From: Flagellimonas aquimarina
GTDB lineage: Bacteria; Bacteroidota; Bacteroidia; Flavobacteriales; Flavobacteriaceae
NCBI RefSeq assembly: GCF_003149745.1
Contig: NZ_QGEG01000003.1
Location: 65,473-129,472 of the forward strand
Reading direction: 5' to 3'
Length of the DNA: 64,000 bases
The notes under the pieces are model-generated. The model saw nothing but the letters and a program-made list of their open reading frames with translations. It was not told the DNA's origin and did not search any database. Made by a program: the position numbers and the translations under genes. Below are positions 1 to 64,000 of this stretch, one piece after another. Numbering within the stretch: position 1 is the first letter of the stretch; every line of letters begins with the position of its first letter.

Positions 1-329
1 CCCAGTGTATGGAAATGAATGATAGCAAATACCCCGTGAATCAGTGCTGCTAAAAACATGCTCACCCCTAAATGCCTTCGATTGTACAAAATGGGCAAAA
101 ATTGGGGATTTAACCTACTTAAAGGGCCAATGGCCAAAATAATGTGAAGCATTATAACCGCTAGAGAGCCGAATGCTCTTATGATCATGGTTTCCGCTAT
201 GGTTTCTGGATTGAATATCAATGTTAGCACTATAAAAAGTACCAAATACATAACCATTCCAAAAGCAATGATTTTATCATAGGCTTTTTTATGCTTGTTC
301 CAAAGCACCAGTTTATAATCCAATCCCAT
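1..329 (-). CDS. Ferric-reductase-like heme-binding membrane protein (3' end outside window)
   Basis: The gene starts with ATG at 329 and runs off the left edge, so only about 109 residues are visible. After a short basic N-terminus (MGLDYKLVLWNKHKK) come three hydrophobic stretches, with histidines in the membrane segments (IMLHIILAIGPLSRL, ALIHGVFAIIHFH). Between them is the loop LYNRRHLG. This layout and the GPL...RRHLG spacing are those of ferric-reductase-like transmembrane domains, which bind two b-type hemes through histidines. Its ATG overlaps the stop of the upstream gene (TAATG), so translation is probably coupled. It is the last visible gene of the Rieske operon. It could pass electrons across the membrane; the truncated part could hold a further redox domain. 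Confidence 0.75.
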   Translation of the reverse strand, partial: MGLDYKLVLWNKHKKAYDKIIAFGMVMYLVLFIVLTLIFNPETIAETMIIRAFGSLAVIMLHIILAIGPLSRLNPQFLPILYNRRHLGVSMFLAALIHGVFAIIHFHTL

Positions 330-718
330 TAGAATTCCAGTTTTAGTATTTCTTGATTCTTAATTACGTCCTGTATTAGAATTCCATTGATTTCTTTTTC
401 CGAAGGAAATGTATATGACCCAACACCATTTATTTGCCCTAATTTTGTACCCTTCACGCCTTTTTTATCTAAAGCATAGACAATTGATGCAGCGCTTTTA
501 AGTGGGGACTTTACATTTAGTTCTACAATGTAGGCATTGGCAGTTTGTATTAAATCAATATTGACCATATCATTACTTGCACTTGATGTACTTTCTTGAG
601 CGCCATTTTCATGCGGGTCGAAATCCAAATCCTTAATAATCAAAACCAATAAAATAGGCATTATGATTGCAAGTAATAACCAATTGTATTTATGTCTTTT
701 TCTTAGGTTAGCATCCAT
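329..718 (-). CDS. Small single-pass membrane protein, unknown function
   Basis: I place the start at the ATG at 718 (MDANLRKRHKYNW), which overlaps the stop of the preceding gene as TAATG, giving 129 residues. A longer frame to 766 exists but would overlap the neighbour by 48 bases. A basic N-terminus precedes one hydrophobic helix (about residues 14-30). A soluble domain of about 100 residues follows, presumably periplasmic, ending in KNQEILKLEF. I recognise no family. The sandwiched position and the coupled start and stop on both sides suggest a small accessory subunit of the membrane protein that follows. Confidence 0.75.
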   Translation of the reverse strand: MDANLRKRHKYNWLLLAIIMPILLVLIIKDLDFDPHENGAQESTSSASNDMVNIDLIQTANAYIVELNVKSPLKSAASIVYALDKKGVKGTKLGQINGVGSYTFPSEKEINGILIQDVIKNQEILKLEF

Positions 719-933
719 TAATCTGCAGTATTGGGTTTGAATAGTCTTATCAATAGAAATGGCCATGTAGCAACTACTCCAGGAAAAAGCAGCAATCGAA
801 CCTTCTTTTTACTATCCGCCATGATGGAATCTATTTTTGCTGCTCCAAGGAACATAAAATACAGTCCAAACAAAAGTCCCACGCCAAAGTAAAGCGCTAA
901 AATTGTCAAAAAAACTGTTACTGCCGTTTCCAT
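718..933 (-). CDS. Small two-helix membrane protein, unknown function
   Basis: A 71-residue protein with two hydrophobic helices (about 5-31 and 45-62) joined by a charged loop (AKIDSIMADSKKKVR). The start lies one base after the stop of the Rieske-ThDP gene. The stop overlaps the next ATG. I do not recognise a family. Its size and its strict coupling to both neighbours suggest a membrane anchor or assembly subunit for the redox proteins in this operon. Confidence 0.7.
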   Translation of the reverse strand: METAVTVFLTILALYFGVGLLFGLYFMFLGAAKIDSIMADSKKKVRLLLFPGVVATWPFLLIRLFKPNTAD

Positions 934-934
934 A

Positions 935-2890
935 TTAAATCAGGTTTACATCGGTCAATACTTCTAAAACTGCTGGTCCCTTCTCGCTATATAGTGCTTC
1001 CATTGCAGTTTCCAAATCATCTTGATTTTCAACTCGCTTGCCCCAAGCTCCACAGGATTGTGCAAATTCAGCAAAATTTGGGTTGGAAAGAGAGGTTTTC
1101 CACACATCAAATTCACCTGCACGTTGTTCTTTGGAAATTTTGCCAAGTTCATGATTGTTCAATACAATAAGTTTAATTGGCATGTCATACTTCACCAATG
1201 TAGTAATTTCTGCCAAATATTGACAAAGACCTCCATCACCGGCAACAGCAACTACTGGTCTAGAATTACCAACCGCCGTCCAAGCGCCAATTGCCGCTGG
1301 TAAAGCAAACCCAATGGACCCTAAATATCCGGACATTAAAAAATCTTGATCTGTAGGCTCAAAATAACGACCAAAGGAATAGGCATTATTTCCCACATCT
1401 ACACACATAACTGCATTCTCAGGAGTTAATTTGTTCATTGTTTCAAAAACGGCAATAGAACTAATACCATTATCTGAGGTTTCCAAAAGCCGTTTTGCTT
1501 TTTCTTCCTTCCAAATCTTCCAACGTTCCGCTATTTCAGGAGTTTGATCAATGGTATTTTGCTGCCCACTAAGTTGGTCTTCAAAAATCTTTAGTGTTCT
1601 TGATATTTCTCCCCAAACGGCAACTTCAACCTTATGAAATTTACTGAGTGCCATAGGGTCAAAATCAACCTGAATAATAGGCTTTTTAGGTGTTATTCCT
1701 GTATGATTGGAGAATGAAGCTCCAAAGACGAGCAACAAATCGGATTCGTTCATAAACCAAGATGCAATTGGAGTACCACTCCTTCCAAGAACTCCACCTC
1801 CAAGACGGTGATTATCTGCAATTAATCCTTTACCCTTAAACGTTGTAACCACAGCAGCGTTTAACTGCTCCGCGAACTTTACAATAGCTTGTTTATGTGC
1901 ACGTGCACCATGTCCCATAACAATGACAGGACGTTTTGACTTTTTGATCAATTCAACAGCATCATTTACAGCCTCAATGGGAGGGGCAATTTCCATGGCT
2001 GTTATTCGCTTGTCTGGTGTTTGTGCTTTTTCATTGGGTTTTGCCGCCCTTTCCTGAACCTCATCTGGGAAGGTCAAATGGGAAACATCTCTCTTTAAAA
2101 TGGCGCTTTTGACCGCTAAAGACATCAATTCGGCATGCTTACTATCGCTTTGTACCCGTTGATTGAATTCTGCAACGGTACTAAAGCCTCTTACCAGATC
2201 TACTTCTTGAAAGTTTCCTGTTCCGACCACTTGCGTAGCCACTTGACCCGTTAAGGCCAAAAGTGGTGCTCGGTCCACTTTTGCATCCCACATGCCAGTG
2301 TACATGTTTGTAGCCCCTGGGCCTGCAATGGAAAAACATGCAGCTGGCTTGCCTGTTAGTTTTCCATAAGCCGAGGCAGCAAATGCGGCAGCCCCTTCAT
2401 GTCGTATTCCATAAAAGCTAAGATTTCCTTTCTCCTCTTGCCGTTTCATTGCATCGGCAAAACCTAGGTTAGAATGCCCTACCATTCCAAAAACCTTGGT
2501 CACACCCCAATTCACCATGGTTTCTGCCATAATATCGGACACAGTTGTCTCATGAACATCTTCTTCCTCTACGCCAACATAAATGGCATCGTCTTCCTCC
2601 TTCACTTCAAAAGTTTCAATACCGTCGTCATATCCCCCTGGAGGTAATCCCGTACATGGATGAAAATCCCAGCCATGCCATGGGCAACGAAGCATTCCAT
2701 TTTCTATGGACCCTTCTCCCAATGGTCCTCCTTGGTGTGGACACCTGTTGTCCAAGGCAGAAAACTTTCCTTCAAAATGGGTCAAGCAAATTCCTTTATG
2801 AGCGGCTGTGACCGTTTTAACCCTTCCTTCTGGAAGCTCTTTTTTATTATCCAATACTTTGTGCCAAATCGTTTTCTTTGAAGAAGCCAT
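935..2890 (-). CDS. Rieske [2Fe-2S] domain fused to a thiamine-diphosphate enzyme (pyruvate oxidase / acetolactate synthase fold)
   Basis: A 651-residue fusion. Residues 1-110 form a Rieske domain with the complete cluster ligands C50-x-H52 and C69-x2-H72. From about 113 a full three-domain ThDP enzyme follows. The PYR domain carries the catalytic glutamate E165 in the sequence RHEGAAAFAASAYGK. The middle domain follows, and the PP domain has the ThDP/Mg motif beginning GDG at 551-553 and reaching NN about 25 residues later. The family decarboxylates 2-keto acids to a ThDP-bound carbanion that can give electrons to FAD, quinone or an iron-sulfur cluster. A Rieske domain is not a normal part of pyruvate oxidase, so I infer that it shuttles electrons to or from the active site. 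The substrate cannot be read from sequence. The gene follows the antiporter by 29 bases and is followed by a small membrane protein after one base. Confidence 0.85.
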   Translation of the reverse strand: MASSKKTIWHKVLDNKKELPEGRVKTVTAAHKGICLTHFEGKFSALDNRCPHQGGPLGEGSIENGMLRCPWHGWDFHPCTGLPPGGYDDGIETFEVKEEDDAIYVGVEEEDVHETTVSDIMAETMVNWGVTKVFGMVGHSNLGFADAMKRQEEKGNLSFYGIRHEGAAAFAASAYGKLTGKPAACFSIAGPGATNMYTGMWDAKVDRAPLLALTGQVATQVVGTGNFQEVDLVRGFSTVAEFNQRVQSDSKHAELMSLAVKSAILKRDVSHLTFPDEVQERAAKPNEKAQTPDKRITAMEIAPPIEAVNDAVELIKKSKRPVIVMGHGARAHKQAIVKFAEQLNAAVVTTFKGKGLIADNHRLGGGVLGRSGTPIASWFMNESDLLLVFGASFSNHTGITPKKPIIQVDFDPMALSKFHKVEVAVWGEISRTLKIFEDQLSGQQNTIDQTPEIAERWKIWKEEKAKRLLETSDNGISSIAVFETMNKLTPENAVMCVDVGNNAYSFGRYFEPTDQDFLMSGYLGSIGFALPAAIGAWTAVGNSRPVVAVAGDGGLCQYLAEITTLVKYDMPIKLIVLNNHELGKISKEQRAGEFDVWKTSLSNPNFAEFAQSCGAWGKRVENQDDLETAMEALYSEKGPAVLEVLTDVNLI

Positions 2891-2919
2891 AGTCCGTCGT
2901 TATTTTTCTAGTTAATGAG

Positions 2920-4158
2920 TTATTTTTTAAGCAGTTTCAGCACCACTTTATCAATTGTAAGCCCTTGCACAATAATCGAGAATACCACCACACAATAGGT
3001 AATAAAAATTAATGCCTCCCTGAATTCCCCCTCAGGTAAGGTTAGGGCCAGCGCTATTGAAATGCCCCCGCGGAGACCTGCCCAGGTCAATATGGTTATT
3101 TTGTTACTACTGCTACGATGTCCTTTTTTCAGAAATATGTTTGAAATAAAAACGGAAATATATCTTGAAAAAAGCACAATTGGAATTGCAACCAATCCAG
3201 CGATTAAATAATCAATTTGAAAATCCAGACTTACGATTTCCAGTCCTATCAAAACAAATAAGATAGCATTTAAAATTTCATCCAAAACCTTCCAAAAGGT
3301 ATTCATGTTTTCTTTTAGTGGATCGCTTTTGCAAGATTTATGAAGATAATCCCCTATCATTAATCCCATGACCACCATGGCCAATGCCCCAGAAACATGA
3401 ATTAAAGAAGCGAGCCAATACCCTCCCATAACAATAGCGATGGAAATATGCACTGCTACTATGGGTGATTCATATATTCTTTTCAAAAGAAGTTTACCAA
3501 TATACCCCAATACGAATCCTAAGGTAATTCCTCCAAAAGCTTCTTGGGCAAACTCCAAAAAGATATGCGATGGCTCTACTCCATGGCCGCCAGTCATGGT
3601 GGCTATGGATAACAATGAGATGAAAACTACAATTCCCACACCATCATTGAACAAAGATTCTCCTACTATCTTAATCTCCATATCCTTTGGTGCTCCTGCC
3701 TTTTTAAGCAATGCCAAAACGGCAATAGGGTCCGTTGGGGAGATTAGAGCTCCAAAAACAAGGCAGTAGATATAGTCGATGTTCATTCCAAAAAGTCCGC
3801 TTACATAATAAAACAATGTTCCTATTAAAAAAGTTGAAATCAACACCCCAATAGAGGCATATATTAAAACTGCACCTTTTTCTTCAAGTAGATTATGGAG
3901 GTTTACATGTATTGAACCAGCAAAAAGTAAAAAGCTCAGCAGAAAATCGAACAAAATTGTTCTAAAATCTATTTGATCAATTACTGAACAAACACTTACA
4001 AATGTATCATGATCAATAAAATTCAAAGCTCCTATTAATAGCGAAGCCACAATTGCCAATAGCATTACACCAATGGTATCTGGCAGCTTCAGCACTTTCT
4101 TATTAATAAAGCTGAGGATAGACGAAAGAGCAACTATGCCCGTGAAAATCTGAAACAT
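2920..4158 (-). CDS. CPA1-family Na+/H+ (cation/proton) antiporter
   Basis: A 412-residue polytopic membrane protein with about 12 hydrophobic segments and no long cytoplasmic tail. The family signatures are present: ISPTDPIAVLALLKKAG, the ESLFNDGVGIVVF segment carrying the Asn-Asp pair of the ion site, and the C-terminal GLRGGISIALAL. It exchanges cytoplasmic Na+ or K+ for protons at the inner membrane. It sits between the two Rieske-fusion genes, 12 bases after one and 29 before the other. This suggests that ion or pH balance is linked to the redox activity of the operon. That link is inference. Confidence 0.9.
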   Translation of the reverse strand: MFQIFTGIVALSSILSFINKKVLKLPDTIGVMLLAIVASLLIGALNFIDHDTFVSVCSVIDQIDFRTILFDFLLSFLLFAGSIHVNLHNLLEEKGAVLIYASIGVLISTFLIGTLFYYVSGLFGMNIDYIYCLVFGALISPTDPIAVLALLKKAGAPKDMEIKIVGESLFNDGVGIVVFISLLSIATMTGGHGVEPSHIFLEFAQEAFGGITLGFVLGYIGKLLLKRIYESPIVAVHISIAIVMGGYWLASLIHVSGALAMVVMGLMIGDYLHKSCKSDPLKENMNTFWKVLDEILNAILFVLIGLEIVSLDFQIDYLIAGLVAIPIVLFSRYISVFISNIFLKKGHRSSSNKITILTWAGLRGGISIALALTLPEGEFREALIFITYCVVVFSIIVQGLTIDKVVLKLLKK

Positions 4159-4170
4159 ATGGGTAATGAT

Positions 4171-5784
4171 TTAACGAACTCCTGCATAGTTGATTCCTGT
4201 GAGATCATGCATGTCCTTATTAAAAGTTGATAGGTCATTCTGATTAAATTTTGAAATGTCATCATAACCACATGAACGTGCCACTACTTTGATTAAATCA
4301 TTGGTAGCCGTGAAAAAATTGTGCAGTTGTTTAGCCGAGGCATCAATAACTAATCTACTTCTAAGGCTTTCTTTTTGAGTGGCAATGCCCACAGGGCAGT
4401 TATTGCTGCCACAAGCGCGCATGCCTAAGCATCCTATGGCCTGAATAGCAGAATTTGAAACGGCTATGGCATCTGCTCCTAGCATCATAGCTTTGGAAAA
4501 GTCCTCCGCAATGCGCAATCCCCCTGTAATAATAAGGGTAACCTCTGTTGCCCCAACCTTATCCAAATACTTTCTGGCCCTAGCCAATGCTGGAATTGTA
4601 GGAACATTAATATTATCCCTCAGAATTGTGGGTGCGGAACCTGTTCCACCTCCACGGCCGTCCAAAATGATATAGTCTACGCCAACATCCAATGCAAACT
4701 GAATGTCTTTCTCAATATGACTTGCCGCAATTTTAAACCCTACTGGTATCCCTCCAGTACGTTCTCTAACTTTTTCTGCAAAAGACTTAAAGTCTTTCAC
4801 TCCATGAAAATCGGGAAAGGTGGCAGGGCTAATTGCTGTTTCACCTTCATTTAATCCTCTTACCTCAGCTATTTCCTTACTTACCTTATTTCCAGGTAAA
4901 TGTCCACCAGTTCCTGTTTTGGCACCTTGACCTCCTTTAAAATGAAAGGCCTGTACATTATCCAATTTATCCCAAGAGAAACCAAATTGGGCAGAGGCCA
5001 GCTCATAAAAATATTTGGAGTTATTTTTTTGCTCATCTGGCAGCATCCCCCCCTCTCCGGAGCAGATTCCAGTTCCGGCCATCTGAGCTCCTTTAGAAAG
5101 TGCAATTTTTGCTTCTCGGGACAGCGCACCAAAACTCATGTCGCTTACAAATAGAGGTATATCCAACTCCAAAGGTTTGTTAGCTTTTGGGCCAATTACA
5201 ACCTTGGTTGCAACTTCTTCATGGTCCAAAAGAGGTCTGCTTGCCAATTGAGCGGGTAAAAATTGGATGTCACTCCATTTGGGCAAAGTGTTTCTGTCCA
5301 CCCCCATAGAAGAGGAAAATCCATGATGTCCAAGGTTCTTAAGCCCGTTTTGGGCCAATTCTTTTATATAACCTGTGTAAGGTTCGGTATCTTCAGGATG
5401 TGTGTCTGCATAAGTTCCTAAATAGGCTTCTCTATCAAAAGGTTGTGGGTGCTCGCCTTCAAAGGCTGCTATTTCATTTTCATCAACTTGTAATGAATCA
5501 CCCTCTATATATTCTTGAAACTTATGAAGTTGTTCGTCATTATTGTACTCACTTATTCCAGTATCATACCTATAGTCCCATCCATGAACTCCGCAGATAA
5601 GGTTTTGGCCTTCAACGTGCCCGTCTGCTAAAAGCGCTCCTCTATGGTGACAACGACCATATAAAACAGATATACCTGTTTCGTGTTTTATAATTACTAA
5701 ATCGGTGTTTTTGACTAAGGCGTACGCTGGTTTTTTTTCTTCAAGAGTAGAAATCTTGGCAATATCGATAAGCTTTTTTGACAT
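4171..5784 (-). CDS. Rieske [2Fe-2S] domain fused to an FMN-binding glutamate-synthase-like enzyme
   Basis: A 537-residue fusion. Residues 1-105 form a Rieske domain with ligands C45-x-H47 and C64-x2-H67. From about 150 to 500 lies the FMN TIM-barrel of the glutamate synthase large subunit, with VSDMSFGALS, KGGQGAKTGTGGHLPG and DGRGGGTGSAP. It ends in the cysteine triplet C452, C458, C463 (GMRACGSNNCPVG) that holds a 3Fe-4S cluster in GOGAT. The glutaminase domain of full-length GOGAT is absent, as in stand-alone family members. The expected reaction is reductive amination or a related FMN-dependent redox step, with the Rieske centre probably as electron donor. It is the first gene of the six-gene minus-strand unit. 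The real substrate is unknown. Confidence 0.87.
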   Translation of the reverse strand: MSKKLIDIAKISTLEEKKPAYALVKNTDLVIIKHETGISVLYGRCHHRGALLADGHVEGQNLICGVHGWDYRYDTGISEYNNDEQLHKFQEYIEGDSLQVDENEIAAFEGEHPQPFDREAYLGTYADTHPEDTEPYTGYIKELAQNGLKNLGHHGFSSSMGVDRNTLPKWSDIQFLPAQLASRPLLDHEEVATKVVIGPKANKPLELDIPLFVSDMSFGALSREAKIALSKGAQMAGTGICSGEGGMLPDEQKNNSKYFYELASAQFGFSWDKLDNVQAFHFKGGQGAKTGTGGHLPGNKVSKEIAEVRGLNEGETAISPATFPDFHGVKDFKSFAEKVRERTGGIPVGFKIAASHIEKDIQFALDVGVDYIILDGRGGGTGSAPTILRDNINVPTIPALARARKYLDKVGATEVTLIITGGLRIAEDFSKAMMLGADAIAVSNSAIQAIGCLGMRACGSNNCPVGIATQKESLRSRLVIDASAKQLHNFFTATNDLIKVVARSCGYDDISKFNQNDLSTFNKDMHDLTGINYAGVR

Positions 5785-6167
5785 TGTTGGTTGACTATTT
5801 GTGATTGGTTAAACTTGAATGTTAGGTCGAACCATTGTAATCCGCCTTACAAGAGTAAGTTAGGGCTAAAACCGATACCGTATATTAAAAACCTTCAAAA
5901 TATGTCGGCCGTGGTAAGTTTTGCTCATTTTTCATAAAAGAAAACCCAAGTATAAATTATACTTGGGCTTCCTATCAACCAAAAATCTAATCACCAATCA
6001 AAATGTAACCCGCAACCTTGTATTCGCCTAAAACGAAAGTTAAGAGGACTAGCTTTACATTCCCGTATACTTATTTAGATGCTTCTTTTCAGAAAAGCTT
6101 GTGTTAGAATAAAAAAGTCTGGAAAAATTCCAAGCTTTATTAAGATGATAACTTTATTGCTTACCCG
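5785..6167. other. Intergenic gap of 383 bases
   Basis: The gap between the Rieske operon and the upstream sigma-factor operon, both on the minus strand. I find no open frame with protein character. It holds a strong terminator hairpin (5945-5967) and must contain the promoter of the Rieske operon, but I see no exact TAnnTTTG box. Two GGTT-containing half-sites at 5787-5816 resemble the alginate operator but have the wrong spacing. Confidence 0.6.
5935..5967 (-). terminator. Rho-independent terminator of the sigma-factor operon
   Basis: On the minus strand an 11-bp perfect inverted repeat (GCCCAAGTATAA-type arms, 5945-5955 and 5957-5967) is followed by TTTTCTTTT. The T-run exists only on the minus-strand side, so it ends transcription coming from the ECF sigma / Spy-like operon and insulates the Rieske operon. 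Confidence 0.8.
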
Positions 6168-6617
6168 CTAAGGCCTTCTACCTTTTCCATGATGGTGCAG
6201 CGCTTGAGATATAATAATATTAAGCTTGGCCCTTTGCTCAGGAGTGCAAATTTTGCCCACTGCCTCAAAATGATCGTACACATTCAGTTCCTTCTCCTTA
6301 CTTAACTGTGCAATTAAGGTAGTGATTGAATCTGCATGTTGTGTAGTGAACTGTTCATTCCCAATTCCGCTAAAAAGCTCATCTTTTAGTCCTCTTATTC
6401 GTTCATCAATACTTCTCATTGCATGCATATGCCCTTTGCTTAACTCTCTAAACTGTTCCATTTGATTCATATCAAAGCTCAATTCTTTGACAACAAAATC
6501 TCCAGGAGGTCCTGGAGGCCTCCTATTTGGTCCTTGCTGAAACAGCATAAAAAGTAGAATTCCATTCATCACTACCAAAAAAAGTAACAGCAGGCCTAAG
6601 AGTAGATTTTTCTTCAT
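6168..6617 (-). CDS. Spy/CpxP-like periplasmic stress protein
   Basis: A 149-residue protein with an N-terminal membrane or signal segment (about residues 3-26). A Pro/Gly-rich linker (GPNRRPPGPPGD) follows, then a helical charged domain with two LTxxQ-type helices: MNQMEQFRELSKGHMHAM and TPEQRAKLNIII. The tail is His-rich (HHHGKGRRP). The helix pattern and the His/Met-rich composition match Spy/CpxP family envelope chaperones and metal-sensing proteins. It is the third gene of a sigma factor - membrane protein - Spy-like unit, six bases after its neighbour. It is probably a target or modulator of that sigma factor's envelope response. Confidence 0.7.
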   Translation of the reverse strand: MKKNLLLGLLLLFLVVMNGILLFMLFQQGPNRRPPGPPGDFVVKELSFDMNQMEQFRELSKGHMHAMRSIDERIRGLKDELFSGIGNEQFTTQHADSITTLIAQLSKEKELNVYDHFEAVGKICTPEQRAKLNIIISQALHHHGKGRRP

Positions 6618-6623
6618 ACTTTC

Positions 6624-6941
6624 TTAATTTAAAATGGAATTGTCTTCGTCAGCAGCAAGACCATATGCCTGGGCAAATGTCTTTATTTCATCTTCTTGAT
6701 TGCTATTGTTGTACACATATAGGGCACCAAAGTTTAAAAAAGCAAAAACAACCAATGCAGCTATCTGATACTTGGGTAAAAACCACCCTAATAAATTTGA
6801 AGTTTCAATTACTTGATTGTTACTTGTTAATCTCTGAAGTACTTTATCTTTAAAAAAAGGAGGGGCGTTCACCGCTTCCATCTGAGATGCTGAATCTAGT
6901 ACCTCATCAATTTTTCGCTGTGTAATTTTTTTACCATCCAT
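6624..6941 (-). CDS. Probable anti-sigma-type single-pass membrane protein
   Basis: I start it at the ATG at 6941 (MDGKKITQRKIDEVLDSA). A longer frame to 6983 would need TTG. The 105 residues comprise a cytoplasmic helical N-terminus of about 55 residues, one transmembrane helix (YQIAALVVFAFLNFGALYVY) and a short acidic tail. It lies directly after an ECF sigma gene, and its topology (cytoplasmic N-terminus, one membrane helix) is that of anti-sigma factors. No zinc-finger anti-sigma motif (HxxxCxxC) is visible. The role is inferred from position and topology. Confidence 0.6.
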   Translation of the reverse strand: MDGKKITQRKIDEVLDSASQMEAVNAPPFFKDKVLQRLTSNNQVIETSNLLGWFLPKYQIAALVVFAFLNFGALYVYNNSNQEDEIKTFAQAYGLAADEDNSILN

Positions 6942-6992
6942 GATTTTTATAGTTATATAGTTTAGATGTAATTTTTTATTCAACCTTGCGGT

Positions 6993-7571
6993 TTAAGGTT
7001 CATTTTTATAATATTCTGTTAAAATCTTCTGCAGATTCTTTTTTGCGCGAAACAACAACGACTCTATTGAGGATATACTTTTTTGTGTAACCTCACCAAC
7101 TTCCTTATAGCTCATTCCATCTACTTTATGTAATGTAAACACTACCTTTTGTGCTTCCGGAAGTTTATTTATTGCATTAAATAGCAGTTCACTTCTTTCC
7201 TTATTTTCCAATTGAATTCCCGGATGATCAAATTCTGTAAAATAGGTCGATTTATCAATAGGTATATCACCTCCGGTAATAGATTGCATAAAACCAAAGC
7301 GCTTTTTAGTGCTTTTCTTTCTTATGAATTCCAAGCTCTTGTTCACAGAAATCCTATAGATCCAAGTAGATAGTTTAGAATTTCCTTTAAACTTTTTGAT
7401 AGAATTACAAATCTCAATAAAAACTTCCTGTGCTATATCTTCTGCATCTTCCTTATTGGGAACAAAAGAAAGACAAGTATTAAAGACTTTGCCCTGGTAT
7501 TCATCCAACAATCTGCTGTAGGCAGACTGTTTCTGCTCTCTAAGATCTTCTAAAAACTGTTTGTCCTGCAA
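6993..7571 (-). CDS. ECF-type RNA polymerase sigma factor
   Basis: A 192-residue sigma-70 family protein with regions 2 and 4 only. Region 2 includes YQGKVFNTCLSFVPNKEDAE and DIAQEVFIE, and region 2.4 includes STWIYRISVNKSLEFIRK. Region 4 is a helix-turn-helix (SYKEVGEVTQKSISSIESL). The in-frame start is TTG at 7571, because a stop codon lies five codons upstream and the nearby ATG at 7576 is out of frame. It directs RNA polymerase to a small regulon, probably including its own operon with the membrane protein and Spy-like protein downstream. The four exported proteins encoded divergently from 7696 may also be targets. Confidence 0.9.
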   Translation of the reverse strand: MQDKQFLEDLREQKQSAYSRLLDEYQGKVFNTCLSFVPNKEDAEDIAQEVFIEICNSIKKFKGNSKLSTWIYRISVNKSLEFIRKKSTKKRFGFMQSITGGDIPIDKSTYFTEFDHPGIQLENKERSELLFNAINKLPEAQKVVFTLHKVDGMSYKEVGEVTQKSISSIESLLFRAKKNLQKILTEYYKNEP

Positions 7572-7695
7572 TACATTGTATCGTTAATCCTAATGCAATT
7601 TAGAAGGATTTTTAAAATAGAAGTGGAAAAAAATCGTCATCTCGCACAAGTTTTTAAAAGTTAGGGCATCTAAACTTAAAACAAACAATCACATT

Positions 7696-7998
7696 ATGAA
7701 GCATAGCACTTTGAAATTAGCTATCTCCGCAGGAGTAATTGGCATACTAACTTCTTGCAATTTAAAGGCCCAACAGAGAGAAAGAAATGCTGATGGAAGA
7801 GAGCCCCCATCATTTGAAAAACTTTTAGAGAAAATGGACAAGAACAAAGATGGGAAACTTTCCAAAGCAGAAATTAAAGGGCCATTAAAAAATGATTTCA
7901 ACAAAGTTGACCTGAATGAAGATGGCTATATCAACGAAGAAGAATTTAAAAAAGCTCCTAAACCTAAAAGACAAGGAGGTCCTAATAGAAATCAGTAA
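7696..7998 (+). CDS. EF-hand lipoprotein
   Basis: A 100-residue exported protein. The signal peptide ends in a lipobox-like LTSC, with Cys at about residue 21. Two canonical EF-hand calcium loops follow: DKNKDGKLSKAE (about 49-60) and DLNEDGYINEEE (about 72-83), each with Asp at positions 1, 3 and 5 and Glu at 12. The tail is basic and Pro/Gly-rich. It probably binds Ca2+ in the envelope. It heads a plus-strand run of four exported proteins, 18 bases before the YHYH gene, and is divergent from the sigma-factor operon. Confidence 0.85.
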   Translation: MKHSTLKLAISAGVIGILTSCNLKAQQRERNADGREPPSFEKLLEKMDKNKDGKLSKAEIKGPLKNDFNKVDLNEDGYINEEEFKKAPKPKRQGGPNRNQ

Positions 7999-8016
7999 TC
8001 AAAACAAATAAGTAGT

Positions 8017-8784
8017 ATGAAAACGAAGCCTATTTTAAGCCTAGCCATGTTGTTTTTAACAGCAATATTCTCTTGTTCGAGCGACACTGATGATGCTGGT
8101 GTTGATGATGACACAGGTATTAATGAAAGTGACACTGCTTTAGCGGAGTTACCTGCTGCTTTTGCTGCTTTTAACACAGAAGCAACAGATATCTATCTAT
8201 CTGATGGCGGAACTACTGTTACCATTGAAACAACAGGTCTGCCAAATCATGAAACTGTTTATTGGGGCGAAGGAAATGACCTTTATTTAGATGAACCGGA
8301 TGTCGCGTTGACACCTTCAATCATGTCTAGCAATAATAATGCGGTCACCATTACAATAGATGCTGTTCCAGATTTAACTGGCAGTACATTGGAAACTCAA
8401 CTAGGCACTATTGGAATAGCGGTTAGTGGTTCATCATTATTCAATGATCAAGAAGGAGGAGGTCCCTTAGATCAAGCAGCTGCCAGTTTAGATTGGACCG
8501 GAGCACATATAGGTCCCGGGGTATACCATTATCATTTAGAGCCCAAAGCATTTTCAAATGATGATGAAAATTTAGTTGGAGTCCTATTGGATGGTGTATT
8601 TATCTATGGGCGAAAATGTAATTCTACAGGTACATATCCAACAGATTTGGATTCATCCGGTGGGCATACTTCTAGCACCCAGTACACAGATGGTGATGAA
8701 GAATACCATTATCACATTATCAATGAGGTTTACTCAACAACCGGCTCTTACATAGTGTTTGCAGGCCCATATCAAGGATACTAA
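8017..8784 (+). CDS. YHYH-domain lipoprotein
   Basis: A 255-residue protein with a lipoprotein signal (AIFSCSSDTDD, Cys at about 20) and a low-complexity acidic linker. The folded domain carries the YHYH motif twice, in PGVYHYHLEP and EEYHYHIINE, and CNSTGTYPTDLDSSGG lies between them. The YHYH family is exported and of unknown biochemical function; the histidine and tyrosine pairs suggest metal binding. Its stop codon is followed directly by the next ATG. Its neighbours are an EF-hand protein and a SCO-family copper protein, so a role in envelope metal handling is a reasonable inference. Confidence 0.8.
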   Translation: MKTKPILSLAMLFLTAIFSCSSDTDDAGVDDDTGINESDTALAELPAAFAAFNTEATDIYLSDGGTTVTIETTGLPNHETVYWGEGNDLYLDEPDVALTPSIMSSNNNAVTITIDAVPDLTGSTLETQLGTIGIAVSGSSLFNDQEGGGPLDQAAASLDWTGAHIGPGVYHYHLEPKAFSNDDENLVGVLLDGVFIYGRKCNSTGTYPTDLDSSGGHTSSTQYTDGDEEYHYHIINEVYSTTGSYIVFAGPYQGY

Positions 8785-9402
8785 ATGAAGCTAATCCTCA
8801 AATTATTTTTGATATTGATTGCCAGTAGCGGTGTAAGCTGTGAAAACAGTTCAGAATCAAAAGCAAACAAGACCAATAAAGACAGTACCATAGCAAATGT
8901 TTTTGTTGACAGAGATAGTCTTGTTTTAAATGGCAATGAAGGTAATTGGTACTACAAAGGTCTGGTATTCACTGGTTATGCGGTAAAATATTATCCAAAT
9001 GATTCGCTACAGCAAAAAGTTGGTTTTTATATGGGCAAAAAAAAGGGAATCGCCAAAGTATGGTTTCCTAATGGGGTTTTAAAAATTGAATCCCATTACG
9101 ATCAAAACAAACTTGTGGACAGCTATAAAGCGTGGTGGGAAAATGGAGTTTTAGCATCAAAAGCCAATTATGTAAATGGAAAAGTACAGGGAAGCGAGAA
9201 AAAGTGGTACAAAACCGGAGAATTGGCAAAATCAAGAAATTTGATAGACGGTAAAGAAGTAGGGTTGCAGCAAGCCTGGTTAAAAAATGGAAAATTGTAT
9301 GTGAACTACGAGGCTAAAAATGGAAGAATTTTTGGAATGAGACGTGCCAATTCATGTTATAAATTAGAAAATGAAGAAGTTATACTTGTTAAAAATCTAT
9401 AG
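8785..9402 (+). CDS. MORN-repeat-like lipoprotein
   Basis: A 205-residue lipoprotein (signal ending SGVSC, Cys at about 19). It has tandem repeats of about 23 residues, as in KVWFPNGVLKIESHYDQNKL, KAWWENGVLASKANYVNGK, KKWYKTGELAKSRNLIDGK and QAWLKNGKLYVNYEAKNG. This W-x-x-G-x-L pattern is that of MORN_2 / YwqK-type repeat proteins. These form beta-hairpin stacks and are often loosely annotated as antitoxins, although no toxin gene is present here. The ATG follows the previous stop with no gap, and its 3' end overlaps the SCO gene by 32 bases. Confidence 0.75.
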   Translation: MKLILKLFLILIASSGVSCENSSESKANKTNKDSTIANVFVDRDSLVLNGNEGNWYYKGLVFTGYAVKYYPNDSLQQKVGFYMGKKKGIAKVWFPNGVLKIESHYDQNKLVDSYKAWWENGVLASKANYVNGKVQGSEKKWYKTGELAKSRNLIDGKEVGLQQAWLKNGKLYVNYEAKNGRIFGMRRANSCYKLENEEVILVKNL

Positions 9403-10063
9403 CTTATCTATTTTCCTATTGGTTTGTTTTCCAAGTTGTAAAACAGAACTTAAGAAAGAGAACATCAAAGTTGAAGAAACCAGTAGGGTAGAATACTTAC
9501 CTTATTTTGGTGATGAGTCTTTTACGCCACATTGGATAACCCCGGGAAGCGCTGAAGAAAAGAGTTTTCACAAAATACCCGATTTCAAGCTAACAAATCA
9601 ATCAGGTGCCACAATTACACAAAACACATTTGCTGAAAAGATATACGTGGTAGACTTCTTTTTTACCAGTTGTCCGGGTATTTGTCTGAAAATGACCAAT
9701 AATATGTCAAAAATTCAAAATGCCTTTAAAAATGATTCCGAGGTATTGATACTTTCACATTCAGTAACGCCTAATATAGACTCCGTATCCACTTTAAAAA
9801 CATATGCCGATAAATATGATATAACAGACAATAAATGGCATTTGGTAACGGGTAACAAAATGGAAATTTACACTCTTGGCAGAGATCATTATTTTGTGGA
9901 AAACGATTTGGGCGAACCAAAAGGCATTGATGATTTTCTGCATACCGAAAACTTCTTACTAATCGATAAAAACAAACATATCAGAGGTATCTATAACGGA
10001 TTGAATCGATCATCCATTGCGCAATTAATAACAGATATCAAGGCTTTAAAAAAAGAAATCTAA
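9371..10063 (+). CDS. SCO1/SenC/PrrC-family copper-binding thioredoxin-fold lipoprotein
   Basis: A 230-residue protein with a lipoprotein signal (LLVCFPSCKT) and a thioredoxin-fold domain. It carries the SCO copper motif CPGIC in FFFTSCPGICLKMTNNM and the third ligand, a histidine, in DDFLHTENFLLIDK. SCO proteins deliver copper to the CuA site of cytochrome oxidase or act as disulfide reductases at the outer face of the inner membrane. It overlaps the MORN gene by 32 bases, so it is part of the same transcript, which begins with the EF-hand gene. The CxxxC and His set is intact. Confidence 0.9.
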   Translation: MKKLYLLKIYSLSIFLLVCFPSCKTELKKENIKVEETSRVEYLPYFGDESFTPHWITPGSAEEKSFHKIPDFKLTNQSGATITQNTFAEKIYVVDFFFTSCPGICLKMTNNMSKIQNAFKNDSEVLILSHSVTPNIDSVSTLKTYADKYDITDNKWHLVTGNKMEIYTLGRDHYFVENDLGEPKGIDDFLHTENFLLIDKNKHIRGIYNGLNRSSIAQLITDIKALKKEI

Positions 10064-10121
10064 ACTAAAAAAAACCTTGGCGTTTCACAGGAAATGGACC
10101 AAGAGATACTTATGTTTTTGA

Positions 10122-11702
10122 CTACGGAAGTACATAATTACCGTTTTCTATTCTTAAAATATTCAAAGGGTTTTCCGCTTTCAACTCATCTGGAAGCAAT
10201 GAATCTGGATAATTTTGAAAGCAAATAGGTCTTGTAAATCTTGTTATTGCGGCAGTTCCCACGGAAGTCATCCTTGCATCGGTGGTTGCAGGAAAAGGTC
10301 CGCCGTGCACCATACTATGGCATACCTCAACTCCTGTAGGGAAACCGTTAAGAAGCAATCTGCCAACTTTACGTTCCAGTATTTTTAATAAATCTGCATA
10401 TTCCTCTAGGTCTTCTTGGGTCCCATGAACTGTAGCGGTAAGGTGGCCATTTAAACTTTTGGCTACATCCATGATTTCACTTTTATCCTCAGTTCTTACT
10501 AAAAGTGTGGATGGTCCAAAAACTTCTTCTTCCATTTCTTTGTCCTTCAAAAAGTGGTTTGCCGAAACAGAAAGGATCTCAGCAACACCTTGAGCCTGTC
10601 CGTCCGCTTTTTTTCCTATTGAAATGGATGCTACTTCTCTTTTGGTCTTTAATTTTTCCAGATTTCTGTTATAGGCATCTTGGATTGATTCTGTAAGCAT
10701 GGTGGAAGACTCTGAAACTGCTACACTATTCTTTAGTGTATCCTCAAAAAGATTGCTCTCCGTTAATTTGGGCAGAACTGTAATTCCGGGGTTTGTACAA
10801 AATTGACCTGCGCCCAATTGAACTGAGTTTGATAAACCCTCTGCCAAAGTTTGATGATTCTTCTTTAAAATGCCAGGGAGAACAAAAACAGGGTTAACAC
10901 TTCCCATTTCTGCATATACCGGAATAGGCTCTTCACGTTTAGCAGCTTCATCAAACAAAGCCTTACCGCCTCTAAATGAACCCGTAAAACCAATTGCTTT
11001 TATTAACGGATTCCGAACAATCGCTTGTCCAACTGCAATAGAAGCACCTTGAACCAGGGAAAACACTCCATCTGGCATATTGCAGCGTTTGGCCGCTGCA
11101 ATAATGGCCTTACCAACTAATTCTGAAGTACCTGGATGTGCAGGATGCGCTTTTACAACAACCGTACAACCTGCTGCTAAGGCGGATGCCGTATCACCCC
11201 CAGCTACAGAAAAAGCCAATGGGAAGTTGCTCGCCCCAAAAACTCCAACAGGGCCTAAGGCTATTTGCATTTGTCTAATATCTGGTTTGGGAAATGGTTT
11301 TCTATTTGAATCAGCAGTGTCTACTCTTGCATCTACCCAAGAACCATTTCGTAAAACAGTTGCAAAAAGTTTTAGCTGACCTGTTGTTCTGCCCAATTCA
11401 CCTTTTAATCTGCCATCTGGCAATCCAGTTTCTTGAGCACATAAACCAACCAATCCTTCTTCAATCTGAAATAATTCCTCGGCAATTGTTTCCAAAAACA
11501 AGGCCTTTTCTTCTCCTGTTTTCTCTCGATATAGAGTAAAAGCATTTTCCGCAAGTGTTATTGCTTCGTCTATCTCTTTAGGAATAGCTTCATGGTATGC
11601 AGTTTCTAGCTTATATCCTGTTGCCGGATTTTTTGCAAAAAAAACGGTTTCCCCTTGGGACGAAAAATTGAATCCTAAAATATTTTTCCCACTTGTATTC
11701 AT
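10122..11702 (-). CDS. NADP-dependent aldehyde dehydrogenase (2,5-dioxovalerate dehydrogenase-like)
   Basis: A 526-residue class of aldehyde dehydrogenase. It shows the cofactor loop GFTGS (238-242), general base E265 in YAEMGSVNP and nucleophile C302 in AGQFCTNPG. The long form with this QFCTNPG context is usual for alpha-ketoglutarate semialdehyde (2,5-dioxovalerate) dehydrogenases, which finish oxidative routes for uronates, pentoses and hydroxyproline. It lies 57 bases downstream of an Nramp-like transporter and in line with kdgA and kdgK. The standard alginate route does not need it. It may clear an aldehyde by-product or serve a second uronate branch. Confidence 0.85.
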   Translation of the reverse strand: MNTSGKNILGFNFSSQGETVFFAKNPATGYKLETAYHEAIPKEIDEAITLAENAFTLYREKTGEEKALFLETIAEELFQIEEGLVGLCAQETGLPDGRLKGELGRTTGQLKLFATVLRNGSWVDARVDTADSNRKPFPKPDIRQMQIALGPVGVFGASNFPLAFSVAGGDTASALAAGCTVVVKAHPAHPGTSELVGKAIIAAAKRCNMPDGVFSLVQGASIAVGQAIVRNPLIKAIGFTGSFRGGKALFDEAAKREEPIPVYAEMGSVNPVFVLPGILKKNHQTLAEGLSNSVQLGAGQFCTNPGITVLPKLTESNLFEDTLKNSVAVSESSTMLTESIQDAYNRNLEKLKTKREVASISIGKKADGQAQGVAEILSVSANHFLKDKEMEEEVFGPSTLLVRTEDKSEIMDVAKSLNGHLTATVHGTQEDLEEYADLLKILERKVGRLLLNGFPTGVEVCHSMVHGGPFPATTDARMTSVGTAAITRFTRPICFQNYPDSLLPDELKAENPLNILRIENGNYVLP

Positions 11703-11759
11703 AATATTTAAAGCAATAAGTTTAATTTTTTAAAAGTAATGCTTTAAATAAAATCTGTA

Positions 11760-13025
11760 CTAAAAGTAATTTAATAATGCTGAAATACCATTATAAGAAA
11801 TAAGGCAGGCGAACATCAATGAAAGTATTAAAATCATATTGATCCATTTGCTCGTATGGTGCTCTTTCATTATTTTTTTATTATTAAGAAGAAGAAGAAT
11901 CCCAACAATTACAAGAGGTAAGACAAACACATTAAATACTTGGGATACAATTTGCATCTCAATTGGATTGGCCCCAAATATGGGTACAATTAAGGCGAAC
12001 AAACATGCAATTGCAGTAATTATCCTAAATTGTTTGGAATTGGTATCTAATTTTCCAGATTGATAATCTGCCAATAATATGGGTGCAATCAATAAACACG
12101 GAAAAATTGAAGAAAGTCCGGCACTAAGTGTTCCAAAGAAAAACAGGGTCAGCGCAAATTTACCTGCAACAGGTTCTAATGTTGAAACCATATCCAGAAC
12201 ATGGGTAACAGGTTTTCCTTGATGGAACAGTGCTCCACTTGCCACTGCCATAATAGCTGCACTAATGGCAAATACCAAAACAGCTGCTAAAATTGCATCT
12301 CTTTTCTGTTGTCCTCTATTGTCCATGTTCCAACCCTTCCCTTTTACAAAGAGCGGTCTTGACAGGAACGTAGCTGCAGCCATGGTAGTGCCAACAAAGG
12401 CGGCAACAAGCATTTTGCCTCCTTTTACATCAGGAATTGAAGGAATCAATCCTTTTGCGACTTCTATTGGCAATGGATATACCATAAAAAGTGAGATTAG
12501 AAAAGACAATCCCATAATGGAAACAAAAATCACTAATATCTTTTCAAAGAAGGTATACTTTCCTATCAGTAGCAAGCCATACATTATCACTATTACAACA
12601 ATAGCAATCAATAGGACAATCTCATATTCTGATGCTCTTAGGTTTGGAAAATAAATTGCTAGGATTTCAAAAATAATATTGGCTGAAATGCCCAGTATCC
12701 CCATAAGAGAATTCCATTGACCAAAAGATATCCCTATTATAATAAGTAGAGCAATGAGTTTTCCCCCTTTGATATGCCTTTTAAAACTATACAGCGCTGT
12801 CTCTCCTGAGATTAGGGTATAATTTCCATATGCATATATCAATACTCCAGAAAAAAAACAACTAAGTAACAACACCCACAAAAGTTGCATGCCATAAGTA
12901 CTTCCCGCAACAATCATTGAAGTTACACTTCCTGTGCCTATTGTGTAGCCAATAGCAAAAATACCTGGCCCAAAACCTAATATCAGGCCAAGTACTTTCT
13001 TTGATAGTGATTTTTTCATCTCCAT
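11760..13025 (-). CDS. Divergent Nramp-superfamily transporter without metal-binding motifs
   Basis: A 421-residue membrane protein with about 11 helices and an Nramp-like start (LGLILGFGPGIFAIGY). At the TM1 position where metal-transporting Nramps have DPGN, this protein has G30-T-G-S33. At the TM6 MPH position it reads TTMAAATFLS (213-222). Both metal-coordinating motifs are therefore missing. Database names for this family say divalent metal transporter, but the sequence argues against Mn2+/Fe2+ coordination of the usual kind. Given the gene order (kdgK-kdgA, then this gene, then aldehyde dehydrogenase), uptake of a small organic acid or a hydrated ion is an equally good guess. Confidence 0.75.
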   Translation of the reverse strand: MEMKKSLSKKVLGLILGFGPGIFAIGYTIGTGSVTSMIVAGSTYGMQLLWVLLLSCFFSGVLIYAYGNYTLISGETALYSFKRHIKGGKLIALLIIIGISFGQWNSLMGILGISANIIFEILAIYFPNLRASEYEIVLLIAIVVIVIMYGLLLIGKYTFFEKILVIFVSIMGLSFLISLFMVYPLPIEVAKGLIPSIPDVKGGKMLVAAFVGTTMAAATFLSRPLFVKGKGWNMDNRGQQKRDAILAAVLVFAISAAIMAVASGALFHQGKPVTHVLDMVSTLEPVAGKFALTLFFFGTLSAGLSSIFPCLLIAPILLADYQSGKLDTNSKQFRIITAIACLFALIVPIFGANPIEMQIVSQVFNVFVLPLVIVGILLLLNNKKIMKEHHTSKWINMILILSLMFACLISYNGISALLNYF

Positions 13026-13072
13026 ATTAAATCATTAGGTAAAAACAGTGATGAGAAAATCTATGAACACAA

Positions 13073-13741
13073 TTAAGCTCTTACCTTTTGTATTGTAGTC
13101 AAAGTACTTTTGACCAACTGCTCAAGGCCTTTAAAATCCTGTTTTTCAAGAATTGTTTTTGAGATCAGTTTGGACCCCATTCCCACGCAGGTCACCCCTG
13201 CATCGAACCATGCCCTTAAATTGCTCTCCTCAGTGCTCACTCCTCCCGTGGGCATAATGCTCGTCCATGGCTGTGGTCCTTTTATCGCTTTTACAAATCC
13301 GGGGCCGTAAGTGGAACCCGGAAACAGTTTTACGACCTCGCACCCCAGTTCCTCAGCCCTGTTGATCTCTCTCAATGAACCGCAGCCCGGGGACCACAGC
13401 ACTTTTCTACGGTTGCAGACCATCGCGATATCCTCTCGTAAAGATGGGGTCACTATGAAGTTTGCCCCCATTTGCATGTACATTGAAGCTGCCGCACCAT
13501 CCGTGATAGAACCCACTCCCATGATCATTCCAGGGAGTTCCTTTATAGCGAACTTGTTCAACTCAGAGAATACCTCAAAAGCAAAGTCGCCCCTTGCCGT
13601 GAATTCCATGAGTCGCGCCCCTCCATCATAACAGGCCCTCAATACTTTCTTGCCCAATTCTACGTCTGGATGGTAGAACAAGGGGACCATGCCCGTTTCT
13701 TGCATTACCTGTACTACTTCTATTCTTGAATATTGTGCCAT
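13073..13741 (-). CDS. kdgA: 2-keto-3-deoxy-6-phosphogluconate aldolase
   Basis: A 222-residue class I aldolase. The Schiff-base lysine is K138 in GCEVVKLFPGS. The proton-shuttling glutamate is E46 in LMEFTARG, and the phosphate-binding region includes MPTGGVS. It cleaves KDPG to pyruvate and glyceraldehyde-3-phosphate, the last step from alginate to central metabolism. The start is 8 bases after kdgK. Like kdgK, it is clearly more GC-rich than the SDR genes beside it, which suggests that the two moved together. Confidence 0.92.
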   Translation of the reverse strand: MAQYSRIEVVQVMQETGMVPLFYHPDVELGKKVLRACYDGGARLMEFTARGDFAFEVFSELNKFAIKELPGMIMGVGSITDGAAASMYMQMGANFIVTPSLREDIAMVCNRRKVLWSPGCGSLREINRAEELGCEVVKLFPGSTYGPGFVKAIKGPQPWTSIMPTGGVSTEESNLRAWFDAGVTCVGMGSKLISKTILEKQDFKGLEQLVKSTLTTIQKVRA

Positions 13742-13749
13742 TGTCCTTA

Positions 13750-14790
13750 TTATCTTGCTACCCTGCCCGAGGCGTCCCCGCCCATCAATTTTTCCACTTC
13801 TGCAACCGTTGCCAGGTTTGCATCACCTTTTATGGTATGCTTTAGGCATGAGGCCGCCACGGCAAAGTTAAGCGCGTTCTGGTCGTCCTCGGGGTATTTC
13901 AACAATCCATAGATCAATCCCCCCATAAAAGAATCACCGCCCCCTACCCTGTCAACGATATGGGTAATCTGATACTCCGGCGACTTGAACATCGTCTCTC
14001 CATCATAGAGCACCCCTGCCCATGTGTTATGCGATGCCGATATGGAACCCCTTAGGGTGGTAATCACCTTTTTGGCTCTTGGGAACTTCTCCATCATCTG
14101 TTTACAGACAGAGAGGAAGGCCTCAGCCTTCACATGCTCTCCCTGGGTGGTAATGTCCAATCCTTCCGGCTTTATCCCAAAATGTTTCTCCGCATCTTCC
14201 TCATTTCCAAGAACGATATCGCAATACGAGGTCAGTTCGGTCATGATTGCCTCGCGGTCGCCTCCATAATTCCACAATTTGGCCCGGTAGTTCAGGTCCG
14301 TTGAAATGGTAACACCCATTTTACTGGCGGCCTGTACCGCCTCCAAACAGGCATCCGCAGCTCCCTGGGAGATTGCTGGTGTTATCCCGGTCCAATGGAA
14401 CCATTCCACTCCTTTAAAAATACTGTCCCAATTGATCATACCCTTTTCTATCTCTGCGATTGCCGAGTGGGCCCTGTCATAGACCACCTTGCTCCCTCTG
14501 CTCACAGCACCGGTTTCCAAAAAATAAATCCCCAATCGATCACCGCCATATACGATCTTGTCCGTACCAACACCCCTCTTGCGCATTTCCATCAAAGCAC
14601 ATTGCCCAATGTCATTGTCAGGTAAACGAGTGACAAAATCAACCGGAACACCATAATTGGCCAAGGAGACCGCCACGTTGGACTCGCCCCCGCCATAGAC
14701 CACATCGAAACTGTTGGCCTGAGAAAATCTCAAAAAACCAGGAGGGGCCAAACGCAACATTATTTCACCAAAGGTTACTACTTTTTTCAT
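13750..14790 (-). CDS. kdgK: 2-keto-3-deoxygluconate kinase (PfkB family)
   Basis: A 346-residue PfkB-family sugar kinase. The N-terminal substrate motif is GGGESNVAVSLANYG (about 33-47), and the C-terminal anion-hole/catalytic motif is RVGGGDSFMGGL with the catalytic Asp. It phosphorylates 2-keto-3-deoxygluconate to KDPG in the cytoplasm. It lies between the SDR reductases that make KDG and the aldolase that cleaves KDPG. Hand counts give 31-36 G+C per 60 bases in this gene against about 20 per 60 in the adjacent SDR gene, a sharp compositional step. Confidence 0.92.
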   Translation of the reverse strand: MKKVVTFGEIMLRLAPPGFLRFSQANSFDVVYGGGESNVAVSLANYGVPVDFVTRLPDNDIGQCALMEMRKRGVGTDKIVYGGDRLGIYFLETGAVSRGSKVVYDRAHSAIAEIEKGMINWDSIFKGVEWFHWTGITPAISQGAADACLEAVQAASKMGVTISTDLNYRAKLWNYGGDREAIMTELTSYCDIVLGNEEDAEKHFGIKPEGLDITTQGEHVKAEAFLSVCKQMMEKFPRAKKVITTLRGSISASHNTWAGVLYDGETMFKSPEYQITHIVDRVGGGDSFMGGLIYGLLKYPEDDQNALNFAVAASCLKHTIKGDANLATVAEVEKLMGGDASGRVAR

Positions 14791-14824
14791 CTGACTAATT
14801 TAATTGATTTTGTTGTTGTAAAAC

Positions 14825-15583
14825 TTAACTAAAGGCCAATCCTCCATTAATATCAATATTATTCCCTGTTATAAAAGATGATTCATCGGAGGCTAAATAA
14901 GCAACTAAATCCCCTATTTCAGAGGCTTGTCCTTCTCTTCTTAGAGGTGTGCCAGCCGCAACTTTGACACGTATTTCATCTTTAGTAAAATCATCATGAA
15001 ATTTGGTTGCAATTAAACCGGGACAGATAGCATTAACTCTAATTCCTTTAGGACCAAGTTCTTTGGCCATTGCTCTTGTAAATGTGGTTACCGCACCTTT
15101 AGAAGACGCATATAATGAAGATCCACCACCACCACCATCTCTTGCCGCTTGAGAAGAAAGATTGATGATTGAAGCTCCATTGCCCATTAAAGGTTCAAAG
15201 GCTTGCATGACAAAAACCGTAGATTTAAAATTAACATTCATGACTAAGTCATAAAATGGCTCATCTAATTCTTGTAATGTTCTGCGTGCAAAAAGACCCC
15301 CAGCATTACTTACCAAAATATCTATTTTATTTCCAAAAGTTTCAACCACCTTTGTTTTTAAACTATTTATTTCATCTAATTTTGAGACATCTGCTTTAAC
15401 AGCAATAGCTTCACCCCCAAAAGATTTTATGATATCTAAAGTTTCATTAGCTCCTGCTTCTGAATTAAAGTAGTTTACAACTACTTTAGCACCTTCTTTT
15501 GCCAGTTTAACAGATATTTCTCTACCTATGTCTCTAGCACCTCCGGTAACAACCGCTATTTTGTCTTTTAGTTTATTCATCAC
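14825..15583 (-). CDS. SDR-family oxidoreductase, candidate DEH reductase (second copy)
   Basis: A 252-residue classical short-chain dehydrogenase. It has the dinucleotide motif TGGARDIG (about 14-21), NAGG, the catalytic Y-x3-K in LYASSK, and a C-terminal GGLAFS. In alginate operons an SDR reduces 4-deoxy-L-erythro-5-hexoseulose uronate (DEH) to 2-keto-3-deoxygluconate with NAD(P)H. Two SDR genes stand in tandem here, separated by 16 bases; which one is the DEH reductase cannot be told from sequence. The start could be either of two adjacent ATGs. Confidence 0.85.
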   Translation of the reverse strand: MMNKLKDKIAVVTGGARDIGREISVKLAKEGAKVVVNYFNSEAGANETLDIIKSFGGEAIAVKADVSKLDEINSLKTKVVETFGNKIDILVSNAGGLFARRTLQELDEPFYDLVMNVNFKSTVFVMQAFEPLMGNGASIINLSSQAARDGGGGGSSLYASSKGAVTTFTRAMAKELGPKGIRVNAICPGLIATKFHDDFTKDEIRVKVAAGTPLRREGQASEIGDLVAYLASDESSFITGNNIDINGGLAFS

Positions 15584-15599
15584 TACGCCGTGTAAAATA

Positions 15600-16364
15600 T
15601 TAAATACCTAAAGCTTGTCCGCCACCAATTTGAATTGTCTCTGCTGTTATGAAAGATGCATCCTTACTTGCCAAGAAAGAAATAACACCAGCGACATCTT
15701 CCGGTTGCCCCAATCTTCCTAGCATAATATTGTTTGCCCAAGAGGCAAAAACCTCTGGTTTTGTTGCTTTAATTTGAGCATGAAAAGGTGTATCTATAGT
15801 ACCTGGTGATACTGCATTTGCCCTAATCCCATATTCAGCTAAATCCTTTGCCAATGCTCTAGTTATTGCATGGACACCAGCTTTTGATGTCCCATAAATT
15901 CCGGCTCCTGGTCCACCAGCAGTCCATCCTGCATTTGAAGTGTAGTTAATTATTGAAGGATGCTCTCCTTTTTTAAGAAAGGGAATCGCAGCTCTTGAAG
16001 CAAAAAATACAGAATCAAGATTAAGTGCCATTACAAATCTGTAAAAATCTGTTGTCATTTCTTCAAACCTAGATCTTCCACCTAATCCGCCAGCATTATT
16101 GACCAACACATCTATTTTACCATATTTTTTACCAATTTTGGCAATGTTCGAAGTTACAGCTTCTTCACTTGTGACATCAAATCCGCAGTATTCAGCTTTT
16201 ATCCCTTGTGCTTCAAGCTCTTTCACTCTTTCTGTTCCTATATCATCTTCTATACCATTTAAAATTACGGTATATCCATCTTTACCTAATCTTTTTGCAA
16301 CTTCGAAACCTATGCCACCTGTAGCCCCCGTAACGACGGCTATTTTCCCTTCGATTTTACTCAT
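15600..16364 (-). CDS. SDR-family oxidoreductase, candidate DEH reductase (first copy)
   Basis: A 254-residue classical SDR. The cofactor motif is TGATGGIG (about 13-20), followed by NNAGGLGG, the catalytic Y-x3-K in IYGTSKAG, and the C-terminal IQIGGGQALGI. It sits 42 bases after the MFS permease and directly before the other SDR. The likely role is reduction of the alginate monomer DEH to KDG in the cytoplasm. The two SDRs are clearly homologous but far from identical, so they may use different cofactors or substrates rather than being a recent duplication. Confidence 0.85.
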   Translation of the reverse strand: MSKIEGKIAVVTGATGGIGFEVAKRLGKDGYTVILNGIEDDIGTERVKELEAQGIKAEYCGFDVTSEEAVTSNIAKIGKKYGKIDVLVNNAGGLGGRSRFEEMTTDFYRFVMALNLDSVFFASRAAIPFLKKGEHPSIINYTSNAGWTAGGPGAGIYGTSKAGVHAITRALAKDLAEYGIRANAVSPGTIDTPFHAQIKATKPEVFASWANNIMLGRLGQPEDVAGVISFLASKDASFITAETIQIGGGQALGI

Positions 16365-16406
16365 TTATTTTATTTTTAATTCTAAAATTTGTTCTTGTTT
16401 TCTTTA

Positions 16407-17693
16407 TTACAGTTCTACTGTTTTTCTTACTGGTCCTATGTTCTTGATCAAAGCGAAAATTGCAGCAACCCCAAGTACAACTGAAACACAGATTGCAATA
16501 AATGCCGGTGTGTACGACTGGGTTGTAATTTGACCAACAAACCAATTCATAATCATTGGTGAAACGGCAGCGATCGTGCCTGCCAGTCCTGCTAAAGTTC
16601 CAACTGAGGGCCCTCTAAATAAATCGCTTGAAATAGTTTGAATATTTCCGATTGCAAATTGGAACCCAAATAGGGCCAATCCTGCAAAATAAATGAAGGC
16701 CATAAAATTATTTTCCTTTACCAGTGTTATAATACAGACAAAGGCTATTAGTATTAGTGCACCTCCTAAGGCAATTGTTATTTTTCTTGCGGCATCTACT
16801 GAGAGCTTTTTCATTAACTGCTTGGTGAACATACCCCCAAGAATACTGCCAGCGGCCGCCATAAGGTAAGATATCCACATAGTCGCGGCGATTTCTTCAA
16901 TACTTAAACCAAATTTATCATTTAAGTAAATTGGCATCCATCCTGCAAAAAACCACCAAATTGGTTCAATAAAAAACCTACACAACAATACACCCCAAGA
17001 TTGCTTGTAGCTTAATATTTTTACAACACTTAGGCTTTTAACTTTGGCCTCAATATCCTCTTTACCCTTATCTATTCTACTATCAAGAATCAAGTTTCTT
17101 TCTTTCTCAGTAACCCAAGGATGCTTTTCAGGGGTTGATTTATTTAAAAACAACCATGGTATTACCCATAAAATACCTACCGCTCCCAAAATGATGTAGG
17201 TGGTTTGCCAACCAAACTTAGTATATAAGAATACTATGATAAAAGGCGCAATAACATTTCCAATGGAAGCTCCTGCATTAAAAATACCCTGCGCTATTGC
17301 CCGTTCTTTAACCGGAAACCATTCTCCATTACTTTTTACGGCGCCTGGCCAATTACCTGCTTCTCCAAGACCCAACAGCCCTCTAAAAATAGAAAGCGTA
17401 ACGATACCTCTAGCAAATGCGTGAAAGGCTGAAGCAATGGACCAAATAATAATTGAAACTGTAAATCCTAAACGGGTTCCAATGGTATCGTATAACTTAC
17501 CTGAGGCAAACTTACCAATGGCGTAACAAGCCATAAATACATTGAGCATAATGGCATAATCTGACTTATCCATACCTAAATCTTCACCCATTTGAGGCCA
17601 GAGCAAGGCAAATGCTGTTCTATCAATATAATTGATGACAGTAGCTATAAATATTAAGCCTATTATCCACCATCTTAAGCCTTTAACTTTCAT
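16407..17693 (-). CDS. MFS permease for uronates (ExuT-like)
   Basis: I start it at the ATG at 17693 (MKVKGLRWWIIGLIF); the longer frame would need TTG at 17714. The 428 residues have about 12 transmembrane helices and the MFS loop GKLYDTIGTRLGF after TM2. The region DRTAFALLWPQMGEDLG is typical of the anion:cation symporter branch that includes hexuronate transporters. It should bring unsaturated or keto-uronates released in the periplasm into the cytoplasm. It heads the unit MFS-SDR-SDR-kdgK-kdgA. Its leader holds a GntR-type palindrome (17811-17824) and a 19-base element shared with the susC leader. Confidence 0.88.
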   Translation of the reverse strand: MKVKGLRWWIIGLIFIATVINYIDRTAFALLWPQMGEDLGMDKSDYAIMLNVFMACYAIGKFASGKLYDTIGTRLGFTVSIIIWSIASAFHAFARGIVTLSIFRGLLGLGEAGNWPGAVKSNGEWFPVKERAIAQGIFNAGASIGNVIAPFIIVFLYTKFGWQTTYIILGAVGILWVIPWLFLNKSTPEKHPWVTEKERNLILDSRIDKGKEDIEAKVKSLSVVKILSYKQSWGVLLCRFFIEPIWWFFAGWMPIYLNDKFGLSIEEIAATMWISYLMAAAGSILGGMFTKQLMKKLSVDAARKITIALGGALILIAFVCIITLVKENNFMAFIYFAGLALFGFQFAIGNIQTISSDLFRGPSVGTLAGLAGTIAAVSPMIMNWFVGQITTQSYTPAFIAICVSVVLGVAAIFALIKNIGPVRKTVEL

Positions 17694-17810
17694 ATTAGTT
17701 GGTTTTATCGTCAACGGAATATTATAGAAATGTTGTCAAGGAAAGAACTATTGACTTTCCTATTAAACAGTCTTACAACATAAAACTTAAAAAGACAAAA
17801 ACCTGATGGG

Positions 17811-17824
17811 TATGGTAAACCATA
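17811..17824. promoter_or_regulatory. Candidate GntR operator before the MFS operon
   Basis: A perfect 14-base palindrome, TATGGTAAACCATA. Its core TGGTAAACCA is the reverse complement of the TGGTTTACCA core in the tandem operators elsewhere in this locus. Here only one copy is seen, without the 13-bp tandem repeat. It lies about 118 bases before the MFS start. Confidence 0.6.
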
Positions 17825-17850
17825 TATTGGCAGGATCCATATTGTTCTTG

Positions 17851-17869
17851 TTAAGTTTTACTTCCCTCC
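17851..17869. promoter_or_regulatory. Leader element shared with the susC leader
   Basis: On the plus strand TTAAGTTTTACTTCCCTCC. It matches the element at 27564-27582 at 18 of 19 bases and lies 157 bases before the MFS ATG, against 162 for susC. On the minus-strand mRNA it reads GGAGGGAAGTAAAACTTAA, so it could pair with an antisense RNA made from the susC leader. Confidence 0.55.
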
Positions 17870-17923
17870 TTTTTTTTTATGATTGAAGACAAAAGCGTGC
17901 AATTTCATCTTCTATCTCATACA

Positions 17924-18631
17924 TTAATCCTTTGTATTATAACAGTATTGGTATAAAATTTTAAAATGAACCTTCATCTTTTCCTTGGCTATCTTAGGAT
18001 CCTGATTCTTTATTGCTTGATAAATATCTTCATGCTCCTGAATACCTAAAAAAGATTGGTTGCTATCACACACATGATATTTTTCAAAATTGGTAATGAT
18101 CTCTGGGGTTATGATCAACATAAAGGTGTTCATGGTACTATTCTTACTGGCATTGGCAATGGCCAAGTGAAACAACAAATCCTCCTCAACTGCATCTTGC
18201 CCATTCAATACCTTTTGTTTGTAAGCATCTAACGCTTGACGCATTTTTTCAAGGTCTTCTTCTGTTCTTCTTAGGGCAGCCAATCTTACTGTTTTTAACT
18301 CCAGTAAAATCCGTGTTTCGACAAGGGATTTAAAATCTGGATCCTCTAATCTTAATATATCATCCAACATTCCGCTCATGGCCACTCTTCCAATATTGGC
18401 GATAAAAGTGCCGCTCTGCGGCCTTGATTTTAGAATACCAAAAAACTCCAATTTTTGAATTGCCTCTCTGACGTTACTTCTGCTAACCTCAAACTTTTCC
18501 GACAGCATCCTTTCAGATGGTAGTTTGTCTCCAGGTTCTAGATTTTTATAATTTATTAAATCCCTAAGTTTAGAAATAATACCTTTCTGCACCTCTTGAT
18601 TTTCATTCTTTGTAAGTATCTCAACTCTCAT
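17924..18631 (-). CDS. FadR-subfamily GntR regulator of the alginate locus
   Basis: A 235-residue regulator. The N-terminal winged helix-turn-helix (about 10-80) shows the GntR signature: PGDKLPSERMLSEKFEVSR, SNVREAIQKLE and the wing SRPQSGTFI. The C-terminal all-helical FCD domain (about 90-230) binds the effector, often through metal-binding His/Asp residues. An inducing metabolite such as KDG or KDPG is likely. Its own promoter carries a tandem palindrome at 18653-18677, 22 bases before the ATG, so it is probably autoregulated. It is the only transcription factor in the alginate region, and the same operators stand before susC, PL17 and PL7/TIM-barrel genes. Confidence 0.88.
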   Translation of the reverse strand: MRVEILTKNENQEVQKGIISKLRDLINYKNLEPGDKLPSERMLSEKFEVSRSNVREAIQKLEFFGILKSRPQSGTFIANIGRVAMSGMLDDILRLEDPDFKSLVETRILLELKTVRLAALRRTEEDLEKMRQALDAYKQKVLNGQDAVEEDLLFHLAIANASKNSTMNTFMLIITPEIITNFEKYHVCDSNQSFLGIQEHEDIYQAIKNQDPKIAKEKMKVHFKILYQYCYNTKD

Positions 18632-18652
18632 ACTATTTTGTACAATCTAAAA

Positions 18653-18677
18653 TTGGTTAACCAGATTGGTTTGTTAA
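18653..18677. promoter_or_regulatory. Tandem GntR operator before gntR (autoregulation)
   Basis: TTGGTTAACCAG (18653-18664) is followed 13 bases later by the weaker TTGGTTTGTTAA (18666-18677). The 13-bp periodicity equals that of the three other tandem sites in the locus, and the degenerate second half suggests a lower-affinity site. It lies 22-46 bases before the regulator's ATG. Confidence 0.7.
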
Positions 18678-18819
18678 ATTTAAGCAAATTACTTTAACCC
18701 GTAAAGCATTATTTTTATTCTTATTCACTTTAATTTCCGAGTTTGGATAAAAAACCATTGGCCAAAAATTTTGGCCAATAGCTTTTGGCATTCAACTAAA
18801 CTAACTCAAAAAAATATTC

Positions 18820-19737
18820 TTAATGTTCAACCTGTAAATCGTAATATTTTACCCGAGCATATGAACCTTCATCTGACGTTTGCAAATAATTTCCTGCTTT
18901 AAAATAGTTCTCAAAAACACCCCATTTTTCTATATCATCACTTTCATACACGACTGACTCTGTATCATTTAAAATCACCTCCATTCTTCCATCAGAAACC
19001 AAGACTTCCAATGAAAATCTATTGAACCCTACTTCTTCATTAAAATTAAAGCCTTCATCATCCGTCCATTCATCAGTGCGTAAGATGTCGGTATCGGAAA
19101 CATCTGGGTTTTTTAAAACCTTGGTCTTTACCCTTACTTTACCATTTTGCCAATAAATTTTAAGCATTGGTGGCGCATTATTGTCCTTTTGTCCAATCAA
19201 ATCCCTTTGTTCATTTGTCAAACGTCCATGAATCTGCATAATGATAGTTCTATGATATTTGTTATCTGAATCTTTAGAAATATCGTCCATTGCCAATGTT
19301 CCTTTAAGCCTTCCTCCTTGGGAAAATGTCCAATTAACCGAGTTGCTCCCAGGTTCCATTTGTTCCCTGAGCTCTGTTCTTGACCTAGAAGAGTTTGCCG
19401 TAGTGGCTCCAGGGTAGGTGTAGAAAACCAAAGCACCATCAATAGAGTCATTATACATGAACGGTTTTAGCTTTTCATTGGTAGCATATTCCAATATTTC
19501 TGGAGGTTTTACTTCGTCTGGGCGCCCTATTGGAAGCGTTACTTTCCAATTGCTCAAATCAATTTCCGGCAGTATAAAAGAAGTTTCTTCTGTATCTGGC
19601 TCTGGACTTTCTACAACATCATTTGCAGGCTCGTCTTTTGAAACTTCGATTTCTTTTTCTTGAGAAATTGCGCTGTTTTCCTGACAAGAGCCAAGAATCA
19701 ACAAAAGACAAATAAGATAGGGCAACCTTTTAAACAT
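18820..19737 (-). CDS. PL7 alginate lyase, lipoprotein
   Basis: A 305-residue lipoprotein (LLILGSCQEN, Cys18). An acidic linker of about 35 residues precedes one alginate-lyase-2 (PL7) jelly-roll domain. The three catalytic strands are present: SRTELREQ, QIHGR and YFKAGNYLQ, giving the Arg, Gln/His and Tyr of the active groove. QIH at the second site is commonly linked with activity on G-containing alginate. Beta-elimination yields unsaturated oligomers. It is probably surface-exposed and is the last gene of the susC-susD-PKD-PL7-PL7 unit, 52 bases after a close paralogue. Confidence 0.92.
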   Translation of the reverse strand: MFKRLPYLICLLLILGSCQENSAISQEKEIEVSKDEPANDVVESPEPDTEETSFILPEIDLSNWKVTLPIGRPDEVKPPEILEYATNEKLKPFMYNDSIDGALVFYTYPGATTANSSRSRTELREQMEPGSNSVNWTFSQGGRLKGTLAMDDISKDSDNKYHRTIIMQIHGRLTNEQRDLIGQKDNNAPPMLKIYWQNGKVRVKTKVLKNPDVSDTDILRTDEWTDDEGFNFNEEVGFNRFSLEVLVSDGRMEVILNDTESVVYESDDIEKWGVFENYFKAGNYLQTSDEGSYARVKYYDLQVEH

Positions 19738-19789
19738 GGTGTATTTGGATTAAAACAGTTATTCTTTTTTATGTATTGCTTTGAATTTT

Positions 19790-20701
19790 TTAGTGCTCAA
19801 CGGATAATTCATAAAACTTTACTCTTGCATACGCACCTTTATCCCTTGATTGGAAATAATTACCCGCTTTAAAGTAGTTTTCAAACACTCCCCAGCGCTT
19901 AATACTGGGGCTATCGTAAACGAAAAACTCATTTTTGTTGAGCGAGACAACCATTTTTCCATCAGTGACCTTAACTTCCAAATTAAACTTCCTAAAACCG
20001 ACTTCTTCTTCAAAGTTTCTTCCTTTATCATCCTTCCATGCTTCCTTGTATAAAATTCCTTTGGAAGAAACCGATGGATTCACAAGCTCCTTGGTCTTCA
20101 CCCTAATTTTGCCATTTTGCCAGTAAATCTTTAAAATAGGCGGAGCATTATTGTCTTTTTGTTCTATCAAATCACGCTGCTCATTGGTCAATCTACCATG
20201 AATTTGGAGTACGATAACTTTGTGGTACTTCCCTTTTTTGTCCCTACTGACTTTGTCCATGGCAATTTTGGCTTTAAGGGTCCCTCCTTGTGCGAATGTC
20301 CAGTTTACGTTATCATCACCTGGAACCATCTGCTCCCTAAGTTCTGATCTGGAATATTTTGTATTTGCCGTGGTGGCATTTGAAGGGTATGCATAAAAAA
20401 CCAAAGCGCCTGAAGTGGAATCATTATACATATAAGGCTTTAACGTCTCATTTTTTGCATAATCCAAAATCTGGGGCGGCTCTACACTTACCGCTCCTCC
20501 TTTGCCTTTGCCTTCAGGAATGGTTACCTTCCAATGGCTTAAATCAATTTTAGGAAGTTTTATCTTTTTCTTCTTTTTATTGCGTTTTTCAACTTTGCTA
20601 TCCGATTCTGCAACATTACTTCTCTTGTTCTGAGAAGTAACACTAACAGTAAGAAATACCATTAAAAAAAGTGCTATAGTTTTCTTTCGGAAAATTTTCA
20701 T
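19790..20701 (-). CDS. PL7 alginate lyase, secreted
   Basis: A 303-residue protein with an N-terminal signal peptide, but without a clear lipobox, and a very basic linker (RNKKKKKIKLPK). The PL7 domain carries SRSELREQ, QIHGR and YFKAGNYFQ. It is closely similar to the following lyase over the whole catalytic domain, so the pair arose by tandem duplication. One partner is lipid-anchored with an acidic linker and the other appears released with a basic linker. It follows the PKD surface protein across an intergenic hairpin. Confidence 0.92.
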   Translation of the reverse strand: MKIFRKKTIALFLMVFLTVSVTSQNKRSNVAESDSKVEKRNKKKKKIKLPKIDLSHWKVTIPEGKGKGGAVSVEPPQILDYAKNETLKPYMYNDSTSGALVFYAYPSNATTANTKYSRSELREQMVPGDDNVNWTFAQGGTLKAKIAMDKVSRDKKGKYHKVIVLQIHGRLTNEQRDLIEQKDNNAPPILKIYWQNGKIRVKTKELVNPSVSSKGILYKEAWKDDKGRNFEEEVGFRKFNLEVKVTDGKMVVSLNKNEFFVYDSPSIKRWGVFENYFKAGNYFQSRDKGAYARVKFYELSVEH

Positions 20702-20771
20702 TTAATACATTTAATTATCAGGCGTAATAGCTACGTACTCAGTTCTTATTTCTCTATCTCCACTGTTATAT

Positions 20772-20806
20772 AACCACCCAGTCCCAAATGTAAGGCCTGG
20801 GTGGTT
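20772..20806. terminator. Strong hairpin between the PKD gene and the PL7 pair
   Basis: A perfect 10-bp stem (AACCACCCAG at 20772-20781, CTGGGTGGTT at 20797-20806) with a 15-base loop. The T-run TTTTT follows on the plus strand only. On the minus strand, the direction of the genes, the hairpin is followed by ATATAAC, so it is a poor terminator there. It may tune PL7 expression, protect the mRNA 3' end, or end an antisense transcript. Confidence 0.55.
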
Positions 20807-20839
20807 TTTAGTCTAAAAACAATTTTGTATCCCTAATTA

Positions 20840-22798
20840 TTAGTCAGTGATTTCTATGTTATCAAAGAAGGCCTCAGCAACATTATCCACAACATCTATA
20901 TTTCTAACATAAATAACTATCTCATTTGTGGATGCCGTAAATTGAAACGTGTGGGTAGCGTATGCATCTCCATCAGTATCGAAAATATTCGGAATTGCGA
21001 AGTAGGCGTCAATAGCTGCATCAGAGGTAGATGCATTAATACCTGTCTCATCCGCGATTTCGGTATTCAATATAAATACCTCCGAAGTTATTCCGCCAGC
21101 AGTAGTCCTTGCATCAATAGAGAACGTATATGTTGACCCTTGCTGAACTGTTACTACTTGATACAGACGACGGCCTGTCTCATCCAATTTTGCTCCTCTA
21201 GTACCATTGTTTCCATCACTGGTAGAGCCAGCTTGCTCGCTGTCATCACCATATTCCGTTTCCAGCCAACTATCCAAAGCACCATTATCCCAAAGAGGGT
21301 CGTAAGGGCTTGGAACTGTGTTTCCGTCATTATCTACTACCGTACTATTAGGAGTCATATCCCAAGCATCCGCATTATCACCGGTGTTAACTGTAAACTC
21401 ATCAAAAGTACCATTAAGAACCTGTACAACAAATCCTTGAGATACCACAATATCTTCTGTAGCTACATGAGAATTACCAGTTATGCTGGTCGCAGTTAAT
21501 GTCACAGTGAAAATCCCATCTTCAGTGTACGTATGTGAAGGATCCATTCCAGTAAATTGGAACCCATCTCCGAATTCCCATAATAGGGACACAGCGCCTT
21601 CTGAAGCATCCATGAAAGTATACGTTCTATAATCGCCAGCATCTACCTGAGAAGTAAAGTCTGCTGTAACCGGCGCTAGTATATTAATTGTTTTACTTAA
21701 TTCCGTAGATAAATTAGATTCGTTTATGGCAGTAAGTGTTACTGTATATTCTGCTGCTTCTGCATAAACATGGGTTGGAGATTCTTCTGTTGAAGTATTT
21801 CCATCACCAAAATCCCATTCATAGTTCACAGCACCTGTTGATGAATTAGTGAATGTATATTCTAAGAAATTAATTTCACTTTGCACCGCATCAAAACCTG
21901 CTGAAGGCGGCACTGCACCGGCAGCTCCCACATCAATGGTGAAATCATCAAGTCTAGCTTCAACTCCTCCATTAGTGAAAAAGATTGCAACGGTATTGTT
22001 GACTCCCGAATTAAAGGACAGCTTCTGCTGCACATAAACATCAGGTTCAGAATCATCCGTCACGGTTACAGAAGCGATTACTCCATCTAAAGCTTCTTCT
22101 TGAGTACTAAAAGGTCCATTCTCCGTAACGCCCAACACAGCAACAATTAGCGAAGGGTCTGACGAACCACTCAACATAGTGTACCAGAATCTCAAATCAT
22201 AGTTTGTATCAGGTTCCACGGTAATTTCTTGATAACCAACGCGATCCCCTGCCGGAACAGGTAACTTAGCACCTTGGTCTCCAAATGTTACCGGGCTACC
22301 TGTTATCTGAATAACACCGCCTAAGTCGCTATTTCTCCAAGAATCTCGACCATCACCACCACCTTCTGGTAACGTGTCGTCTTCAAAACCTGGCTCTAGA
22401 ATGATGGGTTGGAATGGACCTTCGACAACTATAACTTCAATTGTGGAACTACCTGTTTCACCATTGCCATCTATAGCGGTCAATGTTACAGAGTAGGTGC
22501 CTTCTCCATCTTCAAATGTAAATAAGGGATCCTCTTCGGTTGAAGTATTTCCACCTCCAAAATCCCATGAGAATGTAGAAGCCTCAGCGGAAAGGTTAGT
22601 GAATTTAATCGTTCTAAAATCATCCTGAATGGGAGCGTAAGAAAAATTAGCTTCAGGAAATATGGTGTCCGCTTTGGAATTAGCGTCTGGTAGATCATCT
22701 CTAAAAAGGCTTTCATCACAACTAGAAATACAGCTAGCTATAACAAAACTCAAGAGTAACAATGTTGTTTTACGGAAAATATATATCTTATTTTTCAT
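20840..22798 (-). CDS. PKD-domain surface glycan-binding lipoprotein
   Basis: A 652-residue lipoprotein (signal ending IASCISSC, Cys23 or Cys27). The order is PKD domain (about 47-125, WDFGGGNTS), a jelly-roll CBM-like module (about 130-290), PKD (about 300-375, WDFGDGNTS), PKD (about 376-455, WEFGDGFQF) and a second CBM-like module (about 458-652). It occupies the position after susD where surface glycan-binding proteins are encoded, 18 bases after susD. It should hold alginate at the cell surface for the lyases and the SusCD channel. No catalytic motif is visible. Confidence 0.82.
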   Translation of the reverse strand: MKNKIYIFRKTTLLLLSFVIASCISSCDESLFRDDLPDANSKADTIFPEANFSYAPIQDDFRTIKFTNLSAEASTFSWDFGGGNTSTEEDPLFTFEDGEGTYSVTLTAIDGNGETGSSTIEVIVVEGPFQPIILEPGFEDDTLPEGGGDGRDSWRNSDLGGVIQITGSPVTFGDQGAKLPVPAGDRVGYQEITVEPDTNYDLRFWYTMLSGSSDPSLIVAVLGVTENGPFSTQEEALDGVIASVTVTDDSEPDVYVQQKLSFNSGVNNTVAIFFTNGGVEARLDDFTIDVGAAGAVPPSAGFDAVQSEINFLEYTFTNSSTGAVNYEWDFGDGNTSTEESPTHVYAEAAEYTVTLTAINESNLSTELSKTINILAPVTADFTSQVDAGDYRTYTFMDASEGAVSLLWEFGDGFQFTGMDPSHTYTEDGIFTVTLTATSITGNSHVATEDIVVSQGFVVQVLNGTFDEFTVNTGDNADAWDMTPNSTVVDNDGNTVPSPYDPLWDNGALDSWLETEYGDDSEQAGSTSDGNNGTRGAKLDETGRRLYQVVTVQQGSTYTFSIDARTTAGGITSEVFILNTEIADETGINASTSDAAIDAYFAIPNIFDTDGDAYATHTFQFTASTNEIVIYVRNIDVVDNVAEAFFDNIEITD

Positions 22799-22816
22799 AG
22801 TTAACGTTTCTAAATA

Positions 22817-24280
22817 TTAATATCCTGGGTTTTGTGTTAAAAGGCCTTCGCTTATATTTATTTCTCTTGCGGGAATTGGCAATAGTAAGGCTCTTGAACT
22901 ATAGATATAACCCATTTCAGCAGCATGAGCAGTCAATACGGCATCTGCAACTCCAAATCTTAACAAATCAAACCAGCGCTGATTCTCAAATGCAAGTTCT
23001 ACCCGTCTTTCAAGTAAAAGTTCATCTTTTGATATACTTGATATTAAATTTGGAGCGGTATCTGGAAATGCTCTATCTCTTACCCTTTGAAAAGAAGTCA
23101 ATGCTCCTGGGGCACTAGTTGAGGCACCTCCTGCCATAATTGCTTCTACATGCATCAATAGTACATCTGCAAAACGCATGGCAATGTAATCGTTACCGGC
23201 ATTACGCGCATTTGGTCCATAAGGATCAGGATCCGCATTCACATCAAATCCATCAGGGAAGAACTTGGCCACTTCATTTTCATCAGGTGCAAGTGACCCA
23301 TCAAAATCGGTAATGGAAGTTGCTGTTCTAATTCCCCCATTGGAACCAAAAACTATTCTAAGATTATCATTTACAATGTTTTGACCATCCTCTCTACCAG
23401 CACGAACTGCAGAAGTAAATTCAGATGAAAAACTTTGGCTTTCATTGGCATCACCTGATTGATATTGAATTGCAAAAATAATTTCATCATTCAATTCTGA
23501 ATAGAACACATCTGAATAATCACTTTCCAAATCAAATTCCCCACTATTAATAATGGCTTCGCACAATTGTTGTGCGCCCGTGTAATTAGGACTTGCTTGG
23601 GTCAAATACACTTTTGCCAATAAAGCCTGGGCCGCAGCTCTAGAGGCTCTTGATTTAAATGAATTATCTAAAACGCCAACGGCTTCCAGTAAATCCTCTA
23701 CAATTTGCGCATAAATCTGAGCTTCAGGTATTCTGGTAAAAAGAGCTTCTTTATCCGTAGGCCCAACCACTTCGGTTACCAAAGGCACATCACTAAACAG
23801 CCTAACCAATTTAAAGTAGGCATATGCTCTTAAAAATTTAGCCTCTGCCGTATAACGTGCCTGATTACTTGCGTCTGCAACATCAATAAAGTTCAAGACA
23901 TTATTCGCCCTAAAAATTACTTCATACATAGATTGATAAAAATCTTCAGATTCCACATTATTGGCATTAACCACATACCTGTGAAAATCAGACTTTGAAC
24001 CTTCCAGAGTTGCGTTTCTTGTATTATCAGTGCGATGCTCGGTCAAAAGGTGTTCAAATTGTATACCTCTGTTAGCATTACCAATATTAGTTACAGTGTT
24101 TTCATTGGTACCTTGAATGGCATCATAGATTCCTATAACCCCGGCCAACACATCTTCATCAGATTGGAAGAACGAATCCACTGCAACTGCCGTATCTGGC
24201 AATGGATTTAAAAAATCATCGCTACAGGCAAGAAAACTGAGCCCGATAATTGCAAAGACTAAATATTTTATATGTTTCAT
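22817..24280 (-). CDS. susD: SusD/RagB-family outer-membrane alginate-binding lipoprotein
   Basis: I start it at the ATG at 24280 (MKHIKYLVFAIIGLSFLACSDD), after the susC stop. The longer frame begins inside susC. The 487 residues comprise a lipoprotein signal (LACSDDFLNPLPDTAV), TPR-like helices and the RagB/SusD C-terminal region ending ERRVELAFENQRWFDLLRF and LLPIPAREINISEGLLTQNPGY. It is the lid of the SusC channel and binds alginate oligosaccharides at the cell surface. It is 16 bases downstream of susC. Confidence 0.94.
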   Translation of the reverse strand: MKHIKYLVFAIIGLSFLACSDDFLNPLPDTAVAVDSFFQSDEDVLAGVIGIYDAIQGTNENTVTNIGNANRGIQFEHLLTEHRTDNTRNATLEGSKSDFHRYVVNANNVESEDFYQSMYEVIFRANNVLNFIDVADASNQARYTAEAKFLRAYAYFKLVRLFSDVPLVTEVVGPTDKEALFTRIPEAQIYAQIVEDLLEAVGVLDNSFKSRASRAAAQALLAKVYLTQASPNYTGAQQLCEAIINSGEFDLESDYSDVFYSELNDEIIFAIQYQSGDANESQSFSSEFTSAVRAGREDGQNIVNDNLRIVFGSNGGIRTATSITDFDGSLAPDENEVAKFFPDGFDVNADPDPYGPNARNAGNDYIAMRFADVLLMHVEAIMAGGASTSAPGALTSFQRVRDRAFPDTAPNLISSISKDELLLERRVELAFENQRWFDLLRFGVADAVLTAHAAEMGYIYSSRALLLPIPAREINISEGLLTQNPGY

Positions 24281-24296
24281 TGTTTGTTTTTTTAAA

Positions 24297-27200
24297 TTAA
24301 AAATCAACGTTAAGACCCAGTGTTACGGTTCTAAATATAGGTGTACCTGCTCTTTGAGAACCGTATGCTCTAGGGTTATTACCATCTACATGTTCTGGGT
24401 TGAAACCATGATAATCATCTGCAGTGATATAAACCAAGTTCTGAGCAGTGGCATAAAGTCTTAACCCTGACAGTCCTAATTTTGAAGTGAGATCGTTTGG
24501 AAAATTGAACCCAAGGTTTACGTTACGTAATGAAAAATAATCTGCGCTTGCAATTACTTCACTTGTCAACACCTTTTCTTGAATGAAAGATGTATGTGGA
24601 ACAAGGCCATCGGCAACAGCCTGTAATTCACCCCCACTCCTGGTTCTGTTACCAAACCAATTGTAGAAATATTGATCTCCTATATTGTTTACCTGAGCCC
24701 CTAGACTTCCTTGAACTTGAAATGAGAAATCAAAGGCTCCAATTCTAAAGTCATTGGTAAGACTGTATAATAAATCTGGATAAGGGTCTCCTAAAATAGT
24801 TTTGTCTTCTTCTGTAATTATTCCATCTCCATTTAGATCTTTAACTATTGTATCATCAGCTTGACCGTTAATTCGATTCCAAGGGTTGTCAACATAAGTC
24901 GTTCTATACTCAGTATCATCATAAGCATCTGTATCCACTACATAACCCCAGAAAGATGATATAGGTTCACCTATTCTGTTAATCCATTGTGAATTTCTAC
25001 CATAAGTATCTTCAATTAACGCATTGTTGGAATCACCAAAACTCAACAATTCATTTTGGTTGGTAGATGCGATCAAAGTAGAACTCCAACTAAATTTCTC
25101 CTTAATAATGTTTTTGGTTCTTAACTCAAGTTCCAATCCTCTGTTCCGCACTTCACCTAAGTTCACTATACCTGCGGAAAATCCAGTAATGTAAGATACT
25201 GGGTTATTTAACAGTAATTCATCACTGGTCCTTTGGTAATAATCCAGGGATCCCGATATTCTGTTATTGAATAATCCATAATCCAACCCAACGGTGAATT
25301 CTTCCGAAGCTTCCCATTGCAATAATGCATTTGCAATGTTAAGTGGTGAAACGCCTGCATCTACACTGCCATCAACAACAGCATTTGAATTTTGCAGTAA
25401 AGCTAGATAAGGCCAAGCATTTACAATTGCATTGCCTACATTAAAGTTCTCAGCTCCTGTAAGGCCGTAACTGGCTCTAAACTTCAAATTATTTACAACA
25501 TCGCTGTTCATTAAGAAGTTTTCTCTAGCCACATTCCAACCTATGGATACCGCAGGGAAATTACCATACTTAGAGTTTACGCCAAAAACCGAACTACCAT
25601 CCCTTCTAAAAGAGGCATTGAATAAATACTTATTCTTATAAGCGTAATTAATCCTACCAAAGTAACCTACTTTTCTTAGTTCAGTATTGATTTCAGAATA
25701 ACTAGCTATTGCCGTTGCGCCTTGTAGATTTTTAAGCAAATCATTGGAATATCCATTACCAGTGGTAATGCTCTCTTCAGATTTTCTTTGCTGTACGGTC
25801 ATACCTGCTAGAAAATTGAAATCATGGTCCTCACCAAATGTTCTGGTATAGTTTAATGTATTATCTGAAATCAGTCTGGTACGGAATCTATTCTGTAAAT
25901 TATACTGAGCCCTGCTATTACCAGCTGCATGATGCCTTGTACCGTCCCATCTTCTTCTTGTTCTTTGTTCCAAAGTAACCCCTAAAGATGTTTTTGCCGT
26001 TAGTCCATCTAAAATTTCGTAGCTAAAATATGTAGAGCCAAACAACTTGGTGTTATCCTCATAATGTTCTCTCTCAACATATTGTGCAAATGGATTTGAA
26101 TCACCCGAAGTACGGGGTCTTTCTGTATTTCCATCATTGTCAAAGTCCCTGTTCTCTAAATGATTTTCAAAGAAGTAATCGCCAACCCCAACATCTGGAT
26201 AGTTACCTCGATTAATGAATTGAAGTGTTTCTTCTGTATGATAAATAGGTAACCAAGGGGATTGACGTATTGGGTTATGTATTGATGTTGGCAATCGTCT
26301 TTGCTCTGTAAAAGATGGCGAAGCTCTAAGTCCAAATCTTAATTTATCAGTTAATTTAGTATCTAACTTCAAATTTGCAGTGTACAGTGTATAGTCATCC
26401 GTAATTACAACACCTTCATCATGAAGTGACCTTAAAGATGCACTGAACTTAGTATTCTCAGAACCTCCTCTTGCGGAAAAAGAATGACTTATAACGTTTC
26501 CACCGTCAAAGAAAACATCTTGCCAATCTCTGTCAATTCCAGTAATATTAACCAATGCCTGAGCGTATAGAGTTTCACCTGAAAGTGTTCCGGTCGCTGC
26601 TTGCTCTATTACCGCCCAGTCAGCAACACTCTTTCTGTAATCATCGCTCCCGTGTGCGTCTTTAAAGCCGGTGTAGGCTTGATAGCTAAATTGTGTTTTC
26701 CCTGCCTTACCACTCTTAGTAGTAATCAAAATTACACCATTGGACCCTTCACTACCATAAATAGCGGCAGATGCTGCATCTTTTAAAACTTCAAAAGATT
26801 CCACATCATTCATATCAATATTGGCGAAAAATTCTGAGCTTACAACTATACCGTCAATCACCAGTGCAGGGCCAGAATCGGCAGTTATTGATCCTACACC
26901 TCTAATCGTAATAGTAGGAGCACCACCTGCTTCAGCATTAGTTGCTTGGATATTAACCCCAGATACCTGACCAATTAAGGCTTCGTCCACCCTAGACACC
27001 GCAATTTGGTCCAAATTATCATTCACGACTTTAGAAATGGACCCTGTCAAAGTGGATTTCTTCTGTGTTCCGTAACCAATGACGACAACCTCATCTAGTT
27101 CGCTTGTATCCTCTTGAAGTATTATATTAATAGATGTTTGTCCATTAATAATTACAGCTTGTGTTGCATAACCTATATAGGAAAACTGCAATACATCCCC

Positions 27201-27401
27201 ATTTGAAACCTGAATGGAATAATTACCGTCAAAATCGGTTTGAGTTCCTCTTGTCGTATTCAAAACAATAACATTCGCTCCAGGAATTGGAACGTTGTCT
27301 GTATCGGTCACTGTGCCTGCAAGACTGTAGCTGTCTTGGGCAAATAATTGAATATTGGACAACAATATTGCAATTAAAAGTAGTTTCGTTTTTAAATTCA
27401 T
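24297..27401 (-). CDS. susC: SusC/RagA-family TonB-dependent outer-membrane transporter
   Basis: A 1034-residue protein: signal peptide, carboxypeptidase-regulatory-like beta-sandwich (about 27-105; DTDNVPIPGANVIV, FSYIGYATQ), then the plug opening DEVVVIGYGTQKKS and LTGSIS. A 22-strand barrel follows, ending FRTVTLGLNVDF with the terminal aromatic. It imports alginate oligomers with energy from TonB. It is the first gene of susC-susD-PKD-PL7-PL7. The leader is long, about 290 bases from the predicted start of transcription beside the 27679-27703 operator, and contains a plus-strand terminator hairpin. Confidence 0.95.
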   Translation of the reverse strand: MNLKTKLLLIAILLSNIQLFAQDSYSLAGTVTDTDNVPIPGANVIVLNTTRGTQTDFDGNYSIQVSNGDVLQFSYIGYATQAVIINGQTSINIILQEDTSELDEVVVIGYGTQKKSTLTGSISKVVNDNLDQIAVSRVDEALIGQVSGVNIQATNAEAGGAPTITIRGVGSITADSGPALVIDGIVVSSEFFANIDMNDVESFEVLKDAASAAIYGSEGSNGVILITTKSGKAGKTQFSYQAYTGFKDAHGSDDYRKSVADWAVIEQAATGTLSGETLYAQALVNITGIDRDWQDVFFDGGNVISHSFSARGGSENTKFSASLRSLHDEGVVITDDYTLYTANLKLDTKLTDKLRFGLRASPSFTEQRRLPTSIHNPIRQSPWLPIYHTEETLQFINRGNYPDVGVGDYFFENHLENRDFDNDGNTERPRTSGDSNPFAQYVEREHYEDNTKLFGSTYFSYEILDGLTAKTSLGVTLEQRTRRRWDGTRHHAAGNSRAQYNLQNRFRTRLISDNTLNYTRTFGEDHDFNFLAGMTVQQRKSEESITTGNGYSNDLLKNLQGATAIASYSEINTELRKVGYFGRINYAYKNKYLFNASFRRDGSSVFGVNSKYGNFPAVSIGWNVARENFLMNSDVVNNLKFRASYGLTGAENFNVGNAIVNAWPYLALLQNSNAVVDGSVDAGVSPLNIANALLQWEASEEFTVGLDYGLFNNRISGSLDYYQRTSDELLLNNPVSYITGFSAGIVNLGEVRNRGLELELRTKNIIKEKFSWSSTLIASTNQNELLSFGDSNNALIEDTYGRNSQWINRIGEPISSFWGYVVDTDAYDDTEYRTTYVDNPWNRINGQADDTIVKDLNGDGIITEEDKTILGDPYPDLLYSLTNDFRIGAFDFSFQVQGSLGAQVNNIGDQYFYNWFGNRTRSGGELQAVADGLVPHTSFIQEKVLTSEVIASADYFSLRNVNLGFNFPNDLTSKLGLSGLRLYATAQNLVYITADDYHGFNPEHVDGNNPRAYGSQRAGTPIFRTVTLGLNVDF

Positions 27402-27522
27402 TAGTTTTAGTTAGTTCAATTATTTGTGTCAATTAACATTCCCATTCCATTCACGTAGCGTAGTCGTGATGGCATCCCACTTTCACTAATAAAACACGTT
27501 TAGTCAATAAATTAAATTTCCT

Positions 27523-27530
27523 TAATTTTG
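27523..27530 (+). promoter_or_regulatory. Candidate -7 box of an antisense transcript
   Basis: TAATTTTG on the plus strand matches the Bacteroidota TAnnTTTG box exactly. It lies 71 bases before a perfect plus-strand terminator, with no plus-strand gene between. A -33 TTG element is not evident. Confidence 0.4.
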
Positions 27531-27563
27531 ACATATGCATTTTTTAAGTAAAAGTGTATCAGT

Positions 27564-27582
27564 TTAAGTATTACTTCCCTCC
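27564..27582. promoter_or_regulatory. Leader element shared with the MFS leader
   Basis: TTAAGTATTACTTCCCTCC on the plus strand, one mismatch from the copy at 17851-17869. The minus-strand mRNA reads GGAGGGAAGTAATACTTAA, 162 bases before the susC ATG. It is inside the predicted antisense RNA. Confidence 0.55.
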
Positions 27583-27600
27583 AAAGAAGTGATATCATCT

Positions 27601-27631
27601 AAAGGATAGGCGTGCACCTATCCTTTTTTTT
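27601..27631 (+). terminator. Perfect intrinsic terminator on the plus strand in the susC leader
   Basis: The stem AAAGGATAGG (27601-27610) pairs perfectly with CCTATCCTTT (27617-27626) around a 6-base loop and is followed by an uninterrupted T-run. It is oriented against susC and no plus-strand gene lies upstream, which implies a short plus-strand transcript. In the susC mRNA it would be a stable leader hairpin without a T-run. Confidence 0.7.
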
Positions 27632-27678
27632 ATTGCGTTATGTTTTCATAATAGTGTTACTTTTATTGGTATTCCAAA

Positions 27679-27703
27679 CTGGTTGACCAAATTGGTTGAC
27701 CAA
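27679..27703. promoter_or_regulatory. Tandem GntR operator of the susC operon
   Basis: CTGGTTGACCAA (27679-27690) and TTGGTTGACCAA (27692-27703) repeat with a 13-base period. The right copy overlaps the minus-strand -7 box, so a bound regulator would block the polymerase. Confidence 0.75.
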
Positions 27704-27708
27704 ATATA
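27701..27708 (-). promoter_or_regulatory. -7 promoter box of susC
   Basis: TATATTTG on the minus strand matches TAnnTTTG and overlaps the operator by three bases. Transcription would start near 27694, giving a leader of about 290 bases before the susC ATG. Confidence 0.6.
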
Positions 27709-27821
27709 TGTTATATAAAGGTTAAAAAAAAACCTATTTTCAATTAAAATGTTAAAATTTTATGGTTTTGAGCAATTAAAGCTCTCTAAAACATCAAGAA
27801 TTGATTTTCGGATATCTTTTT

Positions 27822-28175
27822 TTAGCGGTTTATCATAAAATCTTCACGAATGGGACTAAACACATCAATTAAAAACCCCGCTTCCAAGCAAACAGCTCCG
27901 TGCATTACATGGGGGGGAATATAAAATGAATCTCCAGTATTGAGTATTTTGGTCTCGTTCCCAATGGTAAGTTCAAAGGAGCCGCTTACTACATAGGTAA
28001 CCTGAGAATGATGATGCTCATGCATAACACCAATAGCTCCCTTAGCAAACTTTACATTCACCAACATTATCTTATCATCGTATCCCATTATTTGCCTTTC
28101 TAAACCTTCCCCAACAGTTTCCCATGGGATTTCCTTTCCAAACAAAAATTCCTTACTTGACCCAAAACTTTCCAT
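27822..28175 (-). CDS. kdgF: KdgF, cupin converting unsaturated uronate to linear keto form
   Basis: A 117-residue single-domain cupin. Motif 1 holds metal-binding residues in GVMHEHHHSQVTYVVSG, and motif 2 is GDSFYIPPHVMHG with a further His. KdgF speeds the ring opening of 4,5-unsaturated uronate monomers to DEH, linking exolytic lyase activity to the SDR reductase. It lies 9 bases downstream of the PL17 gene that makes the monomer, so the two are co-transcribed. There is no signal peptide, so it acts in the cytoplasm unless exported by another route. Confidence 0.9.
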   Translation of the reverse strand: MESFGSSKEFLFGKEIPWETVGEGLERQIMGYDDKIMLVNVKFAKGAIGVMHEHHHSQVTYVVSGSFELTIGNETKILNTGDSFYIPPHVMHGAVCLEAGFLIDVFSPIREDFMINR

Positions 28176-28184
28176 AATTAAATA

Positions 28185-30440
28185 CTATTTAACTGGACCA
28201 AAATAGTATGGCCCTGTCCATTTATACTCTTTGTTGTTTATTTCTAATTTATGCTCGTAGCTTTTTGACGCTTCTATATTTGACAGGATAAGCAGACTCT
28301 TTTTGTCTTTGGTAGTCTCAATAAGGACTCCAGTAAAATCTATATCATCATAAATGACTTCTAAATTTGAAATACTACTTCTTGCATTCACCGCAAATTC
28401 TGAGACCGGACTATATGCTCCATGAGATTCTATGATTGATACAAACACTTCTTTGGCAACATCTTTTCTGCGAAGCATAAAAGCAGCGTCCCTTCTTAGG
28501 TTAAATTCTGGGTCATTGGCTCCTAAACGCGTAAACAATAGTTCATCATTAAGATGTGTAGCCATTGTTAGCGTATAAAATTTTTGGTTGTTCAGCCATG
28601 AAAATTTTGTGTTTTGAGAAGTGGAATTACCTTTTCCTTCCAACCATAAATGTTGATAGCCGTTTGATGTTCCTAGAGGATTCAACGATTTGGGAACTTT
28701 ATAGTCAAAATTCATTTCCATTATTTGCCCCTTATAATAAAATGGCAAATCATATTTATTCTTGGTATTGGAATTTACCTTTAGAATATCCAACACATAA
28801 GGCTTTTCCATATTCTTGTCTTTAATAAGGACAAGTGTTCTATGCATTTCTGTTTCAGGATATGCATTTTTCTCTTTTGCACTTATAAGTTGCACGTGGT
28901 CATTTGTAGTATCAAAAAAGAATAGCTCCGAATGGTGTTTGTTTCCAACTTCATATTTGCCATCAAAATGAGATGTTTCATTTTGGACCAATGTATTATG
29001 GGCCACGGTTTGTTTTGCCCATGTGGTATTTTCTTTGAGGTAGTTACCCCCCCCTTTTTGCTCAATGTTTACAAATCTTGCCAATCCATAATCCTGAAGC
29101 ACTTCTTCTCCCTTTTCATATACAGAAAATGAAAGTTTATCATAATGTCCATGGCTCAAGCCTTGGGCTGCATATTTGAGTACTACGGTCAAGTCTTCTT
29201 CCCCATATCTTAAAATCCCCACTCCGCCTTGATCACCATCAGAGCCATCAGAGAGGTTAATTGATTTTTTTACAAAAGGCTTTGCCCTTCCTTCCTTTAT
29301 CCCCATTGCAATGGACAATCCTGTGTCATCCAATACTACTCGACCTTGCTTTTGGGCAATACTCAGTAATTCTGGATTATTTCCTCCAAAATGATAGGCT
29401 ATGTCAACGGCAGTTACCAATTCCCGAGAATAATATGACATTCCTTTTTGGCCATCATTAATTGGAAAAAATTCGCCATCTGCATCTGTTAAATTCAATA
29501 GTGCATTTACAGATTTTAAGAGTACCCCTTTTTTATATTCAAAAATTTTCAATTCGGGCTTTACGTTATGAAGTCCTTGGGCGAAAATCAAGAATGGATA
29601 CATAGCATACCTTTGATAATAAGGCCCTTCAGTATAATACCCATCTGGTGAAAAAGGTTCATCCAAATTCGCCAAAAAACCCGTTTTCTGACCTTCCTCT
29701 TTTATAAAACCCCCATCATTATCCTTGGCACCTACTTCCAAAGCATCATCTTTAAAACCATACAATGCTCTTTCAACAAGTTCTTCATCATCCATTACCA
29801 AACCAATCATACCTACAGCAGCATTGCCCCAAGTGCTATGGTTGTGCACACGATTATAGAACTGCGGATTTTTTACGGATATCCAATCAGCAAATGGTCT
29901 AAAAAGATTTTTCTCTAAATTTTTACGCTCTTTTTTTGACAGCCAATCGTAGATGCAGTCGTAAGCCTGACTTACATAAACCAACCAATTGGAATCATTC
30001 AAGCATTGCCAGAATAATTTCCCTCTAGCATAGGAACGTGTTTTTGGATGAGCTGGTAATGTTGGATAGAGCTCAGCGTATTGCATTAACATATCGCGAA
30101 CATAAATCGCATATTTCTCATCTTGTAAAATCTGGAATAAGACTCCTGCTTTTTGTAGGACAATCCAATTCTTTTTATGACGTGTATGTGTATACCCGCC
30201 GGAGTAATCTTTTGGAACAGGCGTATCAATTCCTAAAGCGATTTCAGCATCAACTTCTTTTTTCAGTTGTTCTAAGGAAACATCAAATAAGGGCACCTTG
30301 CCCAACTCAGCTCTAATTTTTTCAACACCAGCTTTGGTGAGAATCAAACTGGGATGTTCTTGAGCTATTGCTATAAAAGGGGAAATACTTAAGTAGCCAA
30401 TAATACAGAAAAGAAAAAAGGAGTTTTTCAAAAACATCAT
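28185..30440 (-). CDS. PL17 oligoalginate lyase (exolytic, heparinase II/III-like)
   Basis: The start is set at the ATG at 30440 or the adjacent one at 30437 (MFLKNSFFLFCIIGYLS). A longer frame to 30494 would run through the operator. About 750 residues: signal peptide, alpha/alpha-barrel alginate_lyase domain with RVHNHSTWGN (Asn-His pair) and EGPYYQRYAMYP (catalytic Tyr), and a heparinase II/III-like beta-sandwich with GLSHGHYDKLSF (His). It splits alginate oligomers exolytically to unsaturated monomers in the periplasm. It is followed by kdgF and preceded by its own operator and promoter, with a predicted leader of only about 20 bases. Confidence 0.92.
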   Translation of the reverse strand: MMFLKNSFFLFCIIGYLSISPFIAIAQEHPSLILTKAGVEKIRAELGKVPLFDVSLEQLKKEVDAEIALGIDTPVPKDYSGGYTHTRHKKNWIVLQKAGVLFQILQDEKYAIYVRDMLMQYAELYPTLPAHPKTRSYARGKLFWQCLNDSNWLVYVSQAYDCIYDWLSKKERKNLEKNLFRPFADWISVKNPQFYNRVHNHSTWGNAAVGMIGLVMDDEELVERALYGFKDDALEVGAKDNDGGFIKEEGQKTGFLANLDEPFSPDGYYTEGPYYQRYAMYPFLIFAQGLHNVKPELKIFEYKKGVLLKSVNALLNLTDADGEFFPINDGQKGMSYYSRELVTAVDIAYHFGGNNPELLSIAQKQGRVVLDDTGLSIAMGIKEGRAKPFVKKSINLSDGSDGDQGGVGILRYGEEDLTVVLKYAAQGLSHGHYDKLSFSVYEKGEEVLQDYGLARFVNIEQKGGGNYLKENTTWAKQTVAHNTLVQNETSHFDGKYEVGNKHHSELFFFDTTNDHVQLISAKEKNAYPETEMHRTLVLIKDKNMEKPYVLDILKVNSNTKNKYDLPFYYKGQIMEMNFDYKVPKSLNPLGTSNGYQHLWLEGKGNSTSQNTKFSWLNNQKFYTLTMATHLNDELLFTRLGANDPEFNLRRDAAFMLRRKDVAKEVFVSIIESHGAYSPVSEFAVNARSSISNLEVIYDDIDFTGVLIETTKDKKSLLILSNIEASKSYEHKLEINNKEYKWTGPYYFGPVK

Positions 30441-30444
30441 TAAA

Positions 30445-30469
30445 TTGGTTAACCAATTTGGTTTACCAA
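30445..30469. promoter_or_regulatory. Tandem GntR operator of PL17-kdgF
   Basis: TTGGTTAACCAA (30445-30456) and TTGGTTTACCAA (30458-30469), both perfect or near-perfect palindromes, with a 13-base period. This is the best copy of the site in the window. It begins five bases before the start codon, so it would also lie across the transcription start. Confidence 0.8.
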
Positions 30470-30474
30470 AAATA
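30467..30474 (-). promoter_or_regulatory. -7 promoter box of PL17-kdgF
   Basis: TATTTTTG on the minus strand fits TAnnTTTG and overlaps the outer operator copy by three bases, the same arrangement as at susC. The predicted start of transcription lies inside the operator, near 30461. Confidence 0.6.
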
Positions 30475-30523
30475 CATTTAATTCTAAGATTCACAAATTT
30501 TTAACAATAGTTCATCATGGAAA

Positions 30524-31549
30524 TTAGTCGTTATTAGGTGAAGTAGCCGCTCCTACCGTGGCTTCTTTAAACCAAACCTCTGCGAAGCTGCCATTTGCGT
30601 ATTGTTTGGCTATATCACCTCCATAGGTTTCCGATTTGGTGGACTTTCTGTTCGCTTGATTGTAGCACCCTTGTTTGAAATATTGTACTTCACCAGCATA
30701 AGCGGTATCACGTTCTACTCCGTCGCGACCTCTCAAGTAATAAGTATTCAATATTTGTTCGGGAACATCCGCTTTTTTCGAAAAATCAGATTTCAATAAA
30801 CTCTTTTCGAAGCGCACTGTCTCATGACCTTTACTTTTAAAGGTTAAGTACATCATCCCTTCAAACACATTTACCTCATAACTGAATTCTTCCCCTAATG
30901 CGATACCATCTTCGGGTTCCTTTGGATATGATGTTGCACTTGTTCCCACATTAGAGAAATCATAGCCCCAAACGGCGGTTGAAAAATCCCAACGGCCTGA
31001 ATTATCACCTGCTGTATTAATTTCATAATTCCAGAAAACAGAACCTTTTTCATGATCTGGAAATTTTTTGTAAAAGATTTTTAAAGGTTCATTTTCATGA
31101 CCCTCATCACTATGTATTTGTCCAATAACCGTGGAATATGAAGAGGATACTTTAGCATCACCTGTAGTTGACACATGCATAACCTTCAAGGTTCCCGTTA
31201 GTTTGCCACCTGTTTCAGGAATCCAATGTGCTTTTTGGCCTAATTCTGTTCTTGTATTACTTGAGGTTCTTGAGGTAACACCTGAATTGGGAGTTTTATA
31301 TACCACCCAATCGGTTTCGCCATCGTTCTCAACATAAAAGAAATTTTCTTTTGAAAAATTCACTAACGAATCGCTTTTTGTACCATCACCACAAAGAATT
31401 TTCCATTCATCCATAAACGGAATTACATCGCTCGGGTAGATGATAGCTTTTGTAACTTCTTTTTGAACCTGCTTTGTTTTCTCTTTACAACTAGCAACCA
31501 CTAAAATAAGACCGACTAGTACTACAGTTATTATCGTTTTAGTTTTCAT
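30524..31549 (-). CDS. PL7 alginate lyase, subfamily-5-like, lipoprotein
   Basis: A 341-residue lipoprotein (LILVVASCKEK, Cys21). The PL7 domain has larger inserts than the pair at 18820-20701. The signatures are NTRTELGQ, IGQIHSDEGHENEPLKIFYK and YFKQGCYNQ. The insert-rich form and the QIH motif resemble exolytic PL7_5 enzymes such as AlyA5 of Zobellia, which release unsaturated units from G-rich oligomers. It is flanked by PL6 upstream and PL17 downstream, and is a paralogue of the lyase at 33926-35026. Confidence 0.9.
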   Translation of the reverse strand: MKTKTIITVVLVGLILVVASCKEKTKQVQKEVTKAIIYPSDVIPFMDEWKILCGDGTKSDSLVNFSKENFFYVENDGETDWVVYKTPNSGVTSRTSSNTRTELGQKAHWIPETGGKLTGTLKVMHVSTTGDAKVSSSYSTVIGQIHSDEGHENEPLKIFYKKFPDHEKGSVFWNYEINTAGDNSGRWDFSTAVWGYDFSNVGTSATSYPKEPEDGIALGEEFSYEVNVFEGMMYLTFKSKGHETVRFEKSLLKSDFSKKADVPEQILNTYYLRGRDGVERDTAYAGEVQYFKQGCYNQANRKSTKSETYGGDIAKQYANGSFAEVWFKEATVGAATSPNND

Positions 31550-31561
31550 TTTTCCTTTGGA

Positions 31562-33883
31562 TTAATACATGAGTTTCAATGGAAGATTTTCTTGAACTAT
31601 CAACTCCCCTGAATTTTTCAATTCGTTATCAGCATGCGAATTGTTTTTTGCACCCCACAGACGCGCAACCATTTTCACTCGGTTGTTCTCGAACTTATTT
31701 CCTGCAATAATAACATTGATAATACCATACGTATTTATTAATATTCCGTTTTCCTCCTTGGCACCGCAATTCGCAAAGGAGCTATTGGTCACAACTAGAT
31801 TTCCACCTACCGTTGATTCGTCATAACCACCTCTGTAGTAATTAATGGTATTCTCGGCAATACCAAGAAATCGACAATTGTCAATAAAGACGTTTTCCGC
31901 ATTGTAATCACCACGATCATCATCCTCGGCTGCCAATTCTATTCCATTCAAACAGTTTTGAATGAGGGTAGATTTGAATTTTACATACTCCGAAAAAGAG
32001 TATTTATAGCCTTTTAACACATAGTCAAAATCTGCTATTTCACTATCGATTACCGTTAAATTATAATGGCTGGACATGTTACTTTGCAAACTAGCAAAAG
32101 CATACTGACTTTTTTGACCTTTTAACGAAACCCCTTCAAGGGTAAGCTCTCCCTTGGGGTTCATTTCAAAGGCGGGCGTTTTGGCCTCACCACTATACAT
32201 GATTATTGCTTTCTCATTGGCACTTGCTAAACGAATAGTGAGTTTTTTAGAAATCTTCAGCGAATTTTTCAGTTCGTATTGGTCCGCTGTTAAGGCTATG
32301 ATATCACCACTATTTGCTGCTTCTACAGCTGTCACCAATTCTACAACAGAAGCTACGGAATGTGTTTTCACCTCATTCTCATTTGCCTCATTAATAGTAT
32401 ACCAACCAGGACCATATTTAGAGACATCCATAAGATTTGGGGAATTCGCGGGTCCACCAGCTATTGCTCCAACAACATTTTTATCTGCTCTTGATCTACC
32501 AAACAAATCTTCTTTAATTTGGTCAAATTCGAAACCGTTATAAAACCCTATGTTAGGTAGTTCAGTTGAAGGTATTAAAAGATTCTCCTCTACCTCAGAA
32601 AGTGAAAATTCCTCTTGTTTAAATCCTGAGTAAGGATTGAGGGCGACACCTTGATTGTTTATTAAATTACTTTTAAAATCAATGCCATCTAAAGAATCGT
32701 GCGCTACAATAGGAAGCATATCGCCCTTTTCATTATAGATTAAATTGTTAGCCACGATAGTACGAATAGGTCTTTCCGACCTGATTTCAGAAGCCGGTAA
32801 CACATCTTTTTGGTCAACATTGGATCCCACACCAAATTGTAATGGCGAAGTACAATTGATCCAAGAGTTATGGGCCACAACGACATCCGTAACTTGTATA
32901 TATCGGTTTAGTGGTGATTTAGGAATACCATTCATCACAGCCAGCGGACTTCTGAAAACTTGGCCTTTTAGGTTATAAAAATAGTTGTTGGTCACCCAAT
33001 GCCCGGTTCCTATCAATCGAATGCCCCCTATTTGTTCAGAATTATCATCTCCAATAAAATAGTTTCCGTCTACGATGCAGTAATTACCATGTCTTGTAAC
33101 CAATGAGCCTTCGCTTTTATAAAAAACATTATTCCGAAATTCATTGAAATTTGTTTTGCTGGAAATTATCTCTACTTCGCCGTTACAACGATCAAAGAAG
33201 TTGTTTTGCACGAGTGTATAACTGGGAGCCATGGAGGTAAAACTATTACCAATCTGTATGGTTTCGGCGCTTGGTCCACCTTTGGGTGGTCTTGGCCCGA
33301 AATAGTTATTCGTGATTTTGTGGTAATTTTTTATGCTCTTGTTGCCTTCCAAATCAACTCGAATCGTCGGGCCCCGATTAGACTTCCCTGCAATATAACA
33401 ATGATCAACCTCATTATGCCTCCCTTTTAACAACACCCATAAATCGCTTTGGTTTCGCTGGTCTTTATTAAAATCTTCGATTACACAATTCGTTACCCGC
33501 GTATGATTGGCAAGGGTATCTTTATTGATGGCAAACTCTATCACCGCTCTTGAAGGTGACGAGCCTTCCGTAAAGTGCAAACCATCAACCACTAAATATT
33601 CACCTCCAAGTTTTAAATCAGACTTTCCTTTGATTAGCACTTCGCCAGCGGTTTCGGCTCTTAAGGTTATAGGCTGCTTCTCCTTTCCGTAACCTACAAA
33701 TCGAATTTTAACATCATTCCATTCGCCGTTCGCCATGACTATTTCATCACCTGGACTCACATTTGCCAAAGCCACATTCAATTCTTCAATATCATTCACT
33801 GTGACGCCTTTTTGAACAGTATTTTCTCCACAGGAAATAAATAAAAGAAGGCCACTAAGAAGGAATAAACGGTATTTCATCAT
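31562..33883 (-). CDS. PL6 alginate lyase (chondroitinase-B-like), lipoprotein
   Basis: The start is at 33883 or 33880 (MKYRLFLLSGLLLFISCGEN); the frame further upstream lacks a good start. About 773 residues, with a lipobox at FISC. The N-terminal parallel beta-helix carries the catalytic lysine in EIISSKTNF and the arginine in SLVTRHGNY, spaced as in chondroitinase B and PL6 alginate lyases. A second beta-helix region fills residues about 480-770, as in two-domain PL6_1 enzymes. It cleaves alginate, often with preference for G or MG blocks. It sits 12 bases before the downstream PL7. Confidence 0.92.
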   Translation of the reverse strand: MMKYRLFLLSGLLLFISCGENTVQKGVTVNDIEELNVALANVSPGDEIVMANGEWNDVKIRFVGYGKEKQPITLRAETAGEVLIKGKSDLKLGGEYLVVDGLHFTEGSSPSRAVIEFAINKDTLANHTRVTNCVIEDFNKDQRNQSDLWVLLKGRHNEVDHCYIAGKSNRGPTIRVDLEGNKSIKNYHKITNNYFGPRPPKGGPSAETIQIGNSFTSMAPSYTLVQNNFFDRCNGEVEIISSKTNFNEFRNNVFYKSEGSLVTRHGNYCIVDGNYFIGDDNSEQIGGIRLIGTGHWVTNNYFYNLKGQVFRSPLAVMNGIPKSPLNRYIQVTDVVVAHNSWINCTSPLQFGVGSNVDQKDVLPASEIRSERPIRTIVANNLIYNEKGDMLPIVAHDSLDGIDFKSNLINNQGVALNPYSGFKQEEFSLSEVEENLLIPSTELPNIGFYNGFEFDQIKEDLFGRSRADKNVVGAIAGGPANSPNLMDVSKYGPGWYTINEANENEVKTHSVASVVELVTAVEAANSGDIIALTADQYELKNSLKISKKLTIRLASANEKAIIMYSGEAKTPAFEMNPKGELTLEGVSLKGQKSQYAFASLQSNMSSHYNLTVIDSEIADFDYVLKGYKYSFSEYVKFKSTLIQNCLNGIELAAEDDDRGDYNAENVFIDNCRFLGIAENTINYYRGGYDESTVGGNLVVTNSSFANCGAKEENGILINTYGIINVIIAGNKFENNRVKMVARLWGAKNNSHADNELKNSGELIVQENLPLKLMY

Positions 33884-33925
33884 ATTAAAACTTATAATTA
33901 ATTGAACTTTGAGACAATCCATGGC

Positions 33926-35026
33926 CTAGTCATTTTTAGCGAAATAACCCTCATTTGATACGGCAGCATCGCTTACGTAAATACTTGCTGTTTTAAACCA
34001 AACTTCAGCATAGTTTCCGTCGGCATATTGTTTTTGAACATCACCACCATGGGTTTCAGCTCCAGAACACCAATTCTTGTTTACTTCTGGAGACTTTCCA
34101 TTTGTTTGGTTATAAGAACCTAATTTAAAAAAAAGACCCTCGCCTGCATATGCCTTTGAACGTTCCGCCCCGTCTTGACCGATTGGCACAAATAAGTCTT
34201 GTGTTTGTTTTGGAATATCCGCTGCTGTTGTATACTCTGATACGATTAAGTTTTTTGAAAATGTTTTGGTTTCATGCCCCTCGCTCATAAACTTTAAGCG
34301 CATTATACCATCTTTGACCTCAATTTCATAACTGAATTCTTCACCTAAGGCAATACCATCCTTAGGTTCTTCTGGATAAGTGTTCACTTCAGAACCAACA
34401 ACAGAAAAATTATTGCCCCAAACAGCGGTTGAAAAATCCCATCTTCCAGAATTATCATCGCCTGCTGTATTGATTTCATAATGCCAAAAAACCGATCCTT
34501 TGGAGTGTCCGGGGAACTTTTTGTAAAATATTTTCAGCGGTTCGTTCTCATGGCCATCGGCACTGTGAATCTGACCAACAACTACTGAATAAGTAGATGC
34601 AACTCGAGCATCGCCGGTAGCTGAGACATTCATTACTTTGAGAGTAGCTGTCAATTTATCATTGGCGGTTGCAGGATACCATTTTTTCATCTGAGCCAAT
34701 TCGGTTCTTGTGTTATTGGAAGTCCCATGAGTATCTCCTGCATTGGGTGCTTTATAAACTACCCAATTACTTTTACCGTCGTTTGTAACGTAAAAGAAAT
34801 TTTCGTTCTCATAATTAGTTGCCAGACCTACATTAGAACCATCACCTAAGATTAAATTCCAATGTTGAAAAAATGGTATGACGTCGTTTGCAACAATTCC
34901 TTTGGATGCTTTTTCATTGGCTTTCGAGACATCTTGCTTGATATCTTTACAGCTCTTCAGGAACAACAAAGCACCAATCATTATGGCAAACATGGTAGTC
35001 TTTGATGGAGATATTTTGAAATTCAT
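33926..35026 (-). CDS. PL7 alginate lyase, subfamily-5-like, lipoprotein
   Basis: I start it at the ATG at 35026 (MNFKISPSKTTMFAIMIGA); upstream in-frame codons lie in the promoter region. 366 residues, lipobox LKSCKD. The PL7 signatures are NTRTELAQM, VGQIHSADGHENEPLK and FKLGSYNQ. It is strongly similar to the PL7 at 30524-31549 over the catalytic domain, so PL7-PL6-PL7 contains a duplicated pair around PL6. It is first in the unit and is transcribed from the divergent promoter at 35175-35182 with a leader of about 140 bases. Confidence 0.9.
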   Translation of the reverse strand: MNFKISPSKTTMFAIMIGALLFLKSCKDIKQDVSKANEKASKGIVANDVIPFFQHWNLILGDGSNVGLATNYENENFFYVTNDGKSNWVVYKAPNAGDTHGTSNNTRTELAQMKKWYPATANDKLTATLKVMNVSATGDARVASTYSVVVGQIHSADGHENEPLKIFYKKFPGHSKGSVFWHYEINTAGDDNSGRWDFSTAVWGNNFSVVGSEVNTYPEEPKDGIALGEEFSYEIEVKDGIMRLKFMSEGHETKTFSKNLIVSEYTTAADIPKQTQDLFVPIGQDGAERSKAYAGEGLFFKLGSYNQTNGKSPEVNKNWCSGAETHGGDVQKQYADGNYAEVWFKTASIYVSDAAVSNEGYFAKND

Positions 35027-35152
35027 GTTGTAATTATGTCGGTTATACATACGATATGCTAGTTCAAAATAGGACTATATGAAACAAGTTTGAAGCTGTG
35101 GCACTTCAAATAAAGTCATATTACTATAATCGAAAAAACTGGTTTATTCAAA

Positions 35153-35177
35153 TTGGTTAACCAGTTTGGTTTACCAA
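35153..35177. promoter_or_regulatory. Tandem GntR operator between divergent alginate transcripts
   Basis: TTGGTTAACCAG (35153-35164) and TTGGTTTACCAA (35166-35177) with a 13-base period. It overlaps the minus-strand -7 box and covers the expected -33 zone of the plus-strand promoter, so one site could control both directions. Confidence 0.8.
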
Positions 35178-35192
35178 AAATACATATATTTG
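35175..35192. promoter_or_regulatory. Back-to-back -7 boxes of the divergent promoters
   Basis: TATTTTTG on the minus strand (35175-35182) and TATATTTG on the plus strand (35185-35192) both fit TAnnTTTG and are separated by two bases. They serve PL7-PL6-PL7 and the TIM-barrel-RraA pair. The two polymerases could hardly bind together. Confidence 0.6.
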
Positions 35193-35251
35193 TAAGACAC
35201 GCAAGTTTTTAACATAATTTCTACCTAGAAAATATAAAACTGCACCTGATT

Positions 35252-36220
35252 ATGAAAAAAGATAAAAAAGGTATCTCAAGAAGAAATTTTACACAGCTAT
35301 CGGCTGCTGCATTAGGTAGTATACCGCTTATGGGTTTTGACAAATCTCTCTTAAATACACGTCCAAATCCAAATGACGATATCAAGGTAAATTTGTTTTC
35401 TAAACATTTGCAATTTCTTGATTACAATGAGATGTCAGAAGCTGCCGCAGATATGGGTTTTGATGGTTTAGATTTAACTGTAAGGCCTAAAGGGCATGTG
35501 CTGCCTGAACGTGCTGCTGAAGATTTACCTAAGGTAATTTCCACAATGAAGAAATTCGGTTTGCTACCGACCATGATGACGACCAATATTACCGAAGCAA
35601 ACGACCCGCAAAGCAGGCAGGTTCTAGAAACGGCAAGTGCCCTGGGACTAACGCATTACCGTACCGGATGGCTCACTTATCCTGAAGAAAAGACAATTCA
35701 GCAAACTATCGAGGTCCATGCTCAAAAATTAGCCGCTTTGGAGGTGCTGAACAAAAAATTGGGATTGTACGGCGGATATCAAAACCATGCTGGCAATCAT
35801 GTTGGTGCCCCGATTTGGGATATCCCGCAAATTTTAAAAAACACATCTTCCCTGCACATGGGCTGCCAATATGATATTCGGCATGCGGTTGTAGAAGGAG
35901 GTAGTAGTTGGCAACTCGGTCTTCGCCTTGTTCATTCCTACATTAGCAGTATCGACATCAAGGATTTTAAATGGGGACAGAAAGATGGAAAATGGCAACC
36001 GATAAATGTCCCATTGGGAGAAGGTATGGTCGATTTCGATTCCTACTTCAAACTGCTTAAAAAATATAAAATCAATGTGCCCGTTTCGCTACATTTGGAG
36101 TATGATTTAGGAGGGGCAGAACATGGTGGTTCTAAAATCACGATTGATAAAAAGGAAGTTTTTGCGCAAATGAAAAAGGACTTGACTTTTTTAAAAAATG
36201 CTTGGCAACAAGCAGAATAA
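35252..36220 (+). CDS. Tat-exported sugar phosphate isomerase/epimerase-like TIM-barrel protein
   Basis: A 322-residue protein. A twin-arginine signal (ISRRNFTQLSAAALGSIP) is followed by an AP-endonuclease-2-like TIM barrel with FDGLDLTVRPKGH, YGGYQNHAGNHVG, QYDIRHAVVEGG and SIDIKDFKWG. The His, Asp and Glu residues on these strands are those that hold a divalent metal in the family. The substrate is unknown, and export to the periplasm is unusual for a phosphate-sugar enzyme. It is divergent from the PL7-PL6-PL7 unit and shares its operator, so it is probably induced by alginate. It could epimerise or isomerise a released uronate. Confidence 0.8.
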   Translation: MKKDKKGISRRNFTQLSAAALGSIPLMGFDKSLLNTRPNPNDDIKVNLFSKHLQFLDYNEMSEAAADMGFDGLDLTVRPKGHVLPERAAEDLPKVISTMKKFGLLPTMMTTNITEANDPQSRQVLETASALGLTHYRTGWLTYPEEKTIQQTIEVHAQKLAALEVLNKKLGLYGGYQNHAGNHVGAPIWDIPQILKNTSSLHMGCQYDIRHAVVEGGSSWQLGLRLVHSYISSIDIKDFKWGQKDGKWQPINVPLGEGMVDFDSYFKLLKKYKINVPVSLHLEYDLGGAEHGGSKITIDKKEVFAQMKKDLTFLKNAWQQAE

Positions 36221-36244
36221 TTCTAATCAATAAGTTAGAATACT

Positions 36245-36976
36245 ATGACTGAAGTAGCAAAATCTACAAAAGACAAGTTGAAAAAAGTAAGTACGGCTAC
36301 CATCGCCACCTGCCTTTTCAAAAAAGGATTGAAAAATCAATTTATACAAAATGTCAAACCACTAAAATTAGGCAAACCCACAATGGTCGGGCAAGCATAT
36401 ACCTTGCGCTATATTCCTGCCCGTGAAGATTTGAATCCTATTTCAGTTTTTAAAGACCCTAAACATTTACAAAGAGTAGCGGTTGAAGAGTGTCCTGAAG
36501 GGGCTGTACTTGTCATTGATAGCAGAAAAGACGCTCGAGCCGCTTCGGCAGGTTCAATATTAGTAACTCGATTGATGAAACGCGGTGTCTCAGGATTGGT
36601 AACCGATGGTGGATTTCGGGATTCCGCTGAAATAGCGGATTTGGACTTTCCAGCATATCATAGCAGACCTTCGGCACCTACCAATCTTACATTGCACCAA
36701 GCCATTGCCATTAACGAACCTATTGGTTGTGGAGATGTGGCGGTTTTTCCAGGAGATTTTATAGTTGGTGATAATGATGGTGTTATGGTCATACCGCAAC
36801 ATTTAGCTGATGATGTAGCTGATGAATGTTTAGAGATGACCTTGTATGAGGAATTTGTACTTGAAAAAGTTGGAAATGGGGCATCTGTGATTGGGCTTTA
36901 CCCTTTAACCAACAATGCGCTTAAAACTGAGTTTGAAACTTGGAAACACTTAAACAAAAAAGCCCGAAAATCATAA
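36245..36976 (+). CDS. RraA-like protein, candidate metal-dependent pyruvate aldolase
   Basis: A 243-residue RraA/HMG-aldolase family protein. The key segment is TDGGFRDSAE, with R125-D126-x2-E129. This R-D-x2-E/D pattern is found in 4-hydroxy-4-methyl-2-oxoglutarate / 4-carboxy-4-hydroxy-2-oxoadipate aldolases and is absent from true RNase E inhibitors. GCGDVAVFPGDFIVGDNDGV completes the fold. The expected chemistry is divalent-metal retro-aldol or decarboxylation of a 2-keto acid. It follows the TIM-barrel gene by 24 bases and is thus under the same alginate operator. No role in alginate breakdown is established for it. Confidence 0.8.
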   Translation: MTEVAKSTKDKLKKVSTATIATCLFKKGLKNQFIQNVKPLKLGKPTMVGQAYTLRYIPAREDLNPISVFKDPKHLQRVAVEECPEGAVLVIDSRKDARAASAGSILVTRLMKRGVSGLVTDGGFRDSAEIADLDFPAYHSRPSAPTNLTLHQAIAINEPIGCGDVAVFPGDFIVGDNDGVMVIPQHLADDVADECLEMTLYEEFVLEKVGNGASVIGLYPLTNNALKTEFETWKHLNKKARKS

Positions 36977-36991
36977 ATCTTCAGGCTTTTT
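36957..36991. terminator. Bidirectional terminator between rraA-like gene and tRNA-Arg
   Basis: AAAAAGCC (36957-36964) pairs with GGCTTTTT (36984-36991), with additional pairs further in. T-runs are present on both strands. It ends the plus-strand TIM-barrel-RraA unit and the minus-strand tRNA transcript. The left arm lies inside the last codons of the RraA-like gene. Confidence 0.75.
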
Positions 36992-37013
36992 AGAATCAAA
37001 TAAGAGCTTTTTG

Positions 37014-37087
37014 TGACCACGGTAGGATTCAAACCTACGACCGCTGGAGCCGAAATCCAGTGCTCTATTCAGCTGAGCTACGTGGCC
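37014..37087 (-). tRNA. tRNA-Arg (anticodon TCG)
   Basis: A 74-base cloverleaf on the minus strand. The acceptor GGCCACG pairs with CGTGGTC (one G-T pair), with discriminator A. The D arm is GCTC-AGCTGAATA-GAGC, and the anticodon stem CTGGA/TCCAG encloses the loop TTTCGGC, so the anticodon is TCG. The T arm is GTAGG-TTTGAAT-CCTAC. CCA is not encoded. It reads CGA-type arginine codons. Confidence 0.95.
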
Positions 37088-37093
37088 ATATCT

Positions 37094-37546
37094 TTAAGAA
37101 TTTAATTTAGCCTTAACAATGCTAGAAATGGTCTTGCCATCTGCTTGCCCGGCCAATTCTTTGGAAACAATGCCCATCACCTTGCCCATATCCTTCATTC
37201 CTGATGCGCCGATTGAATCGATGGTCATTACAACAACTTTTTCAATTTCTTCCTCAGTGAGCTGTTCTGGTAAAAACTTTTCAATTATGGCCACTTGGGC
37301 CAATTCTGGAGCTGCTAAATCCTCTCTTCCTTGCTCCGTAAATATTGTAGCGCTGTCCTTACGTTGTTTTACCAATTTTTGGACCAGTTTAACCTCATCT
37401 TCTTCAGAAAGTTCTCCACCACCGCCTTTATCCGTCTTAGCCAACAGAATTGCAGATTTAATAGCTCGCAATGATTCCAGCGCAACAGTATCTTTTGCTT
37501 TCATTGCTGTTTTCATCTCTATCATTACCTGATCTTGCAAACTCAT
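37094..37546 (-). CDS. GatB/YqeY-domain protein
   Basis: I start it at the ATG at 37546 (MSLQDQVMIEMKTAMKAKD); the frame extends upstream through a terminator. 150 residues of the YqeY family: helical N-terminal part with LESLRAIKSAILLAKTDK, central VQKLVKQRKDSA, and a C-terminal GatB-tail-like domain ending GKTISSIVKAKLNS. The family resembles the tRNA-binding tail of GatB, and its precise function is not known. It lies between ftsZ and tRNA-Arg. A terminator separates it from ftsZ, so it probably has its own promoter. Confidence 0.88.
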   Translation of the reverse strand: MSLQDQVMIEMKTAMKAKDTVALESLRAIKSAILLAKTDKGGGGELSEEDEVKLVQKLVKQRKDSATIFTEQGREDLAAPELAQVAIIEKFLPEQLTEEEIEKVVVMTIDSIGASGMKDMGKVMGIVSKELAGQADGKTISSIVKAKLNS

Positions 37547-37568
37547 TTTATCTCTATTTTGGGCAGCG

Positions 37569-37612
37569 AAGATAAAAAATAAACCCGAAAGTCTCTTAAC
37601 TAACGGGTTTAT
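37569..37612 (-). terminator. Terminator of the dcw operon after ftsZ
   Basis: On the minus strand ATAAACCCG (37604-37612) pairs with CGGGTTTAT (37579-37587), a 9-bp stem, followed by ATTTTTTATC. It lies 37 bases after the ftsZ stop codon. Confidence 0.8.
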
Positions 37613-37648
37613 GCTCTCCATCTTAAATGGATTTCAATTTAAACACTA

Positions 37649-39613
37649 CTAATCAACATTATCATGCAAAAAAGAGTTGTTGGAACGCAATTGTAAATCG
37701 TCATTGCTGTCCTCGCTCAGTGTTGTCCTAGAGACCTTTTGCTCTTGGGGAGTATCATCTAAATCCACCCCCTGCCTCTTGTAAGCAGGTTGCTTTTCTA
37801 TTTCGTCAATACTGTTCCTGTTGTTTTGAAATTTGTAATTGAAATTCTTTAATTTCTTTCTTCGTTCGTCTGCGCGATCTTTTAATAGATCATTAATGGA
37901 ACTGTTAAACGGATCTACATTTCCTGAAGCATTTTCTCCACCTGTAGAAGCCTCGGTCTTTATTGTTTTTTTCTCAAACACCAATTCATCTTCAACCAAT
38001 TTGGGCTCATGGGTTTCCGCTACGGACCTAGCCCCCGTCAATTGGGTTTCCAACTCCATGTATTCTTCCAAATTGTAACGGGTCTCCCCTTCTTTTTTAA
38101 ACTCCAATACGGGCTTTACCTCTACATATTCATTTACATCAATATCTTTTAAGCCATCATCTAAATTGAACGTAATGGTATGCTCCTTTTCCTCTTCATC
38201 CTTTTCTTCCGTTTTGTTCAAGGGCATATCAAACGTTAACGCAAATTGATCCTCTGCCGCTTTTGGCGAAACAACCTCTGGATCTATTACATCAATATCA
38301 TTAAGTATGCTCTTTGCTTCTATGATAACAAAATCATCTTCTAAGCTTTCAGGAATTACTTCTTCATAAAAAACATTAAAGTTTCGGATGTAATTTGTAG
38401 TTGGAATAAGCTCAATCTCTTCAGCTTTTGGCAGAACTTCTTCTACCTTTTCCTCTTCTTCCATTTCCAGCGTATGCTTAACTATTACCGGTTCCTGGTC
38501 AATAGGTGTTTCAACCTTAATTTCTTGAACAGTAGTAGTATCAGGAGTTAATTCCTGTTCTGCGATTTGCTCATCTTCCAGTGTATAAAAGACCTTTTTG
38601 GTTTCCGTATTTACTATATCATCTTGTTGATCTACATTGAATCCTGTAGCGATCACCGTTACAGCAATGGCGTCTCCCAAGCCTTCATCTTCACCAACAC
38701 CCATAATAATGTTTGCGCCATGTCCCGCTTCAATTTGGATATAGTCATTGATTTCCCCTATTTCATCAATGGTGATTTCCTGTGAACCAGAAACAATAAG
38801 TAACAATACGTTTTTGGCTCCATTTATTTTATTGTCGTTCAATAACGGTGAATCCAGTGCCTTCATGATGGCCTCTCCAGCCCTTGCCGAGCCAGATGCC
38901 GTAGATGAACCCATTATTGCAGTACCACTATTGGAAAGTACTGTTTTGGCATCCCTAAGGTCAATGTTTTGTGTATAGTGATGTGTAATTACCTCCGCAA
39001 TTCCCTTTGCCGCGGTTGCCAAAACCTCATCTGCCTTTGAAAAACCTGCTTTAAACCCAAGATTTCCATATACTTCTCGTAATTTGTTGTTGTTGATTAC
39101 GATTAGCGAATCCACATTGGAACGTAGTTTTTCAATACCGGCCTGAGCTTGTTTGTTACGCATAGCTCCTTCAAACTGAAAAGGAATCGTAACAATACCT
39201 ACCGTAAGGACATCCATCTCTCTGGCCACTTTGGCAATGATAGGCGCTGCACCTGTTCCTGTACCACCACCCATACCGGCAGTAATAAAGACCATTTTAG
39301 TGGTATGTCCTAACAATGTTTTTAAATCTTCCATGCTTTCCAATGCAGCCTGCTCGCCAACATCTGGATTGGCTCCAGCACCAAGTCCCTCCGTTAAGGA
39401 CACACCCAGTTGGATTTTATTGGGAACCGTACTATTTTGTAAAGCTTGGGCATCTGTATTGCAGATTACAAAATCCACTCCGTTGATACCAGCTTGAAAC
39501 ATGTGATTGATGGCATTGCTACCTCCACCACCAACGCCAATTACTTTTATTACGTTGCTCTTGTTCTTGGGAAGATCAAAAGCGATGTTATCAAATTCGG
39601 TGCTCTTACTCAT
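37649..39613 (-). CDS. ftsZ: Cell division protein FtsZ
   Basis: A 654-residue tubulin homologue, much longer than the 380-400 residues of many FtsZ proteins. The GTPase domain (about 15-325) carries VIGVGGGGSNAINHM, the signature GMGGGTGTGAAPIIA and NNNKLREVYG. An acidic, Glu/Asp-rich linker of about 300 residues follows. The end, LQLRSNNSFLHDNVD, lacks the common D-I-P-x-F-L-R type tail. It forms the division ring at midcell. It is the last gene of the dcw cluster, 42 bases after ftsA. Confidence 0.97.
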   Translation of the reverse strand: MSKSTEFDNIAFDLPKNKSNVIKVIGVGGGGSNAINHMFQAGINGVDFVICNTDAQALQNSTVPNKIQLGVSLTEGLGAGANPDVGEQAALESMEDLKTLLGHTTKMVFITAGMGGGTGTGAAPIIAKVAREMDVLTVGIVTIPFQFEGAMRNKQAQAGIEKLRSNVDSLIVINNNKLREVYGNLGFKAGFSKADEVLATAAKGIAEVITHHYTQNIDLRDAKTVLSNSGTAIMGSSTASGSARAGEAIMKALDSPLLNDNKINGAKNVLLLIVSGSQEITIDEIGEINDYIQIEAGHGANIIMGVGEDEGLGDAIAVTVIATGFNVDQQDDIVNTETKKVFYTLEDEQIAEQELTPDTTTVQEIKVETPIDQEPVIVKHTLEMEEEEKVEEVLPKAEEIELIPTTNYIRNFNVFYEEVIPESLEDDFVIIEAKSILNDIDVIDPEVVSPKAAEDQFALTFDMPLNKTEEKDEEEKEHTITFNLDDGLKDIDVNEYVEVKPVLEFKKEGETRYNLEEYMELETQLTGARSVAETHEPKLVEDELVFEKKTIKTEASTGGENASGNVDPFNSSINDLLKDRADERRKKLKNFNYKFQNNRNSIDEIEKQPAYKRQGVDLDDTPQEQKVSRTTLSEDSNDDLQLRSNNSFLHDNVD

Positions 39614-39655
39614 GATAGTTTTTTGTTACTTATTAGGGTGTGCTATATAGGGTTA

Positions 39656-40981
39656 TTACTCCGCGTTGTCCAAAAAGTCCTTTAGCTTTTCGGACCATTT
39701 GTCAAAAATTGATTTTCTTTCTTTCATCGACATATTTGCCGATTTGTTTGCCACATGCTCTTGGCCCACCAAAACCTGTTCATCTTCTTGTATTTCTTCT
39801 TCCATGACAGCGTTCATGGAAGTTGTTTCCAAAGCATTCATTAAAAGTCCAACTGCTGTTGCATATAAAGGACTTGCAATCTCTTCTTCAGAATCTCCTG
39901 CCAAATGCTCATTAGGATATCCAATACGTGTATCCATTCCGGTGATATATTCAACCAATTGTTTCAAATGCTTCAACTGGCTTCCTCCACCCGTTAATAC
40001 AATACCGGCAATTAGTTTTTTCTTTTGTTCTTCGTGACCATAGTTCTTTATTTCAACATAAACCTGTTCCACAATCTCCACTACCCGAGCATGGATAATT
40101 TTGGATAGGTTTTTCAAGGTGATTTCTTTAGGCTCCCTGCCCCTTAGTCCAGGAATGGAAACAATCTCGTTATCCTTATTTTCACCCGGCCATGCGGAGC
40201 CAAATTTTATCTTTAATAATTCAGCCTGCTTCTCTATAATTGAACAACCTTCTTTAATATCTTCTGTGATGACATTTCCCCCAAAAGGTATTACCGAGGT
40301 ATGACGAATGATTCCATCCTTAAAGATTGCAAGGTCTGTGGTTCCACCTCCTATATCAATCAAAGCAACTCCTGCTTCCTTTTCTTCCTGACTTAAAACA
40401 GCTTCTGCCGATGCTAATGGCTCCAAGGTGATGTTTGCCAAGTCCAGACCAGCACTCTTTATACATCTACCAATATTTTTGATGGACGAAACCTGCCCGA
40501 CCACTACATGAAAGTTGGCCTCTAATCGACCACCGTACATCCCTTTGGGCTCTTTTATTTCCGGTTGGCCATCCACACGGTATTCCTGCGGCAAAACATG
40601 TATGATCTCTTCACCTGGAAGCATGACCAACTTATAGACTTGATTACAGAGTTTCTCCAAATCATCATCGTTGATTACTTCTTCTGAATTTGGCCTTGTG
40701 ATATAATCACTGTGCTGAAGACTTCTTATATGCTGCCCAGCAATGCCCACGACAACAGAGCCTATTTTTAACCCAGAGTCTACCTCTGCTTGCTCCACTG
40801 CCTGTTGAATGGATGAAATGGTCTGAGTAATGTTATTGACCACACCTCTATGAACACCCAAGCTTTTTGACTTACCTGTTCCTAAAATCTCTATTTTGCC
40901 ATACTCATTTTCCTTACCAATAATCGCAACGATTTTGGTAGTTCCAATATCCAAACCAACTGAATAATTACCTTGTTCCAT
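39656..40981 (-). CDS. ftsA: Cell division protein FtsA
   Basis: A 441-residue actin-fold ATPase. The phosphate-1 motif is VGLDIGTTKIVAIIG, the phosphate-2 motif is VALIDIGGGTTDLAIF and the adenosine motif is GIVLTGGGSQLK. The FtsA-specific 1C subdomain follows the first strands. A C-terminal amphipathic segment (FDKWSEKLKDFLDN) can attach it to the membrane. It tethers FtsZ filaments and recruits later division proteins. It lies 3 bases after ftsQ. Confidence 0.96.
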   Translation of the reverse strand: MEQGNYSVGLDIGTTKIVAIIGKENEYGKIEILGTGKSKSLGVHRGVVNNITQTISSIQQAVEQAEVDSGLKIGSVVVGIAGQHIRSLQHSDYITRPNSEEVINDDDLEKLCNQVYKLVMLPGEEIIHVLPQEYRVDGQPEIKEPKGMYGGRLEANFHVVVGQVSSIKNIGRCIKSAGLDLANITLEPLASAEAVLSQEEKEAGVALIDIGGGTTDLAIFKDGIIRHTSVIPFGGNVITEDIKEGCSIIEKQAELLKIKFGSAWPGENKDNEIVSIPGLRGREPKEITLKNLSKIIHARVVEIVEQVYVEIKNYGHEEQKKKLIAGIVLTGGGSQLKHLKQLVEYITGMDTRIGYPNEHLAGDSEEEIASPLYATAVGLLMNALETTSMNAVMEEEIQEDEQVLVGQEHVANKSANMSMKERKSIFDKWSEKLKDFLDNAE

Positions 40982-40984
40982 ACT

Positions 40985-41704
40985 TTATATTTTGGTGCAC
41001 ACCACTTGATTATTGAATTCTAAACTTACTATTGCATATTTCTCCAAAGAATTGTCCTTGGCAGCTTTTGCATAAAACGCCATAAAATTTTTGAACTTCT
41101 CATTGAGGTTTTCAACTCCTCCCAAATTCACCACAAAGTTTTCTAAACGAAACTTTAATTGGTACTTTCCTTCTTCCTCAACATGTATACCGATAACATT
41201 TTTTCTAAGAAAATCGTCCTCGTTGATATAATTTAAAATCGTATAGGCGTCCTCAAGGCTTTTACCCGTAATTTTCCCAGTAATTATGGGAACTCTAGCT
41301 GAATGATCCTTGGATAAAGGCATACGTTTTCCCAAATCATCCAAATAAAATTTAGAGACTCCCTCTACTCTTCCAATTGGTTTACGCTGAACAATCTTAG
41401 ATATAAGTTCTCCATTTACAGTAAGATAGACTTGGGCGTTTTTCACCATAGCATTGGACAGTATAATATCCTCTATGGTATTCAAAACTAATTCTTCTTT
41501 AGCCCTATTTTTTACCGTGCCATAATTTTGTATTAACAATTTATTAACTGAGGCTTCTGTAAGGTATAAGTTATTGTCCCCCAAAAAATTAATGGATATA
41601 TCTGCCACTCTTTTTTTCTTGCTACGATGCTCTGCAAAACCATAAAGTCCAATTATGGTAATGGACAAAAGCGTCAATTTTATGTAATTCCAATTAACTC
41701 GCAT
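40985..41704 (-). CDS. ftsQ: Cell division protein FtsQ
   Basis: A 239-residue bitopic protein with a short cytoplasmic N-terminus and one transmembrane helix (about residues 8-23). The periplasmic part has a POTRA-like region (INFLGDNNLYLTEASVNKL) and the FtsQ beta domain (RKPIGRVEG, FYLDDLGKRMPL). Sequence conservation is low, and the call rests on topology, length and position between murC and ftsA. It links the divisome to FtsL and FtsW-FtsI. Its start overlaps the murC 3' end by 11 bases. Confidence 0.9.
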   Translation of the reverse strand: MRVNWNYIKLTLLSITIIGLYGFAEHRSKKKRVADISINFLGDNNLYLTEASVNKLLIQNYGTVKNRAKEELVLNTIEDIILSNAMVKNAQVYLTVNGELISKIVQRKPIGRVEGVSKFYLDDLGKRMPLSKDHSARVPIITGKITGKSLEDAYTILNYINEDDFLRKNVIGIHVEEEGKYQLKFRLENFVVNLGGVENLNEKFKNFMAFYAKAAKDNSLEKYAIVSLEFNNQVVCTKI

Positions 41705-43046
41705 ACGCTAATTCTTTTTTTATTTTTGGTATCTCCATTCCAATATCGCCAGCTCCCATTGTTACCAAAACGCCTGTTTTACAATTTTTTATTTCGTTTA
41801 TTAGATTAAGTTTAGAAACCAACTTTTTCTTTGGATTATTGATTTTCTCCAATAGCCAAGCTGAAGTAATCCCCTTGATAGGCTCTTCTCTTGCTGGATA
41901 TATTTCCAATAACAGAACCACATCAAATTTTGATAGACTTTTTGCAAAATCATCAGCAAAATCCTTTGTTCTAGAAAACAAATGAGGCTGAAAAACTGCG
42001 GTTATTTCCTCATTTGGGTGCATTTCTTTTATTGCTTCGTAAACAGCACTGATCTCTGTTGGGTGATGTGCGTAATCATCAATAAAAGTAAAATCCGTAT
42101 CCTGTATCTGATAGGAAAATCTTCTTTGCACTCCTTTAAAGGTCCCTAATGCCTCAGCGAGACGGTGCGGGGGAGAACCAGCTTGCAACGCCATTGCAAA
42201 TGCAGCTAATCCATTAAGTAAATTGTGCCTTCCCGGCTTATTAAAACGAACCCGTTCCAATACCCCTGTGGGAGTAACCAAATCAAATATGTAGGTGCCC
42301 TGTTCAATTGAAATGTTTTCTATACGATAATCTGATCCATCCTCAATCCCATAAGTAGTGCCTTGTAATGGAAGTCCATTCCTAATAAAAAGCATCCCAC
42401 CAGGCTTTATTTTTTCAACAAAATCCCTAAAAGACTTTTGTAGTTCATTGCTTGTTCCATAAATGTCCAGATGGTCTGCATCCATAGAGGTAATACAAGC
42501 TACATCTGGTGAAAGTTGTAAAAACGATCTATCAAACTCATCTGCCTCTACAACCGAGTATTCTGTTCCTTCCAACACAAAATTGCTGTTGAAATCTTCT
42601 GAAATACCTCCTAAAAAGGCCGTTAAAGGGGTGCCACTTTCTTTAAGTAAATGAGCTAAAATGCAAGAGGTAGTAGTCTTTCCGTGCGTACCTGCTACTG
42701 CAAAACAAAACGTATCTCTGGTAATAATACCCAACACTTCGGAACGTTTTTTTACTACAAAACCATTTTCCCTGAAGAAATTTAATTGCGAATGTGTAGA
42801 TGGTACCGCCGGAGTATAGACCACAAGTGTATTTTTAACATTTTTAAACATATCCGGTATTAGGCGTACTTCATCTTTGAAGTGCACAAAAATTTCCTTT
42901 TCAATAAGCTCATCCGTGATAGGAGTCTGAGTTTTGTCGTATCCCATCACCTTCTTGTCTATATATTTGAAATAGCGCGCCAAGGCGGACATACCTATAC
43001 CTCCGATACCAATAAAGAAGACGTTATGGATGTCCTTTAAATTCAT
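41694..43046 (-). CDS. murC: UDP-N-acetylmuramate-L-alanine ligase MurC
   Basis: A 450-residue Mur ligase. The N-terminal nucleotide fold has [17 protein letters not shown], and the ATP loop is [17 protein letters not shown]. The central domain includes [10 protein letters not shown] and [10 protein letters not shown], and the C-terminal domain has [11 protein letters not shown]. It adds L-alanine to UDP-MurNAc in the cytoplasm, the first step of the stem peptide. Its start overlaps the murG stop by 4 bases (ATGA). Confidence 0.97.
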
Positions 43047-44131
43047 TTAAACAATTTTTCAATTTCATCAACTATGTGCTCCGTAGCTTTTGGCATAGCC
43101 AACTCCTTAATATTAGTGCTCAACTTATTTTGAGTGTCAGCTGAATCCATGAGGTTTATAAAACTTTTCTCGAATTCAGAATCCAATTCGCTTTCCTTTA
43201 GCATAAGAGCAGCATTTTTTGAGACCAGTGCTCTCGCATTTTTGGTCTGATGGTCTTCTGCCACATTGGGTGATGGTATAAATATTACTGGCTTTCCTAC
43301 CAAACACAATTCTGATACCGACCCAGCCCCTGCTCTGGAAAGGATTATATCTGCAGCTGTATACGCATAATCCATTCTATTTAAAAAGGCCAAAACCTTT
43401 ACAGAACTTGAATCGTATTGCTTATAATCCTCATTATACAGTTTACCACATTGCCATATTAGCTGCACTCCTTGATGTTGAAAAAAATCAAGTTCTTTTT
43501 CAATTAATTGATTCACCCTTCTCGCGCCCAAACTACCTCCTAGGATCAATATGGTCTTCTTGCTTGAATCCAATCCAAAAAACTCAATTGCCTCTTTTTT
43601 ATCAATCTTTAGATCAACCAAATCGGAACGGACAGGGTTACCCGTCTTAATAATTTTTTCTTTTGGGAAAAATTGCTCCATACCATCATAGGCAACACAA
43701 ATGCGCTTTGCCTTACTTGCCAACAATTTGTTCGTTATTCCTGCGTAAGAGTTTTGCTCCTGTAACAAACATGGAATTTTACCGCTAGCGGCCATCTTAA
43801 GCAATGGTCCACTGGCAAATCCCCCCGTGCCAATGGCCACATTGGGTTTAAACCGTTTTGTTATTTGCCGTGCTCTCAACAAACTACTTATTAGTTTTAA
43901 TGGAAACATTAAATTTTTAAGTGTCAGTTTCCGTTGCAATCCACTTATCCACAAGCCTTCTATTTTATATCCTGCTTGCGGTACTTTCTCCATTTCCATT
44001 TTATCCTTAGCTCCAACAAACAAAAATTCAGCTTTTGGATACCTCTTTTTCAGCTCATTGGCAATTGCTATTGCCGGATAAATATGTCCTCCCGTGCCTC
44101 CTCCAGAAAGTATAAACCTATAATTGCCCAC
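43043..44131 (-). CDS. murG: Lipid II synthase MurG
   Basis: A 362-residue GT-B glycosyltransferase. The N-terminal [15 protein letters not shown] loop binds lipid I, and the C-terminal donor domain has [16 protein letters not shown] and [17 protein letters not shown]. It transfers GlcNAc from UDP-GlcNAc to lipid I at the inner face of the membrane. It overlaps ftsW by 14 bases and murC by 4, consistent with tight co-translation in the cluster. Confidence 0.97.
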
Positions 44132-45323
44132 TTAATACTTCTAAAGGATTACTTTCATCTATGTTATAGGATTCCTCCTCTAAATTTTCTTTTTTGTTGC
44201 TTGCACTCAGTATAATGCCAATCGCCATACACGTCATCCAAATAGACGTTCCTCCCATGCTGATCAATGGCAATGGTTGACCTGTTACCGGAAATAATTG
44301 TACCACTACAGCCATATTGATGAATGCTTGAAAAACAATTGGTAAACCCACACCAATCACCAACAATTTGGAAAAAATGGTCTTAGCTGAATTTGCGACC
44401 ACTACAATCCGAAATAGAAGTAACAAATAGAAGAACAATAAGGCCCCTCCTCCCAGCAGTCCATACTCTTCTATAATTATTGCAAAAATGAAATCAGAAG
44501 TGCTTTGAGAGAGCATGTTTTTAATGACACTTTTTCCCGCACCCTTTCCTACTACACCGCCTTCTGCTATGGCAATCTTTGCAAGGGTAAGTTGATGTAA
44601 ATCATCTTTCCCTGCTTTTTCTGGACTCCAAAAAGTTTCGATTCTGGATTTCCATGTTCCTGCCCGTTGCGGCAATATCTCGGGGGTTTTAAATAGCACA
44701 AACAAAAACATTCCAGACAGCACTATTCCGGTCCCAACTATGGCAAACAAATATTTAAGGGGATATCCACCTAAAAAACAGAGCACCAAAACCAAAAAGC
44801 TAATTATGGCCGCTGTGGAAAAATTTTCAGGTAAAATCAATAAAACAACTAAAACTGTTGGTAGCCACAATGGCAATATGCTTTCTTTAAATGTGATTGC
44901 AACATCCTTTATTTTTGTTAAATACCGTGCAATCCATATCATTAAAACAACTGATGCCAAAGTTGATGTCTGAAAATTGACACCTACAAACGGAATCTTA
45001 ATCCATCTATTTGCAGTAACGCCGCCTATTTTGGTTTCTACAGTAAGTGTGTACACCAATAGAATTAAAACAATGGGCAATGCTATTATGGAAAGTCCTT
45101 TAAAATAATGTGTTGGGATTCGATGGACTGCGTAAATAATTCCAAATCCTAAAAACAATAGTACCGCATGTTTTATTAGGTGCCCAAAGGTTGTGCCATC
45201 GTCATTTACATATACCAAATTGGTACTTGCACTATACACCGGTAAAAATGAGAAAAGGGCCAAAAGAGCCACTACGCCCCAAATGGCTTTATCACCTTTC
45301 AAATTTTTAAATACCGTCAACAT
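44118..45323 (-). CDS. ftsW: SEDS-family peptidoglycan polymerase FtsW
   Basis: A 401-residue membrane protein with about 10 helices. SEDS signatures are [38 protein letters not shown], a periplasmic loop with [13 protein letters not shown], and [16 protein letters not shown] near the C-terminus. It polymerises lipid II at the division site with FtsI. Its position between murD and murG, as in other dcw clusters, supports FtsW rather than RodA. Confidence 0.95.
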
Positions 45324-45325
45324 TA

Positions 45326-46660
45326 TTATAAATTTTTAATTGCCGTTTTAAATTGGTTTCCTCTATCCTCGTAGTTCTCAAAAAGATCAAAACTTGCGCA
45401 TGCAGGAGACAATAAAACTGAATCTCCCCTCTCTGCAATTTTATATGCCACCTTTACAGCTTCTTCCATAGAATATGTTTCCACCATTAAATCAATGACA
45501 TTGCTAAAAGCATCTTTTAGTTTAGAATTGTCCATTCCCAAACAGACTATGGCTTTTACTTTTTCCCTTACCATTGGCATCAATTCCTTGTAATCGTTAC
45601 CCTTGTCAACACCACCCACTATCCAAACAATTGGTTTTTTAATTCCGTCAAGGGCGTAATAGGTTGCATTTACATTTGTTGCCTTGGAATCGTTAATGTA
45701 TTCTACATGGTTAATTTTCAAGACTTTTTCCAGTCTATGTGGAACCCCTTGAAAAGTTTGAATACTCTGACGGATAGTTTCCTTTCTTACATTTACCAAT
45801 AGCGCCGCGAGTCCTGCCGCCATGGTGTTCTTTACGTTGTGCTGACCATCAAGGGCCAAAATATCTGTACTCATTTCCAAGGTTTTATGTTCAATATTCA
45901 TTTTAATCTTTTCATTTTCGAGCCATGCTCCTTCTTTTTGTTTTTCCCTTAGTGAAAAGGGAACCAATTTGGATTGAACTGGGTGATTTTTTAACCAATT
46001 TTTGATTACTTCATCATCTGCATCATAAATAAGGAAATCATTTTCGTCCTGATTCATGGCTATCCTAAATTTTGAGGCGATATAGTTCTCAAACTTATAC
46101 TCGTATCGATCTAAATGATCTGGAGTAATATTGGTAAGGACAGCTATATATGGTTTAAAATCTATTATGCCATCCAATTGAAAACTGCTTATCTCCAATA
46201 CGTAATGACCAAAATCTTGTTCGGCCACCATCTTTGCATAACTATCACCAATGTTTCCTGCCATGCCTACATTTAATCCATCACTTTTAAGCAGGTGATG
46301 TGCCAACATTGTGGTGGTGGTCTTACCATTACTTCCCGTAATGCCAATTAAGGTAGCGCTGGTGTATTTTGAAGCAAATTCAATTTCAGAAACAACAGAA
46401 ATGCCACTTGCAACCAATTTTTCCACTAAAGGAATTTTATCTGGTATGCCAGGGCTTTTCATAACCACATCTGCATTTAGAATCTTAGCTTCTGTATGGG
46501 TACCTGATTCCCATTCAATCTCAAAATGTTCAAGAACTTTTTTGTACTCTTCTTTTATTTCTCCTTTGTCCGAGACAAAGACTTCAAATCCCTTTTTCTT
46601 TCCCAGTATTGCTGTTCCAACACCGCTTTCCCCACCTCCTAGAATTACTAAGCGAGCCAT
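45326..46660 (-). CDS. murD: UDP-N-acetylmuramoylalanine-D-glutamate ligase MurD
   Basis: A 444-residue Mur ligase. The N-terminal fold is VILGGGESGVGTAILG and the ATP loop is GITGSNGKTTTTMLAHHLL. The central region includes LTNITPDHLDRY, and the C-terminal domain has NDSKATNVNATYYAL and LLSPACASFDLFENYEDRG. It adds D-glutamate to UDP-MurNAc-L-Ala. Its start codon directly follows the mraY stop codon, and ftsW starts 2 bases after its own stop. Confidence 0.97.
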   Translation of the reverse strand: MARLVILGGGESGVGTAILGKKKGFEVFVSDKGEIKEEYKKVLEHFEIEWESGTHTEAKILNADVVMKSPGIPDKIPLVEKLVASGISVVSEIEFASKYTSATLIGITGSNGKTTTTMLAHHLLKSDGLNVGMAGNIGDSYAKMVAEQDFGHYVLEISSFQLDGIIDFKPYIAVLTNITPDHLDRYEYKFENYIASKFRIAMNQDENDFLIYDADDEVIKNWLKNHPVQSKLVPFSLREKQKEGAWLENEKIKMNIEHKTLEMSTDILALDGQHNVKNTMAAGLAALLVNVRKETIRQSIQTFQGVPHRLEKVLKINHVEYINDSKATNVNATYYALDGIKKPIVWIVGGVDKGNDYKELMPMVREKVKAIVCLGMDNSKLKDAFSNVIDLMVETYSMEEAVKVAYKIAERGDSVLLSPACASFDLFENYEDRGNQFKTAIKNL

Positions 46661-47881
46661 TTATCTGACTTTTAATGTCACAATGCTGACTATTGCCAGC
46701 AAAATTCCAATAATCCAAAATCGGGTAACTATCTTGCTCTCGTGATATAATTTCTTTTGATAGTGGTGATGTAAAGGCGCCATCAAAAACAACCTTTTAC
46801 CTTCGCCATATTTCTTCTTTGTCCTTTTAAAGTAGCTTACCTGAAGCATTACGGATAGTGTCTCGGCGAAGAAAATTCCGCATAACAACGGAATCAACAA
46901 TTCTTTCCTGACAATAATGGCAATAACGGCGATTACCCCGCCAATAGTCAAACTACCTGTATCTCCCATAAAAACCTGCGCCGGGTACGCATTGTACCAT
47001 AAAAAACCAACTAAAGCCCCAACAAACGCAGCAATAAAAATTAACAGCTCCCCAACCCTAGGGATGTAGAAAATATCCAGGTAATCTGAAAACTGAATGT
47101 TACCGGAGACCAAGGCAAAAATTCCCAAAGTCAATACAATTATTGCGGATGAACCTGCCGCGAGCCCATCAATTCCATCAGTAAGGTTTGCGCCATTTGA
47201 CACTGCCGTAACAATTAATATGACCACGGGGATAAAAATCAACCATGCATAATCTTCCAGTCCGTCACCGGCCCAAGTAATCCAATCAGCATAATCCAGT
47301 TCATTGTTCTTAAAAAATGGAACATTGGTGCCCAGAGACTTAATGTCCTGTCCAAATACTTTTTCTACTTTGAAGTTCTCTGTTATTCGGGTAGTATCTT
47401 TTTCCTTGATTGTTACCTCAGGATGAAAGTAGAGAACCGCGCCAACAATTAAACCCAACACTACCTGACCTAATATTTTAAATCTACCCTTTAAGCCTTT
47501 TTTATCTTTCTTAAAGATTTTGATATAATCATCAACAAACCCGATGATCCCCATCCATATGGTTGTAACGATCAATAGGATGATATAAATGTTCTTAATA
47601 TCTGCAAACAACAAAACTGGCAGCAATGTAGATATGATGATAATCAACCCGCCCATGGTGGGTGTACCAGCTTTTTGTTTTTGTCCTTCCAGGCCCAAAT
47701 CACGAATACTTTCTCCTATTTGCTTCTTTTGCAAAAACAGAATAATCCGCTTTCCGTAGACCATTGCAATCAATAGCGAAAACAATACCGCCATACCTGC
47801 CCTAAATGTCTGGAACTGGAACAGTGATGCCCCTGGCAATTGATATTGATTCTCTAAATATTCGAACAAGTAGTATAACAT
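46661..47881 (-). CDS. mraY: Phospho-MurNAc-pentapeptide translocase MraY
   Basis: A 406-residue membrane enzyme with 10 or more helices. Signatures are [32 protein letters not shown] (Asp-Asp pair), [12 protein letters not shown] and [12 protein letters not shown]. An extra region between helices (about 160-215, with [15 protein letters not shown]) makes it longer than the 360 residues of E. coli MraY, as is usual in Bacteroidota. It joins phospho-MurNAc-pentapeptide to undecaprenyl phosphate, forming lipid I. Confidence 0.97.
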
Positions 47882-47890
47882 GGACTACAA

Positions 47891-49354
47891 TTATTTATTT
47901 AAATTGGCCAAGGCCTCTTTTATTTCCTTAAAATCATCAAAATCTGTTCTAACACCATTTGTTTCTTGATAGGTCTCGTGCCCTTTTCCCGCAACTAAAA
48001 TGATATCATTAGCCAAAGCCAGTTTACAAGCAGTCTTGATTGCTTGCTTTCTATTCTCAATGGCCAACACTTTATTGGTATTTTGGGGCTCGACCCCAGA
48101 TTCCATCTCCTCAATAATTGAAACAGGAGGTTCAGTTCTTGGGTTATCTGATGTGAAAATCGCATGATTGCTCATTTCTGAGGCGATATGACCCATAACC
48201 GGACGCTTAGACTTATCACGGTCACCACCACACCCCACTACGGTGATGACGTTTTCATTTCCAGTCCTCAATGCATTGATCGTAACCAACACATTTTTTA
48301 ACGCATCCGGCGTATGGGCATAATCAACTATTGCCGTTATTTTTTCTTTTGATATAAAATATTGAAACCTACCATCTACATTTTCCAACTCGCTGATAAG
48401 TTTAAGGGTTTCCATTTTTTCAAGACCCAAAAGGTCTGCTGTAGCATAGATGGCCAACAGATTATAAGCATTAAAATCTCCTATTAGCTTAGACCAAAGT
48501 TCATTATCATCAATTTTGAGCAACTGTCCATCAAACTGTTTTTCCAATATCTGTGCTCTATAGTCAGCATATGACTTTAGTGCGTAGGTACATTTTTTTG
48601 CTTTGGTGTTTTGCAACATAACCAAGCCATTCTTATCATCAATGTTACTTAAGGCAAAAGCGGTTTTGGGAAGATCGTCAAAGAGTTTTTTCTTAGTGTC
48701 CCGGTACTCGGCAAAAGTTTTATGATAGTCAAGGTGATCATGAGAAAGGTTTGTAAAAATTGCACCTTCAAAATGTAATCCTTCAGACCTTTTTTGATAG
48801 ATTCCATGCGAACTGACCTCCATAAAACAGAATTCCACACCCTCATCGCTCATTAGAGACAAATGTTTATTTATGGTTAAAGCATCTGGAGTGGTTAAAC
48901 TGGTAGGGTATTCTTTTTTGTCCACCATTATCTTTATGGTAGAAATCAACCCCACCTTATAACCGGCCTTTCTAAACAAATTATACAATAGTGTACTTAC
49001 TGTTGTTTTGCCATTGGTGCCAGTAATACCAACAAGCTTAAGGTTCTTGGAAGGATTGTTGTAATAATTGGATGCTATTATGGCCAAAGCACTATTACAG
49101 TCAACAACCTTTAAATAGGTTACCCCATTTACCAATAATTCTGGAAGCTCTTCACAAACAACAGCTTTAGCCCCAGATTCCACAGCTTTTTGAATATACT
49201 CGTGCCCATCTGTAATTGAACCTCTAATGGCTACGAAAACATCGTCCATTCCAACTTTTCTAGAGTCAAAATGAACATGGTTGACCATTACGTTTGTATT
49301 TCCGCTTACCGCGGAAAGACCAGCCCCATACAATATGTCCTTTAACAACTTCAT
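47891..49354 (-). CDS. murE: UDP-MurNAc-L-Ala-D-Glu : meso-diaminopimelate ligase MurE
   Basis: A 487-residue Mur ligase. The ATP loop is TGTNGKTT (111-118), the carbamylated-lysine region lies in the central domain, and D403-N-P-R406 (SDNPRTEPP) is the motif that selects meso-diaminopimelate rather than lysine. It therefore predicts A1-gamma type peptidoglycan, as expected for a Gram-negative. Its start overlaps the ftsI stop by 4 bases. Confidence 0.97.
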   Translation of the reverse strand: MKLLKDILYGAGLSAVSGNTNVMVNHVHFDSRKVGMDDVFVAIRGSITDGHEYIQKAVESGAKAVVCEELPELLVNGVTYLKVVDCNSALAIIASNYYNNPSKNLKLVGITGTNGKTTVSTLLYNLFRKAGYKVGLISTIKIMVDKKEYPTSLTTPDALTINKHLSLMSDEGVEFCFMEVSSHGIYQKRSEGLHFEGAIFTNLSHDHLDYHKTFAEYRDTKKKLFDDLPKTAFALSNIDDKNGLVMLQNTKAKKCTYALKSYADYRAQILEKQFDGQLLKIDDNELWSKLIGDFNAYNLLAIYATADLLGLEKMETLKLISELENVDGRFQYFISKEKITAIVDYAHTPDALKNVLVTINALRTGNENVITVVGCGGDRDKSKRPVMGHIASEMSNHAIFTSDNPRTEPPVSIIEEMESGVEPQNTNKVLAIENRKQAIKTACKLALANDIILVAGKGHETYQETNGVRTDFDDFKEIKEALANLNK

Positions 49355-51360
49355 GACAGTTCCAGCACTATTTTCTTTACCTGATTTATTTCTGTTCCTT
49401 GGTTAATGGATTGCTTTCTTACTTTTCCATTACCTCTCACCTCAACCTGCAGTCCTAAATTCTCTAGTAATGAAACCGCGTCCATTCCGCACATTCCTTT
49501 TACGTTAGGTACTTTAGTATATTTTTTCTGCGCCTGGGCATAGTATTGTTTGTAATCTTCCTCTAAGGTTTCTTCATTGAAGGCCTTTCCTTTTACCTCG
49601 TCCACCGTTGGTGAGGTAGCATAAATCTTTTGCGCCATCGATTTGAAAACTGGCCCCGATACGTCCGCCCCATAATACCCAACACTTTTATCAGGTTCGT
49701 GGATAATTACAATACAAGAGTATTTTGGATTGTCTGCAGGAAAATAACCAGCAAATGAGGAAATATATGCTAGTTTATCTGGGTCTTTAGCCACATAGTT
49801 CTTTTGACAGGTCCCTGTCTTACCCGCCATTGAAAAGTTTTTGGAATACAATCCATGACCCGTACCGTATTTTTTCTCAACTACATCTTTCAATAGTTGT
49901 TGTGCTTTTTTCACTGTTTCCTTGGAACAGATGGAAGCGTTCGTCACCTCTTTATCGAATCTTTTAAGAACCTTGTTACCTTCCCGCACTTCCTTGATCA
50001 ATCTGGGCTTTACAAATTCCCCGTCATTTGCAATGGCGTTGTAAAATGCCAATGTCTGTATAGGGGTCATGGACACTTCATACCCATGGGACATCCATCC
50101 TAAAGAAATCCCGGACCACCCTTCATCACCAGGATACCGAATTACCGGGTCTCCTTCACCAATAATAGGCAACCCTAGCTTTTTATGAAGCCCCATGTTC
50201 ATAAGGCGATCCACAAATTTTTTTGGCTTCTCTTTGTAGTTCTCGTTAATAATTTTTGCAAAAGCTGTATTGGAAGAAACTGCAAAGGCTTTTGATGCGG
50301 AAATCTTTCCATAGCCTCCCCATTTAGAGTCTTTTACCACACGGTCATAAATTCTGTACCTTCCTTTCTCCGTATCAATAACTGTGCTGGTGTCAATCAC
50401 CTTATCTTCCAAAGCGGCTACCATGGACATCAACTTAAAAGTAGAGCCCGGCTCATGAGATTCTCCTACCGCATAATTTAATTTCTCATAATATTTTCCT
50501 TCTGAAGTCCTGCCCAAATTTGAAATTGCCTTGATCTCACCGGTAGCAGTTTCCATTACCACAACACATCCGTGATCTGCTTGGTATTTTTCCAATTGGC
50601 CCAAAAGTTCATGATGAGCTATATCTTGAATATTGATATCGATTGTGGAAACCACGTCCAATCCATCCTGTGGCTCAACAATATTATCTAGACCCACTGG
50701 CTTCCACTGGCCCTTTGCAATTTTTTGCTTTAAACGCTTTCCTTCTTTTCCCCTAAGGTATTGTTCCCCAAAAGCTCCATCTAAACCAACTCTGGTATAA
50801 TACCCATTTTCATCTACTTTTTCGTAACCAATACTTCTGGCCGCCATTTTGCCCAAAGGGTATTCCCGAACAACCCTATGCGTTTCTATAAAGCCACCTT
50901 TATAAGGACCCAACTTAAATAATGGAAATTGCTTTATGCGTATATATTCCAAATAGTCAATGTTTCTGGCTACCAACTTGTACCTGTTATTATTTGCGCG
51001 TGCTTTTCTAAAAAGCTGTCTGTAATAGGAAGAGGGCCTATTAAAAAGATTTCCTAGGGAATCTGAAAGAGCGGCAACATTGTTCTGAAAATTTTCTTCT
51101 GACACGGTTTTGGCATCAAACCGTATCTCATATTTTGGTACTGAAGCAGCAAGCAAGCTACCATCATCCGAATATAGATTGCCCCTATTTGGTTCTATGG
51201 TAAACATCTTTTCTGTCTTATTAAGAGCAAGTTCTTTATAATCTTCACCCTTAATCATTTGTATGTCCACCAACTTTATAACTACGCAAATGGAAAAAAC
51301 GACGAGACAACCTGCAATCAGGTATAGCCTATTCATTATGTTTTTTTCCGTTATTGCCAT
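49351..51360 (-). CDS. ftsI: Division transpeptidase FtsI (PBP3-like) with C-terminal PASTA domain
   Basis: A 669-residue class B penicillin-binding protein. One N-terminal membrane helix (about 10-30) is followed by the dimerisation domain. The transpeptidase carries S306-T-F-K309, S362-S-N364 and K514-T-G516. Residues about 610-669 form one PASTA domain (VPNVKGMCGMDAVSLLENLG), which many Proteobacterial FtsI proteins lack. It cross-links septal peptidoglycan together with FtsW. A second possible start is the Met at position 9. The gene is directly adjacent to the ftsL-like gene. Confidence 0.96.
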   Translation of the reverse strand: MAITEKNIMNRLYLIAGCLVVFSICVVIKLVDIQMIKGEDYKELALNKTEKMFTIEPNRGNLYSDDGSLLAASVPKYEIRFDAKTVSEENFQNNVAALSDSLGNLFNRPSSYYRQLFRKARANNNRYKLVARNIDYLEYIRIKQFPLFKLGPYKGGFIETHRVVREYPLGKMAARSIGYEKVDENGYYTRVGLDGAFGEQYLRGKEGKRLKQKIAKGQWKPVGLDNIVEPQDGLDVVSTIDINIQDIAHHELLGQLEKYQADHGCVVVMETATGEIKAISNLGRTSEGKYYEKLNYAVGESHEPGSTFKLMSMVAALEDKVIDTSTVIDTEKGRYRIYDRVVKDSKWGGYGKISASKAFAVSSNTAFAKIINENYKEKPKKFVDRLMNMGLHKKLGLPIIGEGDPVIRYPGDEGWSGISLGWMSHGYEVSMTPIQTLAFYNAIANDGEFVKPRLIKEVREGNKVLKRFDKEVTNASICSKETVKKAQQLLKDVVEKKYGTGHGLYSKNFSMAGKTGTCQKNYVAKDPDKLAYISSFAGYFPADNPKYSCIVIIHEPDKSVGYYGADVSGPVFKSMAQKIYATSPTVDEVKGKAFNEETLEEDYKQYYAQAQKKYTKVPNVKGMCGMDAVSLLENLGLQVEVRGNGKVRKQSINQGTEINQVKKIVLELS

Positions 51361-51678
51361 TTACTCTTCTGATTTTACTTTGATTTTCTTTGGCGGATTT
51401 TTTGAAGGACCAAGGCCCTCGACCGCCACTGATTCTCTTAGAGAGGATTCCAACTTTAATTGTTGAACCGTTGACCTATGCTCAAAAAATTCACTTTTCA
51501 ACATGCGCACCTCTTCGCTCAGGGCCGCTATTTCATGTACTTTTTTATCTGCTTTATGACTACTCGAAATCATCATGGCAGCAAGGAAAGAAGCAAACAA
51601 TAAAAACATCCAGTTCTTGGGAGCATCTCCGCTAACCAAAAATTTTCCTTTTAAAATGTCCAGTAGTCCTTTTTTCAT
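51361..51678 (-). CDS. ftsL: FtsL-like division protein
   Basis: A 105-residue bitopic protein: cytoplasmic N-terminus, a transmembrane helix (about 24-38), then a heptad-rich coiled-coil region (KKVHEIAALSEEVRMLKSEF and on), ending in a basic tail. FtsL proteins share little sequence, and the call rests on size, topology and position between rsmH and ftsI. It should pair with FtsQ and with a DivIC/FtsB-type partner encoded elsewhere to activate FtsW-FtsI. Confidence 0.82.
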   Translation of the reverse strand: MKKGLLDILKGKFLVSGDAPKNWMFLLFASFLAAMMISSSHKADKKVHEIAALSEEVRMLKSEFFEHRSTVQQLKLESSLRESVAVEGLGPSKNPPKKIKVKSEE

Positions 51679-51692
51679 TTTGCTCTTTAATT

Positions 51693-52595
51693 TTAAATCC
51701 GTTCTGCTATGCGCAGCTTGGCGCTTCTTGCTCTGTTGTTGCGACCAATTTCTTCTGCTGATGGAATTATCAATCCGCCCACTTTTTTCAGGGGAACATC
51801 TATATTCCCATAAAAATCCTTTTCAGGTTCTCCTTCAAATTTTCCAGCCCTAATAAATCTCTTGACCAATCTATCTTCCAAAGAATGATAACTTATCAGA
51901 CTTAATCGCCCTCCCACCTTAAGAACCTCAGGTGTTTGAAGCAAAAAATCCTTGAGCACCTCTATCTCTTGGTTGACCTCTATCCTAATTGCCTGGTAGA
52001 TCTGTGCCAAAATCTTGTTCTCCTTCATTTTGGGCAAAAACCGCTTTAAGGACTCTTTTAACTGACCTGTGGTTTTGATCGGGGTTTCTGACCTTGATTC
52101 TAAAATGGCGTTTGCCATAGCGTTTGCATTGCGTAATTCGCCATATTGAAACAAAACCGATGCTAAATTTTCTTGGGAATATTTATTGATCACTTGATAA
52201 GCGGATAACTCACTATTTCTGTTCATCCGCATATCCAAATCCGCATTGAAGCGAATGGAGAAACCACGTTCCGCCTCATCGAACTGATGGGAAGAAACTC
52301 CAAAATCTGCCAAGATTCCATCAACTTTCCGAATGCCATAGAACTTTAAAAACTGTTTGAGAAATTGAAAATTCTGATTTATCAACTGAAACCGGTCGTC
52401 CTCAATCGTATTTGCCAACGCATCCTCATCTTGGTCAAATGCAAACAACCTTCCTTCTTTTCCCAGCCTTCTCAATATTTCTCTGGAGTGACCACCGCCA
52501 CCAAAAGTGACATCTACATAAACTCCATCTTCCTTTATATTTAATCCATCTACTGACTCATGGAGCAGCACCGGATTATGATATTCCCTAGTCAT
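51693..52595 (-). CDS. rsmH: 16S rRNA (cytosine(1402)-N4)-methyltransferase RsmH
   Basis: The start is the ATG at 52595 (MTREYHNPVLLHESVDGL), which overlaps the mraZ stop by 8 bases; the longer frame lies within mraZ. 300 residues. The SAM-binding region is YVDVTFGGGGHSREIL, followed by DFGVSSHQFDEAERGFS and the C-terminal LSLISYHSLEDRLVKRF. It methylates C1402 in the 30S decoding centre. It is the second gene of the dcw cluster, its usual place. Confidence 0.96.
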   Translation of the reverse strand: MTREYHNPVLLHESVDGLNIKEDGVYVDVTFGGGGHSREILRRLGKEGRLFAFDQDEDALANTIEDDRFQLINQNFQFLKQFLKFYGIRKVDGILADFGVSSHQFDEAERGFSIRFNADLDMRMNRNSELSAYQVINKYSQENLASVLFQYGELRNANAMANAILESRSETPIKTTGQLKESLKRFLPKMKENKILAQIYQAIRIEVNQEIEVLKDFLLQTPEVLKVGGRLSLISYHSLEDRLVKRFIRAGKFEGEPEKDFYGNIDVPLKKVGGLIIPSAEEIGRNNRARSAKLRIAERI

Positions 52596-53043
52596 CGTCA
52601 GCAAAAATCTCTTCGGCCAAATCTGCATAGTCCGCCTCACCGTCAGCCAAGACCATCTCGTACTTATCTTTGTTCCAAATTTCTATTTTGTCAAAAACTG
52701 CATTCAATACCACTTCCTTACCTATTTCAGCATATTCAACCAGATTCTTAGGTATTTGCAGTCTAGCGGTATCTGCATCAATCGTAACCTCTTTCATACC
52801 TGCAACAAAGTTTCTAACAAAAGCATCATACTTTCTGTTGATTTTGCTTTTCTTCAGTACTTTTTGCATCAACACATCAAACTCGCTCTTAGGGTAAAGT
52901 TCCAAGCATTGCTGAAAAACAGACCGCTTAATCACAAAGCCTTCGCTCAAAACTGGCAACAATTGATTCTTTAAGGAAATAGGCAGTATTACCCGTCCCT
53001 TGGTATCAGCTTTACAGTCATGTTGTCCTATGATATGGGTCAC
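52588..53043 (-). CDS. mraZ: Transcriptional regulator MraZ
   Basis: A 151-residue protein with two AbrB-like SpoVT domains. The first has HDCKADTKGRVILPISLKNQ, and the second has TIDADTARLQIPKNLVEYA. MraZ forms rings and represses or tunes the dcw operon by binding direct repeats in its promoter. Three 10-bp repeats (GTGTC/GTGGA/GTGGA) lie just upstream of its -7 box and are the likely target. It is the first gene of the cluster. Confidence 0.95.
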   Translation of the reverse strand: MTHIIGQHDCKADTKGRVILPISLKNQLLPVLSEGFVIKRSVFQQCLELYPKSEFDVLMQKVLKKSKINRKYDAFVRNFVAGMKEVTIDADTARLQIPKNLVEYAEIGKEVVLNAVFDKIEIWNKDKYEMVLADGEADYADLAEEIFADDD

Positions 53044-53072
53044 TAGAAATCAATTGGTTATAAACAATAACT

Positions 53073-53080
53073 CAAATATA
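53073..53080 (-). promoter_or_regulatory. -7 promoter box of the dcw operon
   Basis: TATATTTG on the minus strand, an exact TAnnTTTG match, 30 bases before the mraZ ATG. The repeat array at 53092-53116 lies directly upstream, across the -33 region. Confidence 0.6.
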
Positions 53081-53091
53081 TAGATTTTATT

Positions 53092-53116
53092 TCCACATTT
53101 CTCCACTTAAAGACAC
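53092..53116 (-). promoter_or_regulatory. Candidate MraZ-binding repeats
   Basis: On the minus strand GTGTC (53112-53116), GTGGA (53102-53106) and GTGGA (53092-53096) stand exactly 10 bases apart. Known MraZ boxes are short GTGGG/TGGG-type direct repeats spaced by one helical turn upstream of mraZ. A further GTGGA at 53133-53137 is out of this register. Confidence 0.6.
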
Positions 53117-53275
53117 ATTTGTTAATAAATATTCCACAAATCAAGAAAAAATTACATTTTACCCGAAAAATTGTACACAACGTCTTACCAAATGGTTTTA
53201 TTCACTGTTTATGTATTGTCTAAATCCTGATTTTTGAAGAACCAAACACTCCAAATCTGTGTGATATGAATTGCC

Positions 53276-53283
53276 TATATTTG
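53276..53283 (+). promoter_or_regulatory. -7 promoter box of the alpha/beta hydrolase
   Basis: TATATTTG matches TAnnTTTG and lies 25 bases before the ATG at 53308. It is divergent from the dcw promoter. No clear -33 element is seen. Confidence 0.5.
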
Positions 53284-53307
53284 CCCACTTAGACCAACTA
53301 ATTTTAG

Positions 53308-54072
53308 ATGGAAGAGCATATTATTGAGGAAGGTAAATACCGATATATTGAAATGGGTGAAGGCACTCCCATGATTATATTGCACGGTCTTATGGGAGGA
53401 CTGAGCAACTTCCAAGGAGTATCTGAATATTTCCCATCCAAAGGGTATCAGGTTTTAATACCTGAGCTTCCCATCTATGATATGCCGATGTTGAAGACCA
53501 CAGTTAAGAACTTTGCCAAGTTTTTAGAAGGTTTCATTGAATTCAAAGGACTGAACAACGTTATTCTTTTAGGCAATTCCCTAGGAGGTCATATTGGTCT
53601 TTTGCATACCAAAATGTTTCCAGAAATGGTTAAGGCATTGGTGATTACAGGTAGTTCTGGCCTTTATGAAAGTGCTATGGGAGATGGTTACCCAAAACGT
53701 GGAGACTATGAATTCATAAAAAAGAAAGCACAGGATGTTTTCTATGACCCAGAGGTAGCCACTAAAGAAATTGTAGATGAAGTTTTCGCTACCGTAAATG
53801 ATCGAATGAAATTGGTGAAGACACTTGCAATAGCCAAGAGTGCAATACGGCACAACATGTCCAAGGATTTGCCACATATGAAAACTCCAACTTGCATTAT
53901 ATGGGGTAAAAACGATACAGTAACTCCTCCTAATGTTGCGGAAGAGTTTCATTCTCTGCTGCCAGATTCAGACTTGTTCTGGATAGAAAAATGTGGCCAC
54001 GCCCCTATGATGGAACATCCGCAGGACTTCAATTCCATTCTTGAGGCTTGGTTGGCCAAACGCAATTTTTAG
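53308..54072 (+). CDS. Alpha/beta hydrolase
   Basis: A 254-residue alpha/beta hydrolase. The oxyanion segment is ILHGLMGGLSNFQG, the nucleophile elbow GNSLGGH holds the catalytic Ser, an Asp sits in WGKNDTVTPP, and the final His is in EKCGHAPMMEHP. There is no signal peptide, so it is cytoplasmic. The substrate cannot be named. The gene stands 3 bases before engB, so the two are probably co-transcribed from the box at 53276. Confidence 0.9.
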   Translation: MEEHIIEEGKYRYIEMGEGTPMIILHGLMGGLSNFQGVSEYFPSKGYQVLIPELPIYDMPMLKTTVKNFAKFLEGFIEFKGLNNVILLGNSLGGHIGLLHTKMFPEMVKALVITGSSGLYESAMGDGYPKRGDYEFIKKKAQDVFYDPEVATKEIVDEVFATVNDRMKLVKTLAIAKSAIRHNMSKDLPHMKTPTCIIWGKNDTVTPPNVAEEFHSLLPDSDLFWIEKCGHAPMMEHPQDFNSILEAWLAKRNF

Positions 54073-54075
54073 ACC

Positions 54076-54687
54076 ATGAAGATTACCTCGGCCGAATTTG
54101 TAATGAGCAATTCCAATGTAGCCAAATGCCCTAACGAACCCTTACCTGAATATGCTTTTATTGGACGGTCCAATGTAGGCAAGTCATCACTTATTAATAT
54201 GTTGATGGAGCGTAAAAGTTTGGCTAAAACTTCTGGGCGACCTGGAAAAACACAGCTCATCAACCATTTTAAAATAAACAACAACTGGTTTTTGGTCGAT
54301 TTACCCGGTTATGGCTACGCAAGGGTATCCAAAAAGGATAAAAAGATTTTTCAGAAGTACATTACAGAATACTTCCAAGAACGAAAGCAATTAGTATGCG
54401 GGTTTGTTTTAATTGATATCAGGCATGAACCGCAACCAGTAGATCTTGAATTTATGGAATGGTTGGGCACCAACAATGTTCCGTTTGCCATAATTTTCAC
54501 CAAAGCGGACAAATTGAAACCCAATACCATTGAAAAAAAGGCGAAAAACTATATCCAGCATTTACTGGATAGCGTTTGGGAAGAAGCACCCCTTTATTTT
54601 ATCACTTCTTCTACCCACCGTACGGGCAAAGATGAACTGCTCAACTATATTGATAACATAAATGGAGAGTTTTTTAAGCAATCATAA
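54076..54687 (+). CDS. engB: Ribosome biogenesis GTPase EngB (YihA/YsxC)
   Basis: A 203-residue small GTPase. G1 is GRSNVGKSS, G2 is GRPGKTQLINHF, G3 is DLPGYGYARVS, G4 is TKAD and G5 is TSSTHRTGK. It acts in late assembly of the 50S subunit and is essential in many bacteria. The gene follows the hydrolase by 3 bases and converges with the next gene, whose stop is only 3 bases away. Confidence 0.96.
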   Translation: MKITSAEFVMSNSNVAKCPNEPLPEYAFIGRSNVGKSSLINMLMERKSLAKTSGRPGKTQLINHFKINNNWFLVDLPGYGYARVSKKDKKIFQKYITEYFQERKQLVCGFVLIDIRHEPQPVDLEFMEWLGTNNVPFAIIFTKADKLKPNTIEKKAKNYIQHLLDSVWEEAPLYFITSSTHRTGKDELLNYIDNINGEFFKQS

Positions 54688-54690
54688 GTT

Positions 54691-55068
54691 TTAAGGTGTC
54701 CGCTCCTTTACCAACCTAACCAATCCGCTGGCTGTTTTTAACTGATTTAGTTCTTCTGTAGAAATTACAATCTCCAATCCATGCGTTCCTTCCACCAGTA
54801 TAATGGGAAAAGTAAATTTATGTCCAAATTTTGATGCATATTTTTTCGCAAATTCATCTTTATGTAAAAAGAGCATCTCTTGTTTACTTGATTGCCTGAA
54901 CTTTTTCCAAATCCTATTTTCCGCAATAACACCAAAAGTGATATCACATAGATTACAATCGTAAGTTGATGGACTTAAAACTTTATGCATACTGTCTAAA
55001 ATAGCATTGCGAGTCCCAGAATTAGCATTATAAACAAAAAGGAGTTTTTGAGGTCTTTTCTTTTTCAT
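54691..55068 (-). CDS. Conserved small protein of unknown function
   Basis: A 125-residue soluble protein with a basic N-terminus (MKKKRPQKLLFVYNANSGTRN) and the segment DCNLCDITFG, whose CxxC could bind metal. The later part reads FPIILVEGTHGLEIVISTEEL. The YNANSG start resembles lipid-kinase-like proteins by chance, but no nucleotide motif follows. I do not recognise a characterised family. It converges on engB with 3 bases between stops and diverges from the gene at 55146. Confidence 0.7.
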   Translation of the reverse strand: MKKKRPQKLLFVYNANSGTRNAILDSMHKVLSPSTYDCNLCDITFGVIAENRIWKKFRQSSKQEMLFLHKDEFAKKYASKFGHKFTFPIILVEGTHGLEIVISTEELNQLKTASGLVRLVKERTP

Positions 55069-55145
55069 GAACTAAAAATACAACGCTTCTTATCTAAAAT
55101 ACAGGAATAAAAGAGTATTTTTCATGGTTAGAAATTAGATATGGC

Positions 55146-55448
55146 ATGATTGCACGAATCTGGAAAGGAAGAACAAAATTGGAACATCTGCAGGAATATG
55201 AATCCTTCATGAAGGAAAGGGCTGTTCCCGATTATTCAAAAACAGATGGCTTTGTAAAACTTACCTTTCTTAAACGAACAGATAGCAAATATGCATATTT
55301 TGAGTTAATTACCTTCTGGGATAATTTAGAGGTGATTAAAAATTTTGCTGGAACACAGTTAACAAGAGCCAAATATTATCCTGAAGATCAAAAATACTTG
55401 GTTGATTTTCCTGAAGAAGTAATACACTACGAAGTTTTTGCTGAGTAA
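55146..55448 (+). CDS. ABM-superfamily small protein (dimeric alpha/beta-barrel type)
   Basis: A 100-residue protein with the ferredoxin-like pattern of antibiotic-biosynthesis-monooxygenase (ABM) domain proteins. It begins MIARIWKGRTKLEHLQEY, then has DGFVKLTFLKRTDS and YFELITFWDNLEVIKNFAG. Members form dimers and include heme-degrading and quinol monooxygenases, but most are uncharacterised. No catalytic residue set is evident. Confidence 0.75.
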   Translation: MIARIWKGRTKLEHLQEYESFMKERAVPDYSKTDGFVKLTFLKRTDSKYAYFELITFWDNLEVIKNFAGTQLTRAKYYPEDQKYLVDFPEEVIHYEVFAE

Positions 55449-55610
55449 ATCTGTCTCCTACTATTTCTTAGCTCTATTTTCTTCCTCTTCTACCTCTATC
55501 TTTAAGAGAAACATGCACCATTATACCCTTCTACTTTGGGTTAAAGTGTACAAATACCGTATGCGTTCGTATTAAGACCTATAATACTTTTCCATATGCC
55601 CGCTTGCAAA

Positions 55611-55618
55611 TACATTTG
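55611..55618 (+). promoter_or_regulatory. -7 promoter box before the secreted protein at 55646
   Basis: TACATTTG fits TAnnTTTG and lies 28 bases before the ATG at 55646. No clear -33 element is seen. Confidence 0.45.
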
Positions 55619-55645
55619 AATCCTGTAAAACTTTAAAACAGATTC

Positions 55646-56344
55646 ATGAAACTTCTAAAAAATCAATTATCCTCATTTCTATTTGTTCTTTGTATTGCAA
55701 CTATGACGGCCCAAGAAAACAAAAAGTCTTTTAATCTAAAGAAAGGACAAGTACTGGATATCATCTTTCTAAATCAAAACCCAAACAAGGATGATTTGTT
55801 ACAGGAATACTTTAAGCTTGTATTTCCGGTAGCACAAAAAAACGGTTATAACCCTCAACCCGGCTTTGGCGTTGAAAAATACACGCAAGGCAATTACCAC
55901 CCCCAAAGTATGGTTTTTGGATACTGGAATTCATTTGATAGTAGATCTAAGTTTCTAAGTGAGATTAAAACTTCCTTACCAGATTTTCACAAAAGAAGAA
56001 GAGATCTTTGGTCAACATTTGCACTTACTTATTGGGAGCTTAAAAAAGACCTTTCATTTGAAATCAACCTAAATAAGTACAACGTAGTAACGGCCTATTG
56101 GGCTAATGAAAGCTCATCTTTTTTAAAATTCAAGAATAATTGGAACAACAAAGCAAAGCAACATGGTGCCGTTATAAAGGTAGAACTTGTTAACGGTGCT
56201 TCTCCATTTGGATATTATTATAATCCAGATTATTTGATTATTAACGAGTGGGAAAATGAAGCATCATTCAAAAAATTCTATGAAACCAATTTAAAAATGG
56301 ACCATTACGGCGTTAAGCATGTAAATCAGTTTATACTTAAATAG
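55646..56344 (+). CDS. Secreted protein of unknown function
   Basis: A 232-residue protein with a signal peptide (about 1-22, cleaved after MTAQ). Two similar halves each have an aromatic-rich ABM-like pattern: YTQGNYHPQSMVFGYWNSFD and YYYNPDYLIINEWENEASFK. This suggests a tandem dimeric alpha/beta-barrel fold like that of its upstream neighbour, but exported. No motif identifies a reaction. A terminator-like hairpin follows, so it is probably transcribed alone. Confidence 0.65.
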   Translation: MKLLKNQLSSFLFVLCIATMTAQENKKSFNLKKGQVLDIIFLNQNPNKDDLLQEYFKLVFPVAQKNGYNPQPGFGVEKYTQGNYHPQSMVFGYWNSFDSRSKFLSEIKTSLPDFHKRRRDLWSTFALTYWELKKDLSFEINLNKYNVVTAYWANESSSFLKFKNNWNNKAKQHGAVIKVELVNGASPFGYYYNPDYLIINEWENEASFKKFYETNLKMDHYGVKHVNQFILK

Positions 56345-56353
56345 CCACGCGGT

Positions 56354-56386
56354 AAGCAGGCCATTTTAGTATGGTCTGCTTATTTT
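56354..56386 (+). terminator. Terminator-like hairpin
   Basis: AAGCAGGCCAT (56354-56364) pairs with ATGGTCTGCTT (56371-56381) with one G-T pair and a 6-base loop, followed by ATTTTA. It ends transcription of the secreted-protein gene; the short T-run makes it a moderate terminator. Confidence 0.6.
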
Positions 56387-56392
56387 AGTCAT

Positions 56393-57493
56393 ATGCAAAC
56401 AGTAATCAATCAATTCGTTTATTTCGCATACTTTCAAAGTCTTTTTTTGCTGTTCATTTATATTTTTTCACCAAAAAGCAGAAAAAACATAAACGGCTAT
56501 TTGGCCTTTCTAATTGTTTTATTGGCAGTTGGCCTAACTGGACGCATCATTTATATTTCCGAATTATTTGGGCAAAACTTCCGGTTTTACTCCTTTTCAG
56601 AGTTTTCCATTTTAATGTTTGGCTCTACCATATATTTATTTACTCGTTCTTCCCTAAAGGGCGCACCGTTTCATCCATCTGATTTGATTCATTATATCCC
56701 CGGAGTTATATATATCCTTATCATCGTTGTTTATTTCATGTTACCATCGGACCAAATAATTGGCGAACGGGCAAAAAGCGGGGAGCTTTATAGATCCATA
56801 ACTCTACTTGTAGGCATTGGTTTGGCTTTCAATATTACCTATTGGATATTAAGCTGTAGGATTTTTTTTCAAGTAAAAAAAGGGCTTCGCAATGAGCTGA
56901 GTTACTCCATAAAAACCCAATTTTTCTCGAACTTTCTTACTGCCATTGGCCTTTGTCTTACTTGCTGGCTGGTTGTCTATTTCATAAGCATCCTTGGTGT
57001 TGATACTATTGAAAGAACTGCCAGAAGGACCATTTGGCTTGGTATAGCACTTATTATTCTGTTTATAGCCTACTATGGAATTAAGGAGCCTGAGTTATTT
57101 AAATTTGGAAAATATAGGGAGGCTAAAAAATACCAACAATCTAAACTCTCCATGCAAGACTTGGACAATTTGAAAACAACCCTTGAAACATTGATGACCG
57201 AAAAAAAGCCGTACCTAAATAGAAAATTGGCGAAGTCTGAACTTTCAGAAATGCTGGGTGTTAGCAATCCAGAGATAGCCAGGCTACTTAATGAACGTAT
57301 TGGCATGAACTTTTTTGAATATGTAAATTTCTACAGAATCAAGGAATTTGTAGAGCTTGCTAAATCCCAAAAAGCAGAAAACCTTACTTTTTTCGGATTG
57401 GCCCAAGAGGCTGGTTTCAACTCAAAAACTACATTTAACAAGTCATTTAAAAAATTGATGGGCATGTCTCCCAAAGACTATTTTCAGAACTAA
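56393..57493 (+). CDS. AraC-family regulator with N-terminal membrane domain
   Basis: A 366-residue protein. The first 230 or so residues contain about seven hydrophobic helices, from VYFAYFQSLFLLFIYIF to RRTIWLGIALIILFIAYYGI. After a linker, an AraC-type double helix-turn-helix occupies about 265-366: LAKSELSEMLGVSNPEIARLL and FFGLAQEAGFNSKTTFNKSF, ending MGMSPKDYFQN. This one-polypeptide membrane sensor plus AraC layout is common in Bacteroidota. It may respond to a membrane or extracellular signal. A regulatory target cannot be named; the membrane protein that follows is one candidate. Confidence 0.85.
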   Translation: MQTVINQFVYFAYFQSLFLLFIYIFSPKSRKNINGYLAFLIVLLAVGLTGRIIYISELFGQNFRFYSFSEFSILMFGSTIYLFTRSSLKGAPFHPSDLIHYIPGVIYILIIVVYFMLPSDQIIGERAKSGELYRSITLLVGIGLAFNITYWILSCRIFFQVKKGLRNELSYSIKTQFFSNFLTAIGLCLTCWLVVYFISILGVDTIERTARRTIWLGIALIILFIAYYGIKEPELFKFGKYREAKKYQQSKLSMQDLDNLKTTLETLMTEKKPYLNRKLAKSELSEMLGVSNPEIARLLNERIGMNFFEYVNFYRIKEFVELAKSQKAENLTFFGLAQEAGFNSKTTFNKSFKKLMGMSPKDYFQN

Positions 57494-57643
57494 CTGGGTT
57501 TTTCTACTTTTTTGCAGTTAACATATTAAGAATATCAAGTGAAACCCATCATATTTCACATCATTTAAGGGTTTGACCAATTTGTTCATGCTATTTGTTT
57601 GCAATTTACCTTTATTTACAGCTAAATCTTTTTGCTCAAAGTT

Positions 57644-58141
57644 ATGGGAACACAGAAACACTCGCTTACCCCTAACGGATTTATAAAGACCCTATCCCTA
57701 CTTCATTTGGGTTTAATCTCAAGTCCTGTTGTGCTTAGTGGTATAATCTATTTTCAGACACAAAGCACTAGTTTTGATTTATCCAATACTGATGATATCT
57801 ATTTAATGATTGTGCCCATAGTTTCTGTCATCTGTCTCTTTTTGGGAGATTTCATTTTTAAGCATTCCGTAAAAAACATTCCTAAAACAATTAATTTAAA
57901 ACAAAAACTGGCACGTTTTCAAACAGCATCCATTATCAAATATGCTTTAGTGGAAGCACCTGCATTATTTGGTGTTGTAGCCTTCATGATTACCGAGAAC
58001 ATGGCATACTTAATAGTATCTCTTGTTTTGATCTTTTATTTTTTCATGTTAAAACCCACAAAAGAAAAAATTGAAAAGGCTTTGGGTCTAAACCAAGAGG
58101 AAAGAAATCAATTTAATAAGTTAAATCAGCCCATACCATAA
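57644..58141 (+). CDS. Small integral membrane protein, unknown function
   Basis: I start it at the ATG at 57644 (MGTQKHSLTPNGFIKTLSL); the frame extends only with TTG. 165 residues with four hydrophobic helices: about 17-37, 53-70, 98-114 and 117-137. A charged C-terminus follows (PTKEKIEKALGLNQEERNQF). It resembles short four-helix membrane proteins encoded near sensor genes in Bacteroidota. No function can be assigned. Confidence 0.75.
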   Translation: MGTQKHSLTPNGFIKTLSLLHLGLISSPVVLSGIIYFQTQSTSFDLSNTDDIYLMIVPIVSVICLFLGDFIFKHSVKNIPKTINLKQKLARFQTASIIKYALVEAPALFGVVAFMITENMAYLIVSLVLIFYFFMLKPTKEKIEKALGLNQEERNQFNKLNQPIP

Positions 58142-58150
58142 ATAGAAAGC

Positions 58151-58483
58151 CTATTTCAACTCTAACTTCTCTGCAAAATAATCGCAAAAATCTTTCATGG
58201 TGGCAGTCATTTTTTCATCTTGGGTGGCTTTCATAAATGTATCTGCCATAGTTACCAATGTTTGATGAAAAAAAATTTTCATATCGTCCACGGGCATGTC
58301 CTTGGTCCACAAATCTATCTTCAAAGATTCCCTGTTCTTGCTATCCCAAACGGACAACATCATGGCCTTGGCCTCCTCATTCTCTATACCGCCATCCTGG
58401 GCAGACCAGTTTAATTCTTCCGGAACTCGGTTTTCATCAAGTCCAACGGTTAATTTTATTTCTGAAGTATGTGCTATTGCCAT
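58151..58483 (-). CDS. gldC: Gliding motility protein GldC
   Basis: A 110-residue soluble protein matching GldC: IKLTVGLDENRVPEELNW, WDSKNRESLKIDLWTKDMPV and a C-terminal FCDYFAEKLELK. In Flavobacterium, gldC mutants glide poorly, and GldC is thought to support GldB. Its start is directly next to the gldB stop, the usual gldB-gldC order. It has no signal peptide and is therefore cytoplasmic. Confidence 0.93.
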   Translation of the reverse strand: MAIAHTSEIKLTVGLDENRVPEELNWSAQDGGIENEEAKAMMLSVWDSKNRESLKIDLWTKDMPVDDMKIFFHQTLVTMADTFMKATQDEKMTATMKDFCDYFAEKLELK

Positions 58484-59473
58484 CTATTTTCTTGGTTTGT
58501 AATTTGATTTTTTAAAAATTTCATCGCCAGGCAGGTTCAAAAGTTGTTGTAATGTAAGGTTGTTCTTTTCCATAAAGGCCCTGACCATCTGCCATCCTAT
58601 ATACCTTCCAAGTCTTCCTGGAGATTCACTATCTAGTTCTAATTGAAATTTGGAAAAGGGTGCAGGCTCCAAAAATCTTCGGTCCAGTTTAGCATCTGTA
58701 CTATATAGCAATTCTTTTTCTACAAAATAGCGCCAAATCTGTTCCTCGTTGTTTGTGGCCCACTCCATCTCTTCATTGGTATATCCTATCTTCTGAGCAT
58801 CAGAAGTTAAGGGAAGTACCTTATCTTTTATGTATAGTTCTTTTCCATAATACACCATTCTTGCAATAAAAGATCTATCTCGTGGATATTTCAGCACTTT
58901 CTTTGCAATAGCGCTTGCAACATCAGAAGTTAGATATTGTTTGTCCAGTCCCGCAGCAATGTAACGTTGAATACTTTTATAAAAATGGTGATCGGTACCT
59001 AAATAATTATCTAAACCTAACAATAGCAATGTATCTGTCAGAATTACACGATTGTTATAGCCCACATCGGATGTGACCGTTACCACTTTCGGTGTTACGA
59101 ACTTTGGAAAATAATAGGTCACATGCTTAAAAAGTGACTCTAAATCTTTTTTTTCCTGTTCAAAACTGCCAAAAGTTTTGTCAACCTCATCGGACAACTC
59201 AACTTGAATAGTGTCTGTGAGTTTGGCAATCCAGATACTATCTTCGAATTGCTCTGGAAATAAATAGGGGTATTTGGACTTTAAAGTAGGAATAGTTTCT
59301 GCCGATGCGGAAGCAAACTCTCGATCAAACCGGATTACATCTAGGTCAATCTGTATTTTGGAGACCTCTTCTGCTGTTTTGTCCGGTTGTTTGCATCCAT
59401 TAAGGAAAAGTATTGTCAAAAAAACTGCTCCACCAAATGTGTATATATCAAAGTATTTCAACAACCTCTTCAT
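58484..59473 (-). CDS. gldB: Gliding motility lipoprotein GldB
   Basis: The start is the ATG at 59473 (MKRLLKYFDIYTFGGAVFL), which yields a lipoprotein signal (LTILFLNGCKQ); upstream in-frame codons run past the promoter. 329 residues. Conserved GldB segments are IQIDLDVIRFDREFASA, YYFPKFVTPKVVTVTSDVG, MEWATNNEEQIWRYFVE and PGRLGRYIGWQMVRAFME. It is required for gliding in flavobacteria. It is divergent from nadE and co-transcribed with gldC. GldB and GldC together point to a gliding or Type IX secretion lineage. Confidence 0.94.
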   Translation of the reverse strand: MKRLLKYFDIYTFGGAVFLTILFLNGCKQPDKTAEEVSKIQIDLDVIRFDREFASASAETIPTLKSKYPYLFPEQFEDSIWIAKLTDTIQVELSDEVDKTFGSFEQEKKDLESLFKHVTYYFPKFVTPKVVTVTSDVGYNNRVILTDTLLLLGLDNYLGTDHHFYKSIQRYIAAGLDKQYLTSDVASAIAKKVLKYPRDRSFIARMVYYGKELYIKDKVLPLTSDAQKIGYTNEEMEWATNNEEQIWRYFVEKELLYSTDAKLDRRFLEPAPFSKFQLELDSESPGRLGRYIGWQMVRAFMEKNNLTLQQLLNLPGDEIFKKSNYKPRK

Positions 59474-59506
59474 TTTTAGCACTACAGCGTTTAAATTTAC
59501 AGGGCA

Positions 59507-59514
59507 CAAAGGTA
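59507..59514 (-). promoter_or_regulatory. -7 promoter box of gldB-gldC
   Basis: TACCTTTG on the minus strand fits TAnnTTTG, 34 bases before the gldB ATG and within the 66-base gap shared with divergent nadE. No clear -33 element is seen. Confidence 0.45.
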
Positions 59515-59539
59515 ATTTATTGAATCTAAAAAGTAATAC

Positions 59540-60328
59540 ATGCAAACTGAAAAGGTGATAGAACATATTGTAAGTTGGTTGAAGGACTATGCGACCAATG
59601 CAAATAGCAAAGGATTTGTAATAGGGGTGTCTGGAGGAATAGATTCTGCTGTTACTTCGACCCTCTGTGCCAAGACAGGGCTAGACCTTTTATGTTTAGA
59701 GATGCCCATTCATCAAGGAAAAAATCAAGTAACCAGAGCAGATAAACATATTGAATGGTTAATGAACAACTTTTCCAATGTAAATAGGCAACATGTTAAT
59801 CTAACTCCAGTATTTGATAGTTTGGTCTCTGCTTTGCCTAGTGTACAAAACGAAGAAGATAGATTTATGTCCTTGGCAAATACCAGAGCAAGGCTAAGAA
59901 TGACAACACTATACTATTTTGCCGCGTTAAATGGGTATTTAGTAGCGGGCACAGGAAACAAGGTGGAAGATTTTGGTGTAGGTTTTTATACTAAGTACGG
60001 TGATGGCGGAGTAGATTTGAGCCCTATTGCCGACCTTTTAAAAACCGAAGTCTACGATGTTGGAAAAGTACTGGGTGTTAATCAGGATATCATGGAAGCT
60101 GCCCCTACAGATGGGCTGTGGGGAGATAGCAGAACAGATGAAGATCAGATAGGCGCTTCCTATCCAGAGCTTGAATGGGCCATGAAAATGGATGATAATA
60201 AAAAAACTATAGAAGATTTTTCTGACAGAGAAAGAGAAGTATTCACCATATATAAAAAGTTTAATACTGCTAACAAGCATAAGATGATTCCTATACCCAT
60301 TTGTGAAATTCCTGCTCGCCTAAAATGA
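59540..60328 (+). CDS. nadE: NAD+ synthase NadE
   Basis: A 262-residue NH3-dependent type: no glutaminase domain, only the synthetase. The PP-loop is GVSGGIDSAVTSTLC (about 28-42). LVAGTGNKVEDFGVGFYTKYGDGG binds the nicotinate and metal, and LWGDSRTDEDQIGASY is the conserved second loop. It converts nicotinate adenine dinucleotide to NAD+ with ATP and ammonia. It is divergent from gldB with only 66 bases between starts. Confidence 0.96.
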   Translation: MQTEKVIEHIVSWLKDYATNANSKGFVIGVSGGIDSAVTSTLCAKTGLDLLCLEMPIHQGKNQVTRADKHIEWLMNNFSNVNRQHVNLTPVFDSLVSALPSVQNEEDRFMSLANTRARLRMTTLYYFAALNGYLVAGTGNKVEDFGVGFYTKYGDGGVDLSPIADLLKTEVYDVGKVLGVNQDIMEAAPTDGLWGDSRTDEDQIGASYPELEWAMKMDDNKKTIEDFSDREREVFTIYKKFNTANKHKMIPIPICEIPARLK

Positions 60329-60485
60329 CCTTTTGACCCATAAAACCCAGCTTAAGACGAAAAAAACCCCAGAAATTCTAAGGTTTTAAGAAAAAAATTA
60401 CAGTTTTACGTCATCAAATCGTTAACTTGCTCGCTACGCCGCGTAAGTAATTAATTACTAAACAAACGAATAAAACTCAAACCAA

Positions 60486-61115
60486 ATGATAAAAGTATTA
60501 ATAGCTGACAATCATCCCATAGTTCGGTTAGGCATTAAACAAGTCCTTGAAGCTAGTTCAGATATTGAGGTCATTGCTGATGTTTCAACTACTTCTCAAC
60601 TATTTGATATGTTGGATAAAGTTACCCCGGATGTAGTAATGCTCGAGATGGACATTCCAGAGATAAACGGTATTGCTACGCTAAGAAAGCTAAAGCAAGA
60701 ATTCCCTAACGTAAAATCACTAATGTATAGTGGACAATCTGAAGATGTTTATGCATTAAGCACTATTCGCGCAGGAGCGTTTGGTTATCTATCCAAAACT
60801 GCGGACCTTGACTACATTATCTCCGCTGTAAGAAAAGTGAGTGAAGGCAACATGTTCATAACAAACGAATTGGCCCAGCGTTTAGCTTTTGATGAAGGCA
60901 CACAAAAACCACGAAGATTCTTTAGAAAATTATCTTCTAGAGAAGTAGAAGTTTTAAAACTATTGGCTAGCGGAAAGAGAAACAAGGAGGTTGCTGAAGG
61001 TCTAAACTTAAATGAAAAAACTGTCAGCACTTACAAAGCACGTTTAATGAAAAAATTAAATGTGGATAATTTGGTGGATTTATTACAACAGGCAAAAGCT
61101 TTGGAACTGTATTAG
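60486..61115 (+). CDS. LuxR/NarL-type response regulator with Glu at the phosphorylation site
   Basis: A 209-residue protein: receiver domain (about 1-120) and LuxR-type helix-turn-helix (about 145-205; LSSREVEVLKLLASGKRNKE, NLNEKTVSTYKARLM). The receiver reads DVVMLEMDIPEING, so the phosphoacceptor Asp is replaced by E54. The acidic pair is D8-N9 instead of D8-D9. The conserved Lys (YLSKT) and Ser (MYSGQ) remain. Glu at this site can mimic phosphorylation, so the protein may be constitutively active or respond without a kinase. No histidine kinase gene is nearby. Confidence 0.9.
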   Translation: MIKVLIADNHPIVRLGIKQVLEASSDIEVIADVSTTSQLFDMLDKVTPDVVMLEMDIPEINGIATLRKLKQEFPNVKSLMYSGQSEDVYALSTIRAGAFGYLSKTADLDYIISAVRKVSEGNMFITNELAQRLAFDEGTQKPRRFFRKLSSREVEVLKLLASGKRNKEVAEGLNLNEKTVSTYKARLMKKLNVDNLVDLLQQAKALELY

Positions 61116-61136
61116 AATAACCAGTACAAACTGTTG

Positions 61137-61166
61137 AAAATCCCGAGCATTTGTTCGGGATTTTTA
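61137..61166. terminator. Bidirectional terminator between the response regulator and dnaG
   Basis: A perfect 10-bp stem, AAAATCCCGA (61137-61146) and TCGGGATTTT (61155-61164), with an 8-base loop. T-runs are present on both strands. It ends the plus-strand regulator and the minus-strand dnaG transcripts. Confidence 0.85.
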
Positions 61167-61168
61167 TG

Positions 61169-63142
61169 TTAAGAAAGCACCCTGTTTAATTTGGCATTCA
61201 ACAATTTGTTCAACTGCAGGTAATTAACAATTTCTTCCAAAACCTCAGAGTTATCGTCCGTGCTGCCTTCAGTGCGTTTTTGTAGTTTTTCAATTCGGTT
61301 TTTGATTAGGTAACAACGCAATGTGAGTATGGTTTCACCCACTAATTGCGCAACACCATGTCCTTTACCTTTAGGATAGATATCTTTTCTGGCCCAATCA
61401 TCCAACTTATATTTTTCTTCTTCCATTAAGATCGAAGATACTTCCCTTATCATCTCCTGGTCCAAATTGGATAAAAAGGTATTTACCGTAAACTCTTCAC
61501 TTTCATTTAAATCTTCTATAAGCCTATAATAGATTGTCCTAAACTGTTCATTGGTAAGTTCAATTTCATCTTCTTGAAGGTCTAGATACACTTTTTCGTA
61601 AACTTTGGCCTCAACAATTTCTGGTTCCAACACCAAATCGCCTTCTTCATTTTCTTTTAAAACCAAATCCTCAAATTCCTGTTTCTGGCTTCCATACAAG
61701 AGGAGCATTTCAATGATTTTTCGCTCCAATTCAAACTGCACATCCACCTTTTCAACAACCTGATTGTTTTTTACAACTTGAAAGGCCCTTTGTTCTTGTT
61801 TAAGTTTTTTGTTCGAATCTGTAGCTCCTTTTTTATCTATTTGAGCCAGCGTGTTGTACAGTACTTCTTCAGAAATCTGCATTATTTTGGCACATTCCTG
61901 TATATAGATTTCCTTCTTTATTTGATCAGGTATTTTACTAATACTGTTTACAATATCTCTGACCGTATCTGCCCTTTTTATTGGATCATTAGCAGCTTCT
62001 TCAGCTAAAAGGGAAGTTTTAAACTGAATAAAATCCTTGGCATTTTCCTCTAAATAAAGAACCAAGTCCTCATAGGTGTTGCTTTTGGCAAAACTATCTG
62101 GGTCCTCACCTTCCGGAAAAGTACAGACTTTTACATTCATGCCTTGCTCCAAAATCAAATCTATCCCCCTAAGAGAGGCCCTAAGACCCGCTGCATCTCC
62201 ATCAAAAAGTACAGTGATGTTTTTTGTAAGTCTATTGATCAACCTTATTTGTTCTGGAGTAAGTGCCGTTCCACTAGAAGCAACCACATTTTCTACCCCT
62301 CGCTGATGCAATTGTATGACATCTGTATATCCTTCTACCAAAAAGCAATTATCCTCCTTAGCAATTGCCTGCTTAGCATAGTAGATTCCATACAGCACCT
62401 TGCTTTTATGATAAATATCGCTCTCAGGAGAATTTAAATATTTGGCAGCTTTTTTATCACTGGTTAGAATTCTTCCTCCAAAACCCAGAACCCTGCCGCT
62501 CATAGAATGGATTGGAAACAACACGCGGCCTTTAAAACGGTCAAACTTTCTAGATTCCCTGCCTGTTTGATCTTTAACTATGGTTAATCCCGTTTTTTCT
62601 AAAAATTCAAGTTGATAACCTTTCTCCAACGCTGCATTGGTGAAGGCATCCCATTCATCCAACCCATAACCTAAATTGAATTTTTTTATAGTGCTGTCCG
62701 TAAAGCCACGCTCTTTAAAATACGTTAGACCAATTGCTTTCCCAGGCTCAGTTTCCCACAAGGTTTCAGTAAAATACTTTTGCGCATATTCAGAGACAAG
62801 GTACATGCTTTCCCTTTCATTGGCCTGTTCCTTTTGCTCATCTGACTGTTCTGTCTCCTCAAGCTCAATGTTATACTTTTTAGCCAAATACCTTATGGCC
62901 TCGGGATAGGTAAAATGCTCATGCTCCATTAAAAATGCAACAACATTGCCTCCTTTTCCGCTACTAAAGTCTTTCCAAATCTGCTTTACTGGCGATACCA
63001 TAAAACTTGGGGTGCGTTCATCAGAAAACGGACTTAACCCTTTAAAATTAGAACCTGCTTTCTTCAACTGTACAAAATCGCCAATTACCTCCTCTAAACG
63101 AGCGGTTTCATATACTTGGTCTATGGTAGTTTTTGAAATCAA
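61169..63142 (-). CDS. dnaG: DNA primase DnaG with degenerate zinc-binding domain
   Basis: A 657-residue primase. The N-terminal CHC2-type domain (about 1-100) has the normal frame GSNFKGLSPFSDERTPSFMV and KQIWKDFSSGKGGNVVAFLM, but all four zinc ligands are replaced: S37, S40, D58 and S61. The catalytic core is intact, with VEGYTDVIQLHQRGVENVVA and the TOPRIM motif FDGDAAGLRASLRG. The C-terminal helicase-binding domain is long and acidic. It makes RNA primers for replication. Loss of the zinc site seems a lineage trait rather than decay, since the surrounding residues are conserved. Confidence 0.95.
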   Translation of the reverse strand: MISKTTIDQVYETARLEEVIGDFVQLKKAGSNFKGLSPFSDERTPSFMVSPVKQIWKDFSSGKGGNVVAFLMEHEHFTYPEAIRYLAKKYNIELEETEQSDEQKEQANERESMYLVSEYAQKYFTETLWETEPGKAIGLTYFKERGFTDSTIKKFNLGYGLDEWDAFTNAALEKGYQLEFLEKTGLTIVKDQTGRESRKFDRFKGRVLFPIHSMSGRVLGFGGRILTSDKKAAKYLNSPESDIYHKSKVLYGIYYAKQAIAKEDNCFLVEGYTDVIQLHQRGVENVVASSGTALTPEQIRLINRLTKNITVLFDGDAAGLRASLRGIDLILEQGMNVKVCTFPEGEDPDSFAKSNTYEDLVLYLEENAKDFIQFKTSLLAEEAANDPIKRADTVRDIVNSISKIPDQIKKEIYIQECAKIMQISEEVLYNTLAQIDKKGATDSNKKLKQEQRAFQVVKNNQVVEKVDVQFELERKIIEMLLLYGSQKQEFEDLVLKENEEGDLVLEPEIVEAKVYEKVYLDLQEDEIELTNEQFRTIYYRLIEDLNESEEFTVNTFLSNLDQEMIREVSSILMEEEKYKLDDWARKDIYPKGKGHGVAQLVGETILTLRCYLIKNRIEKLQKRTEGSTDDNSEVLEEIVNYLQLNKLLNAKLNRVLS

Positions 63143-63476
63143 TGTAATGCTTTAAATAGCCTTTAAAGGTAGCTAAAAAACGAAAAAATCACCGAAATGA
63201 ATCATCCATCACATGAAAATCGATATTCATCAAATTAACAACATAGCTAATCAACCGAAAAACTACTTTGCAAATACTATGATCCAATGATTTGGAAAAG
63301 TGGTCAGGTAATATTTATAACCCAAGTTCCTGTAATTGAATCTATCTGGCTTTTGGCAAAAATTGTTAAGGGAGGTAATTCCGCAAAAAATGAATATGGG
63401 TCAAGTCCAAAAGTCGATGATATTGTAAGCCAGTAATCCAATCATCTATACATAACGATTTAATCAATAAAAATAA
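63143..63476. other. Intergenic gap of 334 bases
   Basis: Between dnaG (minus) and the repeat protein (plus). The left part must carry the dnaG promoter. One small frame at 63287-63436 (49 codons, beginning MIWKSGQVIFITQVP) is open but has no recognisable family or strong ribosome site, so I do not call it a gene. No hairpin or repeat is obvious. Confidence 0.5.
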
Positions 63477-63827
63477 ATGACTCATTCTAAATCAAAAAAG
63501 GTATTCGTTTTTCTACCTGTTTTGTTGTTAATGGGAAATGCTTGGGCGCAAAAAGTTTACACTGTTGATGCTTTCCACAAGGCGGATGTCAAAGTATACA
63601 GGGTAGATGCTGCTTACAAAGCTGATCTTTGGGTATTCAAGGTCGACGCGGATTATAAAGTACTTGGAAATAAAGGTAGGTGGTACTTTACAGATGTTGA
63701 TTATAAAGCGGATAAGAAAATTTTCTTTGTGGACGCGGATTACAAAGCAGATGTGAAAATTTACTTCACCAACGCAGATTACAAAGCAGGATGGAATAAA
63801 AAAACAACCAGGTTTTGGTTTGATTAG
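63477..63827 (+). CDS. Secreted protein built of 13-residue repeats
   Basis: A 116-residue protein with a signal peptide (ending NAWAQ, about residue 24). The mature part is almost wholly six degenerate repeats of the form [YF]xVDAxYKADxKV, as in YTVDAFHKADVKV, YRVDAAYKADLWV and FFVDADYKADVKI. The third repeat is enlarged by a few residues (LGNKGRW), and the last ends in a basic cap. The alternating pattern suggests a small beta-solenoid or beta-roll. It resembles short repeat proteins of unknown function in Bacteroidota. It may have a surface role, but this is not established. Confidence 0.8.
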   Translation: MTHSKSKKVFVFLPVLLLMGNAWAQKVYTVDAFHKADVKVYRVDAAYKADLWVFKVDADYKVLGNKGRWYFTDVDYKADKKIFFVDADYKADVKIYFTNADYKAGWNKKTTRFWFD

Positions 63828-63900
63828 TCGGCTCAGGCAAAAATAGGTTTGAATCAAATATTTTTCTGATTTTTGACTCGAAACATAAGACAACTCAAAA

Positions 63901-64000
63901 ATGATTTTGTTTTTCGGAACCAAAACAGGAAAAAAGGAAACCAAGGCGTTGCGCAATACTATCTGTAGATATTGCTCACAGATGGGAACCTTAACAGCAG
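63901..64000 (+). CDS. Zinc-ribbon protein (5' part only)
   Basis: The frame opens at ATG 63901 and runs off the right edge; 33 codons are visible. It begins MILFFGTKTGKKETKALR and continues NTICRYCSQMGTLTA, with a C-x2-C pair. The FFGTK start and C-x2-C at about 22-25 match small zinc-ribbon proteins of Bacteroidota, usually followed by a second hydrophobic or zinc segment. The call is provisional because most of the gene is missing. Confidence 0.6.
   Translation, partial: MILFFGTKTGKKETKALRNTICRYCSQMGTLTA

Follow-up and report, generated by a model that had tools for sequence, protein, structure and literature searches.

Gut Bacteroides are known to carry antisense RNAs at their susC genes, and recognition through kissing loops is a feature of CopA/CopT and RNAI/RNAII, antisense RNAs that control plasmid copy number and have a single target, in cis. 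PMC7366714 describes DonS-type RNAs of Bacteroides as cis-antisense RNAs of susC homologues with a length of 78-128 nt, and PMC10994844 reports 32 such antisense RNAs, whose correlation with the operons was both negative and positive. FopS and GibS are paralogous trans-acting small RNAs of Bacteroides which pair with the susC messages of several PULs (PMC11697453). The alginate genes of Zobellia galactanivorans are repressed by the GntR-family regulator AusR (Dudek et al. 2020, as cited in the reviews PMC8286568 and PMC8073546).

The window analysed here is a stretch of 64,000 nt from Flagellimonas aquimarina (GCF_003149745.1, contig NZ_QGEG01000003.1, 65,473-129,472, forward strand). An earlier note on this DNA had proposed a small cis-antisense RNA opposite a susC leader in a marine alginate system. 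The surroundings of the candidate form an alginate utilisation locus with PL6, PL7 and PL17 lyases, a kdgF-like cupin, SusC/SusD, a GntR/FCD regulator and an MFS transporter. The neighbours of the candidate are susC (24297-27401, minus strand), coding for a TonB-dependent outer-membrane importer of the SusC type, and the cupin/kdgF gene (27822-28175, minus strand); no plus-strand gene is near, as the note had said. Its figure of about 290 nt for the susC leader fits the predicted susC -7 box TATATTTG at 27701-27708 on the minus strand, which was present in all aligned loci and places the predicted transcript start near 27694 and the leader at 27402-27694 (minus strand). The box overlaps or adjoins three tandem palindromes TGG-N4-CCA (27667-27702), which are probable operators of what we infer to be a GntR/AusR-type repressor. 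Palindromes of this form were seen at 18654, 27667-27702, 30446-30468 and 35154-35176, in tandem at the susC, PL17 and PL7 promoters and as a single, operator-like site upstream of the GntR gene (18654). In its strict double form the palindrome is confined to three places genome-wide, and these are the susC, PL17 and PL7 promoters of the alginate locus. The sites outline a putative four-promoter GntR (AusR-like) regulon. The regulator gene itself (GntR/FCD, AusR-like; 17924-18631, minus strand) lies immediately upstream of the MFS transporter gene (16407-17714, minus strand; Pfam MFS_1, 1e-54), whose product is probably the inner-membrane importer for alginate-derived sugars.

The small antisense RNA is predicted on the plus strand at 27537-27632 (about 95 nt), its start being placed 7 nt past the -7 box and its end at the T-run, and it is fully complementary to the susC leader over this length. 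The -7 box TAATTTTG, of the TAnnTTTG type, is present at 27523-27530 on the plus strand, in agreement with the earlier note. The perfect 10-bp hairpin with a long T-run that the note had described 71 bases past the box was likewise confirmed at 27601-27631; this is hairpin 2, the predicted intrinsic terminator, with the stem and loop AAAGGATAGG-CGTGCA-CCTATCCTTT at 27601-27626 (plus strand) and a run of eight T to 27631. The scan found four terminator-like sites against 1.1 in shuffles. The list of the note lacked a further hairpin, hairpin 1, at 27568-27595 (plus strand; C-rich loop CCUCCAAA). For the 97 nt of plus strand from 27537 to 27633 the folding energy is -27.2 kcal/mol, with a z of -6.5 against shuffles. 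No recognisable -33 element was found for the small RNA promoter in the aligned loci, which is no strong objection because PMC7366714 notes that in Flavobacterium johnsoniae, too, such an element could not be detected globally. Rfam 15 gave no family at gathering score for the RNA and only a tRNA for the window; at relaxed thresholds nothing usable was obtained, the best weak match being RT-2 with 17.9 bits against a cut-off of 40. A GTG..TGA reading frame of 12 codons inside the RNA was rejected, as it is not conserved among the aligned relatives, and a sigma-70 promoter scan was discarded, as this promoter type is wrong for the phylum. An imperfect inverted repeat (window about 27480-27565) flanks the -7 box of the RNA in many loci; its reading as a long susC-leader hairpin was set aside (a modest excess, 36.5 against 29.1 in shuffles, with little strand bias).

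The conservation of the candidate gene was analysed at several depths, and this comparison, which took in several hundred genomes, makes it a strong candidate. The DNA search of 73 congeners revealed a conserved block, 27551-27730, with up to 88% identity between diverged flanks. About 30 loci were aligned, from Flagellimonas/Allomuricauda, Tenacibaculum, Cellulophaga, Psychroserpens, Oceanihabitans and others, and Maribacter loci were compared separately. The aligned loci keep a constant order of TAnnTTTG, hairpin 1, hairpin 2 with its T-run, operators and susC promoter. The covariance model of the small RNA (R1) gave strong matches in 23 of the 73 congeners and in about 75-80 of 400 family genomes, mostly single per genome, with one strong copy in the genome studied here. 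All matches at E<=1e-5 in a 396-genome sample of the phylum fall in the same family; weak matches from beyond it, at about 45 bits, were rejected, those checked being chance terminators beside unrelated genes. Judged by its conservation in dozens of genera, the arrangement of box and hairpin is beyond chance. Among 51 strong loci, 50 carry susC on the opposite strand, the distance between its ATG and hairpin 1 being 116-181 nt; within the genus, the occurrence of the RNA follows that of the alginate susC in 22 of 24 genomes. The exception among the strong loci is genome G175, in which susC is lost and a gene remnant remains; there (locus L202) the small RNA gene was kept after the loss of susCD and now lies opposite the leader of a GntR gene. 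Genome G309 carries a second RNA copy (L204) ahead of another GntR gene.

Two side observations came out of these searches. The hairpin at G000:C2:78346-78433 scored 36-37 bits with R1 on both strands, and similar weak both-strand matches are found in most genomes of the genus; this hairpin is probably a bidirectional terminator. The antisense strand carries intrinsic terminators in 21 of 77 susC leaders (L031-L109), the sense strand in one, the expected number being 0.17. The antisense terminators of L039, L046, L052, L074 and L096 have unrelated sequences, and L081 resembles L097, which suggests that further antisense RNA families may exist at marine susC genes.

Hairpin 1, in stem and loop alike, and the loop of hairpin 2 hardly vary among the aligned loci, and this is a puzzle because a purely cis-antisense RNA, whose target changes along with it, has no need to keep its sequence. 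The genome holds two exact copies of the 12-mer TTACTTCCCTCC and no more: one in the RNA, the other at 17858-17869 in the MFS leader of the same locus. The element found there, between the GntR and MFS genes (17858-17915, minus strand), consists of a stem-loop with the loop UGCACG followed by GGAGGGAAG, and the two parts are complementary, in antiparallel order, to the hairpin 2 loop and the hairpin 1 arm and loop of the RNA. The receptor stem-loop lies at 17885-17912 (minus strand) with its loop UUGCACGC at 17895-17902, the UGCACGC of the leader being complementary to GCGUGCA in the loop of hairpin 2; the segment GGAGGGAAGUAA (17858-17869, minus strand) is complementary at 12/12 positions to the 5' arm and loop of hairpin 1 (UUACUUCCCUCC). 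The MFS leaders were extracted after fetching 60 further loci, and 59 genomes were compared. The element, with a varying stem and the fixed loop, was present in 57 of the 59 leaders. In 57/57 the loop hexamer is an exact complement of the RNA that its own genome encodes, with compensatory changes in six. Four genomes of four genera have GUGUGCAC in the RNA paired with UGCACA in the target (C-to-U in the RNA, G-to-A in the target), and two further compensated variants, GUACAC/UGUACG and GUGUAC/UACACG, were seen in one genome each. The commonest loop change gave a Fisher p of 2.5e-6; relatedness of the genomes inflates the figures, yet the changes span several genera. The end of the hairpin 1 loop was matched in 53/57, including CCUUC/GAAGG (4/4) and CCUCU/AGAGG (5). 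The pairing energy of cognate pairs was -25.0 compared to -21.7 +/- 0.35 for permuted ones, none of 2000 being as good, a distance of about nine SD which relatedness again inflates. The receptor stem showed compensatory changes at 10/10 pairs. The gene architecture, the strand, the conservation and the co-evolved complementarity can all be read from the sequence comparison.

Taken on this ground, the locus is likely to hold a small RNA gene with two targets, the susC leader in cis and the MFS leader in trans, which probably lowers both importers. The cis-antisense reading of the earlier note is supported by the conserved promoter box, the base-pairing pattern, the polarity of the T-run and the position opposite susC, and it was incomplete in that the co-evolving trans target had been missed. 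Repression of both importers is the favoured outcome, the alternatives being activation or an MFS leader that serves as a sponge. The model built from MFS leaders only (R2) found in the window the MFS leader first and the susC leader second (27573-27630, 35.8 bits), and no other site in this genome. Among 80 genomes nearly every match was an MFS or susC leader, with one extra weak site in G175; matches of the bipartite pattern elsewhere look sporadic and were rejected as extra targets. This close imitation of the susC leader, by which one model detects both, would also suit an element that acts mainly as a sponge, the regulator-MFS operon transcript capturing the RNA and so freeing the susC message, and the same can be said of its place in the gap separating the regulator cistron from the MFS cistron, at a long distance from the MFS start codon (a median of 142 nt). 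The sponge is unlikely, as the element invariably goes with the MFS gene, and the distance from the susC site to its own start codon is similar (target sites about 90-210 nt upstream in susC and MFS), so that both look like equivalent targets.

The strand of the gene was assessed from the box, the helices and the T-run. TAnnTTTG was found 42-55 nt upstream of hairpin 1 in 33/37 loci, compared to a shuffled mean of 0.77 and a maximum of 3, and no such box was found in neighbouring windows of the compared loci. The cells of both helices in the aligned loci, read as plus strand, contain 42 G.U against 1 A.C; this excess favours the plus strand because the minus-strand equivalents would be mismatches. 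At each locus more T follow the stem on the plus strand than on the minus strand, with averages of 8.6 and 5.3 out of 10. Folding energy did not discriminate between the strands; over the core, stability was slightly higher for the minus strand. The nearly equal folding of the minus strand, together with the two modules that the susC and MFS leaders have in common, in identical order, would agree with a structured element that both leaders share and that a protein or another RNA binds, with no antisense RNA at all. This is improbable, since the promoter box, the terminator polarity and the G.U asymmetry favour the plus strand and the parallel single-base changes in both leaders are most simply explained by antisense pairing. 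A plus-strand RNA gene is the most economical reading of these patterns.

Natural losses bear on the same question. R2 found nothing in 18 congeners without the RNA, G012 and G065 included. These two genomes (L186/L187) have kept susC and the operators, the RNA gene has decayed (the hairpin 1 loop is now AAAAA and the terminator is decayed), and their MFS leaders have no receptor, which amounts to a joint loss of RNA and element. Drifted RNA loops were observed where the MFS leader is without the element, in Psychroserpens, Oceanihabitans, Cellulophaga, Tenacibaculum and one Maribacter; G177 keeps the standard terminator loop, and the MFS receptor was not detected in it. The presence of the RNA without the MFS element at some Cellulophaga, Psychroserpens and Tenacibaculum loci is what would be expected if the RNA were purely cis-antisense to susC and the MFS-leader match were due to chance or to a past duplication; the complementarity in cis is necessarily perfect, and antisense RNAs encoded opposite susC are the established type (PMC7366714, PMC10994844). 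Such an account is very improbable in view of the exact loop matches with compensatory changes in every leader carrying the element, the receptor stem that varies freely round a fixed loop, and the loss of RNA and element together in two species. The hairpin sits past the susC promoter and ahead of the susC start codon, but its role as an attenuator within the susC leader, or as a terminator of the upstream kdgF gene, can be dismissed almost entirely, as the minus-strand stem is followed by only 3-5 T, the hairpin is downstream of the susC promoter and about 190 bases beyond the kdgF stop, and T.G changes preserve pairing on the plus strand only.

For the RNA with one cis and one trans target, we infer transcription and repression from these patterns, and the manner of action may be as follows. 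The RNA would be made from its own promoter of the sigma-ABfr type, and as this promoter is without a GntR operator, its synthesis is likely to be independent of the alginate repressor. Transcription would stop at the intrinsic terminator short of the susC promoter, and promoter occlusion is unlikely because the RNA ends before that promoter. The RNA would pair in cis with the susC leader, its perfect complement on the opposite strand. In trans, the terminator loop GCGUGCA would meet the receptor loop UGCACGC in the MFS leader, and hairpin 1 would pair, through its arm and loop, with its complement farther downstream in that leader. Pairing would probably reduce both messages, by double-stranded cleavage or by interference with the leader; given the distance of the sites from the start codons, duplex cleavage or a change of leader structure is likelier than blocking of ribosomes. 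Leaky synthesis of the SusC importer of the outer membrane and the MFS importer of the inner membrane would be damped while the GntR repressor is on, that is when alginate is absent, and strong induction would titrate the RNA. It is also possible, as a tentative extension, that the two leaders compete for the one RNA through the two kissing loops, such that transcription of either importer relieves the other. The copy opposite a GntR-gene leader in two genomes speaks against the explanation preferred here.

The arrangement is conserved in dozens of marine genera, its two-loop recognition code comes with natural compensatory mutations and losses, and a further target lies within the same pathway; with these features, two-base swaps would put the post-transcriptional control of algal-polysaccharide uptake to a direct test. 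Searches of an open literature library gave no such RNA at alginate loci, and a mention in the primary AusR or DonS papers is possible. The RNA resembles the DonS type (Cao et al. 2016; PMC7366714; PMC10994844) in its position opposite the leader of a susC homologue and, as a predicted short transcript, in its sigma-ABfr-type box and a putative terminator of its own, both conserved; the predicted length of about 95 nt compares with the 78-128 nt given in PMC7366714. The strong loci are antisense to a susC-homologue leader in 50/51 cases. The likeness to the Bacteroides RNAs that the earlier note had drawn holds for position, box type and predicted size. Unlike the DonS type, the RNA belongs to marine Flavobacteriaceae and to an alginate locus with GntR-type operators, and it has conserved loops and a co-evolving trans target in the MFS leader; the excerpts of PMC7366714 and PMC10994844 hold no mention of a second trans target for DonS-type RNAs. 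FopS is multicopy and pairs beside the susC start codon (PMC11697453), whereas the RNA described here is normally present in one copy opposite its own susC, with one strong copy in the genome studied and target sites that precede the start codons by 88-209 nt. The likeness to the AusR regulon lies in the GntR/FCD gene, the tandem palindromes at susC, PL17 and PL7 and the single site before the regulator gene; the difference is that the excerpts of PMC8286568 and PMC8073546 mention no small RNA and that the RNA promoter here is without an operator. If the proposal is true, one antisense RNA would couple the importer of the outer membrane with that of the inner membrane in a sugar pathway. As in CopA/CopT and RNAI/RNAII, recognition would take place between complementary hairpin loops and longer pairing would follow; unlike these systems, the partners here would be two chromosomal messages of one pathway.
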